From Unio delphinus (taxonomy: Eukaryota > Mollusca > Bivalvia > Unionida > Unionidae): a DNA stretch of 64,000 bases. The first letter of the stretch is position 1. Each line of letters opens with the position of its first letter. The DNA is taken from contig JAQISU010000170.1 of NCBI GenBank assembly GCA_029339505.1, positions 1,886,001-1,950,000 of the forward strand, read 5' to 3'. The position numbers were made by a program, and so were the translations under genes. This document shows positions 1 through 64,000 of this stretch, one piece after another. The notes under the pieces were generated by a model, which saw only the letters and a list, made by a program, of their open reading frames with translations, did no database searches and was not told the origin of the DNA.

Positions 1-1248
1 TCATTTTAATGCAAATAGTTTAAAGAGACTAAATTATTTAGAATAAAAAATTTAAATTTATTCTGATTCAGACAATGTCTCTTTTATTTCGTTGCGCGTG
101 AAAATAGTAGTCTTTTCGTAAACATTGTAAATCAAATAGCGAATGTCCTCTCAATTAACAGAAAATATGACACATTCATCACCTTTGAACAGTGTCCAGT
201 GAAAATTCCTTGTATTCTTACATAGTTTGACTCCGGTTAGAATAGACGATTAATATTCACACCAAACGTGTCATTTTCACTGCTAAGAATTATAATTGTT
301 TATTATTTATGTGAAGGAATATTGAATGAAGAAATTAGATATTTACTGCTATTTGCATTTTTTGTAGTTAGAACAAGCGTAGACATATTTTTTTTATTCG
401 GAATTGCACCACATAATAAGAAGTATTAGCTCCTTTGAGCCATTTCATCGCTTAAAAACGTTGCCTTTGTATAAATTTATGTCAGTTGGGAAATCGGTTT
501 ATGTCCACGTTATTCTGTGAGTTTATTTATTCTTATAATTTAACATTTAAACCACGCTTGTATATGGAGTGGAGTCCATGTTTCAGGTTTACCGCCTACC
601 TCCAACCAACCCCCTCTCCACAACTATCATCAATTGACCTTAGTTATGTCTGTTGTTGTTTATATGTAGAGGTGTTACATCATTTTTCATCGCATGATAT
701 TCTACGTATGGTGTAACGAGCAACTGCGTGATACATGTTCCATCTTCGGACAGACGTCACCATGTTTTCCCAACTGCCTTTGAAAAATCTATTTATTAAA
801 AAATGTTGCTAGTCATAGTAAAAACAAACAGTTCCAGAAGGAGGTGGAAGGAAAGGTTTCCAACAATCACAGCCAATAAGTAAATATAATATTGCAAACT
901 AATTTCAGAGACTTACTGGAACAAATCATAATCGTATAAATTGACATGCTAACATGTCAATATCAAAAGTATGAAAATCACGTACGTAACGTGTACCGAC
1001 TATGTGGTAGTAAAACATATAAATGTTTCAAAAATACTTAATTACACAGATCGTATGCCTATGTCAAATAGAGCACAGTTGTGATTTATGCAGCCGCTTT
1101 ATATATGACGGTTGTCATTTTCAGTATCTGCTTAACTGAAGGTTAAGTGGCTTTTCATTTCAGTGCCCGTAAAGGAACTAGTTTCTTCTATATTCTTGCC
1201 CTGTTTTTATTTTTCGGAAAGCACATCTGTTCAAGCCCAAATATTCTT
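1..1248. other. No gene recognised
   Basis: AT-rich intergenic sequence. Only short open frames without recognisable motifs are present, and I see no repeat structure. Confidence 0.5.
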
Positions 1249-1308
1249 CTGTCTGTATGTCTGTCTGTCTGTCTCTGTCTCTATCTTGGTCTCTGTTTCT
1301 CTGTCTCG

Positions 1309-1339
<31 letters not shown>

Positions 1340-1349
1340 TCTCTCTCTC
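1249..1349. repeat. TGTC/CT microsatellite
   Basis: An interrupted TCTG tetranucleotide run passes into a pure CT dinucleotide run. The cysteine/leucine/serine-rich open frames across it are artefacts of the repeat. Confidence 0.9.
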
Positions 1350-2283
1350 AACATATGAAATGGTGTTTCACTACATCATCATATTAACACGAAAGTGGAC
1401 CATGATTAAACGGAAGAGCTTGGTCGCATGCTAAACAGGTCGTTTTTCGAGAAAAGAGTATATTCTAGGGAAAAAGCTGCAGCAAGGAGGACAGGGTCAT
1501 TATGTCATACACTCAGTGGCCAGAGCATTTGTGTCATTCACGCATCTATAAGCATTACAGCAATACCCTTTCTTACATGTCAAAGCAAAATGGCTGTGCG
1601 TGCTTACGTTATATACTTTTTCAGCTTCATAATGGTTCATTCCAAGTCTGAATAACATCCTTAAAGGAGCTCAATAATAAATAAAGTAAATGAAACAAAA
1701 CGAAAATATAAAACTACTTAAACTCAACCCTTATCACAAATGTATATGAATGTCACCTTGAAAGGAAAGCCAACAAGATTGTTTATGATCGCAACCTTTC
1801 CCCAAAGGTCAAAGTGACGAATGAGCATAGCAGAGTATATACTCATTTTAATTTCATAGCGATTGGTTCCCAGTATAAAGAAAATCCATCAACATGTTTA
1901 GGAAGCATAAACAAACGAGAACCAACGTCTAAAATCTTATCGCAAATTTTATGACAGTGACATTGACCCCAGGGTCATATGAGCGATCAAGAATGTCGTA
2001 GAATGAATTGTCTTAGCTGTATAATGATTCTTCCAAAGTATGATTAAAGTCTATTAAGAGCTTTACAAAATATATTCCAAAGAAACACATAAACCTAAAT
2101 TTTAAATTTCGACGTAAAGGCTATATCTGGCTTCCCACTAACGCGTGCGCAAAAGGAAGACAAAATATATGTATTTGACGGATAACACCGAGAAGATCAA
2201 ATGCTAAGTTGAATTTATTAATACAATGATTTACAACTGGCTAACACATACCTTGTTTCTGGAAATCAATGACGATTTATTGC
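1350..2283. other. No gene recognised
   Basis: AT-rich sequence with no supported gene, RNA or repeat. Confidence 0.5.
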
Positions 2284-2380
2284 AATGCCATGTAAATCTT
2301 TGCGGAATGCCATGCGAATCTTTACGGAATGCCATGCGAATCTTTGCGAATCTTTGCGGAATGCCATGCGAATCTTTGCG
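2284..2380. repeat. 22-bp tandem repeat, about four units
   Basis: The unit is close to ATGCCATGCGAATCTTTGCG plus GA. One unit has an internal duplication of GAATCTTTGC. Confidence 0.8.
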
Positions 2381-3175
2381 CTGTCAACAACGTTTTGTCC
2401 TTCTTTATTGTAGTAATTAAGAGCCTCATGTTTGAAAATACTAAGAATCGAAAGCGCTTAGGCTAGTTAGATACTAGTTTTGCACTATTCGTTGTTAGTT
2501 TATTGCATTTATCTTAATCAATCCAATATATATAAAAGATTAAAAGACTATATTGAATAAGGACTATTTTATTCTACCCTATCTCCAAATGTTCTTATAT
2601 TATGCATACTGTACATATGAGGTGGTCAATATTTACTTCTGACGTCAGGCTTGTGTTCACGTGTCCGTTGTCATGGTTATAAGTGTCAAAACACAATAAA
2701 AAAAGAAATGAAAAGTAGTCATCGATTCCATTTACTTCTTATAGATACTTTTTATCACGATCTATTCAATCCGTTTCAAATTTGCAATATGCATTTTTAT
2801 CTTTTTACATGTAGTAAAGTTCTATATAAAAAGTTAAATTTTGAAAACTTTTCCAAAATGGTCCATCGTAGACAAAACAAATATCAAACTTATACCTGAA
2901 CTGAAAACTGTTTCTAAAATACGTTAACAAAACAAGTATTCAATCATAAAATACAAAAACTGTAACCCTAACTGTTATATTGTTTAATATGATGTTTAAT
3001 ATTATACAACTATTTTAATGATTGTTTGGTATAATTAAATGTGGCTGTAAAAGATGCATTAAAAGTAGCCTGTACGTTAGATTCTTTGCTTAATGCATGG
3101 ATGTGTTAACATCACTGGGAGTGACAAATATTCTTTATGTATTTATGCACATTCATCTTTTTATTTTTCATGGCT

Positions 3176-3178
<3 letters not shown>
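2381..3178. other. No gene recognised
   Basis: AT-rich sequence with nothing supported. Confidence 0.5.

Positions 3179-3214
<36 letters not shown>
3179..3214. repeat. AC microsatellite
   Basis: Uninterrupted CA/AC dinucleotide run. Confidence 0.95.
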
Positions 3215-3216
<2 letters not shown>

Positions 3217-3520
3217 CTTAGAAGAAAATATATAACTTGTCTTCCACACCCCTTGCGGTAGCCTATAGTCAAACTATATTCTATATATAAATTATGTATT
3301 CATCCGTAAAGATAAAATATGGACATTATTAAGAAAGAAAACACTATTGGTTTGAAATGTTAATTGAACTTTTGAAAATTTTGAAATATGTTAAAAAAGA
3401 TATTGGGGAACACAGAAAGAAAACAGACTATAGTTATTTTTACTCTGTTGACCTTTTTCGCCTTTTTTAAACCAGGGCAGGAATACTGCATTACACTCAT
3501 TGCATACAGTTGTCTATGAC

Positions 3521-3534
3521 ATAATAATAATAAC

Positions 3535-3587
<53 letters not shown>

Positions 3588-3660
3588 CTTAGTATAGCGC
3601 CTAATGTTTAGAAGCTCTAAGTGCTTTACAACATCTATAATGATATGACTACTCTGCAGA
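3521..3660 (+). repeat. AAT array plus dispersed repeat copy
   Basis: An AAT trinucleotide array is followed by about 70 bp (TTTAGAAGCTCTAAGTGCTT and flanks). The same arrangement recurs at 58250-58375 with roughly 80-85% identity by eye, including the trailing ATGATATGA. The pairing of an AAT array with this block suggests one dispersed element family. The leucine-rich frame on the minus strand is an artefact of the array. Confidence 0.7.
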
Positions 3661-6052
3661 AAGAAAAGAGAACAAAAAGAGAGAAGAAAAAAAAGCAAAT
3701 AAACAAATGAAACACAGTCATGTTATTATTTGTTTTGCAAATGTCATTACTTAAGAGCATATGGTGCTCAAAGCGAGCTTGATGTTGAGAACTGATGCAC
3801 ACACATCAAAGGTGAAATATGATTGGCTCAAAAAGGTTATACTTAAATAACATCCATGCATCAGATAACCGTTTCACAATGTAGAATATTTTTACCCAGT
3901 CAAAACTAGGTAATGACATGAGCGCATCATATAAGAAATCATCTGAATGTGTTAAATTAATGAGAGCATACATTAAAGTATAACCGTTTGAGCCAATCAT
4001 ATTTCGCCGTATACGTGTGTGCCCCATAGTGTACATGTTTTGAAAATGAGAGTCGTTTGTATGCAATATATGTGTATTGCAGAAGACAATGTTTAATTCT
4101 TCCATGGAACAGGATTCATAAAGTTCAATCGAATTAATGGTAAGTAAAAACTTACTTTTGTATCTACCACTGTTTTGTAATTAAAGAAGGCATGTATCGT
4201 AGAGTCGCAAGCATGATATATGTAGCTCTTTTCACCGGTTTCACCTGAGAGCGGCGTTGTCCCGGCAGGCACAATCTGCGAAATGCGCACGTTTTGGAGC
4301 ATATTGCTTCAGTTCGGTACAACGCAGAAAAGTCAGTGATAACTTGACGAATAGGACAATATCTAAGGAGTAACACAAGCCATATAATATGGTGGTGTGC
4401 CTTTAAAGACGGAAATACAACAAGGAAATGGATAAAACAAAGTATTTGCAAGTTATATACCATGACAGAAAGGGTCCTATGTCAGAACGGGTCTTTGGGG
4501 ATAATCTAGGGTATGTTTGTTGCTCTGAATGAGTTGTATCCCTTCTGATTATTTTTGTCTTGCCTTCTCAATATCAAGCTCGCATCGATCGCCTGTGTTT
4601 AGGGTCGAAAAAGATGATGATCTACACTGTGCAAGATTCGAGGATTTTTAGAATGAATGCAGCTTTCGAGAATTTTTGAGAGCAAGTTTTCACATTAACA
4701 TGTATGAAATATGAGTCAAAGTAAGTATTGTTCTGCCTTTTATTGCTTAAAATAACTATGTATGACTATACTCTCTGTCTCTCTTCAAATGCAAATGCAA
4801 GCCCATGTTCAATACTTTGTAGCGATTCAAAACTGGGGCTCTCAGTGGGGTCAATGAAGAAATTCAAAAACGTATATAACATTCTAACAAATAGAATAAC
4901 GATATATGAATATGTGTTCATATATATTATTAAAGTCAAGATAGTTACATTATTTTATTGACTATTATAATTTGACATCGGTTTCGAAGGCAAAGTTTGT
5001 GCATCAATATTTTAAGTGCAGTATACTTTACATGTAGGACGACATGCTTGTCCGTATTCGTACGCAAATATCATGCGAATAACTCGCCGAAAGGTCGCTC
5101 TATATAATTGGAGGTTTAGGGAAGTGTTACAATGAAAATATATTTAAGCAAGAGACGACAAAGCATCTGATGAAAGAAATGCATTCACTAAACACATATT
5201 ACCTATCGGTAGCAGTTAGCCAAAACTATAGGACATCGTGATGTGTGCAAGATTCCCCACTCATCCACCCAGAATACGACCCAGGGGTGATGCACTCTTA
5301 CAGTTTGTAAAGTTGAGATGAGCAGCTGTTGCTGTTATAGCTATTATGTGCATTTAACCTTTGACCCCTCTTAGATTCCCTGGGAGGTGATCAGGCAGAA
5401 CTTGTAACGACCACAGTCATCAGAGAGAATAAAAAAGCTTTAAAAGTAAACTATTCGGGCCAAAATGGACATAAAAAGTCAAATTATTAATGAGTATGTC
5501 TTAAACAAATACCTTTTTGTATTCATTTAAATGTGGTACGTATATTGCCAGATCATTCATTAAGCACACCAAGAAAGTGCTTAGAGCACCAGCCCAATAA
5601 GGGCACCATAACAAAAATATAATTATTTGCTAAAGATAAAATCTAATGAGTTATATATGATCACTTCCATCTGCATGTATGCATATTTTGATTTGGAACG
5701 GTGGAAGCTCTGGGTTTTTCCAGCTATTTTAAGGATCTGTTGTTTTTTTCAAATTTCGCTTTTAGTAGTGGGGGTGGGGTACTGTAATATTTTCAGTGGT
5801 AATAGCCCTAGAAGGCCTCAATATGTCAATTGTTATGTATTATTCTTATTTCATCAGTATCACACAAATATGATGTCATAATAAAGGAAACACCATGATA
5901 TGTATGACAATTTAAATTACGCAAAGTTACTATTTGTCATATAAACATAACATTAGCCCAATGACTGATTTAGGTAGTGGTCACAGTGTAGGAAAAAAAA
6001 CTTGTTTGATTCCCCATTGTCATATGCACATTATGGAATAGATGATGCCAGC
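3661..6052. other. No gene recognised
   Basis: Several open frames of 70-100 codons occur, the longest on the minus strand at 3806-4463. None shows a domain, a signal peptide or a plausible splice context. Confidence 0.45.
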
Positions 6053-6455
6053 TTAAGGTGATGATTTCTTTGTCAACTCATCATTTACCCATCTTTTGCA
6101 GCCAAGACAAGATAGGAAACTAGATACATGAGCACAACACCCAACAACCCGAGCACCCACCTTGCATATACAATACCATCCTTTGATGGAGTCCATGGAA
6201 TAGTTGTGCTTGTATTGGATACACACCAAATAGACTTCATTTCTGGAGTGACAAGACTGAATGTTTACATTAACAGACCTGGAAAATCCATGCGTGCCAT
6301 AACCTCTCATTACCATTTGAGATACTTGAAGCCAATTGGACTTGATAAATGCCAATAGTGATGTCACGCGGGTAAGCAGCTGAAATGCTGGGGAATTTAT
6401 TCAGCTTACAATTGGATGAACCCACCTTGAAGTATAACGTGTGCTTATTCAGCAA
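6053..6455 (-). pseudogene. SWIM-type zinc finger protein fragment
   Basis: On the minus strand, 6367-6053 encodes GWYCICKVGARVVGCCAH, which fits the SWIM pattern CxC-xn-CxH. SWIM domains occur in transposase-related and domesticated invertebrate proteins and bind zinc or nucleic acid. A second minus-strand frame just upstream (6455-6270) reads AAYPRDITIGIYQVQLA, which resembles the segment that precedes the finger in long SWIM proteins of marine invertebrates. The two pieces are in different frames, so the coding sequence is broken. No other part of a SWIM protein is visible nearby. The best reading is a decayed transposon-derived or retrocopied fragment. The plus-strand frame across the same bases is a shadow. 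Confidence 0.6.
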
Positions 6456-7388
6456 GTTTTTCTCTCAAACCAGGATTTAAACCTTAAACCTTACAGGAAA
6501 TGATTCATTTTCAAACCAAAAAAAGGTGATAATAGTCATCATCGGATACGGAAGAAGGAACATCAGCGTTAATGTATGACTTTGTTTTACCTAGCTCACG
6601 TAGATTTTGAAAAAGTGATTTAATATCTGTTCTTGAAAAGTTTCCAAACGCTTTTGTTGCAGTGATAGATCACAGGGATTCATTGCTGAACTAGGAGATT
6701 TCCAAATGGAATTTGCAACATCTACTATTTGACTTTATAAAAATACTACACTCAGCAAATAGTGGGTTATGACACACATTGGGACATTAAAATGATGATA
6801 TTGATGCCGTATGGTCTTTTACTAGTTAATCAATGTCTATGAGATTTTTATGTCGATAGAATGTGAAGTTAAATGTAGTGTGGGCTTTTTCTGGCATTAT
6901 TTTAATTGTTTTAGACCATTCACCAAATTGTCATATCTGACATAAAGTCTCAAAAATTCTCATTTGTTGTGTGCTTTTCATACATCTGCAATTATTAACT
7001 TTGGGAATCATATTTAGTCTATATTGATACACAGAGCCTGCAAATCCCATATATACATCTCTTGTAGGGATGGAGCCAAAAAAAAATTTTGTATGTACAG
7101 TATCTAAAAAGAAATAACTCAGGTTATTATGTATTAATTATCATAAATTATTGTGTCATTCATTATGTCATGTTACATTCCAATTTTGTTTCATTTCAGA
7201 ATAAATTTGGTTTGAATATATTGTATGCTTGATATCTTTCATGGTTAGTGTCAACCCCCCACCCCCACCCACCTCATCCCGTGTTTGTTTCACTAGAAAA
7301 CATTAGGTAGATTGACATTCGTTAGTATCTTTATTAAAGCCGTTATTATTATTACTTTTATTATTATTACTTTTATTAGTATTACTTT

Positions 7389-7389
<1 letters not shown>
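6456..7389. other. No gene recognised
   Basis: AT-rich sequence with short C-rich runs near 7255; no supported feature. Confidence 0.45.

Positions 7390-7422
<33 letters not shown>
7390..7422. repeat. AGT trinucleotide microsatellite
   Basis: About eleven uninterrupted GTA/TAG units, preceded by an imperfect TTATTATTACTT tract. Confidence 0.9.
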
Positions 7423-7917
7423 TATATGCAAGCAGGATGTCCTTTGAATAAAAGATTTTCATTTGTAAATGTTAGTATATTTATTTTTTATATTGTTATA
7501 ATCCGTAAGTGAATTAAATTATGAGGTTATCATTTAATGAAATAAAAAACAACATGCTATTGTAAACAATATGCAGTATTTCAAAAATATAGATTTAACA
7601 AATTTGTTTTGTTCATTTATATTTTTCCTCGCTAGGGAAAATGATTAATATTATTATCCGTATCAATTAACAAACCATAAATCAATTAGTTACTTCATCG
7701 TCCATCCTGACCTTAGGACATGTTTCCCGCTGTTTGGAAGCAAAATGTGTTATTTATAATCTCAGTACTGGCTAGAAAAATCACTGATTTCGTAGGCAAG
7801 TAAAACTGTATGTCATTCCAAAACTATTGATTAGAAAAATGTTAGAAAACATTAGGTCTGAAATTTTGTTTGTATAAACAATCATGTATACAAATTATAC
7901 TATATAACTATGTAATA

Positions 7918-8007
7918 ATGATTGCTTCACAATACTGGTTCCAGCACCATTATTTTCTGGTGCAAAGTTTTTTGGCCACTCTACTCTAGTTTCCTTTTAG
8001 ATGAATA
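7918..8007 (+). repeat. Dispersed direct repeat, copy 1 of 2
   Basis: About 90 bp beginning near TTCACAATACTGGTTCCAGC matches 8349-8445 in the same orientation. Shared landmarks are CTGGTTCCA, ACCATTATTTTCTG, TTGGCCAC and a GAATA end. Confidence 0.75.
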
Positions 8008-8348
8008 CCATACCCACCCATACCCCCACCCCCACCCCCCGGAAAAGAATTTTTTTTTGGCGTAGAAGCAATGCAAATAATACTTTTTTAAAAAAAAAAA
8101 AAAAAGTCAATTCAGTTTTTTGGTCTCAATCGCGACTGTAATCATGGTCATCACTGTTTGGAAATGGTTTCTAATTTCAATAATTGTTAGAGACTATGTT
8201 GATACAGTCAGTAATCAAGTTGAAAATTGGTTATGTCTAAAACCAGTTGTTCTTCGTGTGGACGCGTGCACCGGAAAATGCGATAAAAATAAGTATGAAA
8301 AATTGAATATAAATAAACTTGTATGAAAGTTAAACTATTTAATTATGG

Positions 8349-8445
8349 AAGAATAACCACTTCACAACACTGGTTCCAATACCATTATTTTCTGATGAGA
8401 CATGATTGGCCACCCTTGAATAGTTCCATTTTAGCTGAATAACAT
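8349..8445 (+). repeat. Dispersed direct repeat, copy 2 of 2
   Basis: Second copy of the block at 7918-8007, about 430 bp downstream and diverged by substitutions and small indels. Confidence 0.75.
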
Positions 8446-9397
8446 ATTGTTTTAACAACGCTACCTCGCACGACATAAAAATAAAATGATTTTCAAATTG
8501 CGCATTATTTGTTCTTGTTTTGAAAACTGAGCTGTTACTTTTTTTTTCAAACCTGTAAATTGACAGCTGTTGATTTTATGGATTTTAATTCTTTAAAAGA
8601 AAGAAGCAAAAAAAAAGAAGAGAGTTTTGGAGATTAGAACTTGGGGTGATAATTTGGCACAATAATGCTATATCGCTTGAGTGATTGAAGCTTGTTTTGT
8701 TCAACCTGGATATGATGCAGATGCCATTTCTTTCAAGCAGATTTATTTAACTGTAGACGATCCTTTGATGTTTGCTTAGTTAATGCTTTAGTTTTAAAGA
8801 ATTCACATTCTTACGATATGACGAAAACAAAACCAGTTAAAAAAAATGTTAGGAAAAAATACACCGGTTGTAACTGTTATTTCCTTCTGGATATTGACAG
8901 ATTCATTTCAAAGATTACATGTCCGGAATTATGCTGTAATGTAGTAAGTTAAACGTGACAAACGGTATCATAATGAAATGAAGAAAAATTCTTGTTTTGT
9001 ATGTATCAAATAAATAATATAAATGTACTTGTCCTATTTTTACAGCATTCTTTTGACAAAAATTGACAATGTAAAAATACAATCAAATTTGATTTGTACT
9101 CCACATAGTCTTTGTTTACATATAGTTTCAAATGCCCCATTCAGCGCCTCTTAGAAATATTATTTTCCCAAAGAAATATAGAAATAATGAAGAAAGAGAG
9201 TAATGAATGCATAACAATGTTTATAAATTATACGAATCATTATTATTCGCGGTATATTTTAATATAATAATGAATTAAATAATATAGCGCACTCTAGAAA
9301 TGCGGGTCTAATTGCGCATGCGTAGCCACACGTACGCAGATACCATGCAACAGGGAAAACAAAGACAATAATACATAGACAGCAGTATGTAAAATGT
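8446..9397. other. No gene recognised
   Basis: AT-rich sequence downstream (3') of the minus-strand esterase gene; no supported feature. Confidence 0.45.
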
Positions 9398-9403
9398 TTT
9401 TAT
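9398..9403 (-). terminator. Candidate poly(A) signal of the esterase gene
   Basis: AATAAA on the minus strand (TTTATT on plus), about 380 bp past the esterase stop codon. It is the first canonical hexamer I see downstream, but short motifs like this occur by chance in AT-rich DNA. Confidence 0.3.
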
Positions 9404-9780
9404 TTTTCAGTGATTAGTTGCTCACATAAGATAATACGAGAATCCACAATTTGTAATGAAAGTTAATCAATTAGTGTAAATACCTTGTCTGATGAATCCT
9501 GCGCTTATGTCTTAATTCTAGTTTCAAGTTGCAGAGATGTAGCATTTTCACTGAATTGTATAACATAGCAGACCATGTTTAAAGGTAGTGCTTGGATACG
9601 AAAAAGAAAGTTATATGCATATGAAATGCAGAAAAGGGTGCCATATACATAGAATAATACAAAGAGACACAGATTTGTGATATTTACATATTTTTTTTCT
9701 CCCATAAAACGGGGACAGACAGAGGACCTTAGTCATTTCAGTCCTTTATAATGCTTATAAATTATAATGTGTAAATGACA

Positions 9781-10000
9781 TCAACCTACAATAGGTGACC
9801 CACCACTAGTCTGACCGTGACTCGGCATGATTTTATCCAATAGCAGCGGTTCTAAGTTCAGCCAGAAATCTCGTCGCCCTGGCAGCAGATGAGACTTCAC
9901 TGAGATTGTACTTGAAGTGAGGTAGATGTATTGTTCTGTATTCATATTGAACACTGGCCATGTGACACCAGCAGTAGTTGCAGTGGGTGTATTCGGATTG
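9781..10000 (-). CDS. Esterase exon 2, terminal
   Basis: Begins after the polypyrimidine tract and AG at 10002-10001, and ends at TGA (9783-9781). The conserved reading frame differs from the longest open frame across this segment, so ORF length alone would miss it. About 73 residues; the last 20 or so are unlike the family. Confidence 0.85.
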
Positions 10001-13000
10001 CTGTAATAAAAAAGAATAGAGAATGTGTAACTGAGCGAACATTGAATCTAACATTTTAACACCTTGCTACATTATATGTTTTCTCAGAGACAGACAGACA
10101 GATAGAGATTGTAAAAAGTAAATATTTGATTTATAATTCAGCGGCCATACCATTAACATTATCAACAGAGTTAACTCTAGCAAACCTTCCTAGTCACATA
10201 TGTGCTGGAAAGAAGAAAAAAAATAGAAAAAAAAAATTATAATTTTTTTCATCAAAGATACAATATACTAAATAAATATCGTAGCAATTGTAATAATATG
10301 CTGAAAATTCTTTTAATTTTTTTTATAAAACTGTTTTATTAATGCATCTTTACTCAACAAAAGCAAACTACAAATAATATCAAAGCTGATATATTGCAGT
10401 TTGAATATTTATTGTTAACAAAATAGACATATTCGATCCGTCCATTAATATTTTTTCTTCTTCGTTTATGAATCATCAATTATGTTTATATCACACAACT
10501 TTTCTGAATATCTTATTAAAAATATATGGCAGCTGAAAAGTGACATATTTGAATTTTTTTTACTGATTTTAATAATTTAATTTAGAAGCTTGAATAACTG
10601 TTCCTGGCTTTTACTTGCTGCGATAAATTTAGAAGGAATGCGGTCGCTTAATTATACATGACATTATGGTCCTCTGCGGGAATCAAGATAACGACGTAAG
10701 TTTAAATCTACTGCTGTTTAATTTCCCCCACCCCCACCCCTTACGGGAAATATAATGTTAATATTTGTTAGAGACAAACATTTTTTAAAAAAATAAAGCT
10801 TGCATCAAAAGTGATGTAACTCCAAATTTTATGAAATATTTGAAGCTTGTCTAACTATAACACTCTTGTTGTCACAAAATAACGCGGCTGCCATAGTAAT
10901 GACTATCTTTCTAATTGATACGCACAACGATGCATGTTATGAGTTCTCCGGCAACAGTCAGATTAAAAATATAAATTGATGAATGAAATTATTTCGGTTT
11001 ATACAATTTTATATTTTTGATGCATTTAGATGTTAAAATCGATAGTGAGTACAGGTTTCCATTAGTTTGGGCTGTTAATATAATCATCATAAATTCCTTT
11101 TGAAAATATGTAGCAAATTTTTTAGAAAATGTCTAAGGGAGACAATCAAAGCAATTTGGGGTAATCAGATATTAGCCATTTTCAAGGACAAAAATTCTCG
11201 TTTTCACAGTGTAAACTATCAATGAATACATGATTTAATGTAACGTCTTCTATATAATCCTCGAAAACCTTCATCCAGGCACTAAATTGTCCTGACCTCC
11301 CCAAAAAAGACTTTTCTAGGTATTCATTGTGATTGCATCTCAGCAAAAAATAAATATCAACATCAACATCAGTGAGATTACTACTGGCAGGGGAGAATTC
11401 TGGGGAAATGTAATGGAAGATGTGTAGTTTCTTAATACTGTGTTTTAATCTTAAGCACTATGCAATCCACAAAATACCTATCACGATACCGACCTGAACA
11501 AGCTATAGCTTCCCAAATGACTCAACGCTCTCGAAATGTGTCTTTCCTCATTTTGATCAAACTATAACTTGAATGTTTGCATTCCAAGAAATATAATTAA
11601 TTGTATTCCAAGAAATATAATTAATTGTATTCCAAGAAATATAATTAATTGTATTCCAAGAAATATAGTTTTGTTCCTGGTTTAACAAAATATATGATGT
11701 CATATGATTTACAAGAGGTTCTAATCAGTAAGTATTTTAGCTTAGAAGAATTTTTTTTTTCAATTGTCACATTATTTACATGGTTTTTAAGAGGAATAAT
11801 TCTGTGTGTTCATTTTTAAAATCAAGTTGTCTTTGCTTCCCATCTATTCAAAGTTAATAACGAAGATACTTTGGGTTGATGCATTATACGAAAGTGCTAT
11901 GGAATAAATGTAATACAGTTAATTGAAGCAAGAAGAAAAATTGAATTTACTCCATGTCAGTAATAATGATTTTCATTCATCGCTGTAATTATCCAGTAAA
12001 TGAGTGAGTTAGCATTATTATTATCGTCACGATTAATAACTAACTCTTAGCATTGCCTGGCAGTGATCGAGTTGGGGCACTAAAAGATGCGAAACAAATA
12101 CCAGCCATCGCATTATTATACTGCAGGAAATACATTTACATGGAATGACTATCAGACCATACAATGTTAGCATTTTACTTTGATACTTGGACGAAAAGAA
12201 AACTTGGCGCATTACAGAGAGTGGTTAGCCACTATCTTTGTCTCTCAGAGATTCCAGGTTTGATATCAGATTCCAACCTATGCAAAGTCATTGGTTAACA
12301 TTCTGTTATCGATGATTGTCACATATCAATACGGTTCTGTACATTTCAGGAACACCTTTTGTGTATTAGCATTTCTCTTAGGAAACATTATGGATACCCT
12401 GAGGCAAAATATGTCTCAATAAAGTAAAACGTACCCGGATTTCGCAAAATTCGTCCACATCAGGACCATTTTCTTTGATAGGTCCATCTCTGCCGCCGTT
12501 GCTCCTCCGTCCTGGTAGTGCATTCCAGCAGCCATCGAATATGGTAAGCCGAAAACATAGGGCACCTCATCGCCATGGTTAGCACCATTTAAATAAGTGG
12601 GGTCTTGTGAGAAAGACGATCTCTGGTCAAACTCATATACATATGTAGTTTTATGGTTGGCATTTTTAGCATGGGGAAGAAGCACCCTCAAAACTGGCAT
12701 GTAGAAATTATAGTCAGCAGACAGTCTGAGAAGACTCTGCAGGGTGTTGTTGGCGTTGTCGGGATCATTCCAGTCGGTGTATTGATGGATAAGTAGTCTC
12801 TTTAGGGCATCATCATTTTTACCAACTATGTCACGGACAAACATTGGAATAAATGTCTCCTCGAAAAATTTCCTTGGTACACCATTGGTGAAACTCTGGT
12901 TCATTAGTTGCTGCAGGTACGGCTGCAGAGCAAGTATTGCCACGAAAGCGCCGTCGTAACTATTGGAGCCAATAAGTAAATCTATGTTCAGGAGACCAGA

Positions 13001-13975
13001 TGCATTTACATAGGAATCTGTCGGCTTCTCAGACAGGAAATGTCCGTCTTTCACCGGAACCCATTCAGCACGAAAGACCTTCTCGTCCTGGCTCCCCACA
13101 ACAGCATTGCTGATGATATCTTCGAAAGATTTCTTTCTTAAGCAATCTAGTATTGCGACTGACGATCCATATGGACAATTAAAAGCTTTAGCTAGACGTT
13201 CTGCGTATTTTTTGGGGTGTTCCTCAAAAGCCCAAGGGCAAAATGGGCTACCGCTTTCGACGATGATCCTCTTAAAGTAGCCTTGATTTTCTCTGAACAA
13301 AGCTTGTGTTATAGCGCTAGCCGCTCCAGCGGAGTTCCCAAATATAGTCACCATATGAGGGTCTCCTCCAAAAGCGGCAATATTGTCGTGTACCCATTTG
13401 ATGGCCAGTCTCTGATCCCATAAACCGAAATTACCGGGTGCATTATCATCTTCTGTGCTAAGGAAACCGAGGGCTGACAATCGATAGTTGAACGTTACTA
13501 CCACGACATCACCAAGCATGGCCACATTCTCTGCAGCATAGATTCCTGCCTGACCGATTACGTAAGCTCCTCCATAGATCCAGATCATAACGGGATACTT
13601 TTTTCCGGAAGTTACTGCTGCCTCTGGAACGAAGACATTAATTGTAAGGCAGTCCTCAGACTGGGCGGGGTTGCCAGGCAACCATTGTTGTAAATAGAAC
13701 GAAAACTGCGGACAGCCTTTTCCGAAGGTGCTTGCATTAAATGGGGATGTAAATGATGCCTTTGGTACGGGTTTACTGAACCGTCTTTGTCCAATAGGTG
13801 GTTCAGCGAATGGAATCCCTAGATACTGATAAACTTTGCCAGTTTTTCCTCCAAAGGTCGCAGACGTTGAGTGACCAATGATTGATCCAGCTGTGCTATT
13901 TACTATTCTGGAGTCTCCATTAGCAAAGCCGAGGAAAATAATATATATAACTACTTGGAATAAAAAAGTCGCCAT
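9781..13975 (-). CDS. Secreted type-B carboxylesterase / cholinesterase-like protein, two exons
   Basis: Exon 1 (13975-12435) ends at a GT donor inside TCCGGGTACGT. Exon 2 (10000-9781) follows a TTTTTTATTACAG acceptor, and the join completes a glycine codon, giving about 586 codons. Residues 1-20 form a signal peptide. An alpha/beta-hydrolase fold follows, with EDCLTINVFVP (107-117), oxyanion-hole GGA (135-137) and FNYRLSALGFLS. The nucleophile elbow is GNSAG with Ser215, where most of the family has GESAG. His467 lies in NHGDEVPYVFG. The acid of the triad appears to be Asp341 (SYDGAF), where cholinesterases have Glu. Exon 2 supplies the usual C-terminal segment with NPNTP, TWPVF, YIYL and DFWLNL. 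The family hydrolyses carboxyl esters; this protein is probably secreted, with unknown substrate. No membrane anchor is seen. Confidence 0.9.
10001..12434 (-). other. Esterase intron
   Basis: A 2434-bp GT-AG intron. It is AT-rich and holds the 24-bp tandem repeat at 11581-11667; nothing else is recognised. Confidence 0.8.
11581..11667. repeat. 24-bp tandem repeat, 3.6 units
   Basis: Near-perfect units ATTCCAAGAAATATAATTAA plus TTGT. The units are almost identical, so the array is young. Confidence 0.95.
12435..13975 (-). CDS. Esterase exon 1
   Basis: Codons 1 to 513 plus two bases of codon 514. The ATG at 13975-13973 is followed directly by the signal peptide. The frame would run on to 12416 if unspliced, adding a non-homologous YVLLY tail, which argues for use of the donor at 12434-12433. 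Confidence 0.9.
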
Positions 13976-14030
13976 ATTGGACTTGATTTCTTGTTAAACA
14001 GCGGTCTGCGGTCTGTAAGATTTTCGCCTC

Positions 14031-14038
14031 TTTATATG
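14031..14038 (-). promoter_or_regulatory. Candidate TATA box of the esterase gene
   Basis: The minus strand reads GCATATAAAGAGG, about 57 bp upstream of the esterase ATG. This spacing suits a TATA box with a short 5' UTR. Confidence 0.55.
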
Positions 14039-14900
14039 CACCGGATCCTTATCGCCTGACAGAAACAGGTGTGCGCCGTGTCTTACTTTACATCCAAATG
14101 TAGACAAGTAGGACATTGACACGTGTGTCATGATACGTCCTTGTAAATGTGCTGTTCTCAAGGAAACGTATCTTTCTACAAAGAATTTGTCTTAACAGCT
14201 GGAACTCAAACTGTTCAAATATATGTTGTTAATTGTGCGAGAACGGTATTATCTCTATAACTCTTTTATTAATTTTTACTAGAGAAAACTCAGGCCATTT
14301 GCTAAGTAAATCTGCATGAGAAATGAGCTTATATGTGTGGAGAGAAAAATATCATGATATAGGTTAGAAAATGTTTGATCTCCAGACAAATTGACAAAAA
14401 TACCCTTGCTCTGATATTTAGAAGCAACGATCTTATTCATTGATCATATTAGTTTGTAACAAAGTAACTTGCGATAAAAGAAAACTAAATATGGTTCGAA
14501 AGAAACTCACAGCTCGCCCCGCCACACATACAGTCACATCCACCCCCACCCACACACCCACTCCCTCTCTCTCAGAAAATATAAATGTCCGTTCTTCAGT
14601 CTTGGGGCTATACTCACAGACATTTGGATTTTACCTTCTAGTATTGAATCAGCTTCTACTTTATCATAAAAGCTAGGGCATATTATTCTAGCCATCAACA
14701 TTTTTATATCATAAGGTGCATCTAGTCCATCGGTAAAAAGAAAAATATGATACCCTGTTCTTTATTGATTTATTACTTGCATTCTTTTAGCGGTTAACTT
14801 AGAAAATACCTCCTGAGTCCATGCAGAAATATTTTACCCTATTCTAAAAGGCCAATACCTAAGTTGTTAATATACACGTGAGACTGTTTATTGAAAGGCA
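14039..14900. other. Intergenic, no gene recognised
   Basis: Upstream region of the esterase gene. It has a C-rich patch near 14520-14560 and no other supported feature. Confidence 0.45.
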
Positions 14901-15300
14901 GAGAAATAGAGAGTGTACATAGAGGGGCAGAAAAATGTAGAGTGTATATAGCCGTGTATAAATATAGAGAGTGTATTTATAGCCGTGTAGAAATATGGAG
15001 AGTGTATTTATAGCCGTGTAGAAATATAGAGAGTGTATATAACCGTGTATAAATATAGAGAGTGTATATTGCCGTGTATAAATATAAAGAGTGTATATAG
15101 CCGTGTAAAAATATAGAGAGTGTATATAGAAGTGTATAAATATAAAGAGTGTATATAGCCGTGTAAAATTCTAGAGAGTGTATATAGAAGTGTATAAATA
15201 CAGAATGTGTATAATGAAGGGCAGAATTATAGAGATGGAATGTAGAAATTTAAAACTAAAGAGAGTGTATACAGAAGAGCAGGAATGAAGAAATTTATAG
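14901..15300. repeat. Minisatellite, unit about 28-29 bp
   Basis: About a dozen diverged units of the form AGAGAGTGTATATAGCCGTG plus TATAAATAT. Units alternate between GCCGTG and GAAGTG variants, and the array decays at both ends. Confidence 0.85.
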
Positions 15301-15499
15301 AAGACAGAAATATAGATATTGTAAAAAAAAAAGGGCAGAAAGAGAGAGGGACTTTATTTTTTACGCACATTACTATTAAAGATCTGCTATATTTTTGTAT
15401 GGAAAAATGGGAACCAGCATAGAAATGGATGAACATAACATATAGTATATTTTTTGCTTGTTTGTTTGATTAGGATTTTTAACGTAGTTTTAACACTTT

Positions 15500-15777
15500 T
15501 CAGTCATATCGCTACGCTGTCTGCATTGTGGCAGTTTATAGTGATGTCTTGCACTGGAACATCATGCCGCAGACATGTAGCATGATGTCCCACCCAGTCA
15601 CATTATTCTGACACCAGACTAATCAGTCCTAAAACTAACGTTTAATCCTGAGCGACAAGCGAGGCAGCTGTTAGTACCATTTTTGTAAGTATTTTGTATG
15701 ACTCGGCCAGAGATCGAACCCACGACCTCCCGCTTTCGCGGCGGGCGCTCTAACCACTAGGCCACTGGAGCGGTCTA
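15500..15777 (-). mobile_element. tRNA-headed SINE, near full length
   Basis: Read on the minus strand, the element starts with a tRNA-like head that has an A box (GGCCTAGTGGTTAGAGCG) and a B box (GTGGGTTCGATCTC). A body follows with TTAGTTTTAGGACTGATTAG, GGATAAT-like and GTGACTGGGTGGGACATCAT segments, and it ends near CGATATGACTGAAAAG. The same body occurs at 21003, 37607 and 55428. Nearest known families are tRNA-derived SINEs of bivalves, but I cannot assign a named one. Confidence 0.8.
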
Positions 15778-17651
15778 TAGTATATATGGGTTTGGATGGC
15801 CGGGATTGGTTGATAGTAAAAGTTATTTTGTTGTAAATATAATCTTTTGACAGCGTATTCTACTATTTTAGTTGCAACTACAATAATAGAGACATTGATT
15901 TCTTAATGAAATTTCAGTTCTTTAAAAGTCTTGAATTTGGAATACTCATTTCTTACATTATCACCTGATTCTTTGGTGTGGAATTGAAAGCACATGTTTC
16001 AAATACATGTAGGTCCAGAAAATTCCGCTGGCATCCAAGTTTCGTCTATACTGATAAATACAGGTTTGATCATTGACTTTGACATTTTAAATTACTGAAT
16101 TTTTAATATCATGGTGTTTGCATAAGTTTATTATTGGAACGGAATTAGTTTCCTGAGTCCTTTAATGGGAAATCATCTAAATATATAATTTACTAAAAGG
16201 ATATTGCTTATCAAATTATAACATACATTCTGGTCAAAATTGATTATGACATGAATTTTATTCCTGTCAAAAGTATTACAGAAAATCAATATCTCTATGC
16301 AAAATGAAAAAGAGCTTGCCGTTAGGAGAGTGCATATGCCTGTCATTTACATAGACTGCAAAGATGACCAGTGCTACAATATAAACTCAAAATGAGATAA
16401 GATATATTGTATTGATGTGGGAGGCGCGAAATAATTAATAGATAGGAATATGTGATATTGAATTAGGTCAACTATCGTTCAAAACAAAGACCAATTCGTG
16501 AAATGGAATGAACCTATTCCTCACATCGCTGTTTCCATCTATTTTTCTTTCTTTCATCCCTACACATATAACCATTAAAATTATCAATCTGCAAAAGCTG
16601 TCATTAAAATAAAGCTGATGAAAGGATAATGCTGAAATGTTGATGTATTATTTATCTAGTTGATACCTCTCAAGCATTACTTTATGATATATAGCGCCAA
16701 GAAATCTTCACATTTTGCATCTTTTGTGACAAACACAAGGAAAAACAGAGTGATGGTCTATTTTAATCGTATTCTTGGAGTTTTGAAACGTATTCATTCA
16801 AGTTGGAGAACTATATATTTCTTCCTTATTTCAGTACCCATTTACGCATAAATGAAATGCCCATCTCATGATTTTGTCGTAATTGAATATTGAGAATTAG
16901 GAAATAGCAGGGCCTTGGACCGGGCAGGACAACTAGAACATACTTACGAGGGCCCACAACGTTCAAGGCGACCCACCGCCGTAACAATTATAATTCATAG
17001 GGGCATACAGGAGAATTTTCCTGACTCCCACAAGTCATGTGCTCTGTCCTGGGAACGAGATTAAGGCAGAGCCTGCCTTGGAACCATTGGATCGATTTTG
17101 TCCAATCGGACCCAAAGGTCACTGGGGTCCGCGCGTTAGCAATTTATGAAAATATATTGATAGACAGAAAGTAATTAAAAAAGTTATGAACGAAAATGTC
17201 AGGTTTAATAATGGATTAAACTTGTTTAAAAGTTTGTTTCAAATGCCATGCTCACAGGAGTCTTTGCGCGTAAATACAGCCCAGCTAAAATGATCCAAAA
17301 TCCTGCCCCGCGTTTGCTGAGGTCGGTACTGATTAGTGGCCATGGACATGTACACGAATGACACCACTTCTTATCTCCATATTAATCACATTCTCAGTGG
17401 TTATTGACTTCCAAAAAATTAGGTCAGGGTACTGAAAAAGTAGGCTAGATTCGTGTTGATCAAGTTCAAATGCAAGTCACGTAAGGTTACTCACATTTGG
17501 ACTATTATACTGGTTATATAGATTTCACTAAAAAATAACAAAGGATGATAACGCAACTTTTCGGGTATGTGTGTGCGTCTGCCTTGTAGTCTCATTGTTA
17601 TAATTATACTGGTATTTACGTCTCTAAATCTCTCTCCAAGTCTTTTGAGCA
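15778..17651. other. No gene recognised
   Basis: AT-rich sequence with a GC-richer island at 16905-17140 (CAGGGCC start, several GGGCCC and TCCAATCGGACC-like segments). The island looks like repeat DNA, but I could not find its ends. Confidence 0.4.
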
Positions 17652-17714
17652 GTATGTATGTATGTATGTATGTATGTATGTATGTATGTATGTATGTATG
17701 TATGTATGTATGTA

Positions 17715-17768
<54 letters not shown>

Positions 17769-17827
17769 CGTTTATGTATGTATGTATGTATGTATGTATG
17801 TATGTATGTATGTATGTATGTATGTAT
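17652..17827. repeat. GTAT / GT / GTAT compound microsatellite
   Basis: A tetranucleotide GTAT run, then a GT dinucleotide run, then GTAT again. The four open frames across it are repeat artefacts. Confidence 0.95.
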
Positions 17828-18109
17828 TAAAACGACAAGGAGTCCCAAATCGGAAGTATAAAGGGTTATCGTTTGGATATTTAATGTTGATCATTTTCAA
17901 GAACATGTACTAAAATCTTGCTCCTTATTCGCAAAACACAAGCCTGATTATGAAAGAAACTCCGATTAAGTTGTTGTTGTTGTTATAAGGTTTCTTCAGC
18001 ACACAATAAACTATACACGACTGCCAATATTAATAGTGGATGAAGACCCCGGGAAAAAAAAACACCGGACAGAACCACCGATCCAAGTGAAGCTACTAAC
18101 AAACTGTCT

Positions 18110-18222
18110 CACATGCCCACATTGGTCGAACTTGAGACCCGAACCTATTTAGACACAGGTGAGATGCCAGTGATCCATAACGGTGAGCGCTGTAGACCAC
18201 TCGGCCATTTGGGGCCCTTCGA
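18110..18222 (-). mobile_element. tRNA-Leu/Ser-like SINE head
   Basis: The minus strand has an A box AATGGCCGAGTGGTCTACAG and a B box GGTTCGGGTCTCAAG. The stretch between them is longer than in a simple tRNA, and the flanks do not form an acceptor stem. This differs from the SINE family at 15500. Confidence 0.5.
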
Positions 18223-18474
18223 TTAAGAATAAACGATAAACGGACAGTGTTTAGTACAATTTTTTTTCAGGACAGACTTTACACAAGATCAACAACAACA
18301 AAATTCAAGTTACTATACTAAACAATTTTATATCAGCACAGATAAAGCTCGCAAGAGTTTCCATTACTCTGGAAATTGATATAATAAGGAAATTAACTCT
18401 TGCAACATATTTATGGTACTAAGCACCAGTTAATTCATACTTACTGACAGGGACGTCATCTGGGAAGAGGAGGC

Positions 18475-18536
18475 GGGGGGGGGGGGGGGGTTCGAACCCG
18501 CGACGAACGCTGTAACCACTACTACACAAGATCAGT
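18475..18536 (-). mobile_element. tRNA-like fragment, SINE relic
   Basis: The minus strand reads GTAGTAGTGGTTACAGCGTT, then CGTCGCGGGTTCGAACCCC next to a poly-G tract on plus. This gives A-box-like and B-box sequences without a complete cloverleaf. Confidence 0.45.
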
Positions 18537-19654
18537 CGATATGCAAGGTAAAGGAATGATTGCCGGATGACAATATAATGATTTTACATCAAAGTGAAAA
18601 CTGATTATGACAAACGATTCTAGCTTATAATATGATTTTGTACAAAGACACATCATTTTACTATCTGACAAAGAAGGTTTGCTTGTATATCATGGGTTGA
18701 AGAGGATTTCCATCCTACACTCTGTATAAGACAGACGGGCACATGTTGCGCACATGTCCGAATAATAATGTCTACATTCTGATCACATGTCAACAGCATT
18801 GGAAGATGCCGGAAGATATGGAACGCGCGCATGTCCATTTTTATCATTAATGATCACAAAAATGGCAACAGGTTCTATACTCTCACTGATAATTTAAAAG
18901 CGATATCTAGACATACAAACTAATTTGCAGACATTAAACGACCGTTATTCATATGCTTGCAACAAATATTACTTCCGGTCGACTAGAAAGTTTAGCCCTA
19001 TGTATAAAACAGACAACATTCTTGCCACATGCCGCCTTTGAACTTGTTTTGTCGCTCATGACATGAATACAATCGTATTTCGCCAATTTGCGATTTCGAG
19101 TTTTCCATATAGTTTGTCTAATCCGAAAAAAGTGTTTTGTTCTTGCCTTGTGTAAAATGTCATTGTATACGTTGTATTATTAATTTTTGAGGCCTCGAAT
19201 CGGATGCAGAATGTTGAGTTAGAGACAAACTGTATTCTATATCATGACTTGGCGAACGCATGTTGTATTAATTGCTAATGAAGCCAGCGAACTATGCAAG
19301 ATAGAACAAATTAAAACACGAAATATTCTTGTAGAGAGCGTTAACAATGTTGACATCATACCAGATAATTTAGTAATGGATCACTTGGATGAGTACAAGA
19401 CCAATAATAAAATAGAAAATCTTAGTATTACGGGGGAAAAACAGAAGAGGCGGCACATGAAAATAGTATGACACCAATGTCTGTAGATATGAAAAGCAAT
19501 ACCATGAAACCTTTCCTTCAATAGCAATAGCGCTAAACACCTTAGGTACACATAGGATGCCATATAGTATTGCTGAACCGGTATACAAAAACAATATCCT
19601 ACTCGACCATTAACAATAGGTCATCATCAATCTCTTGACCTAGTGTGTTCGTTT
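18537..19654. other. No gene recognised
   Basis: One 75-codon plus frame at 19244-19471 has a reasonable composition but no recognised motif. Otherwise nothing. Confidence 0.4.
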
Positions 19655-19815
19655 AGTTCCCTCCTCCTGTCTCGATCATGTGCCAATGCCTATGTCTTCG
19701 CAAGACTTTTCCTGGTCCATTCTGTGATGTTGTCAGTCCACGTTTTTCTCTTTCTACCTCTCCTTCTGCCACCTTTGACACTTCCCTGCAGTACTGTTGT
19801 GGATAGAATGTTGGC
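19655..19815 (-). pseudogene. LINE ORF2 C-terminal fragment, RTE-like
   Basis: The minus strand encodes TVLQGSVKGGRRRGRKRKTW followed by TDNITEWTRKSL and then a stop. This matches the basic tail of RTE-like LINE polyproteins, where GGRRRGR-x-x-K-x-W-x-D-N-I-x-E-W is a hallmark near the C terminus. Only this short segment is recognisable, and a stop falls where ETxxLAxDR would follow. It is probably a 5'-truncated, decayed LINE copy. The plus-strand leucine-rich frame here is a shadow. Confidence 0.5.
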
Positions 19816-20494
19816 TCTAGTAACAATAGGTGCTACTCATTTAATGTCACATACGGTGTCATACACAATTTGTAGTATATTTTGTATAGAGTGTTAGTTT
19901 TCTGTATGGTATTCAATCAGATACAGTACTGCCAAAAGACCAGGAGCTACCACAACAGCTGTCTTGGTTGTATAATGACACTGATCTAGTGTACTTAAGC
20001 CACTCTTTAGGATAAGTCTTTTAATCGTAGGCAGAGTCCATTTTTATTTAGCGTGATTGTTCTTAGAACATGGTGATCCAGTCGAAACTTATTCGCGGTG
20101 ACATCGTTTCTCGCCAGAGAGCACTAAGGGAATTTAAAAAAAAGAAGAAAAAAATCCCACATAAACAACAAATCGGGGGGAGCACATGCACACAAAGAAA
20201 TGTTTGACATTTTTAAGGGGGGGGGGCATCTGTTTGGTGCCCAAAAAAAAAGAAAGAGAGCAGTCAGGTAGTCATCATATGTAAAAACACTCTCTACCAT
20301 TTTGTCTTGATCCTCTTCTGATGTCTGGACTATCTATCAGATTTAGCACGTACCTTTGTTCCCTTAATGCAATTGCTTTTTGTATAATTAGCTAGGAATG
20401 TTTTGTTTTCTTTCCGTTATAGTACTTGCTAGACGAACTGCTTTTCCATTCAGGACAACCTAAGAAATCAAAATTGTCTCGGATGACAAACCCT

Positions 20495-22028
20495 AGTAAA
20501 CATGTTCTATTCTAATTTCATAACAGAGCGAACCTATGTCAACGCTAATATTACTTTGACAACGCCATAGTGTACAGTATTTATGACATGTTTTGATAAC
20601 TTAACCACAGCAAACTCCTAAATTGGTTTGTTAAGATTTATATTTATTTTTCTCCTATGGACTGAAACCACGTTCTCATCGAAATAGTATTTGAGATGAA
20701 ACCGTTAGTTTCAACACCTGATTGGCTAGCTTTACTTTGATACGTTTTCAAGTATTCTCCATGATTTTCCAAATAATGCTTTGTTTATGAGCTTGTACAA
20801 ATCTAACTTCAAATCGCTACTAGAAGCTGTTCCCTTTGCCTTAATGACATCAACAAGCCTACAGGTTAGCCTCATGCCTAAAGTTCAGAACACAGAGAAA
20901 TATTACAACATGTAATTTATGTCGAAGACTAAATTCGAGTGTCATAGCGGTAAATGTAGCATGCTTCATCATGTATAATAATGTATCAATATTGGCATCT
21001 TCATATTAAAATGGTACTAGCTGCTGCCTCGCTTTGAGTTCAACATTAAAAGGTTAGTGTTAGGAATGGTCAGGCTGGTATCAGGATAATGTGACTGGAT
21101 ACGACACGATGCTATATGTCTGTTACATAATGCCCAATGCTAGACATCGTAGCGATATGCCTGAATTTTTAAAAAGCTACATTAATAATCCAAATCACAC
21201 ACACGCATACATATACACAAACGCATTCTGAAATTGCCAGCGCCTAGGGTTTTTATTTCTAAAGCGCTGTTGTTTAGACATTAAACATTATGTCGTCTAG
21301 TGTAATACATTCTGGTGTAAAAAGGTATTCGCCATGCGCATCATGTTGCTCGACTAGATTTTCTAATACGCTCCGATAGCATCTTAATATCTTCCGCATC
21401 ATCTTCTGGCAACATCCAAGAAACATCTACACGTTAAGCTTATGTAATGGGGCCCAGTCATTCAAATTAGTATGGTCTTAAATTATAACATATTTTGTTT
21501 CTGTGTTTTGTTGCATCATGTCAGATATCTGTTGTTGGCGACACGGGGTCACTTTGTGGTGATTGATATACCACTGAGTATTCCATTTTCGATAACGTTA
21601 TACGTGTCATATCAATAAGCAACTTTAGATGTTCGTCATCAGCATGAGTTTTGTATTAAACGATAGCTCAGGACAAGAATAGAACTAAAAGCTAGTGCGC
21701 ATTATGATACGAAAATTCTCAAACACGTCCAATTTCAGATACAGATTATCTTACTCACATCCAAGGTGCTGAAATCGTAGACCTATTCTTTTACCTATTC
21801 TTCATAAAAAAAATTGTTAATGCCATTCAACTTGCTATATAATCCTTTTCTTGTTGCCAGAGCTCTCACATCAAATGTTTCCCACGATATCAAGTACTCA
21901 TACGGGTACACTCCTTTGCCAGTTAGCAGATTGACTGATCTAGCCGACAGCAATATTCTTCTAAGGTGTCTCTGCACGAGTTTGAATTCTTGATTAGTGA
22001 AGTTTTCATGAACTGCAAGCTGTTTCAG
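20495..22028 (-). pseudogene. polB: Polinton protein-primed DNA polymerase B, broken
   Basis: Conserved pieces follow one another on the minus strand in several frames: LLTGKGVYPYEYLISWETFD (about 21930-21870); YLKLDVFENFR (about 21740-21690), with part of the usual block before it missing; IENGILSGIS and ANNRYL (21600-21520); the motif A region DHTNLND (about 21465), where the usual NLYG is lost; LPEDDAEDIKML (about 21400); LDLYKLINKALFGKSW (20820-20740), which resembles the motif B region; and DIGSLCYEI (about 20535), where DTDS would carry two catalytic aspartates and the second is replaced by glycine. These define DNA_pol_B_2-type polymerases of Polintons. Several frameshifts and stops make it non-functional. 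The gap at 21000-21280 is largely the SINE insertion. No function remains. Confidence 0.75.
21003..21172 (+). mobile_element. SINE copy, 5'-truncated, inside Polinton polB
   Basis: Matches the body and tail of the SINE at 15500 (TGCCTCGCTTTGAGTTCAAC, GGATAATGTGACTGG, ending near CGATATGCCTGAATTTTT). The tRNA head is missing. It lies between two blocks of the polymerase relic, so it inserted after the Polinton. Confidence 0.75.
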
Positions 22029-23184
22029 AAACGCTATTCACCCAGAGAAAATGATGGATTTTATGTTTGACTTTTTCATTAGGCATATTGATCAACCAAC
22101 CAGAATTCGACCAGAGCCCATGACTTAAAAGTCATCAGTCTTGTTTCTTAACGAACTAAACCGTTCTTTTATGGTTCTATGTCTCCTTATAAAATGCTTG
22201 CACTGGATCTTAACTAAAATGCGCTTTCGGTTTTGATATCACAAATATTTGTAAAGACCAAGCTAATGCAAGAAAACAGTGTTATATCATACTGCAGACA
22301 CTGCTCGCCTTACAAAATCGTTTTTATATATGACTTAGCAAACGTATCTAAAATGTGATATAACAGAAACCCGTTTGGTTGCATAGCACACGTCTTTGTG
22401 ATAGCCAGCAAATGTCTGCCCTCATCCCACTTGAGAACGCAATCCATGGTTGTGCTCGTTATATATAATTGGCAGGTTATGTTTTCTATCTGATCATTCC
22501 TCGAGTCACTACCATCATATTGTTCTGATACAAAATAATATGCGGCGCATCAGCAATATTTAAGTAGCAGATAATATGGTATCACACTACCAATTGTTTC
22601 TCCAAGGACCTCAGTGTGAATGTTCGTTGAAATAAATATCCTTTTTATCCTACTCCTATCCGCTATACCATACAGTTATATGTCTGTTAGCAACGTTTAA
22701 GTTAGAAACCGATGGCATTCCAACCATGGATCATGCATTTGCTAAATTTCATTGTTTCTCGTTGGTGACACCGCAGTAATATCCATATGAATTTCCATAT
22801 CAGAATCTCTGTATAATTCTATTAAAATTGACTCGATCAGTAGTTGTGACTGATCCAATTACACGCGTATAAAAATAGACAATATTATCTGATATAATAT
22901 ATAGCTTATTTGGAGAACAAATATACGAACCTGATGAACACAAACTACGATTACTCGTGCAATTATGTTCAGAGCGATTACCTGCATCATAACAACATCA
23001 TACCTGTATCATACCAAAGAGTATGAATAAGTTAGCGCAATTGACCCTGTTGTTTGAGAAAGTAGTGATGTAACAAAATCTTAAACAGGCAAATCACGTT
23101 AAACTTACCAGCACGAAGAAATTTACCCACGTTTGATTCGGCCGTTAAAATAATATTCCTTCACCTGGGTATGCTAGACAAGCC

Positions 23185-23433
23185 CGGTGGCGTCACTAGG
23201 GTTGGTGTCAGCCAGTGCTGTCCCTCATCGTATCTGCCCCATAAAACTCCTTCCTGCACAAAAAATCAAACCTGTTATAGACAGTCACGTGCGGTAACTC
23301 ATGGGGTTACACAATTGATCTCCTTCCGGCACAGAATTTCAAAACATTTATAGTCATTTTGGTGTCACCCACTCTGATAGTGTCACTCTATGAGGCCCGC
23401 AACCCCGCACTACCCTCCGCAGCAAAGCCACTG
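23185..23433. mobile_element. hAT-type MITE, 249 bp
   Basis: Starts CGGTGGCGTCACTAGGGTTG and ends CAGCAAAGCCACTG, so the termini are inverted GTGGC/GCCAC ends. It is flanked by 8-bp duplications GACAAGCC (23177-23184) and GACAAACC (23434-23441), 7 of 8 matching. The internal GGTGTCACC-type motifs are common in such elements. It has no coding capacity and lies between the Polinton integrase and polymerase relics. Confidence 0.65.
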
Positions 23434-23789
23434 GACAAACCTGCTATATGCAAGCCTGTTTCAGAACAAGAGTAAGAAGAAACCGACATAATTGTTTGTA
23501 TGCATGTACCTGCATATATCGTGTTTGCTACAGGGTGCAGACATGATAATGACCTGCAAGTGTATCACAGAGACAATGCAGACAATTCCTGTTAATGCAA
23601 TTACCCAGAGATGTGTTCGTTATTAATTTTTATTCTTTTAAACGTAACAGGAATTGTCTTTAATACCACTGACATAACAAACTATTATTTGGTACAGTTC
23701 TTCGTATGATCTTTCTGGAGTATGTTCTTAATTCTGCTGAGTCAAACTCGTTTGTCGTCATTATCCTTTTTCATGAAAAGTAATTTTCT

Positions 23790-24230
23790 GCTATATTGCA
23801 CTGATTTGCATTATCACTAGCTTTAGCCGGAGCCAACCCACTACTCAGTGTTTCGTATCACTGTATTTGTCCAAAAGAGGTTGCAGCTCCTTCAGTTATT
23901 TATTGTTTATTTATTGTGAAATGCTTTCATACAGCATTCCTAAAGTGATAGCTGCTTTACCTTCATGAAACGGTGTGCACTCGTTGATTCAATTTTCTTA
24001 AAGTCACGTCTCAAACATGTTGTTATATATAAATTGCGCTGCCTTGATCTACAAAGATGACAAAGATGATAACGACAGTAGCTTCTGCTTTTTTAAGTGG
24101 CAAGCTTCACGCATACTTACATAAAACTAAATGTTTTACGTCTCTGTTCTATTCAGACAAAATGGGCTTCATGTCGATTACATCAGCAGACCAAATATCA
24201 TCTATTACCATTACCAATAATTCTACGCCT
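23790..24230 (-). pseudogene. Polinton integrase (retroviral type), broken
   Basis: The minus strand shows the DDE core in order. DDIWSADVIDM (about 24207-24175) carries the first aspartate, in the D-x-W-x-x-D-L-V-x-M setting typical of Polinton integrases. After an interval containing LPLKK comes VDQGSAIY (about 24053-24030) with the second aspartate. FHEGKAAI (about 23972-23948) fits the HNEGKA block of the catalytic glutamate. The downstream KYSDTKH and APAKAS resemble the usual YNNTKH-x-x-x-x-x-P-x-x-A segment. Stops occur after the first block and a frame change lies between the second and third. These proteins insert Polinton DNA and make 6-bp target duplications. This copy cannot be translated. 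Confidence 0.75.
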
Positions 24231-25049
24231 TGGACAGACAATGGCGTCTTAGCTACTTATGTAATTTACGTTTCAGCAAAACACAAAACACGTACAATAT
24301 GTCTCTGCTTCAAGTTACCACACTGTGCTTCTCGGGACAGCAGCTGACAACTTTGACATTTACAACCCTGGATTTTCTTTTTCCACACTCAGCACATATA
24401 TAATTCACCACCGAGGTGTTGTTCGTGATTTTAGATACAGTGTCTGCAAAGCTTTATGTATTTGTTTTGTAAGATAAGCATCATGTTACTTCAATTTCAG
24501 TCAAAACATGTGATCTATGACGATGCAGGACTAACCATGATTACATCACCGACTACCTACTAAACATACTCAAGATTAGCTCGTGGTTGTCCAAAGGCCG
24601 AATTTCCTTGTCATCGGAATCCGATAAAATAAATACAAGCTGCGCTATCCACATGCTTAATTTGTGATACGTTATAAACACATGTTTTCTTGTAGCCTGA
24701 GATCTATTTACTGGAGTGAGATGGAGACATATGAAACAAAAATGTCTTGCATCGTTATTATCTATCTTGCTGTCTCAGGCGGCTCAGAACCTTCAAAATA
24801 ATTGTCTATGTTCATCACGCATCTTTCATCCCCTTGACCGTTTTGGCAGCGTATCTTTGGAACTAAACACTAGATAATGTTTCTAAGCCCTTTCTCCATG
24901 ATGTTATTGCTTAGCAGAGTTGTGTCCCTGGCAGCTGCAGACCGAGCGTTCGTTTTGTTTTTTCATCTACGCCACACCTTTTACATCTACGCCATACCTA
25001 AAAAGTTGCTAAGTACATACTTATATTGAATTTACGACGTTTTCACCCT

Positions 25050-25400
25050 CGGGCATGTGCAACTGTTTTATACCTGCGCTGCATGTTTCTTAATTACTCC
25101 TGGGGGGAAGGAATTAGAGCCATTTCCCTCTGGCATTTGTTTGCTCAGAGATCACTTCTTAATTATAGCCGTCAGATAGAGGGACTAATAACAGTTCCTT
25201 ACTACCTGAATCTAGGGGTTGAATGAGTGGGAATAGTTTTTCTAAGTAGTCCCTTCCACAGAGCGCTGACACCACCTGCAGTAAGCATTGGAAGCAATGA
25301 TATGAATCCGCCTTCTTTCTTAAGTAGCTCTACAGAAAAATTAAGTATGACACCATTACTGGCTACTCTTTCTTTCTCATTTTGTCATGATAGCATTTCG
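25050..25400 (-). pseudogene. Possible Polinton small capsid-like protein
   Basis: The minus strand reads LLKKEGGFISLLPMLTAGGV near 25340-25280, resembling the GGFLPLLPLL-type hydrophobic start of small glycine- and alanine-rich capsid-associated proteins of Polintons (adenovirus pX/mu-like). About 150 bp further down, a GKWL-stop-FLPP run could be the decayed GKGLYLPP tail of such proteins. Stops separate the two pieces. The position beside the integrase and on the same strand supports the reading, but the similarity is short and the call is tentative. Confidence 0.35.
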
Positions 25401-25479
25401 TCAGCATAAATTTCTTGCCGCCAGATGAAAACTATTGTGCGAAATCTTTGACAATATGTTGCTACCTCTACAAACTGCG

Positions 25480-25481
<2 letters not shown>

Positions 25482-25533
<52 letters not shown>
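25482..25533. repeat. AG microsatellite
   Basis: Pure AG run ending in a short poly-G tract. Confidence 0.95.
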
Positions 25534-25539
<6 letters not shown>

Positions 25540-25540
<1 letters not shown>

Positions 25541-27029
25541 CCTTTCTGATCGGCATGACCATGTAAAAGCTTTAAACAAAACGCTATACTAAAATATTGT
25601 GTTTTTATTATGTGCTTTGACTTTAACATAGGCTATGCAGTTATGTTTTCATTCGATATGTTTTGACATGTCAAAATGAAACAATTTCGTCTAGTTTTAT
25701 TTGCAATCCTATAATGACCAATTTATATATTTGCATGGTCTCTTGAAACATGAAGTACACTTCTGCGTAATATTTGCTAAGTTGTGTAAAAACAAAAAAA
25801 CACAATTCGACATCGTGATCATGATACACGCTGATATTGATTCTAACAGGGATACAAGTCAAACACTTGACTGATTCTGTCTTGACCAGTGTCACGCGTA
25901 ACACGTTGAAACGATACAAAAACATGTCCAGGCAACTCGCTGCATGGCAAGATAGCTACTCTCCAAGTTGTGGCACCATGTACGTGGCACCTTTATACAT
26001 ACGCATCTCGAAATAATGTTCAGATTAAATACAGAAAATGCAAGTTGTTTAGCTTTAAGGCGTAATAGATTGATTGTATCATCTGTCGCATCCACAGGGA
26101 ACACTTAGTGAGTCTGAATTGCCTATCATCCACCACAACAGAGCAATGGATATGCGTGCGTAACGCCTTAAACCCGGATGTTAACGCCTTTAAAATTGGA
26201 TATCTCCTGCCTCCAGTATTGTGACCATAGTGGATTCTCTGATCATGGCTTAGTCAAAGTCGCTAGATATTTGTAAAAACGGCGTCGGTGCCTTCAGTTA
26301 GCACATATTAGGCCGATCAATATTATGCACAATATTTTGCTGATTCAAGCGAACAATATTTTTTCAAAGATGCATACATTGTGCAGGACAACATCTAGCA
26401 TCAGCGATCGTCAGTAACCAGAAGTTTCTTCTGCCACATGTGTGTTGTCGCTGTCTGAATAAACTAACCCAGGTGATATCATTATATGAAGACGAATTCA
26501 TCATGTCAGATTTGTTTAAGTCACAATTTTATGTAAAATAACTATATCAACTATTAACAACAGCCACGACATTTTATGCAATCCATCAATTCGGGGTTGT
26601 GCACAATCGATGTATAATCATTCGCGGATTATGATTTTTGTGCAACAACAAAAATATAGTTGACTCAAATATTGGATACAAGTGAAAGCATGTATTGGGC
26701 AATCCCTGAGCGTTTTAGAAAAGCTTTCTCCAAAACCAAATACGTATAAAAGTACTTTTCTTGATATAAGACAACCTTTACATCTCATGATGATAAAAAT
26801 GTCTACGCTCTCAGGTTTTAAGCGAAAGTACGATGTGCCCTTTAAACCTTCAGATGACACCATAATCCCCATCAGCCCATACTAATCATGCATGCCAACT
26901 CTGGTAACGGTGCATTGTAGATAACATGAGATTCATTTCATAAAATAACAAAAACACATACAACAAATTTCACTAATTATAAGTTGATTTGATTAATATC
27001 AACATTTCAGCTTAATTTTAGAATACAGT
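25540..27029. other. No gene recognised
   Basis: Short open frames only. GATCATGGCTTAGTC near 26240 faintly recalls the SDH motif of LINE endonucleases but is too short to call. Confidence 0.4.
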
Positions 27030-28903
27030 ATAAGTCATGCAATGTTAATAATGCGACCATTTATGGACCTTATGGAGGTGTCGGGGTACTTTATCGTAGA
27101 TCTCTCGCAAGTATTATCGAAGTACAACATTTCGATGATCCCAGATTAATAGGTATTACTATCCATACGGGGGATTCCTACATGCTTTTTATAGATACAT
27201 ATTTACCTTGCGATCTTGCGGAAAAGTTTGGAGAATTTGTAGATTATTTGGGCAAAATTAATTCTATTGTAGAAAATGCTAATACGCTAAATGCTTATGT
27301 AGTAGGAGATTGGAATGCTAATACGCTCCAATCCACTTCCTTTGGAGATGAGCTTCGCCTATTTTGTGACGAATATGGTTATATCATATCGGACTTAAAA
27401 TTAATTGTAGACTACACAACTAATTTTACTTACGTCAGTGATTCACACAATGCAGTGTCTTGGTTGGATCATTGTATCTCTACACAGTCTGCTCATTCCG
27501 CTATAAGTGATATGAGAATACTTCATACCCTAGTAGGGTCCGACCATCATCCTACTTTAATGACTATTAAGACTGAATTGCTTCCCAAATTTGATTCATG
27601 CCCCAATGAACTCTTAAACTTGAAATACAACATCAGTTGGTCAGACCTTACTGCTGACGAAAAACTGAATTATACTCTGACTTCTGCATTCCTATTAAAC
27701 AAGATTGAGATCCCACATTGTGTCGCGATCTGTAATGACCACGGCTGCACTTACCAGGTGCATATGAAATAGATAAATGAATTATACACTGATATAGCAA
27801 AAGCCTTGACTAGTAAATCCAAACGTAGTCACCGGATTATACCAGGTTGGAATGACTGTGTCAAAGAATTACATGATTTCGCACGAAATGCTTACCTTAT
27901 GTGGGGTGATAACGGTAAACCTCGTCACGGCCATCTTAGTAATCAAATGCGTCAAACAAGAGCACAAGTTAAGTATGCTCTTAGATTATGTAAGAAGGAG
28001 GAAGTTACACACAGAGCAGACTCGCTAGCACAAAGATTTGAAAATGTCGACCAACGTGAATTTCGGAAGCATGTTAAACAACATACCACCACAACTTCCA
28101 ATAAATTACCAATTTGCATTGATGGGAACCATGGTCAGAATAATATATGCAACATGTGGAGAAATCATTTTGAAGACTTACTTAATAGTGTAAAAAATGA
28201 ATCGAATAAAAAGTATGTACTTTCAGCATTGAATGCACCTTCTGCTCGTATTGAAGTAATCACATTATCTGAGATCCAACGTGCTATAGCAAGACAAAAA
28301 GGTGGTAAATGTCCAGGTTCAAATTTATTATATGTGGAACATTTAAAATTTTCAGATACTAGACTTCATGTGTTATTGATGATTTTATTTAACTGTATGT
28401 TTGTGCATAACTTTGTACCAGATGATTTCACAAAAGTTACCATTATACCGCTACTAAAAAGCAAAATTGGTAACATAGCGGACAATAATAACTACAGACC
28501 TATAGCTGTTACGATTATTATTTCAAAAATATTTGAATGCATCATTCTGCAGAGATGTGAAGTTACAATCTCTGATAATCAGTTTGGTTTTAAAAAGCAG
28601 CATTCAACTGATTTATGCATATATGCTTTTAAGGAAGCTGTCAGCTATTATGTAGAACATGGCAGCCCAGTGTTTGCATGTTTTTAGACGCTACCAAGGC
28701 ATTTGATAGGGTCAATCACTGGATACTCTTTAAAAAGTTGATTGATATGAAAATACAGGTCTACATAGTTCATACTTTAGTTAACTGGTATGGGAAACAG
28801 TTGAATCGTGTGCGATCGGGAAGTGTAATATCCCGCGCTTTCAATGTAACCAATGGGGTGAGGGGGTGAGGCAGGGTTGAATTATTTTTCCCTTGTTATT
28901 CAA
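27030..28903 (+). mobile_element. Non-LTR retrotransposon (LINE), endonuclease plus partial reverse transcriptase
   Basis: A single plus-strand frame, broken by one TAG (27770-27772), runs from about 27030 to 28687. The apurinic-type endonuclease part has PYGGVGVLYRRS (near 27070), VVGDWNAN (27300-27325), SWLDHCIST and SDHHPTLM. The linker with IIPGWNDCVKELH and HFEDLLN leads to reverse transcriptase with the finger NNYRPIAVTIIISKIFE (28490-28540) and NQFGFKKQHST. At about 28680 the frame shifts by one, and motif A FLDATKAFDRVNHWILF continues from 28678. It stops near VRQG (28866-28877, followed by TGA) and a TA run, so the FADD catalytic box is absent. The layout suits CR1/Jockey-like clades, not assigned further. 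The copy is dead, truncated at both ends, and moderately young judging by few lesions. Confidence 0.85.
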
Positions 28904-28926
28904 TATATATATATATATATATATAT
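28903..28926. repeat. TA microsatellite at LINE 3' break
   Basis: A TA dinucleotide run immediately after the last recognisable LINE codons. Confidence 0.9.
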
Positions 28927-31130
28927 AACAAGTGATTTATGCACATGTGAATCCACATAGCTACTGGGGTTTCATATTGTTCTCTCCACCAAATATGGCG
29001 TGAATAATATATCTAAACTTATAAATATATATATGGTCATAAGAATTAAGATATTTTAATGTATCGAATTGTTATATCGTGATGTTTCCATGGGTTTACT
29101 ATTGGAGTTGAATTGGTACCGTTTAAAGTCTTTCTATATTGCACAGAATCGTATAAAGTTGGCTTTTACCAACAGTGAAGAAGAGTGCCCTGATTGATAA
29201 AGTTGATCAATGTTAGCACACTGTGCGAATCCGAAGACATGTTTTAACGTGTCAACGTTCAAGGGCAAATAAAATGGAATATATAGACAGCTCACGCCTT
29301 TTTCAGGTACTAGATCTCTCCAGTGTATTGTAGTATCAATAAATGGTGTGTTCACCACAAACGATCTTATTTAGATAATAAACGCACAAAACAAAACAAA
29401 TATAAATATTCAACAGATTATTATATGACTTCCAGGGTTGTAGGTGTTTGCTCACAAAATTAAGGGCTCAAAATGTTGAAATATAATAATTACCAATTTT
29501 GTGAACATTTGTTCGATAAAGCCTATTGAAATGATAATACTGGTTTCAGTGGTGTATTGCATTTAAAAATCGGCATAAATGTTCCATTTGTCCCAAATTA
29601 ATCTTGCACACACACAACAACAAAAACGAAAAAAAGTAAATATGTCTCAAAATTTGTTCATATGACGTACCGAAGTGGTAACGATATTTGTGCATCCAAT
29701 CAATGTTAGGAACCAGACCCTGGTTTGTGTTTATTGTACAATGATAAAATATGTTAGAAGCACAGTCTATAACCGGATGTTAAGTGAGTCGCATTTGTTG
29801 GCTGAGACGCAGTTTGTCGTTTTGAGCGACACAGTCTTGTGCAACCGGATGTCAATAGTGTGCGCTTTAATTGAAGGCGACAATGTGTGTCGTTTTGTAG
29901 CAACAAAGTGTGTCGTTGTGTTGGGTATACTATTACGCCATCTACATGACACAACCACTACAAAATGGATGATAATTTTATATTTCAAAATGATACATGT
30001 AATTGAGTAGGAAGTTCGATAATGCCAATCGGAATACTTAATTTCCAAAGGATAACAGACGGCTATGTTGATGACACAGTGACTGTGTCGTCAGCTAAAT
30101 CCCTTTATGGGAACTTTAATTTAATATAACAAGGAAATAAATGTTGAAGCAATATCAGAGAAACATTATAGTAGTCATTATGAGTACTGAATTTAATGTG
30201 TCGGTAGTAACTAGTCTATCTTATTATTAATGCTTGAAATTATCAGTTGGGATGACTAGAAACTATTGTTCTGTTGTTTGGACTTGAGACCTTTACTGGA
30301 GTCTAGTAGAACCACAACTGCCAAAACAGCAGATCTCACCCCTATATATAGGTTTTGGGAACACACTCGGGACAACGTTTTCACGAATATGACTAAATAT
30401 GGAAGAATTCGGAAAGATTAACTTGAGCGCCTCCTAGTGGAAAGCCGAGCGCCCAATACACACAGTACTAAACATGGCTCCCGATTTCTAAGGACAAAAA
30501 TAAAAATTATTTTACAAAAAATTATACACAGATTCACATTATTTGATAAAAAGTTTCATCACGCTGGTGACAATTATGAACTTACACGAGTATTACCTTA
30601 ATTCTGGAGAAAATTGGATACCAATTTCTCTTTCAAAATAGAAAGTAAGTGATTACAATTTACGATCCTATCATGTACCCTCTGGGCTTCAAACATCTTT
30701 ACCCAGATGATTAATATTTAAATAAATCATTTTTATATGATTTACATATTGTATCAGATTACTTTTTTGTACAATGGTCATATATAAAAGCTAATACCAC
30801 AGTTACTATTATTTGCATTGGAAACAGAGGTAAAACTTTACAACTTGAAGGGAATGTAAACAATAAAGATATTATAAATTCCCTCAAACATTATTGAAAT
30901 GTGCAATTGCACTTTAATAGAATATAAGTTGATAGGTAACCAAGATTTTTTTATTATCCCATTTAAAACCTTTCTAAGTGTTCAGCACCACAGATAATAT
31001 CAGAAAGTTATATTTCCCAATGAGCCAACAGCAGCCAAAATCGAGCTATATATACATAAGCAAGGTATGCACATGACCTATTTCATGCACCTGTGCTCTT
31101 CGAGTGTACAAGGGTTCCTCTATTTTGTAT
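28927..31130. other. No gene recognised
   Basis: Includes a GTCG/CGAC-rich stretch at 29770-29920 that supports long open frames on both strands without recognisable motifs. No feature is supported. Confidence 0.4.
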
Positions 31131-31560
31131 CACGGTACCAATTGTTTTCCATACACCTCAATGCTAATGTTTCGTGATATAAATACACTTTCCATCCTAG
31201 CTCAGCATGCATATCACACACTGTCATAGAGAACGAAGGTAGATTGTGAATTTGGCAAGAACAAAACCAGGTACTCATTTCATGTAAAAGAGATAACACT
31301 GCTGGAACTAGACAGGGATAAAAGCTGTCTAGACACAACAGACATATATTTTCACCCATGTGTGCCACATTTTAAAAAATCACAAAAATGCAAAATATGA
31401 TCTAGATATGAATTAACATAATCTCACCTGTTGCTAAGAGGCTTAATTGTTTTTCTAAGCCAAACAGAAAGTACAACTCTTACATAATACACCAATCACA
31501 ACTACAGTTGTTGTTTATTTCTGAATGCAATGTTCCCTACACCTTAAGCTCCGCCCACCT
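31131..31560 (+). repeat. Dispersed 430-bp repeat, copy 1
   Basis: Matches 33925-34320 in the same orientation. Landmarks are CTCAATGCTAATGTTT, TCACACACTGT-ATAGAGAAC, CCCATGTGTGCCACATTT, ATGAATTAACA and ACCTTAAGCTC. This copy has an extra stretch near 31318-31355. Confidence 0.85.
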
Positions 31561-33924
31561 GGGGGTTGTACAGTTGGTACCGTATAGCTCAGTATCGTAC
31601 ATGTAACAAGTGTACTTAGTCTCGCTTGTCAGAAACAATTTTATGCGGTACCAAGTTATGTCTTATATTTGAATGTAATGTTCTTTGAATTATTTTAGCT
31701 GTTGTTTCATATTTGTGCTTTAATACCAAACTAAATTTTGGGAATAAAATAAATTGTTTTAACCATGGATTGTGTTTTATTAATTTACTCATTGAATCAT
31801 ATTTTGTAATAAGTAGGTCAAAGGTCAATGAACCAAATCATATTTCCTTCTTGTTCGTCAAATAGAACAATTCACCTCAAATAAAAGGCTTATATTTGTA
31901 TGGTAGATGCAGATCTTAAAATCAGAGACAGATGGACATGACCCAATCTTATTATAAAGTATAAGCTTCGACCACTTTACACTATCTGCAGATACGTGAG
32001 GTCACTAACCCCCAGTCGTCAAACGACAAAGGTCAACCTACCCGTCATCTTTGTCACACAAATATAAAGCATCCACCATTTGTGTAGTGAATACAATTCA
32101 TGCAACAAGACAGTCTGACACCAAATATTATAGATCACAGCTTCAAAGTGGTTATGTTGGATTTGGGGTGAAACTTGGGTAATAAAATACAGAAAAATGC
32201 CAAAGATTAACAATATCTATAGTGAGTCCAGTTGAGTTAAAACCAGGAGGAGAGTGTTTATCTAAATGGGATATGTAGCTTATGACAAAGGACATAAAGG
32301 AGACAACAGCAGCAATGAGAAAAATGAGAGGTGAATGTTTGATGATCTTACTTTGGACAATATTTGGAGGCAGTGCTCCATATTTCGAAGAACAGTTCAA
32401 ATGCACCTGTGCTATAATATCTCTTCCCGAGACAAACATTTCAGGTGAAGTGTTGTTCATTTCCATCTAATATAAAAAGGTGAATAATGTAGCTAATATT
32501 GATGCATATAATTTATATCTATTCTATATAAGAAATTAACAATAATGGGCTTCAGTTAGGCCGAAAATACCTAAATCTAACAAAACATACTTTATCAGTT
32601 TTTAAACTTGTGAACTTTACTATGAAATCTTATTAAATTACTTTTAGTTACATTTGCAACAAGACTGAGGGCTAATAAAATACGTCAGAAATCTCTTTAT
32701 TTTCATAACCAATCACTGAAAATGTGTGTTTATTTCCTGAAATCTTATGTCTGATGTAAGGGAGGTCACTGAATGATATACATAAGGTGTGATATTTTAT
32801 ATTTCCTCTAATATCTTCCCCATGTAATATAGATGAGTTATGAACACGTGTATTAACTGCAATGAAATTAAATTATCCAACAGTACATTACTGATAAAGT
32901 GAGAACCTAACATTCAGGCTTCTATATGTAGTAGTAACCTCAAAGGTGATGTAATTTCATTTTGTGACATAGAGCGGCTGTTACATATCACATAGTTAAT
33001 GTTCTCTACAATGCCGACATGTTGAGTGCAGCTTTCCATAAACATTCAGATATTAACCGATGTCAATTTGGATTTTTGCGACTGGATGCAAAGTTTGAAG
33101 AACAGCGTGAACTTGAATGGAACGAGCAGGCAATGTGACTAAATCGGTTATCTCTCAGTAACGTTGGACCTAATGTGGATATTTTACAGGACAGCTGGAC
33201 AGAATTCAATAGAATTAATTGAAAGTCAATAGTAGATTATAATTGGGCTTATACAAGTGGTAATGGGACATGCTCACTTAAAGAAACTGCTGTTGCCTGT
33301 TGGAATTCCCTGTTGCTTCAACAAAAGGAAATGCAAGAGAACTTAACAAAATAAACAATGAACATGAACAATTTCAAGGCAGGAAAGTGTACCAAAATTG
33401 ACCATTAGAACAGGACAAGTAAATAAAAGTAGGAAGAAATACCATTTCTTTAATAAATTACCTACATTACTCATATCATAATAGTATATGTGATATATCT
33501 TATCTATCTACAAATCGACCTATACTGGTCTCTATCCTGGTCTTCGCCATTCTTTTCATGAACAGGATTGTTGGAGTTTATTTTCTATATGATTTGTCAT
33601 ATTCTGAAAGTTTAATAGTCATTATTTGGCCAAACTAAATTATAGTAGATTTACATAATTTAGTTTGTTGCATGTATGCTAATTTTGTAGCTGACTACAA
33701 AGACGTAAAGGCATTAGTTCATATATGTTCTAGTTACAAAAGCCCCCATCAGAAGCCAATTTGTGCTATTTTATGAAGATTTCATACATCTTATTCCTAA
33801 AAGACTGTCAATATTTGACCAAAAATATTCAGCATCCATTTATCTTCTTACATCAGTCTTATACAGTTCATAAATGCCACCCATATTATGCGTTTCTATG
33901 ATGCAATGTATAGCTGTTCTTCCC
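31561..33924. other. No gene recognised
   Basis: A 104-codon minus frame at 32152-32466 contains a hydrophobic segment but no recognisable domain or splice context. The rest is AT-rich and featureless. Confidence 0.4.
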
Positions 33925-34320
33925 TATAGGTATCACAGTACCAATTGGTTTTCATAGCCCTCAATGCTAATGTTTTGTGAAGTAAATACACTTTCCGACC
34001 TACTTCATCATGCATGTCACACACTGTTATAGAGAACAATGTTAGATTGCCATTTTGACAAGGACAAAAACATGAACTCATTTGCATTTAAGAGAGATAA
34101 CTCTGCTGGAACCAGACAGGACCCATGTGTGCCACATTTAAAAAAATCATAAAAATTTAAAATATTAGCTAGATATGAATTAACAGAATCTCACATGTTG
34201 CCAAGAGGCTTAACATTCTGAAGCCTAACAAAGACTACAACTCTTACATAATGCAACCATCACAGCTAGCGTTGCTGTTTATTTCGGAATTTTCCTTACA
34301 CCTTAAGCTCTGCCCGTTAT
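33925..34320 (+). repeat. Dispersed 430-bp repeat, copy 2
   Basis: Second copy of the block at 31131-31560, about 2.8 kb downstream, diverged by substitutions and small indels. No terminal repeat or coding is visible. Confidence 0.85.
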
Positions 34321-35692
34321 ACGATATAGAGTTTTATCTGTACGCTTAACTGTAGATACTGGTTCTTGCTAATATTACAACAGGATAAAGTTCTGTCTTA
34401 TATGGCTAACGACGCTAATGATCTGGAAGAATGTGAACCAGTCTTAAAATGGGTGAATATAAAATAGAGCATATGGAATCACAGTTAGTATTTCCAGTTC
34501 AGTACCCAAGAATATAGTTCTAGTCTATTTGTACAACATTTTTCTTCTCTCGTTTAAAAGAATGGTTATATTTCTACTAATTCTAATTGCTTATTCTTGA
34601 GCTAAGAGAGTGGTTGTTTACATGTATTTCAGCGACAGTGCACAGTGAGTAATAAGGCCTTGGTGATGATCCAGAAGTGAAATCAGTGTTCTATTTACAT
34701 GTTGTTCTGTTTACAGTGCAGCCTCTCAAAACAGTGTCGGTGAACCTTTGACAAAAATTTCACCGTGCAGTCACATTTTAAGGTATATTAGATTAACATA
34801 CGATTTATATTGATTTTAACAGAGTGGAACGGTCAGTACTGAGAAATAAATGTAGAGATCATTATAGTAAAAATAATTGTGATGTATGTCCAAATATGGG
34901 TTTGACTGATAGGTGTTGGTTGATAAAGAAAGTGTTGATTTTGTGAAGATAATATTTTGAGAGTCCATCTTACTTTTAACTGAAACAAGAGAGCTAATTT
35001 CAGTCATTTTACTGTCCTGAATTTAGAAAACCCGTTACTGAAAGTATCACCTGGTTCATTGGTGCTGAATAGATAACGTGTTTGAAACACGTGCAGATGT
35101 TCAAAATTGCCTGTCCCATACTGTGTCTGTACTATTAAATATACTGAACTTTGAATCCTACACGGATGATCATAGGCAGTCGAGCCAAAATCGACTAGTC
35201 TTTACTGTTAATAAATGCATCTTATAAGAAGTTGAATGAAGTTAAGAATCTGTTTCTCAAGCCCTAGTGGTTTGAGGTCTCTCTATCAAGTAGTCGATGT
35301 GCGGAAACCAGTTTTCCATGTACTTAAAATTACTTTTAAGTAGTGCTTATTTCCTAGCAGATGTTTGCCCTCCCAATTAGTGAAGTCAAAAGGTACTTCA
35401 GACTACTTCACATCTAAATTCAAACACAATTAGGTAAAAACTTTATTAAATATTCACCTTACATTCACTACCGAATGCTAGATTTACATGTGATTCTTCG
35501 GTGATATTCTCGGGTGGTAACTTAAATTTGCATAGCAACAAGATGCAAACCTAACATGTGTATTTCCATCTCAACTCGTCCCAGGACAATTCTCAATAAA
35601 CCTTGAAATCGATTCATTGATGTTTTGTCTCGTGTTTGGGACGATATAAATCATGGTATTCGTAGAGGTGGCAATTGTCTACCCTTCCCATG
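34321..35692. other. No gene recognised
   Basis: AT-rich sequence with nothing supported. Confidence 0.4.
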
Positions 35693-35705
35693 GTATGTAT
35701 GTATG

Positions 35706-35739
<34 letters not shown>

Positions 35740-35848
35740 TGTATGTATGTATGTATGTATGTATGTATGTATGTATGTATGTATGTATGTATGTATTGTA
35801 TTGTATTGTATTGTATTGTATTGTATTGCATTGTATTGTATTGTATGT
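35693..35848. repeat. GTAT array joined to TTGTA pentamer array
   Basis: About 25 GTAT units pass directly into about ten TTGTA units. Tyrosine/cysteine/valine-rich open frames across it are artefacts. Confidence 0.95.
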
Positions 35849-36331
35849 ATGGTAAATCTTCAAAACTGCAAAAAGACTGAATTCGCACTCGCTCCTGCCA
35901 GCAAAATTTATTGCGGACGCTCATGAATACAAAATACTTTGGTTTGGAGGTTTGTCTCTACACTTGACCGGATTGTTTGTCATCTTTGCATTTATTTTAA
36001 GATTTGTCCTAGTTTACCCCTTAGCAGATTTGTCAAGAGAACAAACATGTGCTACGTCTTCACACGATTGTCCCTGAATATCATATCTTCCATGAGATAA
36101 TGGACTTCGAGTTCAAAACTTTGAAATGACACCCAGTCAACAACCAGGTCAGTTAAGAAGTTGCCTAGCAATGACCATGTACATATGAATGTTTCGCGTA
36201 TTCACGTGGTGCACCATGTGTGTCCTAGGTTTTTATCAATCAGGTCATTTTAATACAAGTGTACAGACTTTCAATACTACATTTTGCCGATTTTTATTTC
36301 AGACTATTCCTACCGTTAAGCTATTGTAAAT

Positions 36332-45308
<8,977 letters not shown>

Positions 45309-45518
45309 TTTGGTTCTCAAAAATATTAAAATACTTTAAAGTGAAATCCTTCAATAATATAGTTTTATATCAAAAGATAGCAATTAACAGTTCTACAGTT
45401 AAATATGTAATGAGGATGGTCAATCATTTACATTAATGCGTAAGCCACCGTATCATAGAAATTAAACGTTGGTGATTTCAAGAGTTGTGTATACCATTAT
45501 TAATTTGAAAAAATCTAT

Positions 45519-45519
45519 G

Positions 45520-45576
<57 letters not shown>

Positions 45577-45577
45577 A
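45519..45577. repeat. ATT microsatellite
   Basis: Uninterrupted TTA/ATT run downstream of the VCBS stop. Confidence 0.95.
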
Positions 45578-45807
45578 AAATGTTTTTAAAATGCTCTACT
45601 TCTTTCCGGTAATTTACGTTAATATCTTAATGTCATTCAAGACAGATGAACAGTCCTTAGAATTGAACGAGTTACCTCCCATGTATTGGTGTTCATTCGC
45701 ATCAATTCGTTCCTTTGACTCAAGATGACTACACATTCTGTATATGTTTTCAATCAAATTGTTCAGTTCATTTCCTCAACTCATGTCCAAACTTGTCAAA
45801 GATTCAT

Positions 45808-45813
45808 AATAAA
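45808..45813 (+). terminator. Candidate poly(A) signal of the VCBS gene
   Basis: AATAAA 500 bp past the stop codon. An ATTAAA at 45325-45330 is also possible but very close to the stop. Confidence 0.3.
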
Positions 45814-45829
45814 ATTAAACTTTATTTCG

Positions 45830-46907
45830 ATATGATAACCATTAAAGTGTTTAAGAAACAAATAAGTTTGTGACTTTAGGTTAGTATAGAGATGCACAGC
45901 GTATGAAGTCATGCAAACGAAAAATAAGAGACTCAAACAACATTCTACTCAATATGAACACCAGCTGATCGTGTAGCATTGGATGTCTTAGTGAATTATA
46001 TACCACAAGCTTTGTGCCCAAAATTTCTGAAGCTTATATAAAAAGATTGGCTAGTACATACTTAAAATAGTGATGTCAATTTTTAAAATGACAAAACAGC
46101 TGCAAAGGGGACGACATAAACAAATAACATTTAAAAAAGTCTTGCAAAAGATATATATTTGCACACTGCTGAGTTACTGCAACCAGAATCAAAGAATATA
46201 ATGTTAATATATAATTAAAAGACTGAAAAGACTAAAACCTGTTTGCTTCAAACAATTTAAATTTTTGGCAAATCAGACATTTCAATTTTAGCAAGAAACT
46301 TCTTCTGACTTTAAATTGGCCACATGTTATCTATTTCAAGATCAAACAATTTTCTGAGACTTTTTCCACAATCAGTAAAAAAAAAATGCAGTCGACTTCC
46401 AGAAAGGAAGTTTACTTGTACTATACACAAACTTATCCTGAACTGAAACATTTTGCAAATTAAAATTCAGAAAATTTGCCAATTTTGAACAGTCAAACAA
46501 TATGTCATTACGTAGCAGTTGTTAGTGATTTTGTCTCTCTTATTTGTCACTTTTTGACAGCATCTACGAGATTTATTGTTCAAAGTAAATTCATGTCATT
46601 TTTCTATGTCAAGCCTTTCTTGGATATTTATGAAGAAACAAGTTAACATTAAAAAAAGTCATATTTTACCAGAATACGACTAAAATCACGAAACCTATAT
46701 TCGTGTTCGGTTACTATTTCTGAAATAATGAATATTAGATAATATGCTTTAATAAAATGTATAATACATTAAATCCGTTGTTCTTTTAAGTATATGCAAT
46801 TCAAGTACTGAACTCGTAGGATGTGTATGGAATATACTGCGCGTTAGTTTGTATTTTTTCGGCTTTTACAGCGATTATCGTTTTGAGATCGAGATCGATC
46901 CATCGAG

Positions 46908-46911
<4 letters not shown>
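45830..46911. other. No gene recognised
   Basis: AT-rich intergenic sequence with nothing supported. Confidence 0.45.

Positions 46912-46972
<61 letters not shown>
46912..46972. repeat. CT microsatellite
   Basis: Pure CT run; the RE-rich minus frames are artefacts. Confidence 0.95.
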
Positions 46973-46975
<3 letters not shown>

Positions 46976-48324
46976 CAATACATTTAAAAGCGAATAAGAA
47001 ACGACTTTGATTTGGTTTAATTTGTCAAATCTTATGGAAGTGAATTTCTCGTACTTGTCACCTAAAAACAAGGAATGTCATTTGACACATGAATTAAGTA
47101 CAGGACAATTTAATATCATGTTCACTGTATGCGTACAATAATTGCTCGAATCGTTTTAAATTAAGATTTAATTCGAAATCAACGTAATTAATAATGGTGT
47201 GTATTGGATTTATTTTAATTTCCAGACTCCCACACAATAAAACATATTTGAAATTCACTTTAAACCTAAAGAACATCAAACACAATGTCTGCAAAAAGAC
47301 AAAAATGCAGGCAGGAAATTTCAACCGACCGCAATGTAACGATTTTAATGAGATCGATTACAGGTTTATTAATGTGTTCATTACAAATCATTACATCTGA
47401 CTGAAAATAGTTGATCCTCTCGAAGGGTAACAAATGTACTCACCTAAATGTAGGTATCTTAAGATTTGTAGAGCTGTTGTATATCCGAACTGTAAGTGCA
47501 GTCACTTCCGATTGCTCTTTTAATTGTTTTTTTTTTATTTTACGATATATAGTTCTCTTTAATTCCCAAAAAATTTGTTTAAAAAAAAAATGGTTTATCT
47601 TCACAATGCATACGCTATGTAATTTATGATGAGCAAGTACCGTACTTGCCATTTCATGTGCCTTCAGATTTCTGTTTGATGGTCCTTAGATAGTTGCAGA
47701 TGGTAGCCCGCTGATAAGAATCGGTGACAAAATGGCAACTTAGCAGCTTTGTGATAACGAGTTCGCAACTTTTGTTGTAAAAATATACCGCGTAATGTTT
47801 TTACAAATGATCCCCTAAGCTAATTTTGAGTCTATAATCCTAAATGAGAACTTTGAACATGCTTGGTCAATGGCATTCTCCAGATACCATAGATCACTCT
47901 CCAAGAAAAGGAGAAAACGGAGACAGGAGTTTGAAGGACGTAGTTGATGGACTTAATGGAGTACTGGAGTACCAGTCAAGTTTAAAGAATAGTATAGATG
48001 AGTAGGAACACTGGACAGGAGGAAGATCTACCACACGAAGTCAGATGATGAAATAGGCCGTCACATGTTCGAGTGAAAGACGAGTGATAGGGTCTTTAAC
48101 TAATTTGAATTCAATTTGAGAAATGACTATCTGTTATTGAACGGTGTTAAATTGTTGTTCATTTGAATTTCACCATTTTGTGTATTCAGTAATTTAACTG
48201 TTGCATCAAGGACTGGGAGCTCGGAATTTTGCATCTCTCGATCACTAATTAAATTTCTAACAAACACCAGCCAGTGTGGGTGGGAGCAACCCACCCCAAC
48301 ATAGTCGACCAGAACCTTGACAAA
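46973..48324. other. No gene recognised
   Basis: AT-rich sequence with only short uninformative frames. Confidence 0.45.
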
Positions 48325-48530
48325 TGTTATGCATATTTAATTTGTTGTGTGACTGACATTTATCCATGATTGTATGTTATGTATATTTAATTTGTATTCT
48401 GTGATTGACCTTGATCCATGATTATATGATATGTAAACTTAATATGTTTTGTGTCATTGACCTTTAACGTTTTTCCATGATTGTATATTACGTATATTTA
48501 ATTTATATTGTGTGCTTGACCTTTATGCAA
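48325..48530. repeat. Tandem repeat, unit about 55-60 bp, four copies
   Basis: Units share GTATGTTATGTATATTTAAT, TTGTGTGATTGACCTTTA and TCCATGATT, well diverged. Confidence 0.8.
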
Positions 48531-49338
48531 AGTTGAGGATAGGAGATAGGTTTAACTGACTGATGTCCTTGTAATACAAACAACATATTATATACCTAAT
48601 TCTTGCCAATTATTTTATATTATATAGCAGGGTCATTATTACTTGAAGGTAAACATGTTGATGTAGCGCTTCGACCTTGGAAGTTTCAACAAGGAATAAT
48701 ATATGTAAATTTGATTAGAAAATGAACTTTTGGTATAACCACAGTACGTTCTTGTTAAAGTTTAACTTTGCAGTCGTGGTAAATATGTGTTTTGTTAAAT
48801 TGTACTAACCTTAATAGTTTTTTTTTAAAAAAATATCTTTTCTGTTACTTAGATTAAGACTAAAGATCCATATTAATATAAGAAATGGACATGGAATTTA
48901 AAAATACTTTTAAATTCAGATTTATTAACATTCGGAACACGGATGCCACATTGACCTTAAACAATGTCAGATCAGCACCAATTTAATTTTGGGACCAAAA
49001 AAACATCACTAAATATTGGATGAAATTTCCATGTCACTATGAAAAGAGACGCGGTGCAAGTTTCAAGATAACTACAATAGCGGCCATATATAGTCAGGTT
49101 GGTTGGCACCATTATTATAATTATTTTAGTGACAACCCAATTTGTTGTGAGCATCTGTCTAGACAAGATTTTCAAGATGGTCACTGTAGCATTCATAGTG
49201 TTGCCGAGCGGAATCATTGTAATGTAGACCCAACAAATCCTTAGGTTGAACATGTCAGTGAACATTCCTGTAATTCTTGAATTAGCATAGAGTGGACGGT
49301 AACAACATGCATGTAAAAACGGATGTACAGGTCATCAT
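48531..49338. other. No gene recognised
   Basis: AT-rich sequence with nothing supported. Confidence 0.4.
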
Positions 49339-50560
49339 ATAAGCACCTCTTGTCTATACTGAAACAAGAAGTAAGTTCGTCTTGTCTATAATCCAAAAGA
49401 ACGTAAGCTCCACCTTTCTGTGCCTCAAAAGGAAGTAAGATCATACAGTCATATTCTCACAATGCAAGTAAGCTCCTCATGTCTGTACTCCATAATGAAG
49501 TAAACTCCTCTTATCTTTACTCAATAATGAAGTAAGCTCCTCTTATCTTTACTCCATAATGAAGTAAGCTCCTCTTGTCTATACTCCAAAAGGATGTAAG
49601 CTCTTCTTGTCTGTACTCCATAAGGAAGTAAGCTCCTCTTATCTGTACTGCATAAGGAAGTAAGCTCCTCTTATCTGTACTCCATAAGAAAGTAAGCTCC
49701 TCTTGTCTGTACGCCGTAAGGAAGTAATATTATCTTATCTCTACTCCGTAAGTAAGTAAGCTACTCTTGTCCGTACTCTATAAGGAAGTAATCTCCTCTT
49801 TTCTGTACTTTATAAGGAAGTAATCTCCTCTTGTCTGTACTCTATAAGGAAGTAAGCTCTTCCTGTCTGCACTCTATAAGGACGTGAAGTAAGCTCCTCT
49901 TGTCTGCACTTTACATGGAAGTAAGCTCCTCTTGTCTGTACTTTACATAGAAGTAAGCTGCTCGTCTCTTCTTAAGGAAGTAAGCTCCTCTTGTCTGTAC
50001 TCCGTAAGGAAGTAAGCTCCTCTTGTCTATACTCCGAAAGGAAGTAAGCTTCTCTTGTCTTTACTCCATAAGGAAGTGAAGTAAGCTCCTCTTGTCTTTA
50101 CTCCAAAAGTAAGCAAGCACCTCTTGTCCATAATCCGAAGGAAGTCATCTATTGTCTACACTATGTATGGAAGTAAGCTTCTCTTGTCTTTACTCCAAAA
50201 GTAAGCAGGCACCTCTTGTCCATAATCCGAAAGGAAGTCATATATTGTCTATACTCTGTATGGAAGTAAGCTTATCTTGTCTGTAATCCATAAGGAACTA
50301 AGCTCCTCTTGTCTATACTCCGTAAGTAAGTGCTTCTTGTCTGTACTCCATAGGGAAGTGAAGTAAGCTCCTCTTGTCTGTACTTTATAAGGAAGTAAGC
50401 CCATCGTGTGTGTACTCCAGAAGTAAGCAGGCTTCTCTTGCGTCTACTCCAAAAGTAAGCAGACTCCTCTTGAATATACTCCAAATGTACGTAAGCTTAT
50501 TGTGTATTTGCTTCATAAGGAAGGAATTTCCTCTAGTCTGTTCTCAAAGAGGAAGTAAGC
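49339..50560. repeat. Large minisatellite, unit about 31-32 bp, close to 38 copies
   Basis: The unit is close to GGAAGTAAGCTCCTCTTGTC plus TGTACTCCATAA. Units vary at the TCCATAA block, some carry an extra GTGAAGTAA, and a two-unit block (near 50060-50270) is itself duplicated. Open frames inside are artefacts. Confidence 0.95.
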
Positions 50561-51665
50561 GTATTATTTGCTTACAAACTAGCTGTAGTACATTAACATG
50601 GCCGACGATTAAAAATGAGTCATTTACGAAAACAAATGAACGCAAATTTACATATATATGTGGTGGAAATCGGTCCTGCTTTAATAATATGGCTATTAGA
50701 TTGAAGTATATTTATATCCAAGATCTTCAAACAATATTGACACTGTGCACAAAGAGCTCTGCGTGTGAAATTAGTCTTTAGTCGCGGTGGAGGTATTCAT
50801 TATTATTAGTACAATCTAAATGTACTTAGTTGTTTTTGTAAGTGTGAATGATCATATAACAGGATAGGCAAGATGTAACTGTATTTGTGAATGACCTTTG
50901 ACCAGGATGAGCAAGGTCTTATTTAAATGCTCTTAATGCAAATAGCAAAGATGTGAAGTTACAAAACTGAAATTCACTAAACGGGATACAATTTACAGAA
51001 TATCTAGTTAGGAAGGATGGAATTCTTTCTCGTTGTATTTTCCTTGAACAAACAGCTCTTTTTGTGGATATTTCATCAATGCGAAGATTGTTTCCTATAT
51101 TAATACCTTTTCTTTTCTTAATAAGCATAGGATATTAGTTGCACAATATTCTTTGGCCAGTACAAAGATATTAATATCACATAGTTTTACTAACAAACAT
51201 TACAGGCCGATGGTTTATACATTGGTATTTGAGAAGAGACAAGTAGGTATAGAAAAAGAAACAAATATATTTTAATATCACTTATTTGTAAATGTTTATT
51301 TTCAAGATTGTACGAATATTTGTATTCAAATCTGTATCCTCGAAAGTTAATACTGTCCTCTGCTCAGGCACCTGCAAATTGAAAAATAACTTTTAGCGAT
51401 TTAACAAAGTCACATATCATCTCAGAACTACTTACATATGGATATGTACAGTTAACTATAAAACTACTTACATATGCAGAAGTACAGTTAAAAAGTACAG
51501 AAATAATTACATGAATAGAACTACAGAAAGCTAGTACAATTAAACTCTATTCGCTCTAGTTATCATACTTTCAACCTGGTTAAAACGTTAACCTTTGGAC
51601 TCACTTGTTATTGACAAGTGGATGGTGACATCAAATTTCACAAAAGTGGATTTTACTTCTCTGAA
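50561..51665. other. No gene recognised
   Basis: Includes short internal repeats near 51425-51500 (ACTACTTACATATG). Nothing coding is supported. Confidence 0.4.
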
Positions 51666-51724
<59 letters not shown>

Positions 51725-51751
51725 GTTGGTGGTGGTGGTGGTGGTGGTGGT
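51666..51751. repeat. ATT array joined to GGT array
   Basis: About 20 TTA units pass into about nine GGT units. Confidence 0.95.
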
Positions 51752-52350
51752 TTTTTATTTCGATAGCAAAACATGTTTTAAAATATGGCCTTTTGCCATG
51801 GTTTTCCTTGCACAATTTATATCGCTCATTCATGCTTGTAATTTACATTTTACTATGCAATTTCTTATTTTGTACTTTCGAGCATATAACATGTTTACTT
51901 CTGTCAAAGCATAAATATCTCCTTTTGATTTCGCTTTGAATTTATTAAATTTTTATTTTACAATAAAAAGATGGAAGGAGGTCAAGAACGACTAATCGAG
52001 CTTTCTTGATCAATGCGTATGCATCGTTAAAGGGTTACTTCGGGCATGTAATGTAACCAGACAACTCATCGTCATCCCGCTATGTTTCTTTCCAAAAATC
52101 CCCCAATCCAATGTATTCATATAATTTATTAAATTGAAGCCATATAATGGCTACATAAAAACACAAAAACATTATTTCAATGTAAGGACTTAATACTTTA
52201 ATAAATGGACATCGTCTGTCGTTAGAAAATCGCAAAACATCACTTACGGCAGGGTGTTTACATTTACAAGACAGAGTCATTAGACATGGTAGACCATTCA
52301 CCCAAAACATAATCTCTTTGGTAATAGGAACGTTACTTTTGAAACTAGAA

Positions 52351-52764
52351 TCATTATATTATATTATATTATATTATATTATATTATATTATATTATATT
52401 ATATTATATTATATTATATTATATTATATTATATTATATTATATTATATTATATTGTGTTGTGTTGTGTTGTGTTGTGTTGTGTTGTGTTGTGCTGTGTT
52501 GTGTTGTGCCGTGCCGTGCCGTGCCGTGCCGTGCCGTGTCGTGTCGTGTCGTGTCGTGTCGTATCGTATCATTATATTATATCATATCGAATTGTACTGT
52601 ACTGTACTGTAATCTACTGTACTGTAATGTACACCGTACTGTAAAGTACACCGTACCGTATTATATTACATTATATTATATTATATTATATTATATTATA
52701 TTATATTATATTATATTATATTATATTATATTATATTATATTATATTATATTATATTATATTAT
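52351..52764. repeat. Drifting pentanucleotide array
   Basis: A 414-bp array keeps five-base periodicity while the unit changes in blocks: TTATA, then TTGTG, CCGTG, TCGTG, TCGTA, a patch of GTACT-like units, and back to TTATA. Open frames without stops across it are artefacts of the period. Confidence 0.95.
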
Positions 52765-53524
52765 CATTTCAGCAACCTTGCTAAAACCTCTTATAACAAC
52801 TTTGCTAGAAAGTTTTTTTCCCACGTAATCAAATCACAACTTTGAAGCAAGGATGCAAAATAATTATTTGTTATCTGGGTTGCCATATGACAAATAGTTG
52901 TTTAACTTTCATCTTTTCAATCAATTTTTTAAGGCGCCAAAATCGCAATCATTTTGTATTTTATAGCAGGATTTTGCATGTATCTGTTCCGGTCAAATTT
53001 CCACATATGAAGTTTATATGCCGATCCCAAAAGAATGCACTTTCAGCTAAACCTTCATCGATTCTGAAGCCTTTGATGTAGAACCGTGAACAAATTGGTG
53101 ATTTGTTCCCACAGCTTGTCGTGGAAATTTATTTGATGAGAAACATTTAATTAGGTACTTTAAAAAAATGTGTACCGTGCCAGAAGCAATATCCAGCATT
53201 GTGGCTGGGCACCTTACAGAAACAGAAAAAATATATTATTTAGGGTGTCAACTCCTATTTATATAGCATTATGTTTCTTTGAAAATAGATTGTTCTCTCT
53301 TACTGGGCGCGATTATTACAACCATTCCGCCAAATGGTATGTACTTTAATGTCGAGTTGCATTGGTACCCTGTCTTTCGGCTTACGATCGAGACATGGTG
53401 GAGAAGACAGGTTTGCTATTTATACAAAGATACATAACGTATTTACCCTAAAGAAACATAATGCATTTACCCTAAAGAAAACGCCAACATATATCAATTG
53501 CTGCTAGTATATTATGAAAAGTCA
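52765..53524. other. No gene recognised
   Basis: AT-rich sequence; nothing supported. Confidence 0.4.
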
Positions 53525-53532
53525 TTTCCGTG

Positions 53533-53689
53533 CAGTCCCGGATTACCCATTAGGCAGAGTAGGCAACTGCCTATGGGCCCCGCGACTTTTATGGGCCCCA
53601 TCAGGGGCCCCCATGAGACCGTGACCGTGGGTCAGGGGCCCCAAAAGTTTGACTGCCTATGGGCCTCCACGGTGCTTAATCCGGCGCTC
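53533..53689. mobile_element. hAT-type MITE, 157 bp
   Basis: Begins CAGTCCCGGATTA and ends TTAATCCGGCGCTC, imperfect inverted termini around CCGGATTA. It is flanked by perfect 8-bp duplications TTTCCGTG at 53525-53532 and 53690-53697. The inside is GC-rich, with several GGGGCCCC and CTGCCTATGGGCC inverted segments able to fold. Confidence 0.85.
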
Positions 53690-54001
53690 TTTCCGTGTAT
53701 GTGTAGTCCGCATATGAAAGAGAAGAATACATGAACAAATAATATGACTGATTTTCCAAGTCAAGGAAACTGACATGTTTCAGAAAATATACTCTTGGAA
53801 CATCTTATGGATTTTACTGACCAACACATATTAAAATCCTTAACTGTGTAAATTAAAAAAGACTCGTGCTTTATTGGTTCAATGTTCTTTCTCTTTCTTT
53901 TCGTCTCCTCTACTTTCTTCAAACATTCGTGCAATTCAAATATGCGAAGATAAATGTAGAGGTGAACTATATAGATTCCAAATTTCACGATAATTTCCAA
54001 T

Positions 54002-54003
<2 letters not shown>

Positions 54004-54088
<85 letters not shown>
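54004..54088. repeat. TA microsatellite
   Basis: About 42 uninterrupted TA units. Confidence 0.95.
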
Positions 54089-54091
<3 letters not shown>

Positions 54092-55427
54092 CAGCAAATT
54101 ATCTAATAACTTCCACAACACCTAAACGTGTATCTTAACTAATTTTAAAATGTTGGATGCTACTCTAGTTCTCTATTATTCTAAGTATGAGATTCATTTA
54201 ATGAATTCTGGAAATGAGATAAGACACGCAATACGATCTTCCTATCTATGAGGTCAGCATGAGTTAAATAATCCAAGCAACATGCACGTGCATCAAAGTT
54301 GAGATGGCATGTTTCAGATCGTTGGATATCAACCTGTATTTCATTACATTTAATTAAAGACATGCACAACATCAGTCTAAAATGCATTTTGGGATCGACT
54401 GAAGACAGGGGTTTCGTTAGTGATCAAATTTAAACCGTGATAATTAATATTCTATTTATCTGCAGACATTATCGGCGTAATAAAAACACGTCCTCTGCAA
54501 TACTTATGTTTGGGCTTCTTGCTTGTTTGTTTTTGCTAAGAAAGAGACATCGCCACAATAGAAATCAGGAACAATCAGAGCCATGCATATTGGCATGGTT
54601 TCTAGGACCCTAATTCTGGAAGAAAATGTAAATCTCAAGTTCTTTACCAAAAACAATACTCCCCTTGCCACTATTAATATTGTGCCAGACCTTAGATTTT
54701 CGCATTCAGGACAGTCGATTTCGTTTATAATTTACATCATTTTCCCTACCCCCATCCCTAAATATCTTGCAAGTGAATGACATTTTTATTTACTTCTTGA
54801 TATAAATGCGCGTATAAAGCATTTGGTAAACTTCATTATACTAGTCACTGTTATTATGTAATGTTTACTCTTGACATAGATTCGCTGACCAAAGGTTGTG
54901 ATACAAACATATATGTTTCACTATGGACACTATGTTTCTGTATGGCTGGGTATTACTCCGGATCATTCAGTTCGTAACAGAGACTACAGGAAACGTCAAA
55001 GTACGGATATTAGTACACGGCTGAGAGAGACAGAGACAGACAGACAGAGACACAGAAGATTCTTTGGTAATCGAATCTAAATTAAAATGATAAGGAGGCT
55101 CACATTGGAGGGGGGGGGGGTATCACTAAAATAAAAATTAACCATGAGTCAGATTATGCGGATTTGTAGCGAAACCAAATTTAAAATTTATGATATATTG
55201 AAAAAAAATGGCACAAATTTGCACTCTGTTGAATTCAACAGTTATCAGAGAGGTGATTTAAATATTTAATGAATTTAGCTTGAAAACAACAATGGCGGTA
55301 TCATTAGATAATGACTCTTAGGATCGGTAGAAGTGTAGGCAGTGCTAATTGTGCCCTCAGAAGTACATTAGTCAGTTGTGTGGAAGAAAGTTAAACGCTA
55401 AAATCAGACACAAATATGCTGAAATTA
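54089..55427. other. No gene recognised
   Basis: Short frames only, with a GACA-rich patch near 55026-55055 and a poly-G tract near 55110. Confidence 0.4.
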
Positions 55428-55690
55428 AGGCTACGGTGGCCTAGTTGTTAGATTGTCCGCCTCGAATGCGAGATATTGCGGGTTCGAACTCCTGAAGAGT
55501 CATTCCAAAGATATTAAAAATAGTATTAACATCGGCCTCGCTTAGCTATCAGCATTAACGGTTAGTGTTAAGACTTCGTTCAAGTGTCAGGATAATGTTA
55601 ATGGCTTGGATGCTACATGTCTGCAGCACGATGCTTCAGTGCTAGAACACTAAGCTGCCAAACTACATATATGGTAGAGATATGACTGAA
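55428..55690 (+). mobile_element. tRNA-headed SINE, near full length
   Basis: Head ACGGTGGCCTAGTTGTTAGA and B box GCGGGTTCGAACTC; body with CGGCCTCGCTTAGCTATCAG and GTGTCAGGATAATG; tail ATATGACTGAAAAAAAAA. This copy retains the 3' end best. Confidence 0.8.
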
Positions 55691-56054
55691 AAAAAAATGT
55701 CGTCAAAGTTAAGTTAATATACAAATGACACACCCACATAAATGCAGTTTGATGAATTAAAATAATTTAGTAACTTTTAGAAGCAAAACATAATGAATGA
55801 TCCTCACCATCTTCAGATTAGCATGGAAATGATTAGCAGAACATTACGAATTAGAATGTGGAAGTATATCTCACTCAAGATGAACAAGAAAATGGGTTGA
55901 CCTATCCAGTCTGATTAGAGGGTCAATTAGTACTCATCACGTGCAAATGTCTAAGGTTTAAGCAAGCAGGGTGGACAACAAATGAAATGCATTATCAAAG
56001 CTATTCGCCTTCCTAAAATCTGGATCATTTTGGAACACCTACATTTATAATACA

Positions 56055-56215
56055 TGAAACAGATGGAATCTGGAAATGATATGTCCCAAAAGATGAAATC
56101 TGAAAATGTTAAGTCTCAAACAGATATAATCTAAAAATGCTCAGTCTTAAACAGATGGAATCTATAAATGCTCAGTCTCAAACAGTTGGAATCTGGAAAT
56201 GCTAAGTCTCTTTAA
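56055..56215. repeat. Tandem repeat, unit about 32 bp, five copies
   Basis: Units share AACAGATGGAATCTGGAAAT and GCTAAGTCTCA. Confidence 0.85.
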
Positions 56216-56954
56216 AAGTATTTAAAATCATATGCCTCTAAAAAAAAAGTATGAACAAAAGGTACAGTTCTCTTCCGTTAACACTCTATTAAATACACCC
56301 TCTCCTTTAGAGATGATGTATCAACGTATACTATCATACGGAGACAACACCACTCTTGGATGTGACGAAGTATAAAATATTCACACCAGTGTCAAAGAGC
56401 ATGAAAACGTTGCATTTCTGAGTTGATAACATCTTTATAGAATGTGATATATGTGGTGAAAGCATTACAATAGAAGAAATAATGTATATTCAAGCAAGTC
56501 ATCCGAAAAGAACAAACTATCATGCATAAGAAACGCGATAATGCACCAACAATGGGCCCAGTATTCTAGCAAGATAACATATCAAAAGAGATGACATAGC
56601 ATAACAAAATTAAGAAATTATGAAATTGAACCTAAAGCTAAAACAAAGTTGAAGTTTTTCAACGTCAAGAGCGGAAAATGACAATGTTTAATCAAGGGGA
56701 CCTTTAAATGTTCTTCAAATTTGGTCAAACGAAGGTTTAATATAATTAAAGAAACTTATATTTCAATACGGAAAAAGAGTTAATATAGGTTAAATACGTA
56801 TTGTACTAGAAAAAATTCTATTAATTTGTTGAATTTAAATAATGGAACACAAGCTAGTACAGTTCTTTCGCCATGAACATCGATTGAATGCACTGCAATA
56901 AACTGAGTATCTGACATTAGTGCAATTAATACAACAAATTCATTAAAAGAATAA

Positions 56955-56959
56955 TGCAC
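56955..56959. repeat. Target-site duplication, left (TGCAC)
   Basis: Identical to 62567-62571 directly outside the opposite terminal repeat. Confidence 0.65.
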
Positions 56960-57204
56960 AGCAGCAGGGTGGGGGTGGGGGGTGAACAGACCTGATTTAC
57001 AGAAGGTTATATTAGTTAAACAAAGGCTCTTACAAAAACGAAAAATAATCAGGTAAATAACGACAAACCTAAACCTCTAACTTTAGAGAGAGTCTCTCCA
57101 GTGTTAGTTTTTTTCTTTACTAGTTGGTGTCTTGGTATTTTTCTAAAAATAAAACGCTGTGTTTACTCCGATGATCTCTTAACGAGGTCACACCCTCCCT
57201 GCTG
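56960..57204. repeat. Left terminal inverted repeat
   Basis: Its reverse complement aligns with 62334-62566 almost throughout, including CAGCAGGGAGGGTGTGACCT, GACACCAACTAGTAA and AATATAACCTTCT. The outer end has an expanded GGGTGGGGGTGGGGGGTG tract. It is bounded inside by CACCCTCCCTGCTG, the mirror of its outer end. Confidence 0.9.
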
Positions 57205-57332
57205 ATATTATCCAAAAGTTTATCAAGACCGACTCTAAATCTTGATAGAGAATCATGTAAATGCATTGTTATAAATCCTTGTGGGGGTGCCTGAGCATGA
57301 CTAACTACAATTTTTAAAATATTATAATCCAT
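57120..57332 (-). pseudogene. Unassigned coding remnant running into left terminal repeat
   Basis: A 70-codon minus frame with HAQAPPQGFITMHLHDSLSR and DKLLDNISREG has a normal composition and ends inside the terminal repeat. It lies downstream of the ATPase remnant and could be the end of a viral gene. I do not recognise the family. Confidence 0.3.
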
Positions 57333-57459
57333 ATCACCACTACATCAAATCTAATGAATATTTCGGAATGTATGTGTGTTGATCCCGTTAAATACAGCTA
57401 AAATATTGCAGTTATCCCTGATAACTTTTGGTATTTTGTATATCGTTGTGTTACATATA

Positions 57460-57740
57460 TTACATCTGTTTGTATTTCTGTTTGTCCAACATTACATCAT
57501 TGTACACAACTAAATTAAATATAGATCCATCAAGGTCATCTACAGATGGCGCTTCATCAATAACAGTGATAAAATTAATGATATCATCACCATATTCATT
57601 TATCGTCACTGTGTTTTCATTAAGCTCTTTAAGTACATCGTAGCATCGCTGACTATCTACAGATGGAGCTATCAGATACAAATTATCCCATTTCAACCAC
57701 CTCATTATCAAATTAAGTAACAACGTCGTTTTTGTTCACT
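57460..57740 (-). pseudogene. Genome-packaging ATPase (A32/FtsK-HerA type) fragment
   Basis: The frame 57723-57460 starts with LLLNLIMRWLKWDNLYLIAP, the stretch that follows the P-loop in Polinton packaging ATPases. It continues to FNLVVYNDVMLDKQKY, which fits the Walker B segment normally ending in two acidic residues; here the first is asparagine. Upstream, KTTLLL looks like the end of the Walker A loop but is preceded by an in-frame TGA at 57738-57736, and the glycines are lost. The protein ends about ten residues after Walker B, so the catalytic core is truncated. Such ATPases pump DNA into capsids; this copy is inactive. Confidence 0.6.
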
Positions 57741-57852
57741 TCAAGATGGACTTATCATAATCATTCTGATATAATTTGGTAGCGCTGCATGTCTTTTTTA
57801 CCGGATCTTGTCACCGAGAAAGCAATTACATTCATGATATATAATAATTAGT

Positions 57853-58078
57853 ATGGGTTTCTATTGTGCTAAATGCGAAAGGCCTACTACTAAAGGTGAA
57901 TTAATGACCATCAGAATGAAAGAAAATAGACCAACAGGTACTGGTAGGTGTGGTACGAAAATGTTTTAATTTATATCCGCTGACGAATCAATTTTTGTTT
58001 CAAAAACGAGGAGGTGATATTGCAGCAAAATTAACAAAATTACCGGGAACACCGTGAGCTAAATACCCAGGAGAAAAA
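57853..58078 (+). pseudogene. Zinc-ribbon (DUF5679-like) capsid-associated protein, interrupted
   Basis: The plus strand from ATG 57853 reads MGFYCAKCERPTTKGELM and continues through RMKENRPTGTGRCGTKMF. This is a small zinc ribbon: the CxxC half is intact, but only one cysteine of the second pair remains. After a frame change, KRGGDIAAKLTKLPGTP (about 58003-58053) resembles the segment after the ribbon in Polinton proteins that go on to a phospholipase-like capsid domain. The match ends at about 58078, where an ACT/ATT repeat block begins, so the gene was cut by an insertion. It is the only recognised gene on the plus strand of this element and is divergent from the ATPase. Confidence 0.5.
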
Positions 58079-58101
58079 CACTATTAAAGATATATTACTA
58101 C

Positions 58102-58151
<50 letters not shown>

Positions 58152-58239
58152 TTATTATTACTACTACTACTATTATTATTACTACTACTACTACTATTAT
58201 TATTATTACTACTACTACTATTATTAATAATAATAATAC

Positions 58240-58311
<72 letters not shown>

Positions 58312-58690
58312 CTGTGTAGCACATAATCTTTAGAAGCTCTAAACGCTTTACAACATCAATAATGATATGAATACAAAAAACGAGAAACAAAAAACAAACA
58401 CCATGAATTTCAAAAACAAGAAAAAAAACTGAAAATATTTAAGGTAGGAAACATTTTAGGTCTTAAAGTTTGTTAAAATCTTCGAAATAGGTGAGTTTTA
58501 AGATCGCTCTTGAAAAGGATCACTGTCTTTGTGTCTAATTGCAATGGGCAATTCAGTCCACGTTGCTTGGCCCTGGTATGCAAAATAACGTTGCCCATAT
58601 GACTTCGTTTTTATAGTAGGAATACTGCGTATACGATTGTATGAAGAGGAGCGTAAGTATCTTGCTCGTGTTTATACATGGGTGAGGCCG
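58079..58690 (+). repeat. Dispersed non-coding repeat inserted in the viral element
   Basis: ACT/ATT/AAT trinucleotide blocks (58087-58308) lead into TTTAGAAGCTCTAAACGCTT, shared with 3586-3660. A block with GGTGAGTTTTAAGATCGCTC and GGGCAATTCAGTCCACG follows. Its content is unlike the viral genes on either side. The end is approximate. Confidence 0.65.
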
Positions 58691-58856
58691 GAGAGGTATC
58701 CTGGACTGGAGACCGTCAGTGAAACGTAGCAAGTTTTCTCTATATGTTTTATGTTTATTGCTAATAATATTTCAATAATATCTTTTTCAGTGAGAGTAGT
58801 AGAATTAAAATATTCACAGTACATTTCATTATTATAAATATAAAGGGTAGTCATGA

Positions 58857-59556
58857 CTAAATAATATATAATACATGATTCATGCAATAGGGTAATTCAA
58901 TTTTATGATATATTCGTCTAGGACTCTTTGATACATGTAGATATTTCTTTCTTGCAATTATATTAAGAACACCTGCGATTGTTGTTGCCGCTAAAACACA
59001 AATTGTCACAACTGTTGGGGCAATCACTAATTGCGTTATGGTCGAAATCAACAGACCGTTTCCAGGAATAACAGCTAAAGTTAAGTCATACACGTTCCGC
59101 AGCGCTGATAAGGTATTGTCTGCGGTGCGGTAAACATCGACATACATTTTTGTTGCCGCATCCTTGTCGGATAATGGATTTCCAAGTACGGATATTTTAT
59201 TCCCGTTCATGTTGAGTTTGTGAGTTTGCCTGTCATTGTAACACCAGATTTTTGTACTAGCGAGCGAATATTATCAGATACAGGTGAAAAGAAAACACCG
59301 GGTGTTTTATTTTCCCGCTGACGAGGATATGGAAATTTCGGTTACTCTATTAATTGTATCGATAATATCATTTAATGAAAGAATACTCGTTTTCAATTTT
59401 CCTTGCTTATCCTGAAATACAACCATTTTGTTTCGATCCACATTTGCAAGCTTTAACAATTCTGATAATTCGTCGTTGATGATATTTTAGATTATCTTGT
59501 GATATTTCTTTAGTAGGTTTTTGTTTCGAGATAAATCCCCCGTAAATATCTACCAT
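58857..59556 (-). pseudogene. Fibre/tail-like virion protein, frameshifted
   Basis: ATG at 59556-59554 opens MVDIYGGFISKQKPTKEI. Coding then moves through three frames, with recognisable segments LLKLANVDRNKMVVFQD and LSLNDIIDTINRVTEI. The last frame (59210-58857) carries NGNKISVLGNPLSDKDAATK followed by MYVD. The motif N-x-x-x-I-x-x-L-x-x-P-x-x-x-x-D-A-x-T-K-x-Y-V-D is the trimerising stalk repeat of phage tail-fibre proteins and of fibre-like proteins in invertebrate Polinton-type elements. A hydrophobic segment (VVTICVLAATTIAGVLNII) follows near the C terminus. At least three frame changes make it a pseudogene. Assignment to a fibre rests on this motif and on position among virion genes. 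Confidence 0.5.
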
Positions 59557-59568
59557 TATGCTTTAATA

Positions 59569-59890
59569 TCATTTTGAAAAGCAATGAATCGTGTACTGGT
59601 GTACAGCTTTATGGGGTGGTTTGGTTGATTTTAGTAAAGCATCAAGTACAGCAATTACGTCTCGACAGAATATTAATGGGCTAGTCATTGTCTGTGTTGG
59701 TAATGTTGGATACCAGATCGTTACTTTGTTAGGATTGACATTCCCGATCAATTCTTTTCGCGGGGTTGACCCATACGGATAGAAATAAATAATTGCACGA
59801 GGATCAGTCTTGTATGCGGTCCAGTAAGTTCCAGGTCCTCTGACATTATACCGGTTTCACCGCGGTTTGGTCTGGAAGGTAACTGATCTC
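59569..59890 (-). pseudogene. Adenain-type cysteine protease, catalytic residues lost
   Basis: GPGTYWTAYKTDPRAIIYFY followed by PYG (59843-59770) aligns with the block of adenovirus-type maturation proteases that holds catalytic His (G-x-x-H-W-x-A) and Asp/Glu (F-[DE]-P-F-G). Here His is Tyr and the acid is Tyr, so two of three catalytic residues are gone. A cysteine at IFCRDVIAVLDALL lies where the nucleophile region would be. The N-terminal piece LPSRPNRGETGIM (about 59885-59845) is in another frame. The family cleaves capsid precursors during virion maturation. The gene sits between the small capsid-like gene and the fibre-like gene. Confidence 0.65.
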
Positions 59891-59972
59891 GCATTAAAAA
59901 ACCCACCCCTGACGGTTTTTAGTTTTAGTTTTTTAGCACCATCGATTTAATCAAAATTTAACAACAACATTA

Positions 59973-60308
59973 TTAAATTGTCCCTGATAGTCTCAGACTC
60001 TTTCCGTACGTACATCGACTCCCTGGTAAGCTCTGACCAATCCCCTTGTTTTTGTATCCTTGCCCTGTAGCTTTCTTTAGTGCCCTTCCCGACGCGGCCC
60101 TGACAGTCCCAAGGGCAGCAGCTTTTGTGACAGCAAGAGCAGAAGCTGAGATTAATGCCGGTATTGCTACAAGAAGTGGAAATATACCATCTGATTTAGT
60201 TATATCTGAAATAGCACCCGCAGATAGAGTAAGTCGGATTACGGTTTTGTCATGTTTAGCATCATCTGATTGTGTTTTAGCGTCATTATGGTTCCGGACT
60301 TTTTTCAC
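59973..60308 (-). pseudogene. Small basic capsid-like protein (pX/mu-like)
   Basis: An open 111-codon minus frame. After a polar N terminus comes a hydrophobic alanine-rich stretch (DGIFPLLVAIPALISASALA), then alanine/lysine-rich RAASGRALKKATGQGYKNKG. This build (IFPLL-type start, Ala-rich middle, basic Gly-rich end) recurs in small virion proteins of Polintons and recalls adenovirus pX. The frame itself is unbroken, but its C terminus looks altered and its neighbours are dead. No catalytic role is expected; DNA or membrane interaction is inferred. Confidence 0.5.
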
Positions 60309-60423
60309 TGAGGTTGTTTGTACTTTTTTAATCTCACCGGGAGTCAGAATAAAATTACATAATGATATGACGTTTATAATATTACGACTGTTCTAATTGT
60401 GTTCCAAATTTTCCAGTGGTGGA

Positions 60424-61215
60424 TCAATGATTCCACATTTGTCCACCAGCACCTTCAATTATCATCGATTTGTCACTAAATATAACAGCCATTGTTTGGT
60501 ACCCAACCGGTTCTTCTTTACCTATATAGGCTCTAATGTCTATATCAACAACAGTTTGCCTGGTTAAATCAAGATGATTTAGCGAAAAGTAATAAATTGG
60601 ATACAATTTTGTAAAACATAATTGTGATACTTGCAAACCCGTATCTGCAGTGTGATCAATCCACATAAATGTCATCAAACGTCGATAGGCTCATGCAACC
60701 TGGTTTTGTGGTGTAATTTAACAATATATCCTTAGCTGGTTCTTGTTGACCGTTTATTCTTAGCTTGATCTCGGTAACATTGAGCTTGTCAAATATCACA
60801 TGAATATGCGTTTGCGAGTTTAACGTTTTGAAGCACAATAAAATATGTCGTTCTTCATAAACACCTTGTTGTGATGCTATATGCCATGAAAATATACCGT
60901 TAATATTACTCTGAATACCATCTGTTGGTGTTATTAGCCATGATTGTAATGACTTACCACCTTTATTCTTAAATGATAATAATGTATCTTCTTCGGTGAT
61001 TGATGGAGTCATTACTGACATCCACAATGAGAGTTTTTATAATACTACTTTACCAGCATCAGCAACACCGGCACTTCGCCAGATTGCGTCATTATCATCA
61101 CCTCTTCTTACAAGCACTACTGTATATTCAGCTCCAAGGATAACCTTAGATAATCATCAACGATACATTCCCGGTTTACGCCGATATCCATGATGCCACC
61201 TTGAAATGATTATCG
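60424..61215 (-). pseudogene. Double-jelly-roll major capsid protein, broken
   Basis: Three pieces lie in sequence. EYTVVLVRRGDDNDAIWRSA (about 61135-61070) is followed after a stop by 61027-60656, with MTPSITEEDTLLSFKN, GIFSWHIASQQGVYEERHIL and NVTEIKLRINGQQEPAKDIL. A third frame (60678-60424) holds FTKLYPIYYFSLNHLDLT and VDIDIRAYIGKEEPVGYQTM. The pattern (W-x-x-P-x-x-TPS, then INGxxxP-x-x-D, then LYPIYxFDL, then a VxIxIxF strand pair) is that of the C-terminal half of Polinton capsid proteins. The N-terminal jelly roll is mostly missing. Stops and frameshifts rule out function. Confidence 0.65.
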
Positions 61216-61260
61216 ACAAATATCAGCGGCTTCATTACTTATTTCGGCTGAGTTATTTCC

Positions 61261-62306
61261 AGCTCAATGTCCTCCTATTATAATTTCGAATCGTGCTCTG
61301 TCGGAAAGAATATTATAAGGACAGGCAATACGAGCGCTTCCTATAGACAAACCATTACCAGTAGCACCATTGTCAGGCGCATAATAAATATCTACTTTTA
61401 TTTTTAGTTGATCTATTTTTGCAGAGAACGTTAACGAATCTTGATCACCTCTACTAATACTACCCTTATTATGACCAATTCTAAAGATGTTTTTACGATA
61501 ATCATCATCATACAATTTTTGATGTTCTGATAACACATCAGAAGAATAATTCAAATTATCTGTAGTATATTTAGCTAATTGATCATCATCCATATTGTTA
61601 ATTTTCTCACAATTTCTAGGTCTAAGTTTATCAACTAATATTTGAACAGATGGAAGAAGTTCTCTCTCATGTGGTGTCTTTTGCTTTTGTTATTTCTTTC
61701 GCTGTTTTTGTTCTCCTTATTTTCGCTGCCTTCGTTCTTCATATTGACGATACACATGATTTACCGCATCGATGAATCCTATCTATGATGCATTTTCTGT
61801 GTCAGTTCGACTTGTGTGAGTTTTACGTTTATAAACATATCAGCCCAGTGGTGTAGGCCAGAAATATATTTTCCATATATCGTTCTCAGCTTATCTTTTC
61901 TATTTTCATACGTTGTAACAACAAGAGCTGTAAATCCATTTTGGATCAATTTTATCGATTACTTTTAAAGCATCTTCATTAGATATATTAGGTAATCCTT
62001 CGAGTATTTATTTCTTCATTAGATATATTACGTAATCCTTCGATTATTTATTTCTTCATCAGTTTTTGTTTCTCTTTTGTAATAGGTTTTACCAGACCAG
62101 GAAGATCCTGTAAACGTCTTGATGTTTCTTCAGTTTTCTTCAGCTCTCTTTCCGAGTTGAGAAAAGAAGTTTGGTTGTTTCAGTAGCAGGTTTTAATAAG
62201 TGTCGAGTACATTCTTACGCCTGACAGAATCACGGACTGGTAGATATTTCTTAATTGCCTCTATTCGCTCTCATACCCACTGAGTGGTTAATGCTTCAAC
62301 AACCAT
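61261..62306 (-). pseudogene. First gene of the viral element, unassigned, broken
   Basis: ATG at 62306-62304 lies about 30 bp inside the right terminal repeat. Coding can be followed through several frames: PVRDSVRRK, ELKKTEETSRRLQDLPGLVK, NEDALKVIDKIDPKWIYSS, ISGLHHWADMFINVKLTQVE, GFIDAVNHVYRQYEERRQR, HERELLPSVQILVDKLRPRN and an intact 109-codon frame from 61593 (MDDDQLAKYTTDNLNYSSD). It is rich in charged helical sequence. A 40-bp tandem duplication at 61973-62050 lies within it. I know of similar proteins beside capsid genes in Polinton-type elements but no function. It might be a scaffold or structural protein. Confidence 0.45.
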
Positions 62307-62333
62307 TATCGATATAATAATGATTTAATTTAC

Positions 62334-62566
62334 AGCAGCAGGGAGGGTGTGACCTCGATAAGAGGTCATCGCAGTAAACATCGCGCATCTACTTTTAGAA
62401 AAATACTAAGGAAGACACCAACTAGTAACAAAAATAACTAACCCTGGAGATACTCTCTCGAAACTTAGAAGCTTTTGTGTGTAGTTATTGACGTTTTTAC
62501 TTCGTTTTTGTACGTTTAATAAATATAACCTTCTATAATTTACGTATGTGCACCCTCCCTGCTGCT
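62334..62566. repeat. Right terminal inverted repeat
   Basis: The inner border AGCAGCAGGGAGGGTG and outer border CACCCTCCCTGCTGCT mirror each other, as in the left repeat. About 80% identity with the left copy by eye. Confidence 0.9.
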
Positions 62567-62571
62567 TGCAC
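62567..62571. repeat. Target-site duplication, right (TGCAC)
   Basis: Followed by A, so a 6-bp TGCACA duplication is possible if the left A is shared with the element end. Confidence 0.65.
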
Positions 62572-63264
62572 AATGAAGATATTAAATATTTGAACTAGAA
62601 GCCATTAAATATTTTTTTTTAAATTGTAACCATTTAAATTGGAAATTATAACTCTTTCAAAGATATAGAGCACATTGTAAAATGCGATTCTGTAATCAGG
62701 AAACAGCTTGCTGTAGATCTTTCTTTTTGGCATTGAGGATAAAAAAAAACATCAAACTCAATCAAATCAGTATACAAATTTTATGTTTATTTCAAGACCC
62801 GAAAACTACTGTCGGAATTTAAAGAACCTTTACCTGAAGATAATAACTATAAAATTCCGAAAGACCATGAGTTGAAAAACAAAACAAATGCTTGATTGAC
62901 AATACGCGAGAATAACATAAAACTGTACAGCATTATTAGGGATCCTACACCTGCTCTTATGTTACAAACGCAAATATAGCTTTGGTGCAGGCAACATTAA
63001 ATATTGGCGAAAATTGTAATTAGACCAATTCTGTGGCAGACAAAGAAGAACCTACTGTCTAAATTTACATCCTGTTGCCAGATATAAATGGATTAACGAT
63101 GATGCATTATCTAGATAGAAGTTTATATTCTCATGTAATCTATGTTGCAGGTGCCCGTATGCAAATCAGAACATTTAGTACACAGTCTGTTTCGACCGCA
63201 TCAGGCGCTGTTAAAAGTTAATGAACCCATACATTTTTGTGATAGCGAGATTAATACACCGATG

Positions 63265-63267
<3 letters not shown>
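62572..63267. other. No gene recognised
   Basis: AT-rich flank of the viral element; nothing supported. Confidence 0.45.

Positions 63268-63359
<92 letters not shown>
63268..63359. repeat. TA microsatellite
   Basis: About 45 uninterrupted TA units. Confidence 0.95.
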
Positions 63360-63362
<3 letters not shown>

Positions 63363-63686
63363 GCAATAAACTGACAAGCAACAGTGCAAAAACTAGTATC
63401 ACTCTAGCCTGAGCGCTTTCGACTCTCAATGAGTCTTTATCAAAGGCAAATACAGAATATAGACAAGACAGACAATTAAAATACAAAAACCGTGTTTACA
63501 GAACTTTACATGCCTGTTTCTACAGGAATTAAGCCTTGAAATTCATTATGTTACAACAAGTTGCGTATGCTGTAAAATCTGAAATCGATGAGCCAAAGCG
63601 ACACATATGTTTTTGTATGTAAATTTATGTACGCGCAAATTATATCCCGGATATAAAGGACTGTTCTTTACCATATGATTTGTATT

Positions 63687-63690
<4 letters not shown>
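63360..63690. other. No gene recognised
   Basis: AT-rich spacer between two TA arrays; nothing supported. Confidence 0.45.

Positions 63691-63754
<64 letters not shown>
63691..63754. repeat. TA microsatellite
   Basis: About 32 TA units. Confidence 0.95.
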
Positions 63755-63757
<3 letters not shown>

Positions 63758-64000
63758 GTCAGCAATACATATATTCTACAGTGAAATTTGACTGCTCTTT
63801 GTGATAATCGTTAATTTTCTTTTATTTATGTTGATGAAAATAGATAGTATGCTCGGACGCAATATGTTTACTTTAATTAAATGACTACAATCAATGCAAA
63901 TAACATACGCACTCATACAAAATCAAGTAACATGACATGCAAACCAAGAGAGGAAACATTTGACCAGCAATTATAAATTGTCCATCGGGTCATGCCACCA

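Follow-up and report, generated by a model that had tools for sequence, protein, structure and literature searches.

A virion-gene-only polinton-like element as a probable internally deleted copy of a Tlr1-type provirus family

How an element that has kept both of its ends and its target-site duplication (TSD) came to carry only virion genes is the question raised by a 5.6-kb polinton-like element in the window, that is, the whole 64-kb stretch of DNA analysed here. A sequence-only reading of the locus left two answers side by side, a satellite form served in trans and an ordinary element with an old internal deletion, and held that the element was probably mobilised in its present form. In our analysis it can be considered, with a probability of about 0.9, an old, decayed and internally deleted copy of a multicopy family of Tlr1-type polinton-like proviruses. 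Its features are collected in Table 1.

Table 1. Features of the window element and its borders (E values from tblastn with family proteins).
Feature	Position	Strand	Evidence or remark
Left TSD copy, TGCAC	56955–56959	none	
Left terminal inverted repeat, 247 bp	56960–57206	+	terminal motif repeated, inverted, at inner end
Frameshifted relic of A32-type packaging ATPase	57213–57797	−	E 2e-56, several pieces, against family ATPase
Zinc-ribbon (DUF5679)/phospholipase A2-like gene start, scar-truncated	57853–58083	+	E 8e-6; Pfam of family protein
LINE-like insertion, 5'-truncated, microsatellite 3' tail, on deletion scar	58101–58731	−	
AT-rich stretch, 163 bp, from LINE-like insertion to resumed element	58732–58894	none	
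p250 part, about residues 63–103, membrane-spanning	58895–59075	−	E 2e-4 (58947–59075)
Fibre-like gene relic	59094–59661	−	E 8e-13 (59310–59661)
Adenain-like protease relic	59590–60027	−	E 4e-22
Relic of small basic/membrane protein, presumed PX-like	59982–60365	−	E 8e-25
Capsid gene relic	60436–61153	−	E 5e-76 against residues 241–479 of 489
Second internal deletion scar	61153–61156	none	capsid residues 1–240 and p161 gone
Protein A relic, pieces 61156–61653 and 62214–62306	61156–62306	−	E 2e-20 and 8e-6
Right terminal inverted repeat, 233 bp	62334–62566	−	
Right TSD copy, TGCAC	62567–62571	none	

The inverted ends noticed by eye are real, with a local alignment score of 211 against a maximum of 30 in 500 shuffles, and the TGCAC duplication is present on both sides of them; of 58,380 window positions, 94 show a 5-bp match at the same distance. 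One 16-bp motif flanks each terminal repeat on its outer and its inner side (four matches with at most two mismatches in the 64 kb, mean 0.00 in 100 shuffles); the sequence-only reading had overlooked these copies on both sides of each end. The left and right repeats are separated by a K2P distance of 0.18, a divergence which suggests that the element has long been resident.

The genes of the window copy were identified by tblastn with family proteins, the same proteins reversed serving as a control that gave nothing at E ≤ 0.01. The relics of packaging ATPase, protease and capsid that had been claimed are all confirmed in this way, and the fibre-like gene is confirmed for part of its length; residues 18–59 of the ORF at 58860–59270 also match a PHROG tail fibre (E 6e-6). 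Together with the ends, these relics bear out the description of a terminal-repeat-bounded, capsid-bearing, polinton-like element. The truncated zinc-ribbon/phospholipase A2-like gene on the plus strand, passed over earlier, gives a second tblastn match over 57983–58081 (E 4e-11), and its DNA likeness, judged by eye, reaches about 58100. Compared with loci L012, L016 and L022, the C-terminal part of p250 is gone; DNA likeness begins at 58895. Integrase (two parts), helicase-polymerase (three parts), p450 and p161 give no tblastn match at E ≤ 0.01 in the whole window, and it is on this search with family proteins that the absence of polymerase and integrase, already proposed from the letters, is based. 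A six-frame Pfam search with X at stops, a weak test that overlooked the capsid as well, returned no element gene and no PolB family in the window copy; its DUF4834 match (E 7e-4) falls in a low-complexity stretch. Sequence searches of the PDB gave nothing below E 0.3, NCBIfam gave no useful match, PHROGs were useful for the fibre-like ORF only, and no relative was found at E ≤ 1e-3 among viral contigs for five window pieces and two proteins from relatives. Predicted structures of two window pieces were of low confidence (pLDDT 37.6 and 58.3).

Both internal breakpoints of the larger gap lie within genes. The phospholipase A2-like gene is broken at about 58083–58100, inside the PLA2 motif and beside the microsatellite tail of the insertion that abuts this breakpoint, and element likeness returns near 58895 (by eye, maybe from about 58885) within p250; the sequence lost between them amounts to some 5 kb or more. 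The insertion is named LINE-like from what we take to be a reverse-transcriptase tail in 58101–58731. Its part at 58256–58731 is 80.7% identical over 481 nt to an insertion in locus L017, with likeness stopping at 58731; the ORF adjoining the L017 insertion has no Pfam match, and a search for a LINE target duplication gave a longest common word of 7 bp, a figure without a control. The AT-rich stretch that follows has no convincing match in the fetched loci or the window. At the second scar, within the capsid gene, the lost interval is filled in other copies. Neither the LINE-like insertion nor this second deletion figured in the sequence-only reading.

The element was next compared with other copies in the same genome. 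Searched with the terminal repeat, the genome gave 166 candidate matches, of which 40 were scored, 38 of them outside the window element. Among 37 fetched loci that were scanned, 20 (19 places) show the ATPase side and 17 do not. All 19 readable ATPase-side places, some of which look like mutual duplicates, run past the window breakpoint into the PLA2-like gene (18) and/or the rve integrase gene (18), and the window's left breakpoint is common to none of them. Parts of the helicase-polymerase gene are found in 7 of 10 scanned loci, and the composite gene order of the other copies is ATPase, PLA2, integrase, helicase-polymerase, p450, p250, fibre, PRO, PX, MCP, p161 and A. The continuation of every such place into the missing module supports the old internal deletion, which had been offered as the alternative. 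That all other copies would be full-length, with the window element a unique deletion, was largely borne out: the 19 places do continue, but at least two loci (L014 and L015) are other deletion forms.

These counts also bear on the satellite reading, in which a virion-only element was mobilised by integrase and replication proteins acting in trans. Further copies alike in gene content and junctions were sought, and the left junction recurs in none of the 19 places; moreover, the enclosed block holds a PLA2-like gene cut short, one half of the capsid gene and, on the scar, a LINE-like insertion. Even granting that the ends and TSD survive around virion genes with no integrase or polymerase piece inside, and that an end unit standing alone between copies of a 5-bp duplication (see below) suggests that gene-less pieces can move in trans, we regard this reading as very unlikely. 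Nor is mobilisation in the present form supported, given the breakpoints that cut genes, the insertion on the scar and the unshared junction; surviving ends and a TSD do not demonstrate such movement, and a tempting example of a virion-only element is thereby removed.

For the deleted provirus we infer the following history of its insertion, its deletions and the arrival of the LINE-like sequence. A full-length element would have inserted with a 5-bp TSD, presumably through its own rve integrase, a role assigned from the genes of the family and the ends still in place. It would then have lost everything between the phospholipase A2-like gene and p250, part of each included, and with it integrase, helicase-polymerase and p450, and the 5'-truncated LINE-like insertion would now sit on the scar. 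Since this insertion occupies the scar, the loss most likely occurred in place, with or before its arrival; a second deletion would have taken half of the capsid gene and p161. Against this, 163 bp separate the LINE-like insertion from the resumed element sequence, and the ends and duplication would likewise survive a deletion that predated insertion of the element.

Some end units stand alone. The 277-bp unit C340 (locus L028) has GGATT on both sides and no family genes in its fetched flank; L032, its duplicate elsewhere on the contig, reads GGATT/GAATT, with one mismatch. The lone unit L013 has no TSD, and the unit of L030 runs on into a family inner flank. Two MITE-like end units might thus have landed around virus genes and then moved jointly as a composite transposon, as the termini found at either side of each end and the duplications of C340 and L032 would allow, were it not that outside the window the inner motif (at most three mismatches) is found in 37 of 40 end units and one of two family inner flanks, by our reading, in 31 of 40. 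Because the unit lies in the same place beside the same genes across other family copies, it is the family's own end, and the lone units look derived. The ends thus did not land independently of the enclosed genes, and we consider a composite origin unlikely. DNA-transposon internal-deletion derivatives and MITEs lose their interior and keep their ends; the window copy and the lone unit with its own duplication resemble them in this, but there is no sign of the window copy moving after its loss.

Loci L018 and L023 have a 1.2-kb end in common, 95.5% alike, beyond which their gene content diverges, as would be expected of a bipartite virus whose virion genes and replication genes sit on two elements with common ends. 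Over a longer stretch, both loci prove to have the two modules, and their virion block is inverted relative to the window type; this refutes the bipartite reading for the pair, and we hold it extremely improbable for the window element.

The class of the family was judged from its proteins. The integrase of a relative matches rve (PF00665, E 7e-8, 33.1 bits against a cutoff of 32.6), those of older copies giving E 0.044, 0.24 or no match. The helicase domain of a relative matches AAA_19 (E 6e-12) and AAA_30 (E 3e-9), with UvrD_C_2 below cutoff (E 0.004); helicase-polymerase pieces of older copies match no helicase family. Upstream of the helicase, reading by eye finds an ATDS motif, its first Asp missing; the 614-aa polymerase-like part of the relatives has no Pfam match and no PolB family. 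The family capsid matches PF21738 (DJR, E 8.5e-20), the ATPase Pox_A32 (E 4.7e-12) and the PLA2-like domain PLA2 (E 2e-11), the protease falling under the Peptidase_C5 cutoff (E 0.011, 15.8 bits against 21.3). The family thus has the rve integrase, SF1-helicase protein, DJR capsid and A32-type ATPase of the Tlr1 type. As far as the available text of the sources goes, Tlr1-type PLVs (Tetrahymena Tlr1; PMC11071308, PMC4642659) share with it the rve integrase, DJR capsid, packaging ATPase, polymerase-like/superfamily-1-helicase protein (here with ATDS by eye) and an HNH-type domain in an adjoining ORF. It differs from them in its probable animal genome and its phospholipase A2-like gene, and the window copy itself in lacking integrase and helicase-polymerase; the text at hand describes Tlr1-type helicase-polymerase elements from a ciliate, algae and giant-virus associates.

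The family behind the window copy matters more than the copy itself. We tentatively propose, at somewhat less than even odds, an apparently animal-resident Tlr1-type PLV lineage with rve integrase, polymerase-like/helicase protein, PLA2-like domain and DJR capsid, some copies of which have long open frames, with two gene orders between which the virion block as a whole is inverted, and with double-ended terminal repeats able to move alone, so that MITE-like solo ends are shed. If true, the host range of the Tlr1 type would extend to an animal, with a lineage rich in copies, and the double-ended repeats and solo copy would make an origin of MITEs from viruses testable.

With vertebrate Polintons/Mavericks, which the accessible part of PMC8097293 describes when intact as 12.7–24.6 kb long, flanked by 6-bp TSDs and carrying a protein-primed PolB, the family shares terminal inverted repeats and rve integrase, capsid, protease and ATPase genes; it is unlike them in its 5-bp TSD, the helicase-bearing polymerase-like protein of its relatives and its gene order (PMC8097293). 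No TSD was found for copy C101. Both the window element and copy C254 of the same family (GAATG) have, in place of the strict Polinton/Maverick 6 bp, a TSD of 5 bp, a length inside the 5–7 bp given for three integrated PLVs in the available portion of PMC7805220.

The element at 56960-62566, here the window copy, is best interpreted as a Tlr1-type polinton-like provirus, full-length at first, from which the middle and half of the capsid gene were later lost. The sequence-only reading, which saw a Polinton-like element carrying only virion genes, was right about its limits: inverted ends of 247 and 233 bp border the element (local alignment score 211, against at most 30 in 500 shuffles), and the TGCAC duplication is present on both sides. 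Its relics of capsid, protease, ATPase and fibre-like genes were recovered by tblastn with relatives' proteins as queries (E≤0.01; reversed proteins gave no match at this threshold), and the absence of polymerase and integrase was upheld, as the integrase (two parts), the helicase-polymerase (three parts) and the family proteins p450 and p161 had no match in the window at E≤0.01. The surviving genes are broken and frameshifted. With the low-complexity and LINE-like part of the cargo left out, stop-free segments 75 aa or longer total 899 aa on the minus strand (shuffle mean 98, maximum 424, n=500) and 211 aa on the plus strand, against a shuffle mean of 225. The sole Pfam match below E 0.01 in the ten window pieces initially scanned was a weak one to the double-jelly-roll (DJR) domain (E 0.0022, 17.7 bits, cutoff 27).

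Features of the window copy, in family gene order where applicable, and of the rest of the window
Feature	Position	Strand	Extent or evidence
Packaging ATPase	57213-57797		tblastn
Zinc-ribbon/PLA2 gene	57853-58083	+	start only; tblastn
LINE-like insertion	58101-58731		microsatellite tail at left
AT-rich segment	58732-58894		163 bp, up to where element similarity resumes; fetched loci and window held no convincing counterpart
p250			part; tblastn
Fibre-like gene			part; tblastn
Protease			tblastn
PX			tblastn
Capsid protein			residues 241-479 of 489 aa; tblastn
Protein A			pieces; tblastn
Carboxylesterase/cholinesterase-like gene	12416-13975	-	519-aa open frame; COesterase E 7e-139
Capsid-like fragment, decayed	25858-26133	-	tblastn E 2e-4 (whole window); weaker pieces 23564-24444
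Zinc-ribbon match, weak	24352-24444		E 0.013; goes with 25858-26133
LINE remnant	27182-28687	+	endonuclease and reverse-transcriptase domains
Capsid-like fragment, decayed	43842-43961	+	tblastn E 0.004 (whole window)

Whether the window copy is a satellite or a deleted element is decided by its own genome. The left end (168 bases), searched against the assembly (2,505,324,503 bases, 1,246 contigs), has at least 40 matches (40 scored among 166 candidates), two of which are the window's own ends; 37 fetched stretches cover the remaining 38. Both ends of one element are among the matches listed on contigs C101, C254 and C36, in the last less than 1 kb apart. The gene references, loci L018 (continued in L046) and L023 (continued in L047), lie on one contig (C396) and keep long open frames; their virion block is oriented opposite to that of window-type copies. 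Matches in their proteins comprise DJR in the capsid protein (E 8.5e-20), a Pox_A32-type ATPase (E 4.7e-12), the integrase core rve (E 7e-8, just above the cutoff), Peptidase_C5 in the protease (E 0.011, below the cutoff), the helicase AAA_19 (E 6e-12), and the zinc ribbon DUF5679 (E 5e-13) together with a phospholipase A2-like (PLA2) domain (E 2e-11), while an ORF next to them has an HNH domain (E 5e-12). Pfam mostly fails to reach these genes in older broken copies: rve scores E 0.044 and 0.24 in some, and others have no match to rve or helicase, although PLA2 is still detected among the latter (E 4e-9).

Among the 37 loci scanned (L009-L045), the ATPase side is present in 20, two of which are one element, leaving 19 places; the other 17 are uninformative on the left breakpoint. 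All 19 continue past it, with PLA2 beyond residue 95 in 18, the integrase in 18, and one or both of them in every place. The place lacking the integrase (L014) is truncated where the locus stops, and the one lacking PLA2 (L026) has the integrase. Since some places are probably duplicates of one another, to judge from the identical alignments of L034 and L035 and the outer flanks common to L027, L029 and L036, the independent insertions number fewer than 19. None of these places stops where the window copy does, which speaks against a mobile virion-only family with shared content and junctions; of the two earlier proposals, a defective or satellite form and an old internal deletion, the deletion is supported and the satellite is very unlikely. 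Other deletion forms occur: L015 (contig C234) keeps the integrase without most virion genes, and in L014 (C36) the two ends lie within 1 kb of each other.

The family gene order, assembled from ten loci, no single one of which holds every gene, is ATPase, PLA2, integrase, helicase-polymerase, p450, p250, fibre, protease, PX, capsid protein, p161 and A. In the window copy, DNA similarity on the ATPase side breaks off within the PLA2 motif, near 58083-58100, and resumes inside p250 at 58895 (BLAST) or perhaps 58885 (by eye), with the conserved C-terminal part of p250 missing; comparison with the gene spacing of C254 and C101 puts the missing middle at about 5 to 9.6 kb. The intervening insertion, a putative LINE judging from features of its peptide, matches an insertion in L017 at 80.7% identity over 481 nt (58256-58731), the likeness stopping at 58731; the ORF adjoining the latter has no Pfam match. 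Because this insertion sits on the scar, loss in place is the simplest history; we infer that a full-length provirus would have come first, and the loss of its middle and half of its capsid gene afterwards. At a second scar, 61153/61156, capsid residue 241 abuts the end of A. Six loci have an A match: L012, L015, L017 and L022 also contain p161, which was not found in L016 and L019, and several of the six have capsid losses of their own.

In the relatives' helicase-polymerase, a 294-aa open frame holds, by eye, a candidate family-B polymerase motif C with its first aspartate missing, upstream of the helicase motifs. The palm domain is only putative, since the 614-aa part before this frame has no Pfam match. 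A motif C without its first aspartate, upstream of the helicase, is reported for Tlr1-like helicases in PMC11071308, whose authors term them pPolB-S1H fusions.

The main interest lies in the family and its double-ended repeats rather than in the deleted copy. At its inner boundary each end carries the terminal motif again in inverted form, a family trait: outside the window, the inner motif has at most three mismatches in 37 of 40 units, and the outer motif in 23 of 40. The duplication in C254 is also 5 bp (GAATG), and none was found at the ends of the C101 element. The insertions look old, given ungapped end-to-end K2P distances of 0.18 (window), 0.13 (C101) and 0.15 (C254). In L018, L023, L024 and L037 the family likeness reaches more than 200 bp outward beyond the 240-bp end unit, which is thus not the outermost repeat part in every subfamily; the ends of L018 and L023 adjoining the virion block are 95.5% alike over 1.2 kb and, further outward, 88% over 2.4 kb.

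Four loci have an end unit without a cargo match. That of L028 (277 bp, at 699-975 on the minus strand of the locus) is a MITE-like solo end: GGATT flanks it left and right, and its locus has no match to family proteins. This one independent site suggests that the end unit can insert by itself. L032, on the contig of L028, is a duplicate of that segment, its unit flanked by GGATT and GAATT; the unit of L013 has no flanking duplication, and that of L030 continues into a family inner flank. Elsewhere in the window, the capsid-like fragments may represent another, older relic from this group.
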